Positions 1-64,000 of a stretch of DNA of 64,000 nt are shown one piece after another. The stretch lies in contig JABFVM010000008.1 in the NCBI GenBank assembly GCA_013362785.1, positions 1-64,000 of the forward strand, read 5' to 3'. The position numbers and the translations under genes are program-made. Below the pieces are notes generated by a model. That model was not told the DNA's origin. It searched no databases and worked only from the letters and a program-made list of their open reading frames with translations. How positions within the stretch are numbered: position 1 is the first letter of the stretch; every line of letters starts with the position of its first letter. This stretch comes from Streptomyces sp. (GTDB lineage Bacteria; Actinomycetota; Actinomycetes; Streptomycetales; Streptomycetaceae).

Positions 1-2
1 AC

Positions 3-65
3 GGGGCGCGTGCGCAGATCTGGAGCTGCACGGGCGGGGCCAATCAGAAGTGGCGTCTGCAGTAG
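3..65 (+). CDS. C-terminal end of a protein with a ricin-B-type lectin domain (5' truncated by window edge)
   Basis: Frame 3 reads GARAQIWSCTGGANQKWRLQ*, with the QIW...NQKW pattern of ricin-B/CBM13 repeats. Confidence 0.7.
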   Translation, partial: GARAQIWSCTGGANQKWRLQ

Positions 66-310
66 GGCGGATGCGGATGCCTGCGGCGGCCTGTTGCTGT
101 GCGGTGGGGGCGTGCGTAGCGCCTGCGGTTTGTGGGTGGGTCGGGGCCGCGCCGGGGGGTGTCCGTCCTCGGATCGGCGGTCACCTTAGGCCAAGAGCTG
201 CCGCGTGTTGACGCCGACCACTGCGGGCGGACACCCCCCGGCACGTCCCCTTCCCGCCGTACGCGAGTGCGGGCGGGTGGGGGTACGCGCCGACACCTTT
301 CAACGCTGGT

Positions 311-430
311 CCATGTTTTTCAGCCCGTCCGGCGTTTGAGGACGAGGCCGTTCAGGCCGATGGGGGTCCAGGGGGCGGAGCCCCCTGGCGGGGTCGAAGG
401 GGCGGAGCCCCTGGGGATGGGACGGGTAGG
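311..430. repeat. Dispersed intergenic repeat with hairpins (copy 1)
   Basis: TTTTTCAGCCCGTCCGGCGTTTGAGGACGAGGCC...CCAGGGGGCGGAGCCCCCTGG; a related copy in inverted orientation lies at about 45222-45297. Confidence 0.7.
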
Positions 431-472
431 GGCGGCGGGGGCGAGGGACTGCACGCCGTGCCAGTGGGGCGG

Positions 473-2077
473 CTACTCCGCCGGTGTCACCCCGGCCCGC
501 AGCAGGCCGTACGTGTAGGCGTCCTCCAGGGCCTGCCAGGACGCGGCGATGACGTTCTCGGCGACGCCCACCGTGGACCACTCGCCCGCACCGTCGGACG
601 TGGAGATCAGGACGCGGGTCGTGGACTGGGTGCCGTGGACGCCCTCCAGGATGCGGACCTTGTAGTCGACGAGGTCCAGCTTGGCGAGCTGGGGGTAGAT
701 CTTTTCCAGGGCGACCCGGAGGGCACGGTCGAGGGCGTTGACGGGGCCGTTGCCCTCGGCCGTGGCCACGATGCGCTCGCCCTTGGCGAAGAGCTTGACC
801 GTGGCCTCGTTGGCGTGGCTGCCATCGGGGCGGTCCTCGACGATCGCGCGCCAGGACTCGACCTGGAAGTAGCTGAGGGGCTTGCCCTCGACCTCGGCGC
901 GCAGGAGGAGTTCGAAGCTCGCGTCGGCCGCCTCGTAGGTGTAGCCCTTGAGCTCGCGTTCCTTGACGCGTTCCACCACCCGGCCGACCAGCTCGCGGTC
1001 GCCACCGAGGTCGATGCCGAGCTCCTTGCCCTTGAGCTCGACGGAGGCGCGGCCGGCCATGTCGGAGACCAGCATCCGCATGGTGTTGCCGACCTGCTCG
1101 GGGTCGATGTGCTGGTACAGGTCCGGGTCGACCTTGATCGCGGAGGCGTGCAGGCCGGCCTTGTGGGCGAAGGCGGAGACGCCGACGTAGGGCTGGTGGG
1201 TGGAGGGGGTGAGGTTGACGACCTCGGCGATGGCGTGCGAGATGCGGGTCATCTCGCGCAGGTGGCCCTCGGGGAGGACCTTCTTGCCGTACTTCAGTTC
1301 CAGGGCGGCGACCACCGGGAACAGGTTGGCGTTGCCGACGCGCTCGCCGTAGCCGTTGGCCGTGCACTGGACGTGGGTCGCGCCCGCGTCGACGGCGGCG
1401 AGGGTGTTGGCCACCGCGCAGCCGGTGTCGTCCTGGGCGTGGATGCCGAGCCGGGCGCCGGTGTCGGCGAGGACGGTGGAGACGACGGCCTGGACCTGGG
1501 CGGGGAGCATGCCGCCGTTGGTGTCGCAGAGGATCACCACGTCGGCGCCGGCCTCCGACGCCGTACGGACGACGGACTTCGCGTACTCGGGGTTGGCGCG
1601 GTAGCCGTCGAAGAAGTGCTCGCAGTCGACGAAGACCCGGCGACCCTGCTCACGGAGGTAAGAGACCGTGTCGCGGACCATTTCCAGGTTCTCGTCCAGG
1701 GTGGTGCGCAGGGCGAGCTCGACGTGGCGGTCGTGGGACTTGGCGACCAGGGTGATCACCGGGGCGCCGGACGCCAGCAGTGCGTTGACCTGCGGGTCCT
1801 CGCTCGCCTTGCCGCCCGCGCGGCGGGTCGCGCCGAAGGCGACCAGCTGGGCGTGCTTGAAGTCGATCTCCTGCTGGGCGCGCGCGAAGAACTCGGTGTC
1901 CCGCGGGTTGGCACCGGGCCAGCCGCCCTCGATGAAGCCCACGCCGAACTCGTCCAGATGCCGGGCGATGGCCAGCTTGTCGGCGACGGTGAGGTTGATG
2001 CCCTCCCGCTGGGCTCCGTCGCGCAGGGTGGTGTCGAAGACGTGGAACGAGTCGTCGAGCTCGCTGGTTGGCGTCAT
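473..2077 (-). CDS. cimA: Citramalate synthase (CimA / LeuA-like)
   Basis: 534 aa; FDTTLRDGAQREGINLTVADKLAIARHLDEFGVGFIEGGWPGANP, VILCDTNGGMLP, HAQDDTGCAVANTLAAVDAG. Confidence 0.93.
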   Translation of the reverse strand: MTPTSELDDSFHVFDTTLRDGAQREGINLTVADKLAIARHLDEFGVGFIEGGWPGANPRDTEFFARAQQEIDFKHAQLVAFGATRRAGGKASEDPQVNALLASGAPVITLVAKSHDRHVELALRTTLDENLEMVRDTVSYLREQGRRVFVDCEHFFDGYRANPEYAKSVVRTASEAGADVVILCDTNGGMLPAQVQAVVSTVLADTGARLGIHAQDDTGCAVANTLAAVDAGATHVQCTANGYGERVGNANLFPVVAALELKYGKKVLPEGHLREMTRISHAIAEVVNLTPSTHQPYVGVSAFAHKAGLHASAIKVDPDLYQHIDPEQVGNTMRMLVSDMAGRASVELKGKELGIDLGGDRELVGRVVERVKERELKGYTYEAADASFELLLRAEVEGKPLSYFQVESWRAIVEDRPDGSHANEATVKLFAKGERIVATAEGNGPVNALDRALRVALEKIYPQLAKLDLVDYKVRILEGVHGTQSTTRVLISTSDGAGEWSTVGVAENVIAASWQALEDAYTYGLLRAGVTPAE

Positions 2078-2187
2078 GGTCGTAAGGCTCCTGTATTGGA
2101 TCTCGGTCTACCGGAATGACCGGCTCCACCGCCCCCACCTATGGTCCCTCACGCACTCCGCCCGGCTGCGGGTGGGCCGGGAAACAG

Positions 2188-2213
2188 AAAAACCTCTCGC
2201 GGGTGCGAGAGGT
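2188..2213 (-). terminator. Candidate attenuator terminator in the cimA leader
   Basis: On the minus strand: ACCTCTCGC-ACCC-GCGAGAGGT followed by a T-run, about 110 nt upstream of the cimA ATG. Confidence 0.75.
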
Positions 2214-2267
2214 CTGCGCGCGGGTCGAGGACGACGGTGTCCACCCGTACCTGGTCGTACGTGGTGG

Positions 2268-2303
2268 TCACTGCGGACCGGCGCGCCTGCTGCCAATAAT
2301 CAT
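2268..2303 (-). CDS. Candidate cimA leader peptide MIIGSRRAGPQ
   Basis: ATG ATT ATT GGC AGC AGG CGC GCC GGT CCG CAG TGA upstream of the cimA terminator hairpin; tandem Ile codons. Confidence 0.55.
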   Translation of the reverse strand: MIIGSRRAGPQ

Positions 2304-2390
2304 GGCGAACGAGAGCACGGGGGCAGTCTGGCACAAGTCGCCCCCGCGCTCACCGTCCGTCTCAGGATGCGAGCACTGTGGTGATCGGCG

Positions 2391-3680
2391 TCAGCGCATG
2401 TGGCGGACGAAGCCGTCGTTCACGCCGTTGGTGTCGCCGGCGACGAGCTGGGACGAGGAACTGCCGAGGCCGATGCGCTTCGCCCCCTCGCTCACCGACT
2501 CCAGCCATACGTAGGTGTCCGTCGCCGGGCCGCCGGTGACCGACTCGCTGACCAGGCGGGTGGAGCCGGTGCGCAGGTCGCGCAGGTAGATGTTGGCCGG
2601 GCCGAGCGTTCCGTCGGGCAGCTTCGGGGTGGCCTCGTAGCCCACGTAGCGGCCGTCGGCGCTGAGTACGGGCCGGTCGGGCATGCTCTCGCCGTCGGGG
2701 CCGGCGTCGATCCGTCGGGTGACGTCCTTGCGCAGGTCGCGGACGTAGATGTCGGACGCGTCCGGGCCGCCGCCGGGGAGCAGGTCCTCGTCCCAGTTCT
2801 GGAAGGCGACGGTGCGGCCGTCCGCGGAGAGCGTGGCGGGCATCGCGTAGCGCGGTGCCGGGGAGCCGTCGGCCTTGACGTTGACCCGCTCCTCCGTTCC
2901 GGTGCGGCGGTCGTGCACCCAGGTGATGCCGTTGGAGCTGCGCGGCACCAGCTGGGTGTAGAGCACGTACCGGCCGTCGGCGCTCACGTCCTGGAAGAGC
3001 GCCGGGTTGTCGGGGCGGTTCGTGTTGCTGATCCGCTTCGTCTTGCCGGTGCTGCGGTCGAAGACGTACACGGCTCCGAAGAGGTCGCGGGCGCCCTCCT
3101 CCATCCGGGTGGCCTTGGCGTTGAAGGTGATGTAGCGGGCGTTCGCGGACATGTCGGCACCGGCCGCGTAGGCGGAGCCGCCGTCGAAGGCGACGCTGAT
3201 CCGCTTCGTGGTGCCGGTGCGGCGGTCGTGCAGATAGATGTCGGCGGCGCCCGCGTCCGCGGGCGGGGTGTCCCAGGGGACCAGGTTGCGTGCGGTCGAG
3301 CTGAACAGGACGTACCGCCCGTCGGCGCTGATGGCCTGCACGGACGACCCTTGATCGGCCTGTGCGCCGGCCGAGCTGACGCTGACCCGCTCGACGCCCC
3401 CGGTGCGCAGGTCGCGCACGAAGACGTCCCGCTGGCCGTTGGTGTCGCCGGGCACCAGGTTGGAGGCGTCGGCCGTGAACGCCGCGAAGCGGCCGTCGGC
3501 GCTGAGCTGCGGCGCGAACGAGTTGCCGTCGCCCTGCTCCCCCGTCGCCGACACGGTGACCCGCTCGGTCGACGGGACGCGGGGCGCGGCCCCCGCCGAC
3601 GTCCCGGTGGTCAGTGTCGCCGTGGCGGCGGCGAGCGCGACGGCGATGGCGAGCGCGCGGACGCGCCTGTTGCTGTGCAT
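2391..3680 (-). CDS. Secreted TolB/PD40-type beta-propeller protein
   Basis: Repeated SADGRxVxF...GDTNGxxDVFVRDLRTG blades; signal peptide MHSNRRVRALAIAVALAAATATLTTGTSAGA starting at 3680, inside the longer ORF. Confidence 0.8.
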   Translation of the reverse strand: MHSNRRVRALAIAVALAAATATLTTGTSAGAAPRVPSTERVTVSATGEQGDGNSFAPQLSADGRFAAFTADASNLVPGDTNGQRDVFVRDLRTGGVERVSVSSAGAQADQGSSVQAISADGRYVLFSSTARNLVPWDTPPADAGAADIYLHDRRTGTTKRISVAFDGGSAYAAGADMSANARYITFNAKATRMEEGARDLFGAVYVFDRSTGKTKRISNTNRPDNPALFQDVSADGRYVLYTQLVPRSSNGITWVHDRRTGTEERVNVKADGSPAPRYAMPATLSADGRTVAFQNWDEDLLPGGGPDASDIYVRDLRKDVTRRIDAGPDGESMPDRPVLSADGRYVGYEATPKLPDGTLGPANIYLRDLRTGSTRLVSESVTGGPATDTYVWLESVSEGAKRIGLGSSSSQLVAGDTNGVNDGFVRHMR

Positions 3681-3810
3681 GGTGGTTCCCCCGTTGATGC
3701 CGGTCGGTGTCAGAGGTGGTCGGTCGTTCCCCTCTTGGTCCTCCCCCGAGGCAAACGCACCATGCGCTACAGGGTCAATCCGTAAAATTGCGTACAACCA
3801 GGGCGTGCGC

Positions 3811-4410
3811 TCAGGAGTCCGCGTGGAGGCTGTCGTCCAGGAACTCCCGTACATGGCGCAGAACTTGCGCTCGGTCGGTGCCGCGCAGGCCGATGGCCAC
3901 GTGGATCGAGAAGCCGTCGAGGAGCGCTCGCAGCCGGGCGGCGAAGCGGTCGGGGTCGACCGTCCGGAACTCGCCGCGTGACACTCCCTCCGCCAGCAGT
4001 GCCACCAGGTCGCGGTGCCAGGCGCCCTCGATCGCGGCCTGGCGTTCCCTGGCGTCGTCGTCGGCGTTCTGCGAGCGGTTCCAGACCTCCAGCCACAGGG
4101 TCCAGTGCGGGTCGCGATGACCGTCGGGGACGTACAGGTCGACGAATGCGTCGAGCCGCTCGCGGGCGGACGCGGTGCGCGTCAGCAGCCGTCCGCGCTC
4201 GGCGCCGAGCCGGCCCTCGCTCCACTCCAGGGTGCGCAGCAGCAGCTCGTCCTTGGAGTGGAAGTAGTAGAGGAGATGGCCGCTGCTCATACCGACCGCA
4301 CGGCCGAGCGCCGCCATGGTGAGCTTCTCCAGACCGCGCTCGGCGATCATCTCCATGGCGGCGGCGAGGACCTCGTCACGGGGCGGCGCCTGCCTGCGCC
4401 CACCGGCCAT
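3811..4410 (-). CDS. TetR-family transcriptional regulator
   Basis: N-terminal HTH: VLAAAMEMIAERGLEKLTMAALGRAVGMSSGHLLYYFHSKDELL. Confidence 0.88.
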   Translation of the reverse strand: MAGGRRQAPPRDEVLAAAMEMIAERGLEKLTMAALGRAVGMSSGHLLYYFHSKDELLLRTLEWSEGRLGAERGRLLTRTASARERLDAFVDLYVPDGHRDPHWTLWLEVWNRSQNADDDARERQAAIEGAWHRDLVALLAEGVSRGEFRTVDPDRFAARLRALLDGFSIHVAIGLRGTDRAQVLRHVREFLDDSLHADS

Positions 4411-4419
4411 CTGCGGCTC

Positions 4420-5463
4420 CTAGATCTTCGGCTGCTGCTGTGTGATGCAGTGGATGCCTCCACCACCCGCGAAGATCGTACGGGCGTCGACGAGGGTCAC
4501 CGTCCGCTCGGGGAAGAGGCGGCGGAAGATGCCGGCCGCGAGTTCGTCGCGCGGGTCGTCGAAGGCGCAGAGCACCACGCCGCCGTTGCAGAGGTAGTGG
4601 TTGATGTAGGAGTAGTCGGCCCAGTGGCCGTCCGCCTCCAGAACGGTGGGCGCCGGGATCTCGACGACCTCCAGGCTGCGGCCCCGCGCGTCCGTGCTCG
4701 ACCTCAGCAGGCCGACGATCTCCTTGGTCACCTCGTGGTCGGGGTGCGCCGGGTCCGGCTGCACATGGGCCACGACCACGCCGGGGCGGGCGAAGGCGGC
4801 GACGATGTCGACATGGCCGAGGGTGCCGAAACCGTTCGGGGGATAGTCACCGGTGAGGCCGCGCGGCAGCCAGATCGCCTTGCGGGTGCCGAGCATGGCG
4901 TGGATCTCGGCCTCCACCTCCTCCCGCGTCCAGTGCGGGTTGCGCTCCGGGCCGAGCTGGACGGTCTCCGTGAGCAGGACCGTGCCCTCTCCGTCCACAT
5001 GGATCGCTCCGCCTTCGTTGACGAGCTTCGAGGCATACGTCGTGGTCGAGCCCGCGAGGTCGGAGACATGCGCGGCGATCTTCGCGTCGTGCTCCCAGCG
5101 GGCCCAGTCCTGGGCGCCCCAGCCGTTGAACGTCCAGTCGACGGCGGCGAGTCCACCGGCGCCGCCGGTCAGGAAGGTCGGGCCGATGTCCCGCATCCAG
5201 GCGTCGTCCAGGTCGCGTTCGACGGTGTCGACGTCCGGGCCGAGCAGCCGCCGCGCCTCCTGCGACTGTCCAGGACCGCACACCACCGTCACCGGCTCGA
5301 AGCGGCGGACCGCGCGGGCGACCGAGGCCCAGGCCCTGCGGGAGGCGGCGAGGTCGGCCGGATCCTCGAAGGTCGCGTTCGGCCCCGGCCAGGCCATCCA
5401 GGTGCGCTCGTGCGGGGCCCATTCGGCGGGCATACGGAAGCCGTCGGCGGCGGGCGTGCTCAT
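4420..5463 (-). CDS. Agmatine deiminase family protein
   Basis: MPAEWAPHERTWMAWPGP, WMRDIGPTFL, NEGGAIHVDGEGT, GGGGIHCITQQQP; start MSTPAADGF at 5463. Confidence 0.9.
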   Translation of the reverse strand: MSTPAADGFRMPAEWAPHERTWMAWPGPNATFEDPADLAASRRAWASVARAVRRFEPVTVVCGPGQSQEARRLLGPDVDTVERDLDDAWMRDIGPTFLTGGAGGLAAVDWTFNGWGAQDWARWEHDAKIAAHVSDLAGSTTTYASKLVNEGGAIHVDGEGTVLLTETVQLGPERNPHWTREEVEAEIHAMLGTRKAIWLPRGLTGDYPPNGFGTLGHVDIVAAFARPGVVVAHVQPDPAHPDHEVTKEIVGLLRSSTDARGRSLEVVEIPAPTVLEADGHWADYSYINHYLCNGGVVLCAFDDPRDELAAGIFRRLFPERTVTLVDARTIFAGGGGIHCITQQQPKI

Positions 5464-5474
5464 GCGGTCGTCCT

Positions 5475-7148
5475 TCACAGGAAGTAGAGGCGGTTGAGGG
5501 AGACCGAGTCCGCGGGCTCGGAGCGCAGTGGCTCTCCGTCCAGCGTCACCAGGCCCGTGTGCTGGTCCACATCCACCGCTCCGGTACGGGAGTTGAGGCG
5601 CAGATCGGCCGGCCCGATACCGCGCGTGCCGCGCACCGCGACCCTGCGGCGCCGGGTCGGCATGGTGTCGTGGCCCTGGTCGACGGCGGCTCCGGCGACG
5701 AAGGCGACCGAGAGGTCTGCGGGGGTGGCGCCGTACGCCCCGAACTGCGGCCCCAGGACGAGGGGTTCGCAGGTGTCGGTCGCGGCGTTGGGGTCGCCGA
5801 CGACGCCGTAAGCGGGGAAGCCCGCCTTCAGCACCAGCTGCGGCTTGGCGCCGAAGTACTCCGGCCGCCACAGCACGACGTCGGCGAGCTTGCCGACCTC
5901 CAGCGACCCCACCTCGTGGGCGAGGCCGTGCGCGATGGCCGGGTTGATGGTCAGCTTGGCCATGTAGCGCAGGACGCGCTCGTTGTCGTGGCCGGCGTCC
6001 GGGGCGCCGAACTCGGCCTTCATCTTCCCGGCCATCGCGAAGGTACGGCGCACGGTCTCGCCGGCCCGGCCCATGCCCTGCGCGTCGGACGAGGTGATGC
6101 CGATCGCGCCCAGGTCGTGCAGCACGTCCTCGGCGCCCATGGTCCCGGCGCGGATGCGGTCGCGGGCCATGGCGGCGTCGCCGGGCAGGTCGGTCTTCAG
6201 GTCGTGGACGGAGACGATCATGCCGTAGTGCTCGGCGACGGCGTCCCGGCCGAACGGCAGGGTGGGGTTGGTGGAGGAGCCGATGACGTTCGGGACGCCG
6301 GCCATCTTCAGGACGTTCGGTACATGTCCGCCGCCGCAGCCCTCTATGTGGAAGGCGTGGATGGTGCGGCCCTCCAGGACACGCAGTGTGTCCTCGACGG
6401 ACAGGCACTCGTTCAGCCCGTCGCTGTGCAGGGCGACCTGGACGTCGTACTCCTCGGCGACCCGCAGCGCCGTGTCCAGGGCGCGGGTGTGGGCGCCCAT
6501 GTCCTCGTGCACCTTGAAGCCACTCGCTCCGCCCTCGGCCAGCGCCTCGACCAGGGGCGCCTCATGGGAGGACGAACCCCGGCCCAGGAAGCCGATGTTG
6601 ACGGGCCAGGCGTCGAAGGCGTTGAAGGCGTGCCGAAGTGCCCAGGGCGAGTTGACCCCGACGCCCCAGACCGGCCCGAACTCCTGGCCGATGATCGTGG
6701 TCACCCCGGACGCGAGCGAGGCCTCCATGACGCGCGGCGACAGCAGATGCACATGCGTGTCGACGGCTCCGGCGGTGGCGATGAGCCCCTCGCCGGACAC
6801 GATGGACGTGCCCGTGCCGACCACGACGTCGACCCCGTCGAGGGTGTCGGGGTTCCCGGCCCGCCCGATCGAGCAGATCCGCCCCTCCCTGATCCCGATC
6901 GAGACCTTCCGGATGCCCAGTGCCGCGTCGATCACGACGACGTTGCTGATCACGACGTCACAGGTCTCCCGGACGGCCGCTGCCTTGAGATGCAGCCCGT
7001 CGCGGGCGGTCTTGCCGAACCCGGCGAGGAACTCGTCGCCGTAGCGCTGGGAGTCGGACTCGACGCGGATGGTGAGACCGGAGTCGCCGAGCCGGACGCG
7101 GTCACCGGCGCGGGGGCCGTGGGTGGCGGCGTATTCGTACGGGTTCAC
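5475..7148 (-). CDS. ureC: Urease alpha-subunit-like amidohydrolase (divergent flap)
   Basis: GTG start NPYEYAATHGPRAGDRVRLGDSGL; DTHVHLL, GFKVHEDMG, HSDGLNE, HIEGCGGGH, SSDAQGMGR; overlaps the upstream gene by 4 nt. Confidence 0.9.
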   Translation of the reverse strand: MNPYEYAATHGPRAGDRVRLGDSGLTIRVESDSQRYGDEFLAGFGKTARDGLHLKAAAVRETCDVVISNVVVIDAALGIRKVSIGIREGRICSIGRAGNPDTLDGVDVVVGTGTSIVSGEGLIATAGAVDTHVHLLSPRVMEASLASGVTTIIGQEFGPVWGVGVNSPWALRHAFNAFDAWPVNIGFLGRGSSSHEAPLVEALAEGGASGFKVHEDMGAHTRALDTALRVAEEYDVQVALHSDGLNECLSVEDTLRVLEGRTIHAFHIEGCGGGHVPNVLKMAGVPNVIGSSTNPTLPFGRDAVAEHYGMIVSVHDLKTDLPGDAAMARDRIRAGTMGAEDVLHDLGAIGITSSDAQGMGRAGETVRRTFAMAGKMKAEFGAPDAGHDNERVLRYMAKLTINPAIAHGLAHEVGSLEVGKLADVVLWRPEYFGAKPQLVLKAGFPAYGVVGDPNAATDTCEPLVLGPQFGAYGATPADLSVAFVAGAAVDQGHDTMPTRRRRVAVRGTRGIGPADLRLNSRTGAVDVDQHTGLVTLDGEPLRSEPADSVSLNRLYFL

Positions 7149-7825
7149 AGTTCGGCTCCCAGGTATCCGCAGGCTGCGGCCCTGCGCAGGGCCTCTTCCT
7201 TCGCCCCCGGCGCGTCCAGCGCCCCGTCGACGAGACCGGCGAACCCGATGGCGATCCGGTCGCCCCCGATGGGCGCGAGCCCGACCTCGACGCTCTCCCC
7301 CGGCCCGAACCGCGCGGAGGACCCGGCGGGGACGGCGAGCCGCATGCCGTAGGCCGCGCCCCGGTCGAAGTGGAGGCGCGGGTTGGCCTCGAAGAAGTGG
7401 AAGTGGGAGGTGACGGAGACGGGGACGGTCGCGGTGTTCGTCACCGTCAGGCGTACGACCGCCTCGGGCTCGGCGTGCGCGGGCCCCGGCAGCAGCGCAC
7501 CCGGCGCCCGGTCGCCCAGTCCCCCGCCGATCGGGTCGCTCACCACCGCGAGCCGGGAACCGTCGTCGAAGACGGCCTCGACGTGCACCTCGGTGACGAC
7601 GTCCGCGACACCCGGCAGCACGTCGTCGGGGCCGAGCACCGAGCGGGCGCGTTCGACGGCCTCGGCGAGCCTGGCCCCGTCCCGGGCGGCCTCGCACACG
7701 GTGTCCGCGACGAGCGCCGTCGCCTCCGGCACGTTCAGCCTCAGCCCGCGGGCCCTGCGCGCCCGGGCCAGCTCTGCGGCTCCGAAGAGCAGCAGCCGGT
7801 CACGTTCCGTGGGGGTCAGTCTCAC
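7145..7825 (-). CDS. ureAB: Fused urease gamma/beta subunit
   Basis: N-terminal MRLTPTERDRLLLFGAAELARARRARGLRLNVPEA (gamma); C-terminal VTNTATVPVSVTSHFHFFEANPRLHFDR (beta). Confidence 0.9.
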   Translation of the reverse strand: MRLTPTERDRLLLFGAAELARARRARGLRLNVPEATALVADTVCEAARDGARLAEAVERARSVLGPDDVLPGVADVVTEVHVEAVFDDGSRLAVVSDPIGGGLGDRAPGALLPGPAHAEPEAVVRLTVTNTATVPVSVTSHFHFFEANPRLHFDRGAAYGMRLAVPAGSSARFGPGESVEVGLAPIGGDRIAIGFAGLVDGALDAPGAKEEALRRAAACGYLGAEL

Positions 7826-7853
7826 TACGCGACACCTCCTTGCCTGACTCGAC

Positions 7854-7872
7854 TTTAGAGCATCACTCTAAA
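7854..7872. promoter_or_regulatory. Perfect inverted repeat operator candidate in the divergent ureAB/permease region
   Basis: TTTAGAG-CATCA-CTCTAAA; a degenerate second copy is at 7922-7939. Confidence 0.6.
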
Positions 7873-7954
7873 CATGAAATCCCACCGACCGAAAGGTTGA
7901 CAGCAAACCTGCGGCACCTCAGATTGAACGTCACTCAAACCGAGGGAGACACTC

Positions 7955-9421
7955 ATGCCAAGGGAACAGCGCGGAGTCGACACCATCCCCGAGGGGGAAC
8001 GGACGAGCGGCCCACGGGACCTCGTCTCGATCCTGCTCGGGTCGAACCTCTGCCTGGGGGTGATCGTCTTCGGCTGGCTGCCCCCGTCCTTCGGCCTGGA
8101 CTGGTGGGCCTCGGTGAGCTCGATCGTGGTCGGCACCCTGGTCGGCACCGCCCTCACCGCCCCGCTGGCCCTGATCTCCCTGCGCACGGCGACGAACCTG
8201 TCCACGTCCTCCGGCGCCCAGTTCGGTGTCCGGGGCCGCCTGGTCGGCTCGGTCGTCGGCCTGCTGCTGGCGCTGGGCTACTCCGCGCTGACCGTGTGGA
8301 TCGGCGGCGATGTGATGGTGGGCGTGCTGGGCCGCCTGTTCGACGTCCCGGCGAACGACCTGTCGTACGGCGTGGTCTACGGGCTTCTGGCCGCGGCGAC
8401 CGTCGCGGGCGCGGTGTACGGCTACCGGGTGCTGCTCGCCATGTCCCGTGTCCTCGCGATCGGCATGACGGCCCTGCTGGTCCTCGGCGTGATCGCCTAC
8501 GCCCCGCACTTCACGACGGCCGCGCTGCCCGAGGCGGGCGGCTATCTGCTGGGCGGCTTCTGGCCGACGTGGCTCCTGGCGACGGTGGCGGCGGGTCTGT
8601 CGGGCCCGATCGCCTTCATCACCCTCCTCGGCGACTACACCCGCTACATCTCCCCGGCCCGCCACTCCTCCCGCCGGGTCCTGCACGCGACCTGGCTCGG
8701 CCTGATCCTGGGCCTGCTGGTCCCCCAGCTCTTCGGCACCTTCACGGCGTACGCGGCGCGGGCCGCCCTCGACTACGCCGGACCGCTCGTCTCCGCGTCC
8801 CCGACCTGGTACCTGGTCCCGCTCCTGCTGGCCGCCTCCACGGGCTCGGTCGGCAACGCGGGTCTGATGCTCTACTCCATGGGCCTCGACCTGGACGCGA
8901 TCCTGCCGCGCGCGTCCCGGGCGACGGCCACCTACGCGGTCGCGGTGGTCGCGACGGCCTGTGTGTTCGTCGGCCACTACTACTCGTCGGCCCAGGACGC
9001 GATGACGTCCTTCGTGCTCCTGCTGACCGCCATCGGCACCCCTTGGGCGGTCATCACCCTGATCGGCTTCGCACGATGCCGTGGCGTGTACGACGCGGAG
9101 GCCCTGCAGGTCTTCAACCGCCGGGCGCGGGGCGGGATCTACTGGTACCGGGCCGGCTGGCACATCCCGGCGACCGTGTCCTGGGCGCTGGGCGCGGCGG
9201 TGGGGGTGCTGGCCGTGTCCCTGCCGTCGTACGAGGGGCCGCTGCTGTCACTGACCGGCGGCGTGGACTGCAGCTTCCTGCTGTCGGGGGTGGTGGGCGG
9301 CCTCGGCTACCTGGCCCTGACCGGGCGGGCCGCTCGCACTCGCACGCCGGTCGCCACGGGTACCGAGGGGTCCGAGCCGGCCGAGGGGGCCGATGCTCAG
9401 CCCGCCTCGGTGATCTCGTAG
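7955..9421 (+). CDS. NCS1-family purine/cytosine-type permease
   Basis: 488 aa polytopic; STSSGAQFGVRGRLVGS, GLSGPIAFITLLGDYTRYI. Confidence 0.85.
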   Translation: MPREQRGVDTIPEGERTSGPRDLVSILLGSNLCLGVIVFGWLPPSFGLDWWASVSSIVVGTLVGTALTAPLALISLRTATNLSTSSGAQFGVRGRLVGSVVGLLLALGYSALTVWIGGDVMVGVLGRLFDVPANDLSYGVVYGLLAAATVAGAVYGYRVLLAMSRVLAIGMTALLVLGVIAYAPHFTTAALPEAGGYLLGGFWPTWLLATVAAGLSGPIAFITLLGDYTRYISPARHSSRRVLHATWLGLILGLLVPQLFGTFTAYAARAALDYAGPLVSASPTWYLVPLLLAASTGSVGNAGLMLYSMGLDLDAILPRASRATATYAVAVVATACVFVGHYYSSAQDAMTSFVLLLTAIGTPWAVITLIGFARCRGVYDAEALQVFNRRARGGIYWYRAGWHIPATVSWALGAAVGVLAVSLPSYEGPLLSLTGGVDCSFLLSGVVGGLGYLALTGRAARTRTPVATGTEGSEPAEGADAQPASVIS

Positions 9422-9444
9422 GCGGTTCGTGGGCATCGTGGAAC

Positions 9445-9488
9445 GGGCGAAGCCGCCCCGGACGGTGCTGTCCGGCGCGGCTTCGCCC
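9445..9488. terminator. Bidirectional terminator between permease and ilvE
   Basis: GGGCGAAGCCGCcCCGGAC...GTCCGGcGCGGCTTCGCCC. Confidence 0.7.
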
Positions 9489-9558
9489 TGAAGTCCTGGG
9501 ACTTGGGTCCTGGGTGCTGGGACTTGTGTGCTGGGCCCTGGGCCCTCGGTCCCCGTGG

Positions 9559-10647
9559 TCAGCCCAGCTTGTGCATCCAGCCGTGCTTGTCCTCGGCCGT
9601 CCCCCGCTGGATGTCCAGCAGCGCCTGCCGCAGCTTCAGCGTGACCTCGCCGGGCTGCCCGCCGCTCTGCTGCCACTCGGCGTCCGTGCGCTTGACCGTG
9701 CCGACCGGCGTGATGACCGCGGCCGTACCGCAGGCGAAGACCTCGGTGAGGGTGCCGTTCTCGGAGTCGCGCTGCCACTGGTCGACGGAGACGCGGCCCT
9801 CCTCGGACTCGTAGCCGAGGTCACGGGCGACCGAGAGGAGGGAGTCACGGGTGACGCCCTCCAGGATGGAGCCGGTGAGGGACGGGGTGATGATCTTGTC
9901 GCCGTACACGAAGTACAGGTTCATGCCGCCGAGCTCCTCGACCCACTTGCGCTCGACCGCGTCGAGGTAGCAGACCTGGGCGCAGCCCTTCGCGGCGGCC
10001 TCGGCCTGGGCCAGCAGGGAGGCGGCGTAGTTGCCACCGGTCTTGGCGTCGCCCATGCCGCCGGGGACGGCGCGGACGTGGTCCTCGGAGACCCAGATGG
10101 AGACCGGCTTGACGCCGCCCGGGAAGTAGGCGCCGGCCGGGGAGGCGATGACGATGAACAGGTACTCGCTCGCGGGCTTCACGCCCAGGCCGACCTCGGT
10201 GGCGATCATGAAGGGGCGCAGGTAGAGGGACTCCTCACCGCCGTGCGCCGGCACCCAGTCCGCGTCCTGCCCGACCAGCGCGTCGCACGCCTCGATGAAC
10301 GTCTCGACCGGCAGCTCCGGCATGCCGAGCCGGCGGGCCGACGCCTGGAAGCGCTTGGCGTTCTTCTCGGGACGGAAGGAGGCGACGGACCCGTCGGGCT
10401 GGCGGTAGGCCTTCAGCCCCTCGAAGATCTCCTGCGCGTAGTGCAGGACCATGGTGGCCGGGTCGAGGGAGAGCGGCGCGTACGGCACGAGCTCGCCGTC
10501 GTGCCAGCCGCGGCCCTCGGTCCACTTGATCGTCACCATGTGGTCGGTGAAGTGGCGGCCGAACCCCGGGTTGGCCAGTATCGCCTCGCGCTCGGCGGCG
10601 GAGAGCGGGCTGGCGGAGGGCTTGAGCTCGATCGTGGGCGTCGTCAT
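9559..10647 (-). CDS. ilvE: Branched-chain amino acid aminotransferase
   Basis: [56 protein letters not shown]. Confidence 0.95.
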
Positions 10648-10733
10648 GAGTAGATGTCCTTCACCGGTTTTGATTGTGGCGGGCCGCGCTCACGCCAGTA
10701 CTGCCAGTGGCCAGTGCTAGGACGTCCGAGCAT
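10644..10733 (-). CDS. Candidate 29-aa upstream ORF overlapping the ilvE start
   Basis: [29 protein letters not shown]; its stop overlaps the ilvE ATG (ATGA). Confidence 0.35.
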
Positions 10734-10843
10734 TCCCTGATTCCGCGGCTCCGCGTTCGATTATCGCAAGCGGAAGCCGTGGAAGAAATCGGCCTGATCG
10801 GCGTGATCCGGCGTGTATCGCGACCCAAGGGCTGATGGTGTCA

Positions 10844-10873
10844 CCCGGCGGCGGACATGGGGAAGCCGCCGGG
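10844..10873 (-). terminator. Hairpin downstream of leuB
   Basis: CCCGGCGGC ... GCCGCCGGG 9-bp stem 3' of leuB. Confidence 0.5.
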
Positions 10874-10921
10874 TACGGAGTGACCCGACGGCTTCGAAGG
10901 TTTTCGAGCGTGCGCGGCGGG

Positions 10922-11965
10922 TCAGCCGGCTACTCGTACGGCCAGCGCGTCGCCGATCTCCGACGTCGAGCGGGCGGGCTTGCCGGTGCGCTCCGCGAGG
11001 TCGGTCGAGACGGCCTCGTCGATCCGGGCGGCCTCGGCGTCGTAGCCGAGGTGGCGCAGGAGCAGGGCGACGGACAGGACCGTGGCGGTCGGGTCGGCCT
11101 TGCCCTGGCCGGCGATGTCGGGCGCGGAACCGTGGACCGGCTCGAACATCGACGGGAAGTCGCCGCTCGGGTTGATGTTTCCGCTCGCCGCGACGCCGAT
11201 GCCGCCGGAGACGGCCGCGGCGAGGTCGGTGATGATGTCGCCGAAGAGGTTGTCGGTGACGATGACGTCGAAGCGCTCGGGCTGGGTGACCAGGTAGATG
11301 GTCGCGGCGTCGACGTGCATGTACTCGGTGGTGACGTCGGGGAACTCCTCGGCCACCTTGTTGAAGATGTTGGTCCACAGGTGACCGGCGAAAGTCAGCA
11401 CGTTGTTCTTGTGGATCAGCGCCAGCCTCTTGCGCGGGCGGGCCTGCGCACGGGTGAAGGCGTCCCGGACGACGCGCTCGACACCGAAGGCCGTGTTCAC
11501 GGAGACCTCGGTGGCGACCTCGTGCTCGGTGCCCTTGCGGATGGTGCCGCCGTTGCCGGTGTACGGGCCCTCGGTGCCCTCGCGGACGACGATGAAGTCG
11601 ATCTCGGGCTGGCCGGCGAGCGGGGTGGCGACACCCGGGAGCAGCTTCGACGGACGCAGGTTGACGTGGTGGTCGAAGAGGAAGCGGAGCTTCAGCAGGA
11701 AGCCGCGCTCCAGGACACCGGACGGCACCGACGGGTCGCCGATGGCGCCGAGCAGAATCGCGTCGTGCTTCCTCAGCGCGTCGGCGTCGGCGTCGGTGAG
11801 GGTCTCACCGGTGGCGTGGTAGCGCCGGGCGCCGAAGTCGTACTCCTTGGTCTCCAGCTTCACATCCTGCGGGAGGACGGCGGAGAGGACCTTGAGCCCT
11901 TCGGCCACGACTTCCTGCCCGATGCCGTCACCGGGAATCACTGCGAGATTGAGGCTGCGAGACAT
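10922..11965 (-). CDS. leuB: 3-isopropylmalate dehydrogenase
   Basis: [69 protein letters not shown]. Confidence 0.95.
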
Positions 11966-12118
11966 GTCGGCACCCTACTCCTCGTCCCATGGAATGACAT
12001 GCGCTGTCCGCCATGCGGACGTGTGGGCAGGGGGCGGCGCTTGCGCGTCGACCGCCGTTCACCCGTATGAGGGGCGGGTGTTGGCCTCCGGTGCGCCCCC
12101 GCTGGGAACTTCTCCCCC

Positions 12119-13720
12119 ATGACTGTGTCTTCCAGGGGGACACCCCCCGGACCCCCCGTCCCCGACTTCGGCATCCCGCCCCAGCTCGCCCGCCGGATGA
12201 GCATGGCGGAGCAGCACGAGTACCTGCGCACCAAGCTGACCCGGCGCCGCACGCTGGTGACCGCGGGCGCGGTGGCGGGCGGGCTGCTGACGGGCTGCTC
12301 GGGGCCGGAGAAGTCGGCGGGCACGGCCGGCGCGCGACCCTCCCCGTCCGTCTCCACCAAGGTGCCGGGCTCCGCCGTCGCCCCCTTCGGCCGCCATCTC
12401 GCCTTCGGCGCCGACCCGAAGTCGCAGATGCGGATCTCCTGGCAGGTACCGGCCGCGGTGAAGAAGCCGTTCGTCCGGATCGGCCTGCGGCCCGACGACC
12501 TGAGCCGCAGGATCGACGCCGAGATCCGCGACCTGTACACCCCCGGACTGCAGGGCATCCGCGCGGCGCTGGAGCAGTACTACGTCCACGCGGCACTGGA
12601 CTCCCTGCGCCCCGGCACGACGTACTACTACGGCGTGGGCCATGACGGCTTCGACCCGGCGGCCCCCGCCAACCGCGCCACGATCGCCTCCTTCCGCACC
12701 GCTCCCGCGAGCCCGGAGACCTTCACCTTCACAGCCTTCGGAGACCAGGGTGTCAGCGAGGCGGCCGCCACCAACGACAAACTCCTGCTGGGCCAGAACC
12801 CCGCCTTCCACCTCCACGCCGGCGACATCTGCTACGCCAACGTCAGGGGCTCGGGCGAGAAGTCGGACGGCTACGACCCCGGCTTCTGGGACGGTTACCT
12901 CAAGCAGACCGAGTCGGTGGCCAAGTCGGTGCCGTGGATGGTGACGACCGGCAACCACGACATGGAGGCCTGGTACTCGCCGGACGGCTACGGCGGCCAG
13001 CTGGCCCGCTGGTCCCTGCCGGACAGCGGCTTCGACGCCCGCAAGGCCCCGGGCGTGTACTCCTTCACCTACGGCAACGTCGCCTTCGTGGCGCTGGACG
13101 CGAACGACGTGTCGTACGAGATCCCCGCCAACCAGGGGCACACGGGCGGCCGTCAGACCAAGTGGCTGGACGAGCGGCTCGGTGAACTGCGGGCGGCGAA
13201 GGGCGTCGACTTCATCGTCGTCTTCTTCCACCACTGCGCCTACTCGACGTCCTCGCACGCGTCCGACGGGGGTGTCCGGGCCGAGTGGGTGCCGCTGTTC
13301 GCCCGGCACCAGGTGGACCTGGTGATCAACGGGCACAACCACGTCTACGAGCGGACGGACGCCATCAAGAACGGCGAGGTCGGCGCGCAGGTGCCCATCG
13401 GCGCCTCGACGGACCCGACGCGGGACGGCATCGTGTACGTCACGGCGGGCGGGGGCGGCAAGGAGCTGTACGGCTTCCCCTCGGGCGTCGAGGAGAGCTA
13501 CGAGGGGCATGTCACCGAACGGGAGTCCGTCGACACGTTCAAGTGGACCAAGTCACGGAACACCAAGGCGGAGAGCGTGGAGTGGTCGCGGGTGCGCTAT
13601 CGGGGCTTCTCGTTCCTCAGCGTGGAGGCGGAGGGCGGCGCGAAGCCCCGGCTGAAGGTGTCGGCACTGGCACAGGACGGCAAGCGCATCGACCACTTCG
13701 AGGTGCGGCGCAGCAGCTGA
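12119..13720 (+). CDS. Purple acid phosphatase-like metallophosphoesterase, Tat/lipoprotein signal
   Basis: RRRTLVTAGAVAGGLLTGCSG; GDQG, HAGDICYAN, TTGNHDME, FFHHCAY, NGHNHVYER. Confidence 0.9.
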   Translation: MTVSSRGTPPGPPVPDFGIPPQLARRMSMAEQHEYLRTKLTRRRTLVTAGAVAGGLLTGCSGPEKSAGTAGARPSPSVSTKVPGSAVAPFGRHLAFGADPKSQMRISWQVPAAVKKPFVRIGLRPDDLSRRIDAEIRDLYTPGLQGIRAALEQYYVHAALDSLRPGTTYYYGVGHDGFDPAAPANRATIASFRTAPASPETFTFTAFGDQGVSEAAATNDKLLLGQNPAFHLHAGDICYANVRGSGEKSDGYDPGFWDGYLKQTESVAKSVPWMVTTGNHDMEAWYSPDGYGGQLARWSLPDSGFDARKAPGVYSFTYGNVAFVALDANDVSYEIPANQGHTGGRQTKWLDERLGELRAAKGVDFIVVFFHHCAYSTSSHASDGGVRAEWVPLFARHQVDLVINGHNHVYERTDAIKNGEVGAQVPIGASTDPTRDGIVYVTAGGGGKELYGFPSGVEESYEGHVTERESVDTFKWTKSRNTKAESVEWSRVRYRGFSFLSVEAEGGAKPRLKVSALAQDGKRIDHFEVRRSS

Positions 13721-13739
13721 TCGACCCGAGGTGCGGCGG

Positions 13740-13880
13740 CTACGCCGCCTGGTGGCCCGTCGCCCCGCCGTTGTCCCTGCGGTCGAGGGCGCGCTGGAGG
13801 GCGGCTGCGGCGTTCTTGCGGTCGGACTCGCTCGTACGGGAGAGGTGACGGACTCGGCGGCGGGCGGTCGTCTCGGCCAT
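13740..13880 (-). CDS. Small basic hypothetical protein (46 aa), absent from the ORF track
   Basis: MAETTARRRVRHLSRTSESDRKNAAAALQRALDRRDNGGATGHQAA*; AAGGAG about 10 nt upstream of ATG. Confidence 0.65.
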   Translation of the reverse strand: MAETTARRRVRHLSRTSESDRKNAAAALQRALDRRDNGGATGHQAA

Positions 13881-14138
13881 GGGAAATCGACTCCTTCGAC
13901 ATCCTGGAGTTCAACAAGGGGTTACGAGACGCCGGGTGGGGCGGGGAGCGGTGCCGCAGGGGTTGCCTGCACGGGGCCCGGCTCACGACCGCCATTCGCT
14001 TGATCGAGCGAGACGTTCGGCTCCTACAAAGCTAAGGGAGGACGGCGCATCTGTCTCCACAATTACTCGGACTTCCTACTATCTGAGACGGTGGACTAGG
14101 TCACACAGCGCTGACCTGCACTTTTCGCCGTCACCCCG

Positions 14139-14708
14139 TCAGAGCACATCCCCGTCCCGCCAGTCGAAGACCAGCTCGAAGGCAGGGTCGAGGGCAGGCG
14201 TGAGCGCAGAGGTGAGGGCAGCCCTCACAAACGTGCTCCCCTCCTCGTCCGCCAGCCGCACGACGCCCTCGGGCCCCAGCCCGCAGACCCGACCGCCCCA
14301 CACCTGCCAGCCCCGGGCGGCGTACAGCGCGGCCCCCTCGTCGCTCGCGGACAGCATCCCCGCGTCATAGGCCCGGTCGATCACCCGCTCCAGCTCCGCC
14401 ATCACGCGCCCGCCCAGCCCGGTACGCCGCGCCTGCGGCAGTACGCCGACCGCCTCGACGTACCCGACCCGCAGCCACCGCTCCCGGTGCCGCACCCGCC
14501 GCATGATCACGGACCCGTGCGCGACGAGCCGCCCGGCGTCGTCCTGCACCAGGGCGTGCATCCCGCCGAGCCCGTGCTCGAAGTCCTCGTCGGAGAAGTC
14601 GCCGTCGAACGCTTCGTCCAACAGGGCGCGGATCGCGTGCAGTTCGGTGGGGGTGAGGTCGGCGGTGTGGGCGGTGCGCACGGCGAAGGGGGGCGCGGTT
14701 GTGGTCAT
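14139..14708 (-). CDS. GNAT acetyltransferase resembling aminoglycoside 2'-N-acetyltransferase AAC(2')-I
   Basis: FDGDFSDEDFEHGLGGMHALVQDDAGRLVAHGSVIMRR...LRVGYVEAVGV...YAARGWQVW...DWRDGDVL; collinear with AAC(2')-I motifs. Confidence 0.8.
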   Translation of the reverse strand: MTTTAPPFAVRTAHTADLTPTELHAIRALLDEAFDGDFSDEDFEHGLGGMHALVQDDAGRLVAHGSVIMRRVRHRERWLRVGYVEAVGVLPQARRTGLGGRVMAELERVIDRAYDAGMLSASDEGAALYAARGWQVWGGRVCGLGPEGVVRLADEEGSTFVRAALTSALTPALDPAFELVFDWRDGDVL

Positions 14709-14868
14709 CGGCCCAGTATCGGCGCCCGCGCCGGACGGGTGTCGAGGACCGGCCACCGGGGTCACGATGGACGGATGCCGCCCGGCGGCCCGGGTCGTGG
14801 ATCGCCCACTTGGCTGATCCTCCGCGCGGCACGGGACAGACGGACACGACGAGGGGAACGGTGAGGTC

Positions 14869-15075
14869 ATGAACGACACGGCGAAGGTGTTCCTTGAGGG
14901 CGGCCCGGACGACCTGCCCGACCGGATCGTCCCCACCCCCTCCCCCGGCCCGGACGTGAAGATCGAGCTCCGCAACGGCTACGAACACTTCCGGCCGACC
15001 GCACGCAAGGCGAACACGCCCGAGGGCAGCCTCTCCGTGTACGAGTGGTGGGAGCGCACGGAGATGCCGGGCTGA
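14869..15075 (+). CDS. Small DUF5988-like protein
   Basis: 68 aa: MNDTAKVFLEGGPDDLPDRIVPTP...LRNGYEHFRPT...GSLSVYEWWERTEMPG. Confidence 0.7.
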   Translation: MNDTAKVFLEGGPDDLPDRIVPTPSPGPDVKIELRNGYEHFRPTARKANTPEGSLSVYEWWERTEMPG

Positions 15076-15123
15076 CGGAGACTGCGGGCCAGGGCCCCGG
15101 CCCACGTCACGGAGCACCGCGGC

Positions 15124-15948
15124 TCACCCCAGGACCGTCGCCACCGCCTCCCGGAAGCCCTTCGGGTCCTCCACCCAGGGCAGATGCCCGGCATCGGGCA
15201 GGATCACCCGGTCCGCCCTCGGCAGCGCCCGCTCAAGCGAGTCCACCGCCGAGCGCGGCCGGATGTCCCGGGCGCCGTCGACGATCAGCACGGGCAGGTC
15301 GAGGACCCGGCAGGCGGCGTACAGCTCGGGGGTGCCCCAGGTGTGTCGCCGTTCGGCGTTCAGGGCGGCACCGCACTCGGTGTTGATCCCGAACCACGGG
15401 TCGGCCATCCGCCCGGCATGCTCCAGCGCCCGTGACCGGTCCTCGAACTCCGCGGACCATTGCAGCACCGCCCGTTCCCGGTCGCCCTTGGGCAACTCCC
15501 GCCAGCGGGCGAGCCGTTCGGGATCCTCGCCCAGCCTCGCGAGGAGGTTCTCCTCGTAGCCCGGGTGCCACTCGGCGTCCGGGCCGATGCCCGTTCCGGA
15601 CACGTACACCAGCGCGCTCACCCGGTCCGGGTGGGCCAGTGCGTAGGCGAGCGCGAGCTGCGCGCCCCAGGAATGGCCGAGCAGCACCGTCCGCTCCAGC
15701 CCGAAGTGCTGTCGTACGGCGTCGAGATCGGCCACGAAGCGCGCGGTCGTCCATGGCCCGGCACACCGCTCGGAGCGCCCGCACCCGCGCTGGTCCCAGC
15801 GCACCACCGTGGCCAGGTCGCCGAGCATTCCCGCCACGTCCCCGAACATGTCCCACAGCCCGGGCCCGCCGTGGCACAGCACCAGCGGCTCGCCGCGGCC
15901 GGATGCGCTCGCCCACAGTCGTACGCCGTCGTCCGTCGTCACCGTCAT
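15124..15948 (-). CDS. Alpha/beta hydrolase (proline iminopeptidase-like)
   Basis: LVLCHGGPGLWDMF, VRWDQRGCGRSE, LLGHSWGAQLAL; likely start MTVTTDDGVRLWA at 15948. Confidence 0.85.
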   Translation of the reverse strand: MTVTTDDGVRLWASASGRGEPLVLCHGGPGLWDMFGDVAGMLGDLATVVRWDQRGCGRSERCAGPWTTARFVADLDAVRQHFGLERTVLLGHSWGAQLALAYALAHPDRVSALVYVSGTGIGPDAEWHPGYEENLLARLGEDPERLARWRELPKGDRERAVLQWSAEFEDRSRALEHAGRMADPWFGINTECGAALNAERRHTWGTPELYAACRVLDLPVLIVDGARDIRPRSAVDSLERALPRADRVILPDAGHLPWVEDPKGFREAVATVLG

Positions 15949-15970
15949 GGCCGTATTCTCCCCGCACGGC

Positions 15971-16000
15971 AAGGGCCGGGTCCGTCAAGACCCGGCCCTT
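15971..16000. terminator. Terminator hairpin downstream of pruA
   Basis: AAGGGCCGGGT-ccgtcaag-ACCCGGCCCTT. Confidence 0.7.
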
Positions 16001-16017
16001 TGCGCTGAGTTGGGGTG

Positions 16018-17649
<1,632 letters not shown>

Positions 17650-17688
17650 GGGTTCCGTAACTCCTTGCTTGAGCGGGTGTGTCGGGGC

Positions 17689-18615
17689 TCAGCCCTTGCT
17701 GATCATCGAGCGCGCGAAGAAGCGCAGGTTCGCCGGCTTCTCAGCGAGCCGCCGCATGAAGTAGCCGTACCAGTCGGTGCCGTAGGCGGTGTAGACGCGC
17801 ATGCGGTGGCCCTCGGCGGCCAGTCGCAGGTGCTCGTCGCTCCTGATTCCGTACAGCATCTGGAACTCGTACTCGTCGAGCTTTCGCCCGGCGCGCCGGG
17901 CGAGTTCCTGGGCGATGGAGATCAGGCGCGGGTCGTGGGACCCGATCATCGGGTACCCGGCGCCCTCCATCAGAATCTTCAGGACTCGGACGTACGCCTT
18001 GTCGATCTCGTGTTTCTGCTGGTAGGCGACCTCGGCGGGCTCCTTGTACGCCCCCTTGACCAGCCGCACCCGGCTCCCGGCCGCGGCGAGGCGGCGGGCG
18101 TCGGCCTCGGTGCGGAAGAGGTAGGCCTGGATGACGCAGCCGGTCTGCGGGAAGTCCCGGCGCAGCTCCTCGTGGATGGCGAACATCGAGTCGAGGGTGG
18201 TGTGGTCCTCGGCGTCGAGCGTGACGGTGGTGCCGATCGCGGCGGCGGCCTCGACGACCGGACGGACGTTGGCGAGGGCGAGCTCGTGCCCGCCGTCCAG
18301 TGCCTGTCCGAACATCGACAGCTTCACGGACATCTCGGCCCGCTCACCCAGCTCCAGCTCCTTGAGCCGGTCGATGAGCGCCAGATAGGCGTCCCGGGCG
18401 GCCGCGGCCTGTTCCGGGCGGGTGATGTCCTCGCCGACGACGTCCATCGTCAGTTCCAGACCCCGGTCGCTGAGGTCCCGGATGATCGGCACCATCTCGT
18501 CGACCGTCTCGCCCGGAATGAAGCGGTCGACGACCTGCTTGGTCACCGGAGCCGCCGAGATCAGGCGTCGCATCCGGTCGCTGCGCGACGCGGCAAGAAT
18601 CACGGGACCCAGCAC
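17689..18615 (-). CDS. putA: Proline dehydrogenase
   Basis: Likely GTG start LGPVILAASRSDRMRRLISAAPVTKQVVDRFIPGE; VTLDAEDHTTLDS, RVRLVKGAYKEP, YGTDWYGYFMRRLAEKPAN. Confidence 0.92.
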   Translation of the reverse strand: MLGPVILAASRSDRMRRLISAAPVTKQVVDRFIPGETVDEMVPIIRDLSDRGLELTMDVVGEDITRPEQAAAARDAYLALIDRLKELELGERAEMSVKLSMFGQALDGGHELALANVRPVVEAAAAIGTTVTLDAEDHTTLDSMFAIHEELRRDFPQTGCVIQAYLFRTEADARRLAAAGSRVRLVKGAYKEPAEVAYQQKHEIDKAYVRVLKILMEGAGYPMIGSHDPRLISIAQELARRAGRKLDEYEFQMLYGIRSDEHLRLAAEGHRMRVYTAYGTDWYGYFMRRLAEKPANLRFFARSMISKG

Positions 18616-18757
18616 GGGGCACCTCCACAGAACAGCGAAAGGCGGCCGAATCCCAACCATCCGGGTACGGCACGGAGAACCACCGTGAAACCTAAGGATC
18701 CCTCCGATCGTCGGCCATCGACAGCTGTCACGCATCCGTGCCGCAGATCTCAGACAG

Positions 18758-19996
18758 ATGTATGAAGCCCCTCGGGAAATGCGGGAGAATGCCCGTGTGA
18801 CGTCCGAATTCAAGGGTGACTACCAGGAGCTGGTCGATGAGATCTCGGAGCTCCTCGGCGCCCCCGCGACCCTGGAGAACCGGGACTTCGAGCTGATCGC
18901 CTTCGGCGCCTACGACAGTGAGGACGAGCTCGACGCGTCGGCCCTGGACCCCGTCCGCACCCGCTCGATCCTGACCCGCCGCTCGACATCGGCCGTACGG
19001 ACCTGGTTCGAGGGCTTCGGCATCACCCGCGCGACCGGACCGGTGCGGATCCCCCGGACTCCGGAGGCGGGGGTGTACCGCGGACGTATCTGTCTGCCCG
19101 TACGCCATAGGAGTGTCGTGCTGGGCTACGTCTGGCTCCTCGACGACGATCCGGGCCCCACGGACCGGCAGCTTTCGGCCGCGATGGAGGTGACGGCGCG
19201 GATCGGCGCGCTGCTCGCGGACGAGGCGCAGCACGGGGCGGATCTGAGCCGGGAGCTGCGGGCGGTGCTGACCGCCGAGCGCGGCTGGCAGGGCGACATG
19301 GCGGTCGCCGAGCTGCGCACGGCCCTGGGCGCACGCGCCGACGGCGTCCATACGGTGGTCTGCGTGGCCCCCTGGCCCTCGGCCGATCCCGACGACGCCC
19401 CCTCGGTGCGGACCGTGCCGCACGCCACCGCGCTGTGCACGGTCCCGTGGGGGACGACGGGGCAGAGCCTCGCGGTGCTGGTCCGGCTGCGCTCGCCCGA
19501 GGTGCGCACGGCGGCGCTGGCCGCGGCGTCCCGGCTGCTGAAGGAGAGCCCGGCGCCACCGCGGCCCTCCACGCGGGGCCCGGCACGGATGGCGGCCGGT
19601 CTCGGCGAACCCCGCACCGGCCTCGCCGACCTGGGCACCGTCTGGCAGGAGGCGTCGGCCGCGGCCCGCGCGGCCCTGGCGGAACCGCGGTTCGGCCCGG
19701 TGGCCGAGTGGTCGCGCATCGGCCCGTACCGTCTGCTGACCGCCCTCTCCCCCGACACCGTCCACGACCCCGCGGTCACCCCCCTCCTCTCCCCCGCCCA
19801 CCAGGAGCTCGCCCGCACCGCCGAGGTCTACCTGGACTGCGCGGGCCAGGCCGGCCGCACCGCCGCCGAGCTGGGCATCCACCGCCAGACCCTCTACTAC
19901 CGGCTCTCCCGCGTCGAACAGCTCACGGGCCTGGACCTGGACGACGGGGAGGACCGGCTGCTGCTGCACATGGCGCTGAAGGGGGCGCGGCTGTAG
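18758..19996 (+). CDS. PucR/CdaR-type transcriptional regulator divergent from putA
   Basis: C-terminal [53 protein letters not shown]. Confidence 0.88.
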
Positions 19997-20014
19997 TCGC
20001 GCCGGTCGGTCGGG

Positions 20015-21604
20015 TCAGCCGGCGGTGAGCGCGGTGAGGGCGTCATGGAGCGTGTCGCCGTCCGGTGGGCCGTAGCTCCAGCGGGCGGCGATATGACCGT
20101 CGGGGCGGACGAGCAGGGCGCCCAGCGGATCCGGACCCCACTGGTCGGCCTGCTCGGCGGGCAGGACCTCGACGCGCAGCGGCCAGGGCAGGGCGGCGGG
20201 CGGCTCCCACGGGGCGAGCGTCAGCAGGGTGAACCACTCGCCGAACCCGTCGAGCGTGGAGCGGCCGTCCGTGAGCCGGAGATGCGGTGCGCGGTGGCCG
20301 GGGTCGGCCGTGGGGACGTAGGTGGTGCCCGTCTCCGGTGGGATGCCGTCACCGGCCAGTACGGCCGCGGAGCGGTAGGCGACGCCGAGGACGAGCCCGA
20401 GCTGCGCGAAGTACTGCTCCGACCAGGGCGGTTCGACACGGTCCGGTGTCTGCGCCCCGCCCGCCTGGAGCTGTTCGCGGCGCACCTCCTGCACCTGGAA
20501 CATCATCTTGGAGTTCTCCACCGCCTGGCCCAGCGTCCGGTGGGCGACCGGCCGCCGTTCCGTCTCGTAGGTGTCCAGCAGCCCCGGCCGAGCCCATCCG
20601 CGCAGTACGCCCGCCAGTTTCCAGCAGAGGTTGTGCACATCGGCGACGCCGACGTTCATGCCCAGCCCCCCGGCGGGCGGGATCGCGTGTGCGGCGTCCC
20701 CGGCCAGCAGGATCCGGCCGTGCCGGAAGCGCTCCGCGACGAAGGCGTTCACGACCCAGTGCTGGACGCGCAGGACGTCGACCGCCACGTCGGCGCCGAG
20801 GGAGCGCGAGACGCGGCCGGACCAGTCGGCGCCCTCGGTGTCCTCCGGTGTGGGGGTGAACCAGGCCCAGCCTCCCTCGGGGTACAGCGGGAGGAAGGAG
20901 CCCTGTGAGGTGAGGTAGACCCCGGCGGGCTGCCGGGCGGACCAGTGGTCGAGGTCGGCGTCGAACACGACGGTGGTGACGCGGCCGACCGCACCGGGGC
21001 CGGTGGTGCCGATGCCCAGACGCGCGCGGACGGTGGAGTTCGCGCCGTCGGCGGCGAGTACGTAACGGGCGCGGACGCGCGTCTCGGCACCGCTGCCGTG
21101 GTCGACGAACCGGGCCACGACGCCCTCGGCCGCCTCGTCCTCCTCCCTCACATCGACGAGTTCGGCGCCGAACCGCACCTGCGAGGCCGCCGCGCCGAGC
21201 AGCGTGGGCTCCAGCCGGTCCTGCGAGGTGACCACCCCGAACTCGGGGCTCTCCGGCACCGGCCCGTTCACGCCGATCATCGCGGCCGACGCGAAGTCGG
21301 GGGCGTGCAGCGTGTCGCGGAAGCGGATCCGGCCGTATTCCGGCGGGAACGCGGCGGCCCTGATCCGCTCGGCGATGTCGAGCATCCGGAAGATCTCCAT
21401 CGAGCGCACGTTGACCAGCCGGGACCGCGGGAAGGGCGACAGCTCCCGGTGTTTCTCGACCAGCAGCGTCCGTACGCCCCAGCGTTCGAGCAGGGCCCGG
21501 GCGGTGAGCCCGACGGGCCCGCCACCGACGATCAGGACCTCCACCTCGCCGCCCGCTCCGGGCAGGTCGCGTCCAGGCATGTCGAGCCGCATGAGAACCA
21601 TCAT
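20015..21604 (-). CDS. FAD-dependent aromatic monooxygenase
   Basis: EVLIVGGGPVGLTARALLERWGVRTLLVEKH; GRILLAGDAAHAIPPAGGLGMNVGVADVHNLCWKLA. Confidence 0.9.
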   Translation of the reverse strand: MMVLMRLDMPGRDLPGAGGEVEVLIVGGGPVGLTARALLERWGVRTLLVEKHRELSPFPRSRLVNVRSMEIFRMLDIAERIRAAAFPPEYGRIRFRDTLHAPDFASAAMIGVNGPVPESPEFGVVTSQDRLEPTLLGAAASQVRFGAELVDVREEDEAAEGVVARFVDHGSGAETRVRARYVLAADGANSTVRARLGIGTTGPGAVGRVTTVVFDADLDHWSARQPAGVYLTSQGSFLPLYPEGGWAWFTPTPEDTEGADWSGRVSRSLGADVAVDVLRVQHWVVNAFVAERFRHGRILLAGDAAHAIPPAGGLGMNVGVADVHNLCWKLAGVLRGWARPGLLDTYETERRPVAHRTLGQAVENSKMMFQVQEVRREQLQAGGAQTPDRVEPPWSEQYFAQLGLVLGVAYRSAAVLAGDGIPPETGTTYVPTADPGHRAPHLRLTDGRSTLDGFGEWFTLLTLAPWEPPAALPWPLRVEVLPAEQADQWGPDPLGALLVRPDGHIAARWSYGPPDGDTLHDALTALTAG

Positions 21605-21644
21605 CCGGACCTGACCGCCGGCCGCAACGCCCCCACCCGGGTAT

Positions 21645-21663
21645 TGGAAATGATTGTCATCAT
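21645..21663. promoter_or_regulatory. Fur/Zur-family-like box in the monooxygenase/ABC divergent region
   Basis: TGGAAATGATTGTCATCAT; AT-rich imperfect palindrome in a high-GC context. Confidence 0.55.
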
Positions 21664-21727
21664 GCTACGGTCACAGCAACCGCTCTCTTGACCGTCCTTT
21701 TACCCGCCCTTTCACCCGGAGGGTCCC

Positions 21728-23218
21728 TTGCGCCTGCCCGCCCGCCGTCTGTTCCCCGTCACCGCCGTCACCGCGGCCTCCGCACTGCTCACCGGCTGCT
21801 TCGCCGGGGCGGAGTCCGCCGCCGACCCGGCGGACGGCAAGCGCATCCGAGTCGCGATGATGCAGCCCCCGCGCTCCGGGCTGTCGCCGCTCTCGGACGA
21901 CGCGTTCAAGCTGTCCCGCTGGTCGACCGCCGAGACCCTGGTGAAGCTCGACCCCGACGGTGACGCCCGACCCGCGCTCGCCACCAAGTGGCAGCAGTCC
22001 GGCCGCACTTGGAGCTTCGAGATACGCGACGGCGTCACCTTCCACGACGACACGAAGCTGGACGCCGACGCCGTCGTACGCTCCCTCACCAAGGCGGCCA
22101 CCGCGTCCCCCAAGCCGCGCATCCTCGACGGCGTCGAGCTGACCGCGAAGGCCGCCGGGGACAGGGTCACCGTCACGACCGCCACCGAGGACCCCCTGGT
22201 CCCGCAGCGGCTCAGCTCACCGCAGCTGTCGATCCTGGCGGCGAAGGCGTACCGGGGGAAGACGGTGAACCCCGTCGGCGCCGGCACCGGCCCGTTCGAG
22301 CTGGTCAGGGCCGACGGCACCGCCTCCGCCACCCTGGATCGCTACGACGCCTACTGGGGCGGCAAGGCCAAGGCGCCGGGAATCGACGTGACGTTCGTTC
22401 CCGACGGCACCGCCCGCGCGGCGGCGCTCCGCAGCGGCGAGGCGGACATCGTGGAGGCGATCCCGGTGTCGCAGGCCGCGGTGCTCGACCAGGACCTGAT
22501 CACCGAGGTCCCGATGCCGCGCACCAACACCCTGTACCTGAACACCGCGAAGGGCGCCTTCAAGGATCCCTCGCTGCGGGCGGCGGCCCGCGAGGCCATC
22601 GACGCCGAGGCCCTCGTGAAGGGCGTGTACGAGGGTCGCGCCGATGTCGCCGAGGGGCTGCTCGGACCGGCGCTGCCGTGGGCCGCCGAACTGCGGTCGC
22701 CGGTGAAGCGTGCCCGGGCCGGTGAGCCGGGGGGCGCGTCGATCACGATCGGTACGTACACCGACCGCTCCGAGATGCCCGAGGTGGCAGCCACGCTGCA
22801 GCAACAGCTCCAGAAGGCCGGGTTCAAGGTGCGGCTCGACGTCCGCGAGTACACGAACATCGAGGCCGACGCCCTGGCCGGCAGGTTCGACGCGTTCGTC
22901 CTCTCCCGCGCCACCGTCCTCGACTCCGGTGACCCGGCCGCGTACCTCTACAGCGACTTCGCCTCCGACGGCACCTTCAACCTGTCGCGGTTCGCGGACA
23001 AGGGTGTCGACAAGGCTCTGCGCAAGGCCGCCGACACGAAGGTCGGGGACGCCCGCCGCAAGGCCGTCATCGAGGCCGAGGCCGCCGTGCTCGCCCGGGA
23101 CGCGGCCGTCCCGATGCTCCATGAGCGGGTGATCCAGGGCGACGCCGAGGGCGTGGTGAACGCCGCTCACGACCCGCGCGAGCGTGAACTCGTCACCGTG
23201 CGCACGTACGTCAAGTGA
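21728..23218 (+). CDS. ABC transporter substrate-binding lipoprotein, family 5 (peptide/nickel/metallophore)
   Basis: TTG start; lipobox SALLTGCFAG; WSTAETLVKLDPDGDARPALATKWQQSGRTWSFEIRDGVTFHDDTKLDADAVVRSL. Confidence 0.9.
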   Translation: MRLPARRLFPVTAVTAASALLTGCFAGAESAADPADGKRIRVAMMQPPRSGLSPLSDDAFKLSRWSTAETLVKLDPDGDARPALATKWQQSGRTWSFEIRDGVTFHDDTKLDADAVVRSLTKAATASPKPRILDGVELTAKAAGDRVTVTTATEDPLVPQRLSSPQLSILAAKAYRGKTVNPVGAGTGPFELVRADGTASATLDRYDAYWGGKAKAPGIDVTFVPDGTARAAALRSGEADIVEAIPVSQAAVLDQDLITEVPMPRTNTLYLNTAKGAFKDPSLRAAAREAIDAEALVKGVYEGRADVAEGLLGPALPWAAELRSPVKRARAGEPGGASITIGTYTDRSEMPEVAATLQQQLQKAGFKVRLDVREYTNIEADALAGRFDAFVLSRATVLDSGDPAAYLYSDFASDGTFNLSRFADKGVDKALRKAADTKVGDARRKAVIEAEAAVLARDAAVPMLHERVIQGDAEGVVNAAHDPRERELVTVRTYVK

Positions 23219-23220
23219 GG

Positions 23221-23331
23221 CTTAGGGGGCTTCTGATGGATCTCCGCGGGAGAAGGATCGGCGCTCGGTGCGTGGCGAGAGTGCGTGCCGGGCGTCGCGA
23301 CGCCGCGGAGATCCATCAGAAGCCCCCTAAG
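23221..23331. repeat. Perfect 29-bp inverted repeat with 53-bp spacer
   Basis: CTTAGGGGGCTTCTGATGGATCTCCGCGG (23221-23249) and its exact reverse complement at 23303-23331. Confidence 0.95.
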
Positions 23332-25158
23332 GCAAGGAGGCCGGTCGGCGCGGCCGGGCTGACCCGCTTCGGCTGTCTCGTCGCCGTCCTGGCCACCGTC
23401 GGCCTGCTCCCCTGGCTCTCGCACCGGGACCCGGCGCTCACCGTGCTGCGTGCCCGGTCGGCCGAGCGGGAGCCGACCGAGGAGGCCCTGTCCGCGATCC
23501 GCGAGGACCTCGGACTGGACGCCGGTCCCCTTTCCCTGCTGGGGAGTTGGGCCTCCGACCTGCTGCACGGCGACCTCGGCACCTCCTGGGTGTCGGGCAC
23601 CGACGTGCTGCCGTCCGTCGTCGCCGGGCTCCAGGTGTCGCTGGGCCTGATGGGCGCGGCACTCGGCGTCGCGGTCGTGCTGGGCGCCCTGCTGGTGGCG
23701 CCGGTGCTGGTGCGGGGGCGCGGATCGGCCGGTGCCTTCGCCGCCATGCTCGCCGCGGTTCCCGAGTTCCTGCTGGCCACCGTCGCGCTGCTGGTGTGCG
23801 GGGTGTGGCTGGGCCGGCTGCCGACGGCCGGCTGGGCGGGCCCCGAGTATCTGGTGCTCCCCGCGATCGCCCTCGGCGTCCCGGCGGGCGGTCTGCTCGG
23901 CCGGCTGGTCGCGGACGCGCTGCCCGCCGTCCTCGACGAGCGGTGGGTGGAGCTGTGGCGGGGCGCGGGAGTGAGCCGTACGGCGATCGCGGCGGCCGCC
24001 CTCAAGCGCGTACTGCCGCCGCTGGTACCGCAGTTCGGGATGGCCGCCGTCGGCCTGACCGGCGGGGCGGTCGCGGTCGAGACGGTGTTCGCGGTGCCCG
24101 GCATCGGCCGTACGGCGCTCGGCGCGGCCAAGTCGCAGGATCTTCCGCTGCTCCAGGGTTCGGTGCTGGCGTTGCTGCTGCTCGGCCTGGTCGCGGGTGT
24201 GGCGGCGGCGCTCGCGCGGCGGTGGCTGCTGGGCCCCGCGCTGCGTGACGCCGGTCTGACGCTGCCCCCGGCCCGCCCGGTCCGTAGCCACCCGGCGATC
24301 CCGCTGACCCTGTTCACGGTCCTCGCCGCGACCATCGGCTGGGGTCTGCTGCGCGACCCGTACACCGTGCACACGGCCGCCCGTCTCGCCGCCCCCACCT
24401 GGGCGCACCCGCTCGGCACCGACGCCCTCGGCCGTGACGTCCTCGCGCGGCTCGGCCACGGCGCCGCCTCGACGGTCGGCACGGCGGCCGCCATCTGCGT
24501 ACTGAGCCTGCTGGTCGCGCTCGCCCTCGGCTTCCTGCCCGGCGTCGCGGCGGGCGCGGCGGACATCGCCAACGCCCTGCCCCCGGTGATCGTCGGCATC
24601 CTGGTCGCCGCGGCGACCGGCCCCGGCACCGGCGGCGCGGCCCTCGCCGTGGCCCTGATCTCCTGGCCCGCCCTGTCCGCGCACGCGGCGGCGCTGGTGC
24701 AGGAGGTGCGGGCGTCGGCGTTCCTGACCGCCCAACGGGCCATGGGCGCAAGCCCGCTCTGGATCCTCACCCGGCACGTCCTGCCGTCCGTCGCCACCCC
24801 GGTCGCCCGCCACGCACTGCTCCGGCTGCCCGGCATCGCCCTCGCCCTGGCCTCCCTCGGCTTCCTGGGCCTCGGCGCCCAGCCGCCCGCCCCCGAGTGG
24901 GGCCTGCTGCTCGACGAGTCCCGCGCCTACGTCGAACGCGCCCCCTGGGCCGCCCTCGCCCCGGCCGTCGCCCTGGCCCTCCTCGCGGGGCTGGCGGTGT
25001 CGGGGGCGGCGGCCGTGCAGGGCCGGAGCGCACGGCGAGCCGCGCCGACTGCGAAGAAGCCGTGGGTGAAGAAGCCTTCAGTGAAGAAGCCGTCGGTGAA
25101 GAGGCACTCAGCGAAGAAGTCCTCAGCGAAGAAGAAGGGAGCCTCCGTTGCCGTCTGA
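23236..25158 (+). CDS. Fused ABC transporter permease (DppB-like + DppC-like in one polypeptide)
   Basis: First half: LSAIREDLGLDAGPL...VETVFAVPGIGRTALGAAKSQDLPLLQG; second half: HPLGTDALGRDVLARLGHGA...LGLGAQPPAPEWGLLL; start taken at ATG 23236, uncertain. Confidence 0.85.
   Translation: MDLRGRRIGARCVARVRAGRRDAAEIHQKPPKARRPVGAAGLTRFGCLVAVLATVGLLPWLSHRDPALTVLRARSAEREPTEEALSAIREDLGLDAGPLSLLGSWASDLLHGDLGTSWVSGTDVLPSVVAGLQVSLGLMGAALGVAVVLGALLVAPVLVRGRGSAGAFAAMLAAVPEFLLATVALLVCGVWLGRLPTAGWAGPEYLVLPAIALGVPAGGLLGRLVADALPAVLDERWVELWRGAGVSRTAIAAAALKRVLPPLVPQFGMAAVGLTGGAVAVETVFAVPGIGRTALGAAKSQDLPLLQGSVLALLLLGLVAGVAAALARRWLLGPALRDAGLTLPPARPVRSHPAIPLTLFTVLAATIGWGLLRDPYTVHTAARLAAPTWAHPLGTDALGRDVLARLGHGAASTVGTAAAICVLSLLVALALGFLPGVAAGAADIANALPPVIVGILVAAATGPGTGGAALAVALISWPALSAHAAALVQEVRASAFLTAQRAMGASPLWILTRHVLPSVATPVARHALLRLPGIALALASLGFLGLGAQPPAPEWGLLLDESRAYVERAPWAALAPAVALALLAGLAVSGAAAVQGRSARRAAPTAKKPWVKKPSVKKPSVKRHSAKKSSAKKKGASVAV
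25051..25140 (+). repeat. 15-bp tandem repeat x6 encoding a Lys-rich tail
   Basis: gcgaagaagccgtgg/gtgaagaagccttca/gtgaagaagccgtcg/gtgaagaggcactca/gcgaagaagtcctca/gcgaagaagaaggga. Confidence 0.9.
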
Positions 25159-26119
25159 TGTGCTCCTCTCGGTGCGCGAGCTGCGGATCGCCTTCGACGG
25201 CGTCGAGGTGGTGCGCGGGCTGTCCTTCGACGTCCGTCCGCGCGAGGCCCTCGCGATCGTCGGCGAGTCGGGCGCGGGCAAGTCCCTCACCGCCCGGGCG
25301 CTGCTGGGCATGCTGCCCCGGGGCGCGACGCGGAGCGGGACGATCGAGCCGGACCTCGCGGCGCACCGCGGCCGCCGTATCTCCCTCGTCCCGCAGGACG
25401 CCCTGTCCGCCCTCTCCCCCGTGCACCCGGTGGGCGACCAACTCGCCGCCGCCGTACGGTCGGTGGCCCGCGTCTCCCGCAAGGAGGCCCGCGCCCGGGC
25501 GGTCGCCGCGCTCGACCGGGTCGGCATCCCGGACGCCGCCCGCAAGGCACGGGCGTATCCGCACGAGTACTCCGGCGGCATGCGCCAGCGCGCGGTCATC
25601 GCCATGGCGACGATCAACGAACCCGACATCGTGGTCGCCGACGAGCCCACCACCGCCCTGGACGAGGAGCGCCGCGACCAGGTGCTGCGGGTGCTCGCCG
25701 AGCAGCGGGAGGCCGTGGGCGCCGCGCTCCTCCTCGTCACCCACGACATGGACGTCGTACGGGACCACGCGGACCGCGTGCTGGTCATGTACGCCGGGCG
25801 CCTCACCGAACTCGGCCGGGCGGGCGAGGTCCTGGACCGCCCCCGCGCCCCCTACACGGCGGGCCTGCTGGCCTCCCTCCCCCAGCACGCACCGCCGGGC
25901 CGCCGCCTCCCCGCCCTGCGCGGCACCCCGCCCGCCCCGGCCGCACTCCCTCCGGGCTGCGCCTTCACCCCGCGCTGCCCGCTCGCGGCGGACCCCTGCC
26001 ATACGGCGGAGCCGGAGCCGCAGGAGGTGGCGGGACGGCTGGTGGCCTGCCATCGCTGGCCCGAACTCCCGTACCCGGCAACAGAGTTGTTCCAGGAAGA
26101 GGAGCGGCAACCGGTATGA
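25148..26119 (+). CDS. ABC transporter ATP-binding protein (DppD-like)
   Basis: IVGESGAGKSLTARALLG, YSGGMRQRAVIAMATINEPDIVVADEPTTALD, CAFTPRCPLAADPC. Confidence 0.92.
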   Translation: MPSDVLLSVRELRIAFDGVEVVRGLSFDVRPREALAIVGESGAGKSLTARALLGMLPRGATRSGTIEPDLAAHRGRRISLVPQDALSALSPVHPVGDQLAAAVRSVARVSRKEARARAVAALDRVGIPDAARKARAYPHEYSGGMRQRAVIAMATINEPDIVVADEPTTALDEERRDQVLRVLAEQREAVGAALLLVTHDMDVVRDHADRVLVMYAGRLTELGRAGEVLDRPRAPYTAGLLASLPQHAPPGRRLPALRGTPPAPAALPPGCAFTPRCPLAADPCHTAEPEPQEVAGRLVACHRWPELPYPATELFQEEERQPV

Positions 26120-26829
26120 CTGATGCCCTGCTCGACGTCCGCGACCTCGTCGTCCGCTACGGCGACATGACCGCCGTGGACCGCGTCTCCTTCACCCTGG
26201 CCCCCGGCGAGACCCTCGCCCTCAACGGCCCGTCCGGCTGCGGCAAGTCCTCCACAGCCCTGGCCGTCCTTCAGCTGCGCCGCCCGGATTCCGGCGAAGT
26301 CCGGTTCGAGGGAAGGGAGTTGACGGCCCTCACCGAACGCGAACTGCGCCCGCTCCGCCCGCGTATGCAACCCGTCTTCCAGGACCCGTACGGCTCACTG
26401 AGCCCCCGCCACCGCATCCGCGACGCGGTGGCCGAGCCGCTGAAGGTGCGGGGCCGCTGGAACGGCACCGACGGTCCCGCCCGGGTCGCCGAGCTCCTCG
26501 ACCGGGTCGGCCTGGACCCGTCGTACGGCGACCGGCGTCCGCACGAACTCTCCGGCGGGCAGTGCCAACGCGTCGGGATCGCCCGCGCGCTGGCCTCGGA
26601 CCCCCGCCTGCTGATCCTCGACGAGCCCGTCTCGTCCCTCGACCCCTCGGTCCGGGCCGGCGTACTGAACCTGCTCGCCGACCTCCAGGACGACCTCGGG
26701 CTCGGCTACCTGTTCATCTGCCACGACCGGGCCGTCGTACGGCATGTCGCGGACCGGGTGCTGGAGATGCGGGACGGGCGGGTCAAGTCCGAGTGGCGGC
26801 CTCGATCACCTGACGCAGCCCCTCGGTGA
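26116..26829 (+). CDS. ABC transporter ATP-binding protein (DppF-like, short)
   Basis: LNGPSGCGKSSTALAVL, ELSGGQCQRVGIARALASDPRLLILDEPVSSLD. Confidence 0.92.
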   Translation: MTDALLDVRDLVVRYGDMTAVDRVSFTLAPGETLALNGPSGCGKSSTALAVLQLRRPDSGEVRFEGRELTALTERELRPLRPRMQPVFQDPYGSLSPRHRIRDAVAEPLKVRGRWNGTDGPARVAELLDRVGLDPSYGDRRPHELSGGQCQRVGIARALASDPRLLILDEPVSSLDPSVRAGVLNLLADLQDDLGLGYLFICHDRAVVRHVADRVLEMRDGRVKSEWRPRSPDAAPR

Positions 26830-27367
26830 GCTGTTCCGCGGTGGGCGCGGTCTTCGGGTCGAAGGTCCACTGCGCGATGATCCCGGTCATCAGGGTCACG
26901 TAGAACATGCCGAGGGTGTCCGCGGACTCGTCCGGCACGTCCTCTTCCCGCCCACCCATGAGCAGCGGAATCAGTCCGCGCCCGGCTTCTCGCTGGGCCA
27001 CGGCGAGATGGTCGCGGACCTCGGGCAGCTGATCACCCATGACGACGATCTCCATGCTGAGCCGCCACATCGAGCCGGGTTCGCGCATGGTGCCGATGAT
27101 GTTCGACCACACCTGCCGGAACCGTTCGACCGAGCCGGGCTCGGCGGTGATCCCCCCGTCGCCGTCCCCCTCGAACGCGTCGCCCATCCCCTCGACCAGC
27201 GCCACATACGCCTGCGCGAGCAGCGCGTCCTTCGAGCCGTAGTGGTAGCCGATCGAGGCCAGGTTGGTCCCCGACTCCTTGACGATGTCGCGCGCGGTGG
27301 TGCGCACGAACCCCTTCTCCAGCAGGCAGCGTTTGGCGCCTTCGAGCAGATCCTCGCGGTGTCCCAT
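26783..27367 (-). CDS. TetR-family regulator divergent from MFS exporter
   Basis: GAKRCLLEKGFVRTTARDIVKESGTNLASIGYHYGSKDALLAQAYV. Confidence 0.9.
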   Translation of the reverse strand: MGHREDLLEGAKRCLLEKGFVRTTARDIVKESGTNLASIGYHYGSKDALLAQAYVALVEGMGDAFEGDGDGGITAEPGSVERFRQVWSNIIGTMREPGSMWRLSMEIVVMGDQLPEVRDHLAVAQREAGRGLIPLLMGGREEDVPDESADTLGMFYVTLMTGIIAQWTFDPKTAPTAEQLTEGLRQVIEAATRT

Positions 27368-27384
27368 GCGCCCAGCCTATCTAG

Positions 27385-27436
27385 ACAAGCGATTTATACA
27401 AGCGTCATAGACAAGCGTTTAAGACGCTCGTATAGT
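27385..27436. promoter_or_regulatory. Operator array: three 13-bp-period ACAAGCG repeats plus an inverted half-site
   Basis: ACAAGCGATTTAT/ACAAGCGTCATAG/ACAAGCGTTTAAG/ACGCTCGTATAG. Confidence 0.65.
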
Positions 27437-27443
27437 CACCGGC

Positions 27444-28967
27444 ATGACGAACCCGACCCCTGCCGGTTCCCTGGCCGGCCGCCGTGAATGGACCGCCCTC
27501 GCCGTCCTGATGCTTCCGCTGCTCCTGGTCTCGATGGACGTCTCCGTCCTCTACTTCGCGATCCCGGCGATCAGCGCGGACCTGGCGCCGAGCGGCACCC
27601 AGCAGCTGTGGATCTTCGACATCTACGCCTTCGTCCTGGCCGGCCTGCTGATGACGATGGGCTCGCTCGGCGACCGCATCGGCCACCGCCGCCTGCTGCT
27701 GATCGGCGCCGCCGCCTTCGGCACGGCCTCACTGGCGGCGGCCTACGCCACCACCGCCGAGATGCTGATCGCGGCCCGCGCGCTCCTCGGCATCGGCGGC
27801 GCCACGCTGATGCCGTCGACGATGGCCATGACCCGCACGATGTTCACGGACCCCGCGCAACGCGCGAAGGCGATCGGCCTGTGGTCCGGCGTGATGACGG
27901 CCGGGATCGCGCTCGGCTCGGTGATGAGCGGGCTGCTGGTCGAGTACTTCTGGTGGGGCTCGGTCTTCCTGGTCAACCTGCCCGCGATGGCTCTACTGCT
28001 GCTCCTCGGCCCGGTCCTGCTGCCCGAGTCCAAGGGCTCCGCCCCCGGCCGCTTCGACTGGCTGAGCGTGCCACTGTCCATGGCCGCGGTGCTCCCCGTG
28101 ATCTACGGTCTGAAGGAGATCCCGTCCGAGGGCTGGAACGTCCGCTACGTCGTCTCGATCACAGTCGGCCTGCTGTTCGCGGCGCTCTTCGTCCACCGTC
28201 AGCGCACGACCGCGGCCCCGATGATCGACCCGGCCCTCTTCCGCGGCCGCGGCTTCGCACCCTCGGTCGCCCTGAATCTCGTCTCGGCGTTCGGCGTGAT
28301 GGGTTCGGCCTACTTCACCACGCAGTACCTGCAGTCGGTGCTCGACAAGAGCGCGCTGGAGGCGGCCCTGTGGGCGCTGCTGCCGTCGGTGCCGATCGGG
28401 ATGGCGGCACCGATCGCGACCCAGCTGGTCCAGAAGGGCGTCAACCGCGCCTACGTCGTCGCCGCGGGCTTCGTCATCGCCGCCTCGGGCTTCGGGCTGC
28501 TGGCGCTCGCCGGTACCGACTCGATGGCGCTGGTCCTGGTCTCGTCCGCGGTTCTCGCCGTCGGGTGCGTCGTGGTGATGTCCCAGATCACGGACCTCGC
28601 GCTGAGCAGCGCCCCGGTGGAGCGGGCGGGCACCGCGTCCTCCCTGATGGAGACCGGCGCCGAGTTCGGCGGCGCGCTGGGCATGGCCGTCCTCGGCTCG
28701 ATCGGCACGGCGATCTACCGCAACGAGATCCCGGCGTCGGCGCCGGAGACGGCTCGCGAGACGCTGGGGGGTGCGCTGGCGGTCGCCGATCGGGTGCCGG
28801 GACTGGCCGCGGTCGCGCGGGAGGCGTTCACCAGTGGGATGCAGGGGGCGGCGATCGCGGGGGCCGCGCTGCTGATGGGAGCGGCGGTACTGGCGGCGAT
28901 GACGCTGCGGCGGGTGCACCTGCCCGACTCGACCGAGGCCGCGGAACCGGACAAGGTCCTGGCATGA
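27444..28967 (+). CDS. MFS multidrug exporter (DHA2/EmrB-QacA type)
   Basis: 507 aa, multiple TM helices; LLLVSMDVSVLYFAIPAISADL, MGSLGDRIGHRRLLLIGAAAFG. Confidence 0.9.
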   Translation: MTNPTPAGSLAGRREWTALAVLMLPLLLVSMDVSVLYFAIPAISADLAPSGTQQLWIFDIYAFVLAGLLMTMGSLGDRIGHRRLLLIGAAAFGTASLAAAYATTAEMLIAARALLGIGGATLMPSTMAMTRTMFTDPAQRAKAIGLWSGVMTAGIALGSVMSGLLVEYFWWGSVFLVNLPAMALLLLLGPVLLPESKGSAPGRFDWLSVPLSMAAVLPVIYGLKEIPSEGWNVRYVVSITVGLLFAALFVHRQRTTAAPMIDPALFRGRGFAPSVALNLVSAFGVMGSAYFTTQYLQSVLDKSALEAALWALLPSVPIGMAAPIATQLVQKGVNRAYVVAAGFVIAASGFGLLALAGTDSMALVLVSSAVLAVGCVVVMSQITDLALSSAPVERAGTASSLMETGAEFGGALGMAVLGSIGTAIYRNEIPASAPETARETLGGALAVADRVPGLAAVAREAFTSGMQGAAIAGAALLMGAAVLAAMTLRRVHLPDSTEAAEPDKVLA

Positions 28968-28971
28968 AAAA

Positions 28972-29009
28972 ACGCCGGGCGGCCCGAGAATCCTCGGGCC
29001 GCCCGGCGT
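28972..29009. terminator. Strong bidirectional terminator between MFS gene and serA
   Basis: ACGCCGGGCGGCCCGAG-AATC-CTCGGGCCGCCCGGCGT perfect 17-bp stem, A-run at 28967-28972. Confidence 0.9.
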
Positions 29010-29022
29010 CTGTCGTGATGCG

Positions 29023-30612
29023 TCAGACCAGGTTCACCGAACGAGCCGACGTCGCGCCGATCTCCTCGGCCACCTCCGTCAGCACCGTCTGCGTCACCGT
29101 GTCATCGACCGTGAGGACGGCCAGCGCCTCGCCACCGGCGACCGCACGCGAGACCTGCATACCGGCGATGTTGATGCCGGCCTCACCGAAGATGCGGCCG
29201 ACGGTGCCGACGACACCCGGACGGTCCTCGTACTTCAGGACGACCATGTGCTCGGCCAGCGCGAGGTCCACGTCGTAGTCGCCGACCGCGACGATCTTCT
29301 GCAGGTGCTTGGGGCCGGCCAGCGTGCCGGAGACCGACACCTCCTCGCCGTTGCCGAGCGTGCCGCGCACGGTGACGACGTTGCGGTGGTCGGTCGCCTC
29401 CGAGCTGGTGGTCAGCCGCACCTCGACACCGCGCTCCTGGGCGAACAGCGGGGCGTTGACATACGACACCGTCTCGTCGACGACGTCCTCGAAGACACCC
29501 TTGAGGGCGCTGAGCTCCAGCACCTTCACATCGTGCTGGGTGATCTCGCCGTACACCTCGACGTCGAGGCGGACCGCGACCTCACCGGCGAGCGCCGTGA
29601 AGATACGGCCGAGGCGCTCGGCGAGCGGCAGACCCGGCTTGACGTCCTCGGCGATGACGCCGCCCTGGACGTTGACCGCGTCCGGGACCAGCTCACCGGC
29701 GAGCGCGAGGCGCACCGACTTGGCGACGGCGATACCGGCCTTCTCCTGCGCCTCGTCGGTGGAGGCGCCGAGGTGCGGGGTGGAGACGACCTGGTCGAAC
29801 TCGAACAGCGGGGAGTCCGTGCAGGGCTCCTTCGCGTACACGTCGAGTCCGGCACCGGCGACCCGGCCCTCCTTGAGGGCGGAGTACAGCGCCTCCTCGT
29901 CGACGATCCCGCCGCGCGCGGCGTTGACGATGCGCACGCTCGGCTTGACCTTGCGCAGCGCCTCGTCGCCGATGAGGCCGACGGTCTCGGGGGTCTTGGG
30001 CAGGTGGACGGTGATGAAGTCGGAGACCTCGAGCAGCTCGTCAAGGGACAGCACCTTGACGCCCATCTGCGCGGCCCGCGCGGGCTGGATGTAGGGGTCG
30101 TAGGCGACGACCTTCATGCCGAAGCCGGACATGCGCTGGGCGACCAGCGCGCCGATGCGGCCGAGCCCGACGACACCGAGGGTCTTCTCGGCGAGCTCGA
30201 CGCCCGTGTACTTGCTGCGCTTCCACTCGCCGTTCTTCAGCGCGGCGTTGGCCTGCGGGATGTGGCGCGCGGTGGCGACGAGCAGACCGCAGGCCAGCTC
30301 GGCGGCGGTCACGATGTTCGAGGTGGGGGCGTTGACGACCATCACGCCGGCCTTGGTGGCGGCGGAGACGTCGACGTTGTCCAGGCCGACGCCGGCTCGC
30401 GCGACGACCTTGAGCTTCTTGGCGGCGGCGATCGCCTCGGCGTCGACCTTGGTGGCGGAGCGGATCAGGATCGCGTCCACGTCGGCGATGGCCGGCAGCA
30501 GCTCGCTCCGGTCGGCGCCGCTGCAGTGCCGGATCTCGAAGTCCGGGCCCAGGGCGTCCACGGTGGCGGGCGACAGCTCTTCGGCGATGAGTACGACGGG
30601 TTTCGAGCTCAC
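29023..30612 (-). CDS. serA: D-3-phosphoglycerate dehydrogenase
   Basis: GTG start SSKPVVLIAEELSPATVDALGPDF; GVGLDNVDVSAAT, LGVVGLGRIGALVAQRM, ACT domain VVLKYEDRPGVVGTVGRIFGEAGINIAGMQVSR. Confidence 0.95.
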   Translation of the reverse strand: MSSKPVVLIAEELSPATVDALGPDFEIRHCSGADRSELLPAIADVDAILIRSATKVDAEAIAAAKKLKVVARAGVGLDNVDVSAATKAGVMVVNAPTSNIVTAAELACGLLVATARHIPQANAALKNGEWKRSKYTGVELAEKTLGVVGLGRIGALVAQRMSGFGMKVVAYDPYIQPARAAQMGVKVLSLDELLEVSDFITVHLPKTPETVGLIGDEALRKVKPSVRIVNAARGGIVDEEALYSALKEGRVAGAGLDVYAKEPCTDSPLFEFDQVVSTPHLGASTDEAQEKAGIAVAKSVRLALAGELVPDAVNVQGGVIAEDVKPGLPLAERLGRIFTALAGEVAVRLDVEVYGEITQHDVKVLELSALKGVFEDVVDETVSYVNAPLFAQERGVEVRLTTSSEATDHRNVVTVRGTLGNGEEVSVSGTLAGPKHLQKIVAVGDYDVDLALAEHMVVLKYEDRPGVVGTVGRIFGEAGINIAGMQVSRAVAGGEALAVLTVDDTVTQTVLTEVAEEIGATSARSVNLV

Positions 30613-30800
30613 GTGAGTCCTCACATGTCCAATGCGGACGGCCGTCCCGACGGCCGCAGGCGGTGGAGGGAAGGTGGCCGCGGAAGACGCACGACGCTGT
30701 GGGCCTGACGCGTATGTAGTACGGCAGTGTAGTGCCGTGACAGAGGCGGTCCTCTGCCTCTGTGGAAGGATCACCCGTCCGTGACGCGACGGGATGGACA

Positions 30801-30831
30801 ACGGGACCGGAGCGGCATGCTCCGGTCCCGT
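30801..30831. terminator. Terminator downstream of ilvC
   Basis: ACGGGACCGGAGC-GGCAT-GCTCCGGTCCCGT. Confidence 0.8.
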
Positions 30832-30841
30832 CGGCCGAGGC

Positions 30842-31945
<1,104 letters not shown>

Positions 31946-31968
31946 TCACCCGACCGTCCGATACGCCC

Positions 31969-32493
31969 TTACGCCGACCGGTCCAGCGCCCGCAGCGAGC
32001 GGTCCGTGATCGAACGCGCGCCGCGTCCGATCGCGATCGTGCCGGACTGGACGAGCTCCTTGATGCCGAACGGCTCCAGCATCTTCAGCATGGCCTCCAG
32101 CTTGTCGCTGGAGCCGGTGGCCTCGATGGTGACGGCCTCCGGGGAGACGTCCACGGTCTTGGCACGGAACAGCTGGACGATCTCGACGATCTGGGAGCGG
32201 GTCTCGTTGTCGGCGCGGACCTTCACCAGAACGAGTTCGCGCTGAACGGCCGAACCCGGCTCCAGCTCGACGATCTTCAGCACGTTGACCAGCTTGTTGA
32301 GCTGCTTGGTCACCTGCTCCAGCGGCAGGTCCTCGACGTTCACCACGATGGTGATGCGGGAGATGTCGGGGTGCTCGGTGACGCCGACCGCGAGCGAGTC
32401 GATGTTGAAGCCGCGGCGGGAGAACAGGGCGGCGATCCGGGCGAGGATGCCCGGGGTGTTCTCCACCAGGACGGAGAGCGTGTGCTTGGACAT
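31969..32493 (-). CDS. ilvN: Acetolactate synthase small subunit
   Basis: MSKHTLSVLVENTPGILARIAALFSRRGFNIDSLAVGVTE. Confidence 0.95.
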   Translation of the reverse strand: MSKHTLSVLVENTPGILARIAALFSRRGFNIDSLAVGVTEHPDISRITIVVNVEDLPLEQVTKQLNKLVNVLKIVELEPGSAVQRELVLVKVRADNETRSQIVEIVQLFRAKTVDVSPEAVTIEATGSSDKLEAMLKMLEPFGIKELVQSGTIAIGRGARSITDRSLRALDRSA

Positions 32494-32515
32494 GGTCTTT
32501 TTACGTCTCTCTCGC

Positions 32516-34372
32516 TCAGTCGTCTTCGTTGTCGCCGAAGTCGGGGCGGACGTCCCGGGCGGCCATGATCTCGTCGTTGGAGGTGCCGGCGGCGACCATC
32601 GGCCACACCATCGCGTCCTCGTGGACGATGAAGTCGACGACGACCGGTCGGTCGTTGATCGAGTTCGCCTCCTCGATGACCTTGTCCAGGTCCTCCGGCC
32701 GCTCACAGCGGATCGCGTAGCAGCCCATGGCCTCCGACAGCTTCACGAAGTCGGGGACGCGGGTGCCGGCGCTCGGCTGCTTGCCGTCGGCCTCGGGGCC
32801 GGAGTGCAGCACGGTGTTGGAGTAGCGCTGGTTGTAGAAGAGGGTCTGCCACTGGCGGACCATCCCGAGGGCGCCGTTGTTGATGATGGCGACCTTGATC
32901 GGGATGTTGTTCAGGGCGCAGGTGGTGAGCTCCTGGTTGGTCATCTGGAAGCAGCCGTCGCCGTCGATCGCCCAGACGGTCTGCGCCGGGGCTCCGGCCT
33001 TGGCGCCCATCGCGGCCGGGACCGCGTAGCCCATGGTCCCGGCACCGCCGGAGTTCAGCCAGGTGGCGGGCTTCTCGTACTGGACGAAGTGGGCGGCCCA
33101 CATCTGGTGCTGGCCGACGCCCGCCGCGAAGATCGTGCCCTCGGGGGCGAGCTGCCCGATGCGCTCGATGACCTGCTGCGGGGACAGCGAGCCGTCCTCG
33201 GGCTGGTCGTAGCCGAGCGGGTAGGTCTCGCGCCAGCGGTTGAGGTCGTTCCACCAGGCGGTGTAATCGCCCTGGTGGCCCTCGGCGTGCTCCTTCTGGA
33301 CGGCCTGGACCAGGTCGGCGATGACCTCGCGGGCGTCACCGACGATCGGCACGTCGGCGGCGCGGTTCTTGCCGATCTCGGCCGGGTCGATGTCGGCGTG
33401 GACGATCTTGGCGTACGGGGCGAAGCTGTCCAGCTTGCCGGTGACGCGGTCGTCGAAGCGGGCTCCGAGGGCGACGATCAGGTCGGCCTTCTGCAGCGCG
33501 GTGACGGCGGTGACCGCACCGTGCATGCCCGGCATTCCCACGTGCAGCGGGTGGCTGTCGGGGAATGCGCCGAGCGCCATCAGGGTGGTGGTGACGGGCG
33601 CTCCGGTGAGTTCCGCGAGGACCTTCAGCTCGGCGGTGGCGCCGGACTTGATGACACCGCCGCCGACGTAGAGGACCGGCCGCTTGGCGGCGGTGATCAG
33701 CTTGGCGCCCTCGCGGATCTGCTTGGCGTGCGGCTTGGTGACGGGCCGGTAGCCGGGCAGGTCCATGGCGGGCGGCCAGGAGAAGGTGGTCTTCGCCTGG
33801 AGGGCGTCCTTGGAGATGTCGACCAGGACCGGGCCGGGGCGGCCGGTCGAGGCGATGTGGAACGCCTGGGCGATCACCTGCGGGATGTCCTCGGCCTTGG
33901 TGACCAGGAAGTTGTGCTTGGTGATCGGCATGGTGATGCCGACGATGTCCGCCTCCTGGAAGGCGTCCGTACCGATCGCCTTGGACGCGACCTGCCCGGT
34001 GATCGCCACGAGCGGCACCGAGTCCATGTGCGCGTCGGCGATCGGCGTGACCAGGTTGGTGGCACCGGGTCCTGAGGTCGCCATGCAGACGCCGACCTTG
34101 CCGGTGGCCTGCGCATAGCCGGTGGCCGCGTGGCCGGCGCCCTGCTCGTGCCGGACCAGGACGTGGCGGACCTTGGTGGAGTCCATCAGCGGGTCGTACG
34201 CCGGAAGGATCGCACCGCCGGGGATACCGAATACCGTGTCGGCGCCGACTTCCTCAAGGGAACGGATGAGGGACTGCGCACCCGTGACGTGCTCGGGCAC
34301 GGGCTGCTGTCCTCCGGATCGGGGCCGTGGCTGCGGATTATGGGCCCCGGAGGCCTGCTCGGTCATCGGCAT
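32516..34372 (-). CDS. ilvB: Acetolactate synthase large subunit
   Basis: [67 protein letters not shown]; start MPMTEQASG at 34372. Confidence 0.95.
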
Positions 34373-34446
34373 TCTCTTCTCGATGCTGAGGGTTTTTGCG
34401 AGGTTTGAGCGGAGTTCGGGCGTTGCACGAATGGCGCCTGTGCAAC

Positions 34447-34480
34447 AAAAAACCCCTCGTGCCAAAAGGCAAGCGAGGGG
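34447..34480 (-). terminator. ilvB attenuator terminator
   Basis: Minus strand CCCCTCGCTTGCCTTTTGGCACGAGGGGTTTTTT. Confidence 0.85.
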
Positions 34481-34534
34481 AGCGCGCCGGGTGTGGTCGC
34501 TGGGAGTTCCGGATCTGTCCGGACGTCACCAGCT

Positions 34535-34576
34535 TCAGCCGACGCGCTTTCCAAGTACGAGAATTCGGGTGCGCAT
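34535..34576 (-). CDS. ilvB leader peptide MRTRILVLGKRVG
   Basis: ATG CGC ACC CGA ATT CTC GTA CTT GGA AAG CGC GTC GGC TGA; Ile-Leu-Val-Leu codon run upstream of terminator. Confidence 0.85.
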   Translation of the reverse strand: MRTRILVLGKRVG

Positions 34577-34609
34577 GGCACTGACCCTCCCCCCGGCACA
34601 CACTCACTG

Positions 34610-37600
34610 TCAAGTGGGTGGGACGGGAGTCTCATTATGTGAGCGGAGGGCGCTTCCGCCTCCGAGAACAGCGGCCACACCACCGGTGTACACCCCCGCA
34701 CCCCTGTCCAGGGCGCGTTCACCTCCAACACGTCCGTTCGGCTCTCTCACACCACCCGCGAAGGCGGGCTCCACCGGTCCGTGCGGCACCGGATAGTGGC
34801 CGGAACTGAGCGCCCGGCGCAGCCGGTACTCGTCGAGCGGCCCGGAGAACGCCATGCCCTGCCCGTGCGTGCACCCCATCGCGCGCAGCGCGACGACCTG
34901 CTCCGGCAGGTCCACGCCGTCGGCCACGGACTGCAGCCCGAGGTCCCCGGCGATCCGCAGCAGCCCACCCGTGATCTTGTGCAGCCGGGCGGACTCGACG
35001 ATTCCCTCGACCAGACCGCGGTCGAGCTTGAGGACGTCGACGGGGAGCCGGCGCAGGGCCGTGATCGCCGCGAACCCGCTGCCGAAGCCGTCCAGGGCGA
35101 TCCGGACACCGATTCTGCGCAGGCCGCTGAGGCGGCGCTCCAGTTCGTCCAGCGAGGTGCGGGGGTCGAGGTCGGACAGCTCGATGATCAGCGACCCGGA
35201 CGGCAGCCCGTGCCGGGTCAGCAGCGCCTCGATCGAGCCGAGCGGCATCGACCGGTCCAGCAGCCGGCGCGCACCCATCCGCACGACGACGGGTACGGCG
35301 AGCCCGGTCGCGGTGCGTTCGGCGGCCTGCTCGACGGCCTCCTCCAGCATCCAGCGGCCCAGCTCGGCGGTCTTGTCGCTGTCCTCGGCCACCCGCAGGA
35401 ACTCGGCGGGCGTGAACAGCACCCCTTGCGAGGACCGCCAGCGCGCCTGGGCGGCGACCGACGTGATCCCTCCGTCCGCCAGACACACCACCGGCTGGTG
35501 CAGCAGCGCGAACTCGCCGTCGTGCAGCGCGGCCCGCAGACGCGTGGCCAGCTCCGCCTTGCGTACGACGTCCTGCTGCATCTGCGGCTTGTACAGCTCG
35601 ACACGGCCCTTGCCACCCGCCTTGGCGCGGTACATGGCCAGGTCGGCGTTGCGCAGCAGCTCCCCCGCGCCGAGGCCGGGCTCGGCGAAGGCGACGCCGA
35701 TGGAGGCGTTGACACGGACATCGTTGCCGTCGATGACGTACGGCTGCGACAGGGTCAGTCTGAGCCGGTCGGCGAGCTCCACGATGTGCCGTTCACGGGC
35801 GGTGCGGTCCCGGGTGTGGTCCCCGACGATCAGGGCCGCGAACTCGTCGCCGCCCAGCCGGGACGCGGTGTCCCCGCGCCGGACGGTGTCCTGGAGTCTG
35901 CGGGCGGCCTGGACGAGCAGTTCGTCCCCGGCCTGGTGTCCGATCGTGTCGTTGACGCCCTTGAAGCCGTCGAGGTCGATGAAGAGCACGGCCGTGTTGC
36001 GCAGGGCGAGGCCCCGGTCGGAGGCGCGGCGGCCGGAGAGCGCCTGCTGCACGCGCCGGGTGAACAGGGCGCGGTTGGGCAGGTCGGTGAGCGGGTCGTG
36101 CTCGGCGTTGTGCTGGAGCTGCGCCTGCAGGCGCACTCTTTCGGTCACGTCCCGGCTGTTGAAGATGAGTCCGCCGTGGTGCCGGTTGACCGTTGACTCG
36201 ACGTTGAGCCAGCTGTCCTCGCCGGACCGGAAGCGGCACTCGATGCGCGTAGTGGGTTCCTCAAGTGGGCTGGCGGCGAGGAAGCGGCGCACTTCGTGCA
36301 CCACGCAGCCCAGGTCCTCCGGGTGGATGAGATTGGCCAGTTCCGTACCCACCAGATCCTCGGCGGAGCGGCCGTAGACCCCGGCGGCGGCCGGGGAGAC
36401 GTACCGGAGGATGCCGTTGGGTGCGGCGATCATGATGACGTCGCTGGAGCCCTGCACCAGGGAGCGGAAGTGGTTCTCCTTCTGCGCCAGTTCCTGGGTG
36501 AGGGTGATGTTGTCGAGCAGCATGATGCCCTGGCGCACCACGAGGGCGAGCACGACGGTGCCGCCGGTGATGAGCACCACGCGGTCGACGCTGCGGCCGT
36601 TGAGGACGTTGTAGAGGATCCCCAGGGTGCAGACGGCGGCGGCGAGGTACGGCGTGAGGGCGGCCAGGGAGCCGGAGATCGGCCGGGTGGCCGGGTACCG
36701 GCTGTGATCACCTCCCTGCGCGGGGGCGTGGTGGTGGCTGCCGCCGCGCTGTCCCGGCACGTGCTCGTGCACCACGCGTGTGTGCCCCGCCGAGGGGAGC
36801 CGGTCGGCCTCCTCCTGCCCACGCCGGGGCGCGGCCCACGGCGCGTACGCCAGGAGCAGCGAGCCGGCGAACCAGCCCGCGTCGAGCAGCTGGCCCGAGC
36901 GGTAGTTGTTGTGCAGCAGCGGCGAGGTGAACAGGGCGTCGCACATGACGGTCAGGGCGAGCGCGCCGATCGCGGTGTTGACCGCGGTGCGGTTGGCCGA
37001 GGAGCGGCGGAAGTGCAGCGCGAGCACCATGCTGACCAGGGCGATGTCGAGCAGCGGGTAGGCGAGCGAGAGCGCGGTGTGCGCCACGCTGGTGCCGCCG
37101 CCGGAGTCGAGCTTGGCCGCCTGGGCCAGGGCGAGGCTCCAGGCCAGCGTCAGCAGCGAGCCGCCGATCAGCCAGGCGTCCAGCCCGAGGCAGACCCAGC
37201 CGGCCTTGGTCACCGGTCGCTTGGCGAGCACCAGGAGTCCCACGATGGCGGGCGGTGCGAAGCACAGGAAGAACCCGTCGGCGTAGGAGGGGCTGGGCAC
37301 GGGCAGCTCCAGGACGACCTCGTACCACCCCCAGACCAGGTTGCCGAGGGCCGCCATCGCCGAGGAGAGGGCGAAGAGCAGCCATGCGGGTCGAAAGCGG
37401 ATACGGCGGCTACGGGCGTAGCGGAAGCAGGACACGGCGGCGGCGCCGGCCGCGGCGGCCAGTCCGAAGTCGCCCATGATCAGCGCGACTTGGTCCGATC
37501 CCCAGCCGAGCGCGGAGCCGACGGCGTAGCTCGCGCACAACAGGGCCAGAACAAGTTGCGGAACCAGGCCCGAGCCGCCGCCGGAGGACGACAGCCGGGG

Positions 37601-37900
37601 CAGCATCGCCGCCGACGAGCGCTGTGCCGGCAGCGCCGGGTCGAGGGTCGTCGTGGGGGGCGGCGGCGAACTCACCGGGCCCTCCCGGTCCGCGCCGCTC
37701 CGGGGTCCCGGGGGTCCCGGTGCGCCGGCTGCGCATGCCGCCTGCGGCTGCTGTGCCTGCGGTGGTGATGGTTGTGATGGCAGCCGTGAGTGCCGTGGTG
37801 GCCGCGTCTGCGCGCGGCCGTGACCCAGGGTCGCCGACGGCGGCCCCGTCGCGTCGGATCGCTCGTCCATAGGCCGTGCATCGCCCGTCGCCCCCCTCAC
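34610..37900 (-). CDS. Membrane PAS-GGDEF-(degenerate EAL) c-di-GMP signalling protein
   Basis: N-terminal TM helices; PAS region; RLGGDEFAAL intact; EAL position reads SVAAQARW; start uncertain. Confidence 0.9.
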   Translation of the reverse strand: MRGATGDARPMDERSDATGPPSATLGHGRAQTRPPRHSRLPSQPSPPQAQQPQAACAAGAPGPPGPRSGADREGPVSSPPPPTTTLDPALPAQRSSAAMLPRLSSSGGGSGLVPQLVLALLCASYAVGSALGWGSDQVALIMGDFGLAAAAGAAAVSCFRYARSRRIRFRPAWLLFALSSAMAALGNLVWGWYEVVLELPVPSPSYADGFFLCFAPPAIVGLLVLAKRPVTKAGWVCLGLDAWLIGGSLLTLAWSLALAQAAKLDSGGGTSVAHTALSLAYPLLDIALVSMVLALHFRRSSANRTAVNTAIGALALTVMCDALFTSPLLHNNYRSGQLLDAGWFAGSLLLAYAPWAAPRRGQEEADRLPSAGHTRVVHEHVPGQRGGSHHHAPAQGGDHSRYPATRPISGSLAALTPYLAAAVCTLGILYNVLNGRSVDRVVLITGGTVVLALVVRQGIMLLDNITLTQELAQKENHFRSLVQGSSDVIMIAAPNGILRYVSPAAAGVYGRSAEDLVGTELANLIHPEDLGCVVHEVRRFLAASPLEEPTTRIECRFRSGEDSWLNVESTVNRHHGGLIFNSRDVTERVRLQAQLQHNAEHDPLTDLPNRALFTRRVQQALSGRRASDRGLALRNTAVLFIDLDGFKGVNDTIGHQAGDELLVQAARRLQDTVRRGDTASRLGGDEFAALIVGDHTRDRTARERHIVELADRLRLTLSQPYVIDGNDVRVNASIGVAFAEPGLGAGELLRNADLAMYRAKAGGKGRVELYKPQMQQDVVRKAELATRLRAALHDGEFALLHQPVVCLADGGITSVAAQARWRSSQGVLFTPAEFLRVAEDSDKTAELGRWMLEEAVEQAAERTATGLAVPVVVRMGARRLLDRSMPLGSIEALLTRHGLPSGSLIIELSDLDPRTSLDELERRLSGLRRIGVRIALDGFGSGFAAITALRRLPVDVLKLDRGLVEGIVESARLHKITGGLLRIAGDLGLQSVADGVDLPEQVVALRAMGCTHGQGMAFSGPLDEYRLRRALSSGHYPVPHGPVEPAFAGGVREPNGRVGGERALDRGAGVYTGGVAAVLGGGSALRSHNETPVPPT

Positions 37901-38126
37901 AAATCTGAAATGTCCATCCCCGGCGCCGAACGTGCGCGGCGCTACCCCTGTCCGGACGATACACCAGTCTCGTCACTCAGGGACATAGTGCCTCTACGCT
38001 CCGTGACGACCAGCGCATATGCGAGTACGGACCGCTTCCATGAGGTTGCGGAGGGTACTCGAATCGGATGAAGAGCTTGTTGCGCGCGGCGTACGCGGCA
38101 CCCGCGCGACGCTCAGCCCATGACCG

Positions 38127-39077
38127 TCACGCGCGCTTCGCGCCCGTCGTAAGGATCACGTTGAGCAACGGCTCCCGGTTCACATAACGACGCAACTGGT
38201 CCACCAGAAGCCGCTTGGCGCGCGGCAGGAACGCGGACGTCGGCCCGCCCACATGAGGGCTGATCAGCACGCCCGGCGCACGCCACAGGGGGTGCTCCCG
38301 GGGCAGCGGTTCGGGGTCGGTGACGTCCAGGGCGGCGGTGATGCGCCCGGTCTCCAGCTCGGCGAGCAGCGCCTTGGTGTCGACCACGGGTCCACGGGCG
38401 ACGTTGACCAGCAGCGCACCGTCCTTCATCCGGGCCAGGAAGTCGGCGTCGGCCAGGTGACGGGTGGTGTCCGTGAGGGGGGTGGACAGGATGACGACGT
38501 CCGCTTCCGGCAGCAGGGCGGGCAGTTCGGTGAGCGGATGCACGGGTCCGCGCGCCGTGGTGCGCTCAGAGCGCGCGACGCGCGCCACCCGCGCGAGTTC
38601 AAAGGGTGCGAGCCGGTCCTCGATGGCGGCGCCGATCGAGCCGTATCCCACGATGAGGACGTTCTTGTCCGCCAGGGCGGGCCGGAATCCGCCGAGCCAC
38701 TCCCCCTTGTCCTGCGCCCGCACGAAGTCGGGTACCCCGCGCAGCGAGGCGAGGATCAGCGTGAGGGTGAGCTCACCCGTGCTCGCTTCGTGCACCCCGC
38801 GCGCGTTGCACAGCCGCACGCCCGGGCGCAGGTGCCTGAGGCCCGGCTCCACGTGGTCGACGCCGGCGGAGAGCGTCTGCACGACCTCGACGGAGCTCAT
38901 CCGCGGCAGGGGACGCTGCCCGAGCCCGGGCGGCTTCATGTACGGGACGACGTAGAAGACGCACTCGGCCGGGTCGGCGGGGAAGTCCTCGGCGCCGTCC
39001 CAATAACGGTAGTTGGGGCCTTCCGGGAGGCCCTCGATGTCTTCCGGCGGGATGGGGAGCCACACGTCAGCGGTCAT
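38127..39077 (-). CDS. D-isomer-specific 2-hydroxyacid dehydrogenase
   Basis: NVLIVGYGSIGAAIEDRLAPF, LLVNVARGPVVDTKALLAEL, LDVTDPEPLPREHPLWRAPGVLISPHVGG. Confidence 0.9.
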   Translation of the reverse strand: MTADVWLPIPPEDIEGLPEGPNYRYWDGAEDFPADPAECVFYVVPYMKPPGLGQRPLPRMSSVEVVQTLSAGVDHVEPGLRHLRPGVRLCNARGVHEASTGELTLTLILASLRGVPDFVRAQDKGEWLGGFRPALADKNVLIVGYGSIGAAIEDRLAPFELARVARVARSERTTARGPVHPLTELPALLPEADVVILSTPLTDTTRHLADADFLARMKDGALLVNVARGPVVDTKALLAELETGRITAALDVTDPEPLPREHPLWRAPGVLISPHVGGPTSAFLPRAKRLLVDQLRRYVNREPLLNVILTTGAKRA

Positions 39078-39152
39078 GTCAGGAGGCTATGTCAGGCGAA
39101 CAGGAGTGCAGAGGTTAGGTTGGGGTGCCGGAAGAGGGAGGGTTACGGCCAG

Positions 39153-40151
39153 GTGGAGCGCAGGACGATCGGCGCGGCGGCACTCGCGGTGGGGGCCGTC
39201 GGGCTCGGGTGCATGCCGATGAACTGGGCGTACAGCTCGTCGCGGCAGCGGGGCGAGGAGTCGCTCAGGGCGGTGCACCGGGCACTCGATCTGGGCTCGA
39301 CGCTGCTGGACACGGCCGACATGTACGGCCCGTTCACCAACGAGCTCTTGTTGGGGCGGGTGTTGAAGGAGCGCCGCCAGGACGCGTTCGTGTCGACGAA
39401 GGTCGGGCTGCTGGTCGGCGAACAGCACATCGTGGCCAACGGCCGCCCCGGCTATGTGAAACGGGCCTGCGACGCCTCCCTGCGCCGACTGCAGACGGAC
39501 GTCATAGACCTCTACCAGTTGCACCGGGCCGACCCCGAAGTCCCCGTGGAGGAGACGTGGGGCGCGATGGCGGAGCTCGTCCAGGCCGGAAAAGTACGGG
39601 CGTTGGGGCTGTGCGCGGTGGGCGCGCGGGGTGGCCGTCGCTCCGGGACCCGCCTGCACGACGCCACGATCCGGCAGTTGCAGCGGGTGCAGCAGGTCTT
39701 CCCGGTGAGCGCCGTGCAGGCGGAGCTGTCGGTGTGGTCACCGGAGGCGCTGGAGACGCTGCTGCCGTGGTGCGAGGCGCGCGGCATCGGCTTCCTTGCG
39801 GCCATGCCCCTGGGCAACGGCTTCCTGACCGGCACGCTCACCCCCGGCGAGGGCTTCGAACCGGACGACGTCCGCGCCCGGCACCCGCGCTTCACCGCGG
39901 AGATGATGGCGGCGAACCAGCCGATCGTGGCCGGCCTGCGCCGGATAGCGGCCCGCCACGGGGACGGCGTCACACCGGCCCAGGTGGCGCTGGCGTGGGT
40001 GCTGACCCAGGGCCGGCATGTCGTCGTGCTGCCCGGAACCAAGCAGGAGCGCTGGGTGACGCAGAACGCGGGCGCCGAGACGGTACGACTGACCGAGCAG
40101 GATCTGGCCGAGGTGGCGGAGCTGCCGGGGGCACTGGGGTCCTGGGACTGA
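39153..40151 (+). CDS. Aldo/keto reductase
   Basis: GTG start; LGCMPMNWAY, LLDTADMYGPFTNELLLGRVL, FVSTKVG, DLYQLHRADPEVPVEETWGAM, ALAWVLTQGRHVVVLPGT. Confidence 0.9.
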   Translation: MERRTIGAAALAVGAVGLGCMPMNWAYSSSRQRGEESLRAVHRALDLGSTLLDTADMYGPFTNELLLGRVLKERRQDAFVSTKVGLLVGEQHIVANGRPGYVKRACDASLRRLQTDVIDLYQLHRADPEVPVEETWGAMAELVQAGKVRALGLCAVGARGGRRSGTRLHDATIRQLQRVQQVFPVSAVQAELSVWSPEALETLLPWCEARGIGFLAAMPLGNGFLTGTLTPGEGFEPDDVRARHPRFTAEMMAANQPIVAGLRRIAARHGDGVTPAQVALAWVLTQGRHVVVLPGTKQERWVTQNAGAETVRLTEQDLAEVAELPGALGSWD

Positions 40152-40286
40152 ACGTCCACGGGAAGCCGGGCGGAATCAGGCCAGACATCCGATCAGGGAT
40201 CCGGCCACGCGGTCGTAGCCAACGGACGGCTTGGCGACGACCGGCCGGGGCCCGATCCGGCGCACAGCTTGGCGAAGACCGGCCAG

Positions 40287-40586
40287 GGCTCGATCCAGCT
40301 GAGGGGCGGGCGGTGTCCCGCCAGGCGGCCGGAGCCGGCTGAGAGCCTCGCGGAGAGCGAGCGGAGACCGGCCAGCGGATCCGATCCGGCTGTGGGGCGG
40401 GCGGCATCCGGCCAGCCGGTTGGAGCCTGCCGAGAGCCCCGCAGAGAGCGGGCAGAGACCGGCCAGCGGATCCGATCCGGCTGTGGGGCGGGCGGCATCC
40501 GGCCAGCCGGTTGAAGCCTGCCGAGAGCCCCGCGGAGAGCGAGCGGAGACCGGCGAACGGATCCGATCCGGCTGTGGGGCGGGTGG
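40287..40586. repeat. 91-bp intergenic tandem repeat, about 3.3 copies
   Basis: Copies start at 40287, 40378, 40469 and (partial) 40560: GATCCGATCCGGCTGTGGGGCGGGCGGCATCCGGCCAGCCGGTT...; copies 2 and 3 differ at about 6 of 91 positions. Confidence 0.9.
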
Positions 40587-40635
40587 AGCTGATTCGGGGT
40601 TCGTGGATCGGGAACCTCTGAGGCGCGAGCGGTGT

Positions 40636-41838
40636 ATGAAGAGTAGAACCGGCCGCGTCGAAGGGACCGTGATCGTGCATCGTCGAGCTGTGACGGCCGT
40701 ATGGGCCGCGGCCGCACTCCTGCTGACGGCCGGCTGCTCCTCCGACGACGGGGGATCACCGGGCGGGGGCGAGAGCGCGGCATCCAGTACCGCCACGGCT
40801 GGAGGTTCGTCGCCCACCGGCCGGGCGGCCGAGACCCCACCGGCGCAGGGCTCGGTCAAGGTCGTGCGTACGGTCACCGAGGGCCTGAAGACGCCCTGGG
40901 GGCTGGCGCCCCTCCCCGACGGCGACCTGCTCGTCTCCTCCCGCGACGAGGGCACGATCACGCGGGTCGACGGGAAGACCGGCAAGAAGACCGAGCTGGG
41001 CGAGGTACCGGGGGTGTCCCCCGCGGGCGAGGGCGGCCTCATGGGCCTGGCGCTGTCGCCGGACTACGCCTCGGACCACATGGTCTATGCCTACTTCACC
41101 TCGGCCTCGGACAACCGCATCGTCCGCATGCTGTACGACGAGCAGAAGCCGTCCGGCGAGCAGCTGGGCGCGCCCGACACGATATTCAGGGGCATCCCCA
41201 AGGGCTATATCCACAACGGCGGCCGGATCGCCTTCGGCCCGGACAGGATGCTGTACGCGGGCACGGGCGAAAGCGGGAACACGGGGCTGTCGCAGGACAG
41301 GAAGTCCCTGGGCGGCAAGATCCTGCGCATGACACCGGAGGGAGAACCGGCCCCCGGCAATCCCTTCACCGACTCCCCCGTGTACTCGTACGGCCACCGG
41401 AATGTGCAGGGCCTTGCCTGGGATTCCAAACAGCGGCTGTTCGCCGCGGAGTTCGGCCAGGACACCTGGGACGAGCTGAACGCGATCAAGCCGGGCGACA
41501 ACTACGGCTGGCCCGAGGTCGAGGGCAAGTCGGACGACCCCAAGTACCGCAATCCGCTGGCCCAGTGGGCCACCGACGACGCCTCCCCCAGCGGCATCGC
41601 CTACGCCGAGGGCTCCATATGGATGGCCGGTCTGAAGGGCCAGCGCCTGTGGCGCATCCCGCTGAACGGCACGGAGGCATCGGCGGACCCGCAGGCGTTC
41701 CTGGAGGGCAAGTACGGCCGGCTGCGGACGGTGGTCGCGGCGGGCGGCGACAAGCTGTGGCTGACGACGAGCAATACGGACGGGCGGGGCGACCCCAAGG
41801 ACGGCGACGACCGGATTCTGGAGGTGCGGGTGAGCTGA
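40636..41838 (+). CDS. PQQ-dependent sugar (glucose/sorbosone) dehydrogenase-like lipoprotein
   Basis: Lipobox LLLTAGCSS; LKTPWGLAPLPDGDLLVSSRDEGTI, GEGGLMGLALSPDY, HNGGRIAFGPDRMLYAGTGE, GHRNVQGLAWD; start may be GTG 40669. Confidence 0.88.
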   Translation: MKSRTGRVEGTVIVHRRAVTAVWAAAALLLTAGCSSDDGGSPGGGESAASSTATAGGSSPTGRAAETPPAQGSVKVVRTVTEGLKTPWGLAPLPDGDLLVSSRDEGTITRVDGKTGKKTELGEVPGVSPAGEGGLMGLALSPDYASDHMVYAYFTSASDNRIVRMLYDEQKPSGEQLGAPDTIFRGIPKGYIHNGGRIAFGPDRMLYAGTGESGNTGLSQDRKSLGGKILRMTPEGEPAPGNPFTDSPVYSYGHRNVQGLAWDSKQRLFAAEFGQDTWDELNAIKPGDNYGWPEVEGKSDDPKYRNPLAQWATDDASPSGIAYAEGSIWMAGLKGQRLWRIPLNGTEASADPQAFLEGKYGRLRTVVAAGGDKLWLTTSNTDGRGDPKDGDDRILEVRVS

Positions 41839-41845
41839 GCGCCCC

Positions 41846-42097
41846 TTACTCCCTGCCGTCGTCCTCGCCCTCCTCGGCCTCCTCGACCTCCTCGCCCTCC
41901 TCGACCTCGTCACCCTCGTCGTCCTCCTCGGCCGACGGCTCGGGCGGCCGTACGACCACCTTCCCGGACGTGAGATCTATCGGCCCGCGTCCGGGGTCGG
42001 TGTCCCCGACGTCCTCGCGGGTCAGTTCCAGGCGCTTCTGTTCGTCCCTGGTGTGCTTGCGGCCAGGGGAGAAGAGTTCCTCGAACGCGTTGAACAC
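41846..42097 (-). CDS. Small DUF6191-like protein with acidic tail
   Basis: MFNAFEELFSPGRKHTRDEQKRLELTREDVGDTDPGRGPIDLTSGKVVVRPPE. Confidence 0.75.
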   Translation of the reverse strand: MFNAFEELFSPGRKHTRDEQKRLELTREDVGDTDPGRGPIDLTSGKVVVRPPEPSAEEDDEGDEVEEGEEVEEAEEGEDDGRE

Positions 42098-42142
42098 TGG
42101 ACCTCCACAGGACCGACGTCCCTTACAGCGTATATCTCAGCA

Positions 42143-45100
42143 TCAGGTCCCGTAGGTGAGCGTTTCGGCCGGAAACAACCCCAGTCGATGCGCCACCGCG
42201 GCCGCCTCGCCCCTCCCCGAGACACCGAGCTTCCCCAGGATGTTCGAGACATGGACGCTGGCCGTCTTCGGGGAGATGAAGAGTTCCTCGGCGATCTGGC
42301 GGTTGGTGCGGCCGACGGAGACCAGGCGCAGGACGTCCCGTTCCCGGGTGGTGAGGCCGAGGGATTCGGCTGGGTCCGCGGAAGGCGACGGCGGGGCTGC
42401 CGTGAGGGTGAGGCGGGCTCGCTGGGCCAGGTGGGCCGTGGCATCGGCGAGGGGGTGGGCACCCAGGTGGGTGGCGGTGGCGCGGGTCAGGCGGAGCAGT
42501 TCCGTGGCGCGGGCGCGCTCGTCGTCGCCGCCGATCGCGAGCAGCGCCTCGGCCAGTCGGTGGCGGACCTGGGCGAGGTCGTAGGGGCGTGCCATCGCCT
42601 CGAAGGCGGTGACCACGTCCGACCAGGTGTCGGGGGTGGCCCGGCTCTCGGCGCGGTCGAGTTCGGCTCGGGTCCACTTCTCGTAGGCCAGCCACAGGGG
42701 TGCGCCCGTGGTGAGCTTGCGGACGGCCTCGGAGAGCCGTTCCAGGAAGGCGGCGCGGCCGTCCCGGGCGGCGGGCAGTGCGCGGGCATCGGCCTCGGCG
42801 ACGGCGGCGGCCAGCACCACCGGCCAGGCGTAGCGCTGGGTGCCGGGCGGGAAGCCGGCGCTCAGGGCCCGGTCGGCTTCCGCTCGGGCGTCGAGGAGGC
42901 GGCCCTCGGCGGCGGCTGTGCCGATGGTGAGGCAGGACATCGGGAGGTTGTTCTGCGGCATGGGGTCGTGGGTGCCGTAGGAGGCGCGGGCGGCGGCGAG
43001 GTGGCGGACGGCCTCGGCGACCTCGCCGCGGGCGAGCGCGAGACGGGCGAGGGAGTTGGAGCCCCCGCCGCGCGGCTTGGCGGACTGTCCCGTGCGCTGG
43101 GCGTTGACCGCGGCCTCGGCGGCCTCGTCCCAGCGGCCGAGGGAGATGAGGGACTCGGCGAGGTTGGCCCAGACCCAGGCCTCGGAGTCGCGCAGGCCCA
43201 TCTTCTGGGTCAGCCGCAGACCTTCCCGCAGGAGACCGGCGGAGTCCTCGGAGCGGCCGATGCCTTCCAGGACGGAGGGGAGGTTCACATGGCTGCGGCC
43301 GACGACGGCGGTGAGGCCGCGGGCCAGTACCTCGTCCCTGACCTCGTACATCTGGGCCAGTCCGGGCTCGATCTGTCCGGCGTCGACCATGAGTCCGCCG
43401 AGGGTGAGGCGGGCGTTCAGTTCGATGTCCTCGGCGCCCACCATGCGTGCGTACTCGACGGCCCGTTCGGCGGCGGAGACGGCCTCGGGTCCGGGTTCGC
43501 GCAGCATGGACCAGCCGGCCGCGGTGGCCAGTACCTCGGCGTGCACCTCGGACGGTGGCAGACCGCGCACCAGCTGCTGGGCGGTGCCGAGTTCCTTCCA
43601 GCCGTCGCCGCGGGCCAGGGCCTGGACCAGCCGGGAGCGCTGGACCCAGAACCAGGCGGTGCGCAGCGGGTCGCCCTCGTCCTCCAGCAGGTGCAGGGCC
43701 CGCTTGGTGATCTTCAGGGCGCGTTCGCGCTCCCCGCACAGGCGTCCGGCGACGGCGGCCTCGGCCATCAGGTCGAGGTAGCGCAGGGGTGTGGTCGCGG
43801 GGTCGCAGCCGCAGGGCGGGTAGACCTCGGTGTAGTCGACGGGGCGCAGGGCGGCGCGGATGTCCTCGGGGGCGGTGTCCCACAGCTCCATCGCGCGTTC
43901 CAGCAGCCGCAGTTGCTCGGCGTGGGCGTGCCGGCGGCGGGCGGTGACGGAGGCGTCCAGGACGGCGGGCAGGGCCTTGGCGGGGTCGTGGGCGTGGTAC
44001 CAGTAGCTGGCCAGCCGCATGACGCGCTGGTCGGCCGGGACGAGCGTCGGGTCGGCCTCCAGGGCTTCGGCGTAGTGGCGGTTGAGGCGGGAGCGTTCGC
44101 CGGGCAGCAGGTCGTCGCCGACGGCCTCGCGGACCAGGGAGTGCCGGAAGCGGTAGCCGTCGCCGGTGGGCGTGGCGATGAGGATGTTGGCGTTCACGGC
44201 GGCCCGCAGCGCCTCGATGAGATCGTCCTCGGCGAGCCGGGTGACGGCGGCGAGCAGCCGGTACTCGACGGTGGAGCCGCCCTCGGCGACGATCCGGGCG
44301 ACCCGCTGGGCGCTCTCTGGCAGCCGCTCGACGCGGACCAGGAGCAGGTCGCGCAGGGAGTCGGTGAGGCCGGCGCAGGAGCCTTCGTGGGCGGCGACGG
44401 CGAGTTCCTCGACGAAGAAGGCGTTGCCGTCGGAGCGTTCGAAGATCTCGTCGACCTGGGCCGGGTCGGGTTCGGCGGCGAGGATGCCGGCGATCTGACG
44501 GCCGACCTCGGCGCGGTTGAAGCGGCCGAGTTCGATACGGCGGACCGTGCGGAGTCGGTCGAGTTCGGCGAGGAGGGGGCGCAGCGGGTGGCGGCGGTGG
44601 ATGTCGTCGGAGCGGTAGGTGGCCAGGACGACGAGGCGGCCGGTGCGCAGGGTGCGGAAGAGGTAGGTGAGGAGGTGGCGGGTGGAGGCGTCGGCCCAGT
44701 GCAGGTCCTCCAGGGCGACGACGACCGTGCGGTGCGCGGCGACGCGCTCCAGGAGGCGGGCGGTGAGTTCGAAGAGGCGGGCCATGCCCTCCTCGTCGGA
44801 CCGGTCCGGGCGTTGAGGCGGAGCCGTGTCGGCCAACTCGGGGAGCAGCCGGGCCAGTTCCTCCTCCTGGCCGGCGGCCGCGGCGGCGAGTTCCTCGGGC
44901 AGTTCGCGGCGCAGGGCGCGCAGGGCGGTGGAGAAGGGGGCGAACGGCAGCCCGTCGGCGCCTATCTCGACGCAGCCGCCGAGCGCGACGACGGCGCCCT
45001 CGCGGGCGGCGGCGGTGGCGAACTCCTCGACGAGACGCGTCTTGCCGACCCCGGCCTCGCCGCCGATCACCAACGCCTGCGGGTTGCCTGCGGCGGCTTG

Positions 45101-45187
45101 GGCGAGGGTGTCGTACAGCGTCTCCAACTCTGTTGCACGGCCTACGAACACGGGGCTGACGGACCTGGTCTCCACGGGGCCGAGCAT
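42143..45187 (-). CDS. Large ATP-binding LuxR-family (LAL-type) regulator
   Basis: Walker A GGEAGVGKTRLVEEFA; C-terminal LTTRERDVLRLVSVGRTNRQIAEELFISPKTASVHVSNILGKLGV. Confidence 0.92.
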   Translation of the reverse strand: MLGPVETRSVSPVFVGRATELETLYDTLAQAAAGNPQALVIGGEAGVGKTRLVEEFATAAAREGAVVALGGCVEIGADGLPFAPFSTALRALRRELPEELAAAAAGQEEELARLLPELADTAPPQRPDRSDEEGMARLFELTARLLERVAAHRTVVVALEDLHWADASTRHLLTYLFRTLRTGRLVVLATYRSDDIHRRHPLRPLLAELDRLRTVRRIELGRFNRAEVGRQIAGILAAEPDPAQVDEIFERSDGNAFFVEELAVAAHEGSCAGLTDSLRDLLLVRVERLPESAQRVARIVAEGGSTVEYRLLAAVTRLAEDDLIEALRAAVNANILIATPTGDGYRFRHSLVREAVGDDLLPGERSRLNRHYAEALEADPTLVPADQRVMRLASYWYHAHDPAKALPAVLDASVTARRRHAHAEQLRLLERAMELWDTAPEDIRAALRPVDYTEVYPPCGCDPATTPLRYLDLMAEAAVAGRLCGERERALKITKRALHLLEDEGDPLRTAWFWVQRSRLVQALARGDGWKELGTAQQLVRGLPPSEVHAEVLATAAGWSMLREPGPEAVSAAERAVEYARMVGAEDIELNARLTLGGLMVDAGQIEPGLAQMYEVRDEVLARGLTAVVGRSHVNLPSVLEGIGRSEDSAGLLREGLRLTQKMGLRDSEAWVWANLAESLISLGRWDEAAEAAVNAQRTGQSAKPRGGGSNSLARLALARGEVAEAVRHLAAARASYGTHDPMPQNNLPMSCLTIGTAAAEGRLLDARAEADRALSAGFPPGTQRYAWPVVLAAAVAEADARALPAARDGRAAFLERLSEAVRKLTTGAPLWLAYEKWTRAELDRAESRATPDTWSDVVTAFEAMARPYDLAQVRHRLAEALLAIGGDDERARATELLRLTRATATHLGAHPLADATAHLAQRARLTLTAAPPSPSADPAESLGLTTRERDVLRLVSVGRTNRQIAEELFISPKTASVHVSNILGKLGVSGRGEAAAVAHRLGLFPAETLTYGT

Positions 45188-45221
45188 CGCATGCACCGCC
45201 GACGGTCCGGCACCGAGTTTC

Positions 45222-45297
45222 TGGGGGCTGCCGCCCCCAGACCCCCGCTTCGGCCCTGAAGGGGCCTCGTCCTGAAACGCCGGACGGGCTGAAAGAT
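45222..45297. repeat. Dispersed intergenic repeat (copy 2, inverted relative to copy 1)
   Basis: CTGGGGGCTGCCGCCCCCAG...CCTCGTCCTGAAACGCCGGACGGGCTGAAAGATG; reverse complement matches 311-400. Confidence 0.75.
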
Positions 45298-45348
45298 GCA
45301 GGACGGGGGCCAGGGACGAACCTCCCCCGGCCCCCGTGCCCCCCGCCG

Positions 45349-45543
45349 TCACGCGGCGCGTGGGTGTCGGTGCCTGCGGAAGCGGGAGGTATGTTCCTCC
45401 GTCGCCGCACCCTCAGTGGCGTGTTCCGCGGCCTCGCGGCGGGCGGCGCGGCGGAGGCGGAGGGCCTCGCGGGCCAGGCGCTCGTGCTCGGCCTTGCGGA
45501 TCAGTTCGGTGGAACGGAAGTGGTGGATCTCGTACTCGTACAT
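45349..45543 (-). CDS. Small Arg-rich hypothetical protein (64 aa)
   Basis: MYEYEIHHFRSTELIRKAEHERLAREALRLRRAARREAAEHATEGAATEEHTSRFRRHRHPRAA. Confidence 0.65.
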   Translation of the reverse strand: MYEYEIHHFRSTELIRKAEHERLAREALRLRRAARREAAEHATEGAATEEHTSRFRRHRHPRAA

Positions 45544-45683
45544 GGCTGGCCCCTCGTTCTGTCCGGTGAGAGTCGGATTTCGGTATCGCTTGCTGCGATG
45601 CCTCAACCTTCGTCTCCCAGGGGGGTCCGCCACATCGGGAGAGTTCCGCATCTTCGCCGGTGGGAGGGGCCTTAGACATGCGT

Positions 45684-45735
45684 GAGGGGCCTCAGGGCGC
45701 CGTCTAAGGTGCTTACGGCGGCTCTGAGGCCCCTC
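45684..45735. terminator. Hairpin terminator between 45349 and 45760 genes
   Basis: GAGGGGCCTCAG...CTGAGGCCCCTC. Confidence 0.6.
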
Positions 45736-45759
45736 GGGACCTGCGATGAATCCGGCGGT

Positions 45760-46341
45760 TCAGCCCGCTGAGGGCAGGCCCAGCAGCGCGTCGGTGTACT
45801 TGAGCACGGCCAGCAGCAGGCCGATGACGCCGAGCGCGACACCGCCCCAGGCGACCGACTTGATCCAGACGGCCTGCGGCTTGCCGGGCGTCCCGAACGC
45901 GGGACGGGCGAGCACCACGACGCCGACGATCAGCGCGGCCAGCGCGAACACGCCGGCCCACAGCGCGGAGGTCTGCCAGGCATCGCCGTAGACCTCCTTG
46001 ATCTGCGTGGAGACGCCCGCGTTGGACGCGGTCTCCAGCTGGCCGATGAGGGTCTCGCGCGCGGCGGCGACCGTACCGATCCAGCCACCGGTCAGGGAGA
46101 CCAGGCCGAGCGCCGCGGAGACGACCGCGCCGGCGCCCTGGCCGACGCCGGAGGATCCCGCTTCCGTGGCCTCGGCGGTCACCTCGTCCTCGGCGTCGTC
46201 GTGCTCCGCCACCTCGTCGGTGTCGGTGGAGTCGGCGGCGTCGGCCTTCTTGGTGACGTCCGCCTTCTCCTCGTCGGTCTTCGCTTCGGTGCCCGTCTCG
46301 GCCCCGGTCTCGTCCACTGTCTTCGTTCCCATGTCTCGCAC
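45760..46341 (-). CDS. Membrane protein with acidic N-terminal tail, hypothetical
   Basis: 193 aa; three hydrophobic segments (GAVVSAALGLVSLTGGWIGTVAA, ALWAGVFALAALIVGVVVLA, VALGVIGLLLAVL). Confidence 0.65.
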   Translation of the reverse strand: MRDMGTKTVDETGAETGTEAKTDEEKADVTKKADAADSTDTDEVAEHDDAEDEVTAEATEAGSSGVGQGAGAVVSAALGLVSLTGGWIGTVAAARETLIGQLETASNAGVSTQIKEVYGDAWQTSALWAGVFALAALIVGVVVLARPAFGTPGKPQAVWIKSVAWGGVALGVIGLLLAVLKYTDALLGLPSAG

Positions 46342-46367
46342 CGTACGGACGCTGTCTGAGAAGTCTC

Positions 46368-46943
46368 TTAATGATCGCTGTGAGCGGCACGCGCGCGTGC
46401 CTCACGCCATTCGGGGGCCAGGATCGACCACACCTCCAGGTCGTGCCGCACCCCACCATAGGGGTAGCTCTCCCGCCGGACGCCCTCGCGGGTCATGCCG
46501 AGGCGGCGTGCCACGTTCAGGCTGGGTGTGTTCCCGGCGGCGGCGATCCACTCCACCCGGTGCATGCCGCGCCGCTCGACCGCGAAGTCGATGAGGACAC
46601 GCATCGCGCGTGTGACGAGGCCGCGCCCGGTGGCCGCGGGTTCCAGCCAGCAGCCGACCTCGCAGTTGGCGTTCTCGGCGTCGAAGTTGAGGAAGAGCAC
46701 CCCGCCCACCAGCTTTCCCGCCAGCCACAGGCCGTGCAGGGACGCGGTGTCGGCGGCGCGCATGTCGGCGTACCGCTGGAGCGTCTCGCGCGCGGAGTCC
46801 ACGTCGACGGCCTTGGAGCCGAAGGGGACGTACTGGTTGATGAACTCCCTCCCCCGCTCCAGATGGGCCAGGAACTCCTCGGCGTGCCAGGGCTCCAGGG
46901 GACGCAGTTCGGCTCCGTCGTCACCCAGCGATATCGCGTACAT
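46368..46943 (-). CDS. RimJ/RimL-type GNAT acetyltransferase
   Basis: ELRPLEPWHAEEFLAHLERGREFINQYVPF...GCWLEPAATGRGLVTRAMRVLIDFA...NTPSLNVARRLGMTREGVRRE. Confidence 0.88.
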   Translation of the reverse strand: MYAISLGDDGAELRPLEPWHAEEFLAHLERGREFINQYVPFGSKAVDVDSARETLQRYADMRAADTASLHGLWLAGKLVGGVLFLNFDAENANCEVGCWLEPAATGRGLVTRAMRVLIDFAVERRGMHRVEWIAAAGNTPSLNVARRLGMTREGVRRESYPYGGVRHDLEVWSILAPEWREARARAAHSDH

Positions 46944-49167
46944 CCCGGTGCCGCTCCTCCTCCGCCAGCACGTCCGCCACCTCGGCGTCCGTCGCGGCGG
47001 CCAGCCTCTCATGGGCGGCGCGGGACTCGGGCGGCTCGATGCTGATGCGGGGCATGCGCCGGTCGAGCCAGCGGGGCAGCCACCAGTTGGCGCCGCCCAG
47101 CATGTGCATGAGGGCGGGGACGAGGAGGGTGCGGAGCACGAAGGCGTCCAGGGCGACGGCGGCGGCCAGCGCGATGCCGAACATGGCGATCACGCGGTCG
47201 CCGCTGAGGACGAAGGCGAGGAACACGGAGATCATGATGACCGCGGCGGAGTTGATCACCCGGCTGGTCTCGGCGAGCCCGACCCGGACGGCCCGCCGGT
47301 TGTCGCCGGTCTCCAGCCACTCCTCGTACATCCGGCTGACCAGGAAGACCTGGTAGTCCATGGAGAGGCCGAAGAGGACGGACACCATGATCACCGGAAG
47401 GAAGGGCTCGATCGGGCCCGCGCGGCCCAGGCCGAGCAGCTCGCTGCCCCAGCCCCACTGGAAGATCGCGACGACGACTCCGAAGGCGGCGGCGACGGCG
47501 GCCACGTTCATCGCGGCGGCCTTCAGGGGGATGCCGACGGACCGGAAGGCGAGCAGGAGCAGCAGACAGCCCAGGCCGATGACGACGCCGACGAACAGGG
47601 GCAGCTTGCCGACGATCACGTCGGCGAAGTCGTCGTAGCCGGCCGTCATACCGCCGACCTGCACGTCGAGCGAGGTGCCGGTCTCGGCGCGCGGCAGCAC
47701 CTCGGAGCGCAGCCGGTCGACGAGATCGCTGGTCTGCTGCGACTGCGGGGAGGACTCCGGTACGACGGTGAGGTACGCGGTGTCGCCGCCGGAGCTGTAC
47801 GTCACGGGCGTCACCGACGCGACGCCCTCGGTGCCCCGCAGGGTGGCGTCGAGGTTGTCGAGGGCGAGCTTGTCGTCGCCGCCGTCGACCTCGGTGACCA
47901 GGGTGAGCGGGCCGTTCACGCCGGGCCCGAAGCCGTCGGCGAGGAGGTCGTAGGCCTGGCGGGTGGTGGAGGTCTGCGGGTTGTTGCCCTGGTCGGAGGT
48001 GCCCAGACGCAGGCCGAGGGTGGGCAGCGCGAGGACCGTGATGACGGCCAGGGCGATCGCGCCGAGCGCCTTGGGGTGGCGCTCCACGAACGCCGACCAG
48101 CGGGCGGCGAACCCGGTCGGCAGCTCCGGCTCGGGCCCGTGCTCGGCCAGCCGGCGCCGCTCACGGCGGCTGAGGGCGCGCATGCCGATGAAGGACAGCA
48201 GGGCGGGCAGCAGCGTCACGGAGGCGGCGACCGTGAGGACCACGGTGAGCGAGGCGGCGATCGCGACGCCGTTGAGGAAGCTGAGCTGCAGGATCAGCAT
48301 CCCGAGCAGGGCGATGCACACGGTCGCGCCCGCGAACACCACCGCTCGTCCGGTGGTCGCCACGGCGTTCGTGATCGACTCGGTGACGGGCAGCCCGCGT
48401 TTCAGCCCGCGCCGGTGCCGGGTGACGATGAACAGCGCGTAGTCGATGCCGACGCCGAGGCCGATGAGCATGCCGAGCATGGGCGCGAAGTCGGCGACGG
48501 TCATGGCGTGCCCGAGCAGCGCGATCCCGGCGTACGCGGTGCCGACGCCGACGAGCGCGGTGGCGATGGGCAGCAGCGAGGCGGCGAGCGAGCCGAAGGC
48601 GAGGAACAGCACGACCGCGGCGACGGCCACTCCGACGATCTCGGCGATGTGCCCGCCGGGTGACTCGGTGAGCCCGACGGCACTGCCGCCCAGCTCCACC
48701 TGGAGCCCGTCGGCCTCGGCGTCCTTGGCCGCGCTCACGACGGCCTGCGCCTCGCTCTTGTCGAGGTTCTCGGCGCTGTCGTCGAAGGTGACGGTGGCGT
48801 AGGCCGTGTGCCCGTCCTCGCTGATCTGGGCGGCGCCCTGCTTGTCGTAGGGGCTGCCGACGGCGGCGACGCCGGGCAGTTCGGCGATCTCGTCCAGGGT
48901 GTGCGTCATCGTCTGTTCGACGTCGGCGGCGCGGACGGTGCCGGACGTGGTGTGCCAGACGACGGTGTCACTGTCGCCGCCGAGGCCGGGGAAGCCCTCC
49001 GCAAGGAGCTGGGTGGCGCGGCCGGACTCGGTGCCGGGGACCTGGTAGTCGTTCGAGTACGCGGTGCCCGTGACGGCGGCGGCCGCGCTCACCCCGCCGA
49101 AGGCCAGCAGCCAGAGGAGTACGGCGACGAGGCGGCGTTGGACACACCAGCGTGCTAGAGCTGCCAC
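46921..49167 (-). CDS. MMPL-family RND transporter
   Basis: 748 aa; GLGVGIDYALFIVTRHRRGL, SVLFGLSMDYQVFLVSRMYEEW. Confidence 0.92.
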   Translation of the reverse strand: MAALARWCVQRRLVAVLLWLLAFGGVSAAAAVTGTAYSNDYQVPGTESGRATQLLAEGFPGLGGDSDTVVWHTTSGTVRAADVEQTMTHTLDEIAELPGVAAVGSPYDKQGAAQISEDGHTAYATVTFDDSAENLDKSEAQAVVSAAKDAEADGLQVELGGSAVGLTESPGGHIAEIVGVAVAAVVLFLAFGSLAASLLPIATALVGVGTAYAGIALLGHAMTVADFAPMLGMLIGLGVGIDYALFIVTRHRRGLKRGLPVTESITNAVATTGRAVVFAGATVCIALLGMLILQLSFLNGVAIAASLTVVLTVAASVTLLPALLSFIGMRALSRRERRRLAEHGPEPELPTGFAARWSAFVERHPKALGAIALAVITVLALPTLGLRLGTSDQGNNPQTSTTRQAYDLLADGFGPGVNGPLTLVTEVDGGDDKLALDNLDATLRGTEGVASVTPVTYSSGGDTAYLTVVPESSPQSQQTSDLVDRLRSEVLPRAETGTSLDVQVGGMTAGYDDFADVIVGKLPLFVGVVIGLGCLLLLLAFRSVGIPLKAAAMNVAAVAAAFGVVVAIFQWGWGSELLGLGRAGPIEPFLPVIMVSVLFGLSMDYQVFLVSRMYEEWLETGDNRRAVRVGLAETSRVINSAAVIMISVFLAFVLSGDRVIAMFGIALAAAVALDAFVLRTLLVPALMHMLGGANWWLPRWLDRRMPRISIEPPESRAAHERLAAATDAEVADVLAEEERHRDVRDIAG

Positions 49168-49379
49168 GAACGTGCTCCCGGGGGACGATTTATGGATCTT
49201 TGGCCGGGATCAGTCGTTCATGAAGTGAACAGCCCGCAAAGAACGCATGAGCGATGTGAAGCAAACTCTCGCAGGCCGAGGAGATCGTTTGCCCCGTTCG
49301 TGGGGTTATTCACAGGAGTGGGAGGCAGATCACAGGACAGTAACGGTCACTCTGTCGTTCCCGGGTGACGTCTTTCACA

Positions 49380-49742
49380 TCAGTCGAACTGGTCCCCCAG
49401 CGCCATCACCATCACTCCGGTGACGAGCAGCCACAGCGCCCGGCGCGTACGCCCCCGCGAGCCGAGGAACGCGGCGAGCGCGCAGACGGCGGCGCCGCAG
49501 GCGTAGGCGGCCGGGACCAGGGCCGGGGCGGATCCGGTGGCCCGCATGACCGACGCGGACAGCCCGGCCAGAGTCAGCAGTACCCCGGCGGCAGCGGCCG
49601 TCCAGCGGGCCCGCCGCGCCACCTGCGCCGGGTCCTCATCGTCCTCCAGCTCCTCGACGTGCTCCTCGACGAGCTCTTCGTCGGGCGTCTCGGTCCGGTC
49701 CTCCCCCGTCTCGGATATCTCGGAATCACCACGTCCACTCAT
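49380..49742 (-). CDS. Small membrane protein with acidic N-terminus
   Basis: MSGRGDSEISETGEDRTETPDEELVEEHVEELEDDEDPAQVARRARW + TM segments; start at 49742. Confidence 0.65.
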   Translation of the reverse strand: MSGRGDSEISETGEDRTETPDEELVEEHVEELEDDEDPAQVARRARWTAAAAGVLLTLAGLSASVMRATGSAPALVPAAYACGAAVCALAAFLGSRGRTRRALWLLVTGVMVMALGDQFD

Positions 49743-49929
49743 GGCGGGCGAGCGTAGCGCGTCGCGGTGAGAAACCCGATGCGGGGCCGTGCGGCCCGCT
49801 GGTAGCTTCCGAAGGTCAGCCACTGTGCGGCACATCGCCGCCGACCTGGGCAGGTGCATTGTTTGAGCGTCCGACCGAGCTCCTCCGTATCCCCTTCCGC
49901 CTTCAAGGACTCAAGGAGCCCGTTCACCG

Positions 49930-50733
49930 ATGCCGGACATCACCCCGGGGACCTCGAATGAGGACCTCACCCAGCGGCTGACCCACGCCCGCTACCCGCG
50001 CAGCAACAGCTACGACGCCCGCTGGGTCATCGAGAACCAGATGGGCCCGAACGCACTGTGGCTGCTGGAGTGGCTGGCCCCCGCCCTCGGCCTGGACGCC
50101 CTGCGCCCCTGCGCGCGCGTCCTCGACCTGGGCTGCGGCCGGGCGATGACCTCCGTCTTCCTGGCCAGGGAGTACGACTCCCAGGTCACCGCCGCCGACC
50201 TCTGGGTCAAGCCCGACGAGAACGCCCGGCGCATCGCCGAGGCCGGTTTCGCCGACCGCGTGCTGCCCGTGCACGCCGAGGCGCACGACCTGCCGTTCGC
50301 CGAGGGCAGCTTCGATGCGATCGTGAGCATCGACGCGTACCAGTACTTCGGCACGAACGATCTCTATCTGCCCACGCTCACCCGCCTGTTGAAGCCCGGC
50401 GGGCGGATCGGGGTCGTCATGCCCGCGCTGCGGGAGGAGCCGCAGGGAAGCGAGCCTCCGGAGCATCTGAAGCCCTACTGGGAGCCCGACTTCTGGTGCT
50501 TCCACACCGCCGACTGGTGGCGACACCGGTGGACCCGCGGCGGGGCCGTCGAGGTCGAGGCCGCCGACTGGCAGCCGGACGGCTGGCGGGACTGGCTGCT
50601 GTGGTGCGACGTGATCGCCGAGGAGAGCCCGGAGGAGTTCCATCGCACGATGGCCCGCCGGGTCGGCGAGATGGTGCGCCATGACGAGGGCCGCACGCTG
50701 GGCTTCGTACGACTCGTAGGGCGCCGCAAGTGA
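49930..50733 (+). CDS. SAM-dependent methyltransferase
   Basis: CARVLDLGCGRAMTSVFLAREYDSQVTAADLW...AIVSIDAYQYFG...LLKPGGRIGVVMPA. Confidence 0.88.
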   Translation: MPDITPGTSNEDLTQRLTHARYPRSNSYDARWVIENQMGPNALWLLEWLAPALGLDALRPCARVLDLGCGRAMTSVFLAREYDSQVTAADLWVKPDENARRIAEAGFADRVLPVHAEAHDLPFAEGSFDAIVSIDAYQYFGTNDLYLPTLTRLLKPGGRIGVVMPALREEPQGSEPPEHLKPYWEPDFWCFHTADWWRHRWTRGGAVEVEAADWQPDGWRDWLLWCDVIAEESPEEFHRTMARRVGEMVRHDEGRTLGFVRLVGRRK

Positions 50734-50749
50734 CCCCGTGAGCACGACC

Positions 50750-50780
50750 ACGGCCCCGGAGGCACTGCCTCCGGGGCCGT
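50750..50780. terminator. Terminator between methyltransferase and gatB
   Basis: ACGGCCCCGGAGGC-ACT-GCCTCCGGGGCCGT. Confidence 0.85.
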
Positions 50781-50794
50781 ACGGTTCTCGGCGC

Positions 50795-52309
50795 TCAGCC
50801 CTCGCTGACGCCCAGCTTCTCCAGGATCAGCTCCTTGACGCGGGCCGCGTCGGCCTGGCCCCGGGTGGCCTTCATGACCGCGCCGACCAGGGCGCCGGCC
50901 GCGGCGACCTTGCCGGAGCGGATCTTGTCGGCGATGCCCGGGTTGCCGGCGATGGCCTCGTCGACGGCGGTGCCCAGGGCGCCCTCGTCGGAGACGACCT
51001 TCAGACCGCGCTTGTCGACGACCTCGTCCGGGGTGCCCTCGCCCGCGAGGACGCCCTCGATGACCTGGCGGGCCAGCTTGTCGTTGAGGTCGCCCTTCGA
51101 GACCAGCTCGGTGACGCGCGCGACCTGCGCCGGGGTGATCGCCAGCTCGTCCAGCGACTTGCCCGACTCGTTGGCGCTGCGGGCGAGTTCGCCCATCCAC
51201 CACTTGCGGGCGGAGGCGGCGTCGGCACCGGCGTCGATCGTGGCGACGATCGGGTCCAGGGCACCGGCGTTGAGGATCGCCTGCATGTCGAGGGCCGTGA
51301 TGCCCCACTCCGCGAGGAGCCGGGTACGACGGGCCAGCGGCATCTCGGGCAGGGCCGCCCGGATCTCCTCGACCCACTCGCGGGACGGGGCGACCGGGAC
51401 GAGGTCCGGCTCGGGGAAGTACCGGTAGTCCTCGGCCTCTTCCTTCACTCGGCCCGAGGTCGTGGACCCCGTGTCCTCGTGGAAGTGCCGGGTCTCCTGG
51501 ATGATCGTCCCGCCGCTGCTCAGCACGGCCGCGTGCCGCTGGATCTCGAAGCGGGCCGCGCGCTCCACGGACCGCAGCGAGTTGACGTTCTTCGTCTCCG
51601 AGCGGGTGCCGAACTTCTCGGTGCCGTTCGGGCGCAGCGACAGGTTCACGTCGCAGCGCATCTGGCCCATCTCCATCCGGGCCTCGGAGACACCGAGCGC
51701 CCGGATGAGCTCGCGCAGCTCACGGACGTACGCCTTCGCGACCTCGGGAGCGCGCTCGCCGGCGCCCTCGATCGGCTTGGTGACGATCTCGATGAGGGGG
51801 ATGCCGGCGCGGTTGTAGTCGAGCAGCGAGTGCGAGGCGCCGTGGATACGGCCCGTCGCGCCGCCGACGTGCGTCGACTTGCCGGTGTCCTCCTCCATGT
51901 GGGCGCGCTCGATCTCCACGCGGAAGGTCTCGCCGTCCTCCAGCTGCACGTCGAGGTAGCCGTTGAAGGCGATCGGCTCGTCGTACTGGGAGGTCTGGAA
52001 GTTCTTCGGCATGTCCGGATAGAAGTAGTTCTTCCGGGCGAAGCGGCACCACTCGGCGATCTCGCAGTTCAGCGCGAGACCGATCTTGATCGCCGACTCG
52101 ACGCCGGTCGCGTTGACGACCGGGAGCGCGCCGGGCAGGCCGAGGCAGGTGGGGCAGGTCTGCGTGTTGGCGTCCTGACCGAGGGCGGTCGAGCAGCCGC
52201 AGAACATCTTGGTCTTGGTGCCGAGTTCGACATGGACCTCGAGGCCCATGACGGGGTCGTACGACGCGAGAGCGTCCTCGTACGACACCAGGTCGGTCGT
52301 GGTGGTCAC
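50795..52309 (-). CDS. gatB: Asp-tRNA(Asn)/Glu-tRNA(Gln) amidotransferase subunit B
   Basis: [63 protein letters not shown]. Confidence 0.96.
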
Positions 52310-52324
52310 GGTGAAACTTCCCTC

Positions 52325-52560
52325 TCAGCCCAGCAGGACGTCGTCGTCGCCCAGCCGCTTCAGCTCGCGGTAGAGGATGGCGAGGCCGGTGACGATGGCG
52401 GCGGCGGACACGGCGGCGTCGACGAGCCGCAGCGTGTCGCTCTCCAGGCGGGCCTTCTTGGCCTGCTTGGCGACACTGACCGCACCGAACGCGGTGGTGG
52501 CCATGGACAGGTACAGACCGGACTTGGACTTCTTGAAGTCCTTGGCCTTCGACAGCTTGC

Positions 52561-52564
<4 letters not shown>
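52325..52564 (-). CDS. Small hypothetical protein between gatA and gatB (79 aa)
   Basis: GTG start overlapping the gatA stop; [78 protein letters not shown]. Confidence 0.7.
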
Positions 52565-54054
<1,490 letters not shown>

Positions 54055-54060
54055 GACTTC

Positions 54061-54357
54061 TTAGTCCTCCCCCAGGATCTGCGGCACCTTGAAACGCTGC
54101 TGCTCCTGGGCCGGGGCGCCGGAGAGCGCCTGCTCGGGGGTGAGCGACGGACGGACCTCGTCCGCCCGCATGACGTTCGTCAGCGGGAGCGGGTGCGAGG
54201 TCGGCGGTACGTCTTGGTCGGCGACCTCACTGACGCGTGCGACCGCGCCGATGATGTCGTCCAGCTGTCCCGCGAAGTGCTCGAGCTCTTCGGGCTTCAG
54301 CTCCAGACGCGCCAGCCGGGCGAGGTGGGCGACCTCCTCGCGCGTGATGCCAGGCAT
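54061..54357 (-). CDS. gatC: Asp-tRNA(Asn)/Glu-tRNA(Gln) amidotransferase subunit C
   Basis: [42 protein letters not shown]. Confidence 0.93.
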
Positions 54358-54474
54358 GCAGCGATCCTCTGGGGTGAGAGTTTGTGGTTTGGGGCCAATC
54401 CTATGGGGCGGCGGAGCGTGGCCGCGCAACGGTTTCCCCGCCGCGCCCCGGTCAGGCCCGGTCGGCGCTCGGTC

Positions 54475-54846
54475 TCAGACGAGGAAGAGCAGGACCGCAC
54501 CGATGAGGACGACGACCGCCGTGGCGAAGTGGATCCCGAAGGCGACCGCCTTCGCACCGCCGTGCCGCAGCACTATCAGTGTGTCGGCGAGCGGCACGAT
54601 CGCCACGGCGAGCATGAACCACGCCTCGGCGCGGGTGCCGACGAAGAACAGCAGCGCCAGGCCCACCACGCCGAAGGTGCCGTCCCTCATGCCCTTGATC
54701 GAGAGATAGGCGCCGGCGTCCCCGTCCGGCCGCGCCGGGACGCCGTACCCGGTGGCGGCGGAGGCTGGCTGGAACAGGAACCGGTACCCGAGGAACAGGC
54801 AGAACAGATTGAGCACGACGGCCAGGGTGTAGGCGGTCACGGTCAT
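54475..54846 (-). CDS. Small membrane protein (DUF4267-like)
   Basis: MTVTAYTLAVVLNLFCLFLGYRFLFQPASAATGYGVP...FLSIKG-like YLSIKGMRDGTFG... Confidence 0.7.
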   Translation of the reverse strand: MTVTAYTLAVVLNLFCLFLGYRFLFQPASAATGYGVPARPDGDAGAYLSIKGMRDGTFGVVGLALLFFVGTRAEAWFMLAVAIVPLADTLIVLRHGGAKAVAFGIHFATAVVVLIGAVLLFLV

Positions 54847-54860
54847 GTCTTGACTCCTCG

Positions 54861-54923
54861 CTAGCAGTGCTAGGGACAGGAGCGAAGCTAGCAGAGCGCC
54901 GACAAGATGGCTAGCACTGCTAG
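54861..54923. promoter_or_regulatory. TetR operator cluster: two perfect 13-bp palindromes plus a half-site
   Basis: CTAGCAGTGCTAG (54861-54873), CTAGCA half-site (54888-54893), CTAGCACTGCTAG (54911-54923). Confidence 0.8.
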
Positions 54924-54933
54924 AATTTCTGGC

Positions 54934-55515
54934 ATGTCGATCCAGACGCGCAAGGAGCGCGAACGAGCGGAACGCGAGCGGCTCATCGTCACGGCGGCCC
55001 GTGAACTGGCGGAGGCCGAGGGCTGGGAGGCGGTCACCACACGCCGCCTGGCGGCGGAGATCGAGTACAGCCAGCCCGTCCTCTACAGCCACTTCAAGGG
55101 CAAGGACGCGATCATGGCGGCGGTGGCGGTGCAGGGCTGCGCCGATCTGGCCGAGGAACTGCGCACGGCCCGTACGGCGGCGAAGAGCACGCGCGCGGCG
55201 CTGGTCGCGGTGGGCGAGACGTACACGGCGTTCGGCAGACGGCGACCGGCGCTCTACGACGCCATGTTCACGTACCGGGTGGACCTGCCGTTCGCCACGG
55301 ACGAGGCCCCGGAACCACTGAAGCGGGCCTTCGGCGAGCTGGCGGCGGCGGTGGAGCCGATCGCCCGGGAGGGCGAGGACCTGGGGGTGCTGACGGAGAC
55401 GTACTGGGCGGGGCTGCACGGTCTGGTCACGCTGATGCGCAGCGGCCGACTGCCGGAGGGAGCGCATGAGCAGAGGCTGGCGCTGCTGATCGGACACTTC
55501 ACGGCAGCGCCTTGA
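54934..55515 (+). CDS. TetR-family regulator
   Basis: RERLIVTAARELAEAEGWEAVTTRRLAAEIEYSQPVLYSHFKGKDAIMAAVAV. Confidence 0.9.
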   Translation: MSIQTRKERERAERERLIVTAARELAEAEGWEAVTTRRLAAEIEYSQPVLYSHFKGKDAIMAAVAVQGCADLAEELRTARTAAKSTRAALVAVGETYTAFGRRRPALYDAMFTYRVDLPFATDEAPEPLKRAFGELAAAVEPIAREGEDLGVLTETYWAGLHGLVTLMRSGRLPEGAHEQRLALLIGHFTAAP

Positions 55516-55639
55516 GGGGGCGCGGGGCTGTATCGATGTGCGGCGCCGCCGGGGCGCGACCAGCCGCGGTGAACCGCACGCTCCCTACGTCACAGCGCGG
55601 CACCCGCCTTTGGAAAAGCGGCACCCGCCTTCGGAAAAA

Positions 55640-57874
55640 CTACTCGGCGGCAGGCAGCGCGGCCCGCGGTCGCTGCCAGCCCCGCGACCCGCGCGCCCGC
55701 AGCCACGCCGTGGTCTCCTCCGCCGGCATCGCCGCGGCGACCAGCCACCCCTGAACGGCGTCACAGCCCAGATCCCGCAGCCGTTCCCACGTCTCGTCGT
55801 CCTCGACGCCTTCGGCGACCACCAGCAGCCCCAGCGAGTGCGCCAGATCCACCGTGCACCGCACGATCTCCGCGTCCTCGTTGTCCACCGCGAGCCGCGC
55901 CACGAACGACCGGTCGATCTTCAGCTCGCTCACCGGCAGCCGTCTGAGGTGGACCAGCGAGGAGTACCCCGTCCCGAAGTCGTCCAGCGACATCTTCACG
56001 CCGTGCCCGGTGAGCCCGGCGAGTGTGTCGGCGGCCCGCTGCGGGTCCTCCAGGAGGACGTGTTCCGTTATCTCCAGCTGGAGCGCTCCCGCCGGAACGC
56101 CGTGCCGGGCGAGCCGTGCGGCGACGGAACCGGCGAACCCGGGAGTGTGAACGTCGCGCGGGGAGACATTGACGGCGACGGGCACGTACAGCCCTTGCGA
56201 GCGCCACTGCGCGACCTGTCCGAGCGCCGTCTCCAGCACGTACTCCGTCAGATGCGGCATCAGCCCCGACGACTCGGCGATCGCTATGAACTCGTCCGGC
56301 GGCACCTTCCCGCGCTCGGGATGCACCCAGCGGACCAGCGCCTCCAGCCCGGCGACCTGTCCGTCGAAGCGGACCTTGGGCTGGTAGTGCAGCTCCACCT
56401 CCTGCGCGTCGAGCGCCCGGCGCAGATCCCCCAGCAGGCCCAGCCGGTCGGGGGTGTTGGAGTCCCGCTTCGACTCGTAGACCTCTACGCCCGTACGGTC
56501 CCGCTTCGCCTGGTACATCGCCACGTCCGCGCGCCGCAGCAGCCCCTCGGCGTCGAGGGCGTGGTCGGGGAAGACGGCGACGCCGGCGCTGGCCTCCAGG
56601 ACCAGGGTGAGCCCGTCGAGGTCGAGCGGGGAGCTCAGGGCGGCGACGAGGTTGCGGGCGACCCGGGTCGCGGACGTCGTGGAGTCGGCGACCGGCAGTA
56701 AGACGGCGAACTCGTCGCCGCCGAGCCGCGCGGCCTCCGCTCCGCGCGGCAGGGCGAGCCGCAGCCGGTCGGCTATCTGCAACAGCAACCGGTCACCGGC
56801 CAGATGACCGAGCGTGTCATTGACCGAACGGAACCGGTCCAGGTCGATCAGCATCAGGGCGGACCGGGCGCCGATGCGCTCGGCGTCGTCGAGCGCGGTC
56901 CAGATGCGCTCCAGCAGCCACTGCCGGTTGGGCAGCCCGGTCAGCGGGTCGCGCAGCTGCTCCTCCGCGCGGGCCCGGGCGATCCACAAAGTGGAGTCGA
57001 GGGCGATGAGCGGGATGGAGAACAGCGGCAGCAGCAGCGGCTTGGCGACGGCGACCACACACACCAGCGGCGCGATACCGAGCAGCGCGACCGCGACCAG
57101 GCCCTGCCGGACCAGGGCGGTGCGGGCGACGGTGGGCAGGCCGCCGCGCGGGGCGTGCAGATACCAGAGCAGGACGCGGGTGACCACGAGATAGGCGGCG
57201 GCGACGAGCACCACGCCGGGGGCGGTGTAGAGCGTCCAGCTGTCGGGGTTCCAGGGGTGCTCGACGGTCGGTACGCGGCCGAACGCGGCCAGCACGAGGG
57301 CCCCGGCGGCGATGCCGAGGATGTCCACCGCGCCGTGCAGTACGCCCTGCCGCCAGCGGTTGCGGCGGGCGATGCCGACCAGCACGACGACGGTGAGGCT
57401 GACCATCCCGGCGGGCACCCAGCCGTACAGCATCAGTACGGCGAGGGTGAGGGCGGCGCCGGAGCCGGTGCCGCCCCACCAGCGGGCGCGGCCGAGCGCG
57501 ACCAGGTGGCCGACGATGACGCCGGTCAGCACGGCCAGCGACCAGCCGACCGTGCCGGACGGGAAGAGGGCGTGGCTGCCGGTGAACGCCCGGTAGAAGC
57601 CGGCTCCGAGGACGAACCCGGCCGCCGCGACGATCGACGCGGGCAGCGCGGGCCAGGACAGGTGCCGTTCATGGTCGGAGTCCGGCAGCCCGGCGGTGGG
57701 CTCGGCGCCGAGCTGCACGCCGGCGCGGCCGTCCGTCACGGTGTGCTGCCCGGCGGCGCTCCCCGCGCCTCTTTCCGCCCGCGAACGCTCCGCGGTGCGC
57801 GCCACCCACCCCCGCCATGCGCCGGTGATCCGGCGCAGCCGTGAGTGGGGGGCGGCGCTCTCGGTCGGTTCCAT
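55640..57874 (-). CDS. Membrane GGDEF-EAL c-di-GMP protein with both motifs intact (RmdB-like)
   Basis: RLGGDEFAVLLP; VAGLEALVRWVHPERG; LEITEHVLLED; LDDFGTGYSSL; KIDRSFV; VAEGVE. Confidence 0.92.
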   Translation of the reverse strand: MEPTESAAPHSRLRRITGAWRGWVARTAERSRAERGAGSAAGQHTVTDGRAGVQLGAEPTAGLPDSDHERHLSWPALPASIVAAAGFVLGAGFYRAFTGSHALFPSGTVGWSLAVLTGVIVGHLVALGRARWWGGTGSGAALTLAVLMLYGWVPAGMVSLTVVVLVGIARRNRWRQGVLHGAVDILGIAAGALVLAAFGRVPTVEHPWNPDSWTLYTAPGVVLVAAAYLVVTRVLLWYLHAPRGGLPTVARTALVRQGLVAVALLGIAPLVCVVAVAKPLLLPLFSIPLIALDSTLWIARARAEEQLRDPLTGLPNRQWLLERIWTALDDAERIGARSALMLIDLDRFRSVNDTLGHLAGDRLLLQIADRLRLALPRGAEAARLGGDEFAVLLPVADSTTSATRVARNLVAALSSPLDLDGLTLVLEASAGVAVFPDHALDAEGLLRRADVAMYQAKRDRTGVEVYESKRDSNTPDRLGLLGDLRRALDAQEVELHYQPKVRFDGQVAGLEALVRWVHPERGKVPPDEFIAIAESSGLMPHLTEYVLETALGQVAQWRSQGLYVPVAVNVSPRDVHTPGFAGSVAARLARHGVPAGALQLEITEHVLLEDPQRAADTLAGLTGHGVKMSLDDFGTGYSSLVHLRRLPVSELKIDRSFVARLAVDNEDAEIVRCTVDLAHSLGLLVVAEGVEDDETWERLRDLGCDAVQGWLVAAAMPAEETTAWLRARGSRGWQRPRAALPAAE

Positions 57875-58146
57875 TCCCGTCCCTCTCACAGCCGGCGGTG
57901 CCCACGCCACGCGGCCCGATGCCCGACAACAACCCTCAACGGCACCGCGTTGGAAAACCCTTCCCCTCGCCCTTCAAAGCCCTCTCGGAGCAAGGGGATG
58001 CCCCAACCGCAGCTGGGCACGGCAGGCGCACCCCTCAACAGTAGGCCGCAGAAGGCCTCCCCGGGCAGCGGTCGCCGACGGTTGCCCGAATGCGCCCCAG
58101 CCACCCGTATGCATCTGGTATGCGCCGATCGGGGGGCCTTCAACCG

Positions 58147-60360
<2,214 letters not shown>

Positions 60361-61356
60361 TTACTCTGGGTTGTCCGCGAGGGATCTCGCCGCCCGGACG
60401 CAGTGAGCGAGGGCCTTCCGCGCGTACTCCGGGGAGGCCCCCGCGAGTCCGCACGACGGTGTGACCGTGACCGCCTCCGTGAGAAGCCCCGGTGACAGCC
60501 CCAGCCTGCGCCACAACGTCCTGACACCCATGACGCTACCGGCAGGGTCTGACAATGGGCCGTCCGTGCCCGGGACGACACCGGCGAAGAGCCGGGTGCC
60601 GCCCTCCACCGCCTCGCCGATCGCGTCGTCGTCACGCTCGGTGAGGAGGGAGAAGTCGAAGGAGATCGCCGTCGCGCCCGCCCGGCGCAGCAGGGCGAAC
60701 GGGACGTCCGGTGCGCACGAGTGGACCACGACGGGGCCGTCGCCGTGAACCCCGACGACGTCGCGGAGGGTGGCCTCGACGATCTGCCGGTCGACGGCGC
60801 GGTGGGTGCGGTAGCCGCTGGCGGACCTGACCTGGCCGCGCAGTACGGCGATGAGGGAGGGCTCGTCGAGCTGGAGGACGAGCTGGGCGCCGGGGATCCG
60901 GCGGTGGACCTCCGCGAGGTGCTGGCGCAGGCCTTCGGCGAGGGAGGCGGCGAGGTCCCGGCAGGCGCCGGCGTCGGAGAGGGCTGCCTCGCCGTTCCTC
61001 AGCTCCAGTGCGGCGGCCAGCGTCCACGGGCCCACGGCCTGGACCTTCAGCATCCCCTCGTACCCCTGGGTGAACTCCTCCAGGGCATCGAGGTCCTCCC
61101 CCAGCCAGGACCTCGCCCGCTTGGTGTCCCGCCCCGGCCGATCCCCGATCCGCCAGCCGCTGGGCTCCACGCGCGCGTACAGCTCGACGAGCATCCCGGC
61201 GGTCCGGCCGATCATGTCCGCGCCGGGGCCGCGGGCGGGCAGTTCGGCGAGAAACGGGAAGTCCTCGAAGGAGCCGGTGACGGTCTTGGCGGCCTCGCGG
61301 GCGTCGCCGCGCGGCATGGAGCCGATACCGGTGGCGGGGGCGAGAGAAAAGGTCAG
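60361..61356 (-). CDS. Cobalamin-independent methionine synthase (MetE C-terminal)-like protein; start uncertain
   Basis: LAPATGIGSMPRGDAREAAKTV, LVLQLDEPSLIAVL, VVVHSCAPDVPFALLRRAGATAISFDFSLL, VTVTPSCGLAGASPEYARKAL. Confidence 0.78.
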   Translation of the reverse strand: MTFSLAPATGIGSMPRGDAREAAKTVTGSFEDFPFLAELPARGPGADMIGRTAGMLVELYARVEPSGWRIGDRPGRDTKRARSWLGEDLDALEEFTQGYEGMLKVQAVGPWTLAAALELRNGEAALSDAGACRDLAASLAEGLRQHLAEVHRRIPGAQLVLQLDEPSLIAVLRGQVRSASGYRTHRAVDRQIVEATLRDVVGVHGDGPVVVHSCAPDVPFALLRRAGATAISFDFSLLTERDDDAIGEAVEGGTRLFAGVVPGTDGPLSDPAGSVMGVRTLWRRLGLSPGLLTEAVTVTPSCGLAGASPEYARKALAHCVRAARSLADNPE

Positions 61357-62042
61357 CGACCCGGCCGCACCGTCAGATCGTTCACTTCCGCGTCCCTCGG
61401 CAGGTCCAGCGCCATCAGGATCGTCGTGGCCACCGACTCGGGGTCGATCCACTTCGAGGCGTCGTACTCCTTGCCCTCCTGCTGGTGGACCTTGGCCTGC
61501 ATGGGGCTGGCGGTGCGGCCGGGGTAGACCGAGGTGACCCGGACGCCGTTGGCGTGCTCCTCGTGGCGCAGGGAGTCGGCGAGGGCCTTCAGGCCGTGCT
61601 TCGACGCGGCGTACGCGGACCAGTCGGCGTGCGCGTTGAGGCCGGCGCCGGAGTTCACGAAGAGCACATGGCCGCCGGTGGCGCGCAGTTGGGGGAGGAA
61701 GTGGCGGGTCAGTTCGGCCGGGGAGATCAGGTTGACGTTGAGCTGGTGGCGCCAGGCCTTCGGGGTCAGGTCGCCCACCGGGCCCAGGTCCACGACGCCG
61801 GCGATGTGGAGCAGGGAGTCCACTCGGTCCGGCAGCGACTGGTGGGAGAAGGCCCAGGACAGCTTGTCCGGGTCGGCCAGGTCGCCGACCAGCGTCTTCG
61901 CGCCGGGGAACGCCGACGCCAGCTCCTTCGCACGACCCGCGTCGCGCGCGTGGAGGACGACTTCGTCCCCGCGCGCGTGCAGGCGGCGGGCGACGGCCGC
62001 GCCGATGCCGGAGCCCGCTCCGGTGATCACATGTGTAGCCAT
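61353..62042 (-). CDS. Short-chain dehydrogenase/reductase
   Basis: VITGAGSGIGAAVARRLHARGDEV, YAASKHGLKALADSLR. Confidence 0.92.
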   Translation of the reverse strand: MATHVITGAGSGIGAAVARRLHARGDEVVLHARDAGRAKELASAFPGAKTLVGDLADPDKLSWAFSHQSLPDRVDSLLHIAGVVDLGPVGDLTPKAWRHQLNVNLISPAELTRHFLPQLRATGGHVLFVNSGAGLNAHADWSAYAASKHGLKALADSLRHEEHANGVRVTSVYPGRTASPMQAKVHQQEGKEYDASKWIDPESVATTILMALDLPRDAEVNDLTVRPGR

Positions 62043-62069
62043 GCCCGCCATGCTCGCATCAGTCGCGGT

Positions 62070-62609
62070 TCACTCCACGCCCCGGCTCTCCTCCAGGTAC
62101 GCCAGCGCGCCCACCGGCTCCTCCGCGAAGAACACCAGGTCGGTCAGCGGACGGGGCAGGAAGCCCTCGTCCTCCATGCGGCGGAACTGCTCCTTCAGGC
62201 CGTCGTAGAAGCCCGCGGTGTTGAGCAGCACCACCGGCTTGTCCGTGTGGCCGTGCTTCTTCAGTTCCAGGATCTCGGTGGCCTCGTCGAGCGTGCCCGT
62301 GCCGCCGACCATGATGACCACGGCGTCGGCCTTCTCCAGCAGCAGCCTCTTGCGTTCGGCGAGGTCCTTGGCGATCACCATCTCGTCGACGCCCGGGCGG
62401 ACCTTGGCGGCCAGGAACTGCACGGAGACCCCCACGAGCCGGCCGCCGGCCTCCTGCACACCGTCGGCGACCACCTTCATCAGCCCGACGTCGGAGCCGC
62501 CCCACACGAGCGTGTGTCCGCCCTTGCCCAGCAGTTTCGCGAACTCGCGCGCGGGGCGCGTGTAACGGTCGTCGAGGTCGGCGGCGGAGAGGAAGACGCA
62601 GATTCGCAT
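62070..62609 (-). CDS. LOG-family (TIGR00730-like) Rossmann-fold protein
   Basis: LVWGGSDVGLMKVVADGVQEAGGRLVGV, VIMVGGTGTLDEATEILELKKHG. Confidence 0.88.
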   Translation of the reverse strand: MRICVFLSAADLDDRYTRPAREFAKLLGKGGHTLVWGGSDVGLMKVVADGVQEAGGRLVGVSVQFLAAKVRPGVDEMVIAKDLAERKRLLLEKADAVVIMVGGTGTLDEATEILELKKHGHTDKPVVLLNTAGFYDGLKEQFRRMEDEGFLPRPLTDLVFFAEEPVGALAYLEESRGVE

Positions 62610-62659
62610 GGGGCCACCGTACGCGGGAAGAACCGGCGGCCCGCGAACGCTTTTCGGGT

Positions 62660-62983
62660 ATGACCAAAGGACACACGATCACCATCGAGCAGGGCACGCG
62701 ACGCGTACGGGTCGTTCACGGCGACCGGGTCCTGGCGGAGAGCGACCGCCCCCTCGTCCTGCGGGAGACCGGCTGTCCCGTGCGCTACTACCTCCCGGCC
62801 GAGGACGTACGACTCGACCTGCTGACCCCCTCCGACACGCACACCTACTGCCCGTTCAAGGGAACGGCCTCCTACTGGTCACTGCCGGACGCGGCGGACC
62901 TGGTCTGGGCGTACCCGGACCCGAAGCCGGACGTGGCCGAGATCAAGGACCATCTCTGCTTCTACGAAGTCGAAGTGTCGTGA
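62660..62983 (+). CDS. DUF427 domain protein
   Basis: RRVRVVHGDRVLAESDRPLVLRETGCPVRYYLPAEDVRLDLL...THTYCPFKGTASYWSL. Confidence 0.9.
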   Translation: MTKGHTITIEQGTRRVRVVHGDRVLAESDRPLVLRETGCPVRYYLPAEDVRLDLLTPSDTHTYCPFKGTASYWSLPDAADLVWAYPDPKPDVAEIKDHLCFYEVEVS

Positions 62984-63020
62984 ACGTTTAGTTCCGTGCC
63001 GTAGGGCAGTCTCCACAGGC

Positions 63021-63800
63021 ATGGACAAGAAGACCATTTCGGCCGACGGCACCTCCATCGCGTACGAGATCCGCGGCGAGGGTCCGGTGGTGATCCTCGT
63101 CAGCGGCGCGATGTCCACCGGGGGCACCGTGGCCCCGCTGGCCGTGGCGCTGGCGGACCGTTTCAGGGTCGTCGTCTACGACAGGCGCGGGCGCGGTCAG
63201 AGCCGTGACACGCCGCCGTACGCGGTGGAGCGCGAGGTCGAGGACCTTGCCGCGCTGATCGAGGCGGTGGGCGGGGAGGCGGCGCTGTACGGCGTCTCGT
63301 CGGGCGGCGCGCTGGTGCTGCACGCGGCGGCGAGCGGCATGCCGGTGCGTCAGGTCGCGGTGTACGAGGTGCCGTTCGCCGTCTACGAGGGCGGCGCGAA
63401 GGAGCGTGCGGAGTACACCGCGCGGCTCACGGAGGCGCTCGCCCAGGGGCGTCGTGGGGACGCCGTCGAGCTGTTCCTGCGGCTGACCGGGATGGCCGAG
63501 CAGATGATCCAGGGGGCGCGGCAGTCCCCCATGTGGGCCGGTATGGAGACCATCGCGCCGAGCCTGGCCTACGACAACGCCGTGATGGGCGACGGCCTGG
63601 TGCCCCGGGACCGGCTGGCCTCGGTCGGCGCCCCGGTGCTGGCCGTGGCGGGCAGCGCGAGCCCCGCGTGGATGCACGAGGCGGCGCGGGCGGTCGCGGA
63701 GACGGTGCCCGAGGGGTCGTACCGGAGCCTGGCGGGGCAGACCCACATGGTGGAGCCGGGGGTGCTCGCGCCGGTGCTCGTGGAGTTCTTCGGAGGGTGA
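63021..63800 (+). CDS. Alpha/beta hydrolase
   Basis: VVILVSGAMSTGGTVAPLAVALADRFRVVVYDRRGRGQSRDTPPYAVEREVEDLAALIEAVGGEAALYGVSSGGAL. Confidence 0.88.
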   Translation: MDKKTISADGTSIAYEIRGEGPVVILVSGAMSTGGTVAPLAVALADRFRVVVYDRRGRGQSRDTPPYAVEREVEDLAALIEAVGGEAALYGVSSGGALVLHAAASGMPVRQVAVYEVPFAVYEGGAKERAEYTARLTEALAQGRRGDAVELFLRLTGMAEQMIQGARQSPMWAGMETIAPSLAYDNAVMGDGLVPRDRLASVGAPVLAVAGSASPAWMHEAARAVAETVPEGSYRSLAGQTHMVEPGVLAPVLVEFFGG

Positions 63801-63821
63801 CCCGGACCCGGGGGCCGGGTC

Positions 63822-64000
63822 TCAGACCGCCGTCGGAGTCGCCCGCACCGTCGACGCGATCGTCGCCGAGCCCACCACGCGCGTGTCGTCGTACAGGACG
63901 ATCGCCTGGCCGGGGGCGACGCCGCGGACCGGCTCGGTGAAGGTGACCTCCAGGGAGCCGTCGATCAGTTCGGCGGTCACCTCGGTCTCGCCGCCGTGGG
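63822..64000 (-). CDS. mnmA: tRNA-specific 2-thiouridylase MnmA, C-terminal part (5' end beyond window)
   Basis: Minus strand reads ...VTFTEPVRGVAPGQAIVLYDDTRVVGSATIASTVRATPTAV*. Confidence 0.82.
   Translation of the reverse strand, partial: HGGETEVTAELIDGSLEVTFTEPVRGVAPGQAIVLYDDTRVVGSATIASTVRATPTAV

Follow-up and report, generated by a model that had tools for sequence, protein, structure and literature searches.

A flap-cysteine-less urease homologue paired with a guanidino deiminase in Streptomyces: a candidate ureido hydrolase independent of urease accessory genes

Urease is a textbook enzyme that needs dedicated nickel chaperones. The stretch of Streptomyces DNA analysed here (64 kb in all, called the window) carries genes for fused urease gamma and beta subunits (UreAB2) and for a urease-alpha-like amidohydrolase (UreC2; together UreABC2) next to the gene of a guanidino deiminase. 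The question raised by this locus is whether UreABC2 is an ordinary urease that happens to lie apart from its accessory genes, or a hydrolase of another ureido compound that can be assembled without them.

Genes, partners and regulation of the locus

The original prediction, made from the window alone, placed five genes here, and the open reading frames together with family scans confirm a TetR regulator, a PF04371 deiminase, a UreC-like protein, a fused UreAB and an NCS1-family permease (Table 1). The first four run in one direction and the permease gene is divergent; UreC2 starts with a GTG that overlaps the UreAB2 stop codon as GTGA. All the subunit domains of UreABC2 (PF00547, PF00699, PF00449 and PF01979) scored above their cut-offs in the family scan, and the permease fell below that of the nucleobase symporter model TIGR00800 (42.2 bits, cut-off 353.1). 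From their sequences, we take the flanking genes to be citramalate synthase-like, branched-chain aminotransferase-like (IlvE) and leuB-like.

Table 1. Features of the urease-like locus, in coordinates of the window
Feature	Position	Strand	Basis
TetR-family regulator, BetI-type C-terminal domain	3811..4410	-	PF00440 + PF13977
Agmatine-deiminase-like guanidino deiminase (PAD_porph)	4420..5463	-	PF04371, 366 bits
UreC2, urease-alpha-like amidohydrolase without flap cysteine	5475..7148	-	family scans, alignment, tree
UreAB2, fused urease gamma/beta subunits	7145..7825	-	family scans
Palindrome TTTAGAG-CATCA-CTCTAAA, putative TetR operator 1, upstream of UreAB2	7854..7872	.	sequence and conservation
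Inverted-repeat-like site TTGAACGTCACTCAA, putative operator 2, near NCS1 start	7924..7938	.	conservation
NCS1-family permease, optional member	7955..9421	+	PF02133, 337.8 bits

Counted from the match list, 75 of the 121 genomes sampled in the genus carry the UreC2 type, at 78-100% identity, and the next matches, the canonical UreC proteins, lie across a gap at about 50%; seven of these genomes hold two copies. A survey of co-occurrence across Streptomyces had been proposed with the original prediction, and it found the deiminase, UreC2, UreAB2 and TetR genes in 80 of 80 named loci, which are the best matches and thus close relatives of the window locus. The five window genes are conserved genes and not chance open reading frames, because the first four keep the same order in all 80. 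The NCS1 permease is not a constant partner; it is present in 57 loci, some of the others ending at a contig edge. IlvE directly adjoins UreAB in some named loci, and in locus L113 an Opp/Dpp-type ABC transporter takes the place of the permease. The permease is therefore ruled out as a defining part of the locus and, being optional, is unfit to fix the substrate.

The perfect palindrome upstream of UreAB2 is the sole match in the 64 kb when two mismatches are allowed, and none appeared in 100 shuffles. Across loci, 73 of 76 score at least 15 of 18 for this site, against a shuffled maximum of 11, and the second site scores at least 12 of 15 in 61 of 76, against a shuffled maximum of 10. The BetI-type TetR protein probably represses both divergent units through these two conserved putative operators.

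Active site and lineage of UreC2

We numbered UreC2 residues on S. pasteurii UreC and placed substitutions by alignment, using 107 distinct UreC2 sequences. The metal ligands H137, H139, K220, H249, H275 and D363 are invariant in 107 of 107, as are H222, H323 and R339, and K220 corresponds to the carbamylated lysine of urease. The flap cysteine, Cys322, is replaced in every one of these sequences, by valine in 102 and by alanine in 5. Cysteine occupies the flap in all reference ureases, the three rows with valine there being the flap-cysteine-less relatives L134, L142 and L151. The UreC2 loop around 172-175 is also about four residues shorter than that of urease, tryptophan stands at 166, and Ala366 and Thr252 of S. 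pasteurii UreC are both glycine. On the urease-alpha equivalog model TIGR01792, UreC2 scored 628.9 bits, below the cut-off of 680. Judged from these alignments, the flap and loop changes would enlarge the pocket and leave room for an R group.

In a larger tree of UreC types, one split with support of 100/99 parts all flap-cysteine-less UreC from all UreC with the flap cysteine; the tree is unrooted, and gain and loss of the cysteine are not readable from it. On the flap-cysteine-less side are the type found in Streptomyces, one carried on Streptomycetaceae plasmids (67% identical), one from other actinobacterial families (genomes G310 and G316) and a further one in G067, G042 and G530. On the other side, a Methylobacterium sequence (L179) and its neighbours L133 and L138 have glycine at 366 and form the first branch among the ureases with the flap cysteine. 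A lineage separate from urease is thus the placement of UreABC2 that the sequence data support.

The gene surroundings of these relatives vary. The plasmid-borne UreAB-UreC pair lies in NRPS clusters, and in three annotated records of such clusters no accessory gene is annotated nearby. The plasmid cluster also holds a kinase-like protein, a 2OG-Fe(II) oxygenase and one protein weakly like B12-binding radical-SAM proteins. The UreC of G067 heads an operon without a deiminase that contains MFS transporters, a TPP enzyme, a protein of the aminobutyraldehyde-dehydrogenase subfamily and an RraA-like protein, with a PucR-type regulator opposite. In G933 the genes run in the order deiminase, UreAB, UreC, MgtE_N/CBS protein and Nramp-type metal transporter, and a divergent TetR belongs to the same C-terminal (BetI-type) family as that of the window. 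The metal-transporter neighbours in this one locus hint at a metal other than nickel.

Accessory genes and genomes without UreF

The original prediction reported no ureD, ureE, ureF or ureG, which is correct for the window and incorrect for the genome. The search for a second locus that it recommended found a canonical ureA, ureB, ureC, ureF, ureG and ureD cluster on another contig (C218) of the same Streptomyces assembly (G000; 626 contigs, 80% complete). UreD, UreF and UreG encoded there all scored above their cut-offs in a profile search, and the canonical UreC is 48% identical to UreC2. The absence of accessory genes is local to the window, and the argument drawn from it is weak and can be set aside because canonical accessory genes are present elsewhere in the same genome. 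UreD, UreF and UreG (UreDFG) of this strain could still act on UreABC2.

Genomes that lack UreF bear on this question. A UreF match is missing from 38 of 395 genomes of the genus, and among the 20 of those 38 that were listed, nine have no UreC at all. UreC2 is the only UreC in G091 and G533, and also in G109 (91% complete), a UreF-less genome from outside the listed sample. G085 has an intact UreC2 together with a canonical ureC that an insertion of about 1.8 kb interrupts; neither UreF nor UreG was found in this genome, and UreD was seen as a fragment below cut-off only. Genome searches did not find UreD in G091, G109, G042 or G067, or UreG above cut-off in G091, G109, G085 or G067. Weak UreG-like matches with scores far short of the cut-off turned up in G091, G085 and G016; these may represent GTPases of the HypB type with the potential to deliver nickel. 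In the checkable UreF-less Streptomyces, the intact UreC genes that lie inside a contig all encode the flap-cysteine-less kind. The dN/dS of UreC2 between the window and UreF-less genomes is 0.11-0.17, similar to that of a flanking gene; between G091 and G085 it is 0.125, and all UreC2 comparisons fall within 0.07-0.17. Purifying selection on UreC2 continues in UreF-less genomes.

We considered as counter-examples several UreF-less genomes with a UreC that is 46-48% identical. G067, G042 and G530 have only this UreC; it too is of a flap-cysteine-less type, which rules them out. Five further UreF-less genomes (G016, G027, G045, G099 and G524) contain a UreC with the flap cysteine, and they were set aside as fragmented assemblies with this gene at or near a contig end. 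In G009 an intact UreC with the flap cysteine lies beside a frameshifted ureF and a cut ureG, and ureD was not found; either UreC can outlast its neighbours for a while as a canonical cluster decays, or the assembly is in error.

The second actinobacterial class that we searched, that of G310 (299 genomes), yielded 22 flap-cysteine-less loci and 8 loci with the flap cysteine. In a tblastn search with Streptomyces proteins, UreF, UreG or UreD lay within 1.5 kb in 0 of the 22 and in 7 of the 8 (Fisher p = 4e-6, a value that ignores kinship among loci that come partly from related genomes and are not fully independent). In G310 itself, whose assembly is 96% complete, UreF was not found at all. 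A deiminase gene was found within 1.5 kb in 4 of the 22 loci (L200, L204, L215 and L216), and L236 has one about 0.8 kb away in divergent orientation; gene order differs among these deiminase loci. That so few loci of this class adjoin a deiminase suggests other substrates or partners in the clade.

The strongest alternative is that UreABC2 is a second, ordinary nickel urease that is matured in trans by the canonical UreDFG, the deiminase being incidental or feeding it urea. The conserved metal ligands and subunits would fit such an enzyme, as would the presence of UreDFG in the window genome and in most UreC2-bearing Streptomyces genomes. A 2012 paper also lists SCO5525-5526 of S. coelicolor simply as urea-utilising ureABC genes, unaffected by ArgR (PMC3293853). 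We nevertheless regard this alternative as unlikely, given that UreC2 is retained in four genomes lacking UreF (G091, G533, G085 and G109), in which searches for UreD and UreG, where made, gave nothing above cut-off, and given the clade-wide loss of the flap cysteine and the score below the TIGR01792 cut-off. Independence of UreABC2 from UreDFG is what the genome comparison supports.

The deiminase, a proposed pathway and known systems

Deiminases of the PF04371 family convert a guanidino group to a ureido group. The window deiminase keeps catalytic-type motifs (Cys, His, Asp and Glu), and its best PDB matches are agmatine deiminases. It scored 312.9 bits on the agmatine deiminase equivalog TIGR03380, below the cut-off of 381.8, and the partner deiminases of G310 and G875 are likewise below this cut-off. 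Counted by eye from alignments, the C-terminal loop before the SYIN motif has about 15 residues in the window deiminase and about 18 in the G310 partner, against 32-33 in solved agmatine deiminases.

The reading that we favour, with somewhat better than even confidence, is that the locus encodes a two-step module for guanidino or ureido degradation, in which UreABC2 would hydrolyse the ureido group without UreDFG. The deiminase would first convert R-NH-C(=NH)NH2 to R-NH-CO-NH2 and ammonia, and UreABC2 would then break down this substituted urea, releasing R-NH2, CO2 and ammonia, since the pairing of the two genes suggests that the deiminase product is the substrate of UreABC2. In the urease mechanism, a metal-bound hydroxide attacks the carbonyl of urea. 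UreABC2 would use the same scaffold, keeping the two-metal site together with the carbamylated lysine and the catalytic histidine, and R would be accommodated by the changes at 322, 172-175, 166, 366 and 252. Metal loading may proceed without nickel chaperones, as in other amidohydrolases or the iron urease of Helicobacter mustelae; with the metal site intact and UreDFG apparently dispensable, self-assembly of the former kind would be simplest. Rather than being a urease, UreABC2 probably hydrolyses substituted ureas, because it has lost the flap cysteine, is linked to a deiminase and survives where the helper genes are lost. The distinct clade, the remodelled active site, the recurrent deiminase and the retention without UreF all favour the dedicated guanidino/ureido module of the original prediction over a housekeeping urease.

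A narrower form of such a pathway would make the first enzyme a true agmatine deiminase and UreABC2 a replacement for AguB that converts N-carbamoylputrescine to putrescine. The PDB matches of the deiminase favour this route, as would the ureido product expected of such an enzyme, but the scores below the TIGR03380 cut-off in the window, G310 and G875 and the much shorter C-terminal loop make it quite unlikely. Alternatively, the deiminase might turn free guanidine into urea, for which UreABC2 would be a chaperone-free urease. This would explain why a guanidino deiminase is paired with a urease fold, and it has a precedent in the iron urease of H. mustelae, whose existence is cited in PMC3816311. 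We consider it very improbable, however: positions 1-13000 of the window gave no Rfam match at the gathering threshold and thus contain no guanidine riboswitch, the loop remodelling of UreC2 suggests a larger substrate, and relatives occur without a deiminase in the NRPS cluster and in the TPP-enzyme/aldehyde-dehydrogenase operon. That UreABC2 is catalytically dead and has, for example, a structural or regulatory role would fit the missing flap cysteine and altered loop, but is hardly credible when no metal ligand or catalytic residue varies among the 107 sequences and dN/dS is low.

Beyond the two-step module in the window, we tentatively entertain a wider reading, itself rather doubtful, in which flap-cysteine-less UreABC proteins form a chaperone-free lineage beside the true ureases, probably with Fe, Mn or Zn, that acts on N-substituted ureas in several pathways. 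These would include deiminase-coupled catabolism, the NRPS cluster and the TPP-enzyme/aldehyde-dehydrogenase operon. The lineage might retain the ancestral condition from which nickel urease, with its need for chaperones, evolved. A sister lineage that has the same metal ligands and outlives the chaperones would be a natural comparison for the chaperone need of urease. If the proposal is true, many Streptomyces 'ureases' in databases are misnamed and belong to guanidino or ureido metabolism, and UreABC2 would be a new type of enzyme acting on substituted ureas and an entry point to the plasmid NRPS cluster. Our literature search, which covered few subscription journals, found neither a separate urease-like family without accessory genes, nor urease in NRPS clusters, nor a urease-type ureidohydrolase.

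Among the closest known systems is the nickel urease UreABC (EC 3.5.1.5; S. pasteurii 1ie7, Yersinia 4z42). UreABC2 shares with it, by sequence, the fold and the domains of the three subunits, as well as every metal ligand, the carbamylated-lysine position, His222, His323 and Arg339. UreABC2 differs in Val322, the short 172-175 loop, Trp166, Gly366, Gly252 and the TIGR01792 score, and in loci that do not adjoin UreD, UreF or UreG (the window and the 22 related loci). The iron urease UreA2B2 of H. mustelae (3QGA/3QGK) stands beside a nickel urease and is not known to depend on the accessory proteins for nickel; it acts on urea, and the likeness to UreABC2 is by analogy only. The window deiminase shares the PF04371 family and catalytic motifs with agmatine deiminase AguA (Arabidopsis 1vkp, Enterococcus 2jer), and differs from it in the shorter C-terminal loop and the TIGR03380 score. 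A 2008 paper (PMC2492869) describes second clusters of S. coelicolor and S. avermitilis with only ure(AB)C, and fused-AB ureases in the order ureEF(AB)CGD in Bradyrhizobium BTAi1 and P. syringae B728a. The Methylobacterium locus of L179 has this last order and resembles UreABC2 in its UreAB fusion and Gly366, but it keeps the flap cysteine and accessory genes. The genes SCO5525-SCO5526, ureABC like those of the window, appear to be their orthologues from the published description; the literature treats them as urease, and the passages on them in PMC2492869 and PMC3293853 report no functional test and do not mention the flap change that sets the UreC2 type apart.

Canonical urease clusters and the G067 operon

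In one Streptomyces genome without UreF (G085, locus L161), the canonical ureC, the ordinary Cys-flap urease alpha gene, is interrupted by roughly 1.8 kb of inserted sequence; its ureD is a remnant, and neither ureF nor ureG was found. A second cluster (L240, genome G009) retains an intact canonical ureC, yet its ureF is frameshifted, its ureG is cut after residue 103 and no ureD was found for it, which could reflect either ongoing decay or an assembly error. In genome G118, two canonical ureC matches with identical scores lie about 4 kb from each other and point in opposite directions.

A search of the whole G067 assembly found no UreD, UreF or UreG, the last judged by a cut-off. The operon in this genome (L186) encodes, besides its UreAB and UreC-like proteins, two transporters of the MFS family, a TPP enzyme, a member of the aminobutyraldehyde-dehydrogenase subfamily and an RraA-like protein, and a PucR-type regulator gene stands opposite it.

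Features and their coordinates
Locus	Feature	Coordinates	Basis
L239 (G933)	deiminase-UreAB-UreC, then MgtE_N/CBS and Nramp-type transporter genes	3615-10296	
L113	copy with Opp/Dpp-type ABC transporter	4276-6941	Pfam
L186 (G067)	UreAB-UreC-like operon	2249-12898	
Plasmid NRPS clusters (three annotated records)	partners: nitroreductase-like oxidase domain; stand-alone condensation domain; kinase-like protein; 2OG-Fe(II) oxygenase		
L231	UreC, glycerate kinase gene	4522-5964	
L233	UreC, glycerate kinase gene	8397-9497	
G118:C140	two canonical ureC matches	561759-569016	

Plasmid and glycerate kinase neighbourhoods

Flap-Cys-less UreAB-UreC pairs occur on plasmids of Embleya, Streptomyces and Kitasatospora (L143, L144, L145 and L146), enclosed in three annotated records by an NRPS gene cluster. 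In two genera of one family (L231 and L233), a glycerate kinase gene directly follows the flap-Cys-less UreC.

Transporters beside flap-Cys-less loci

A BetI-type TetR gene lies opposite deiminase-UreAB-UreC in L239, where the transporter genes are a possible hint of Mn or Fe as the metal. In L113, a copy outside the leu/ilv locus, the place of the NCS1 permease upstream of UreAB is taken by an ABC transporter of the Opp/Dpp type. Four further outside copies (L058, L074, L083 and L087) perhaps share this arrangement, the Pfam check being confined to L113. An AsnC-type regulator is found near the outside UreAB copies with this transporter type. The Opp/Dpp transporter family also includes nickel importers.
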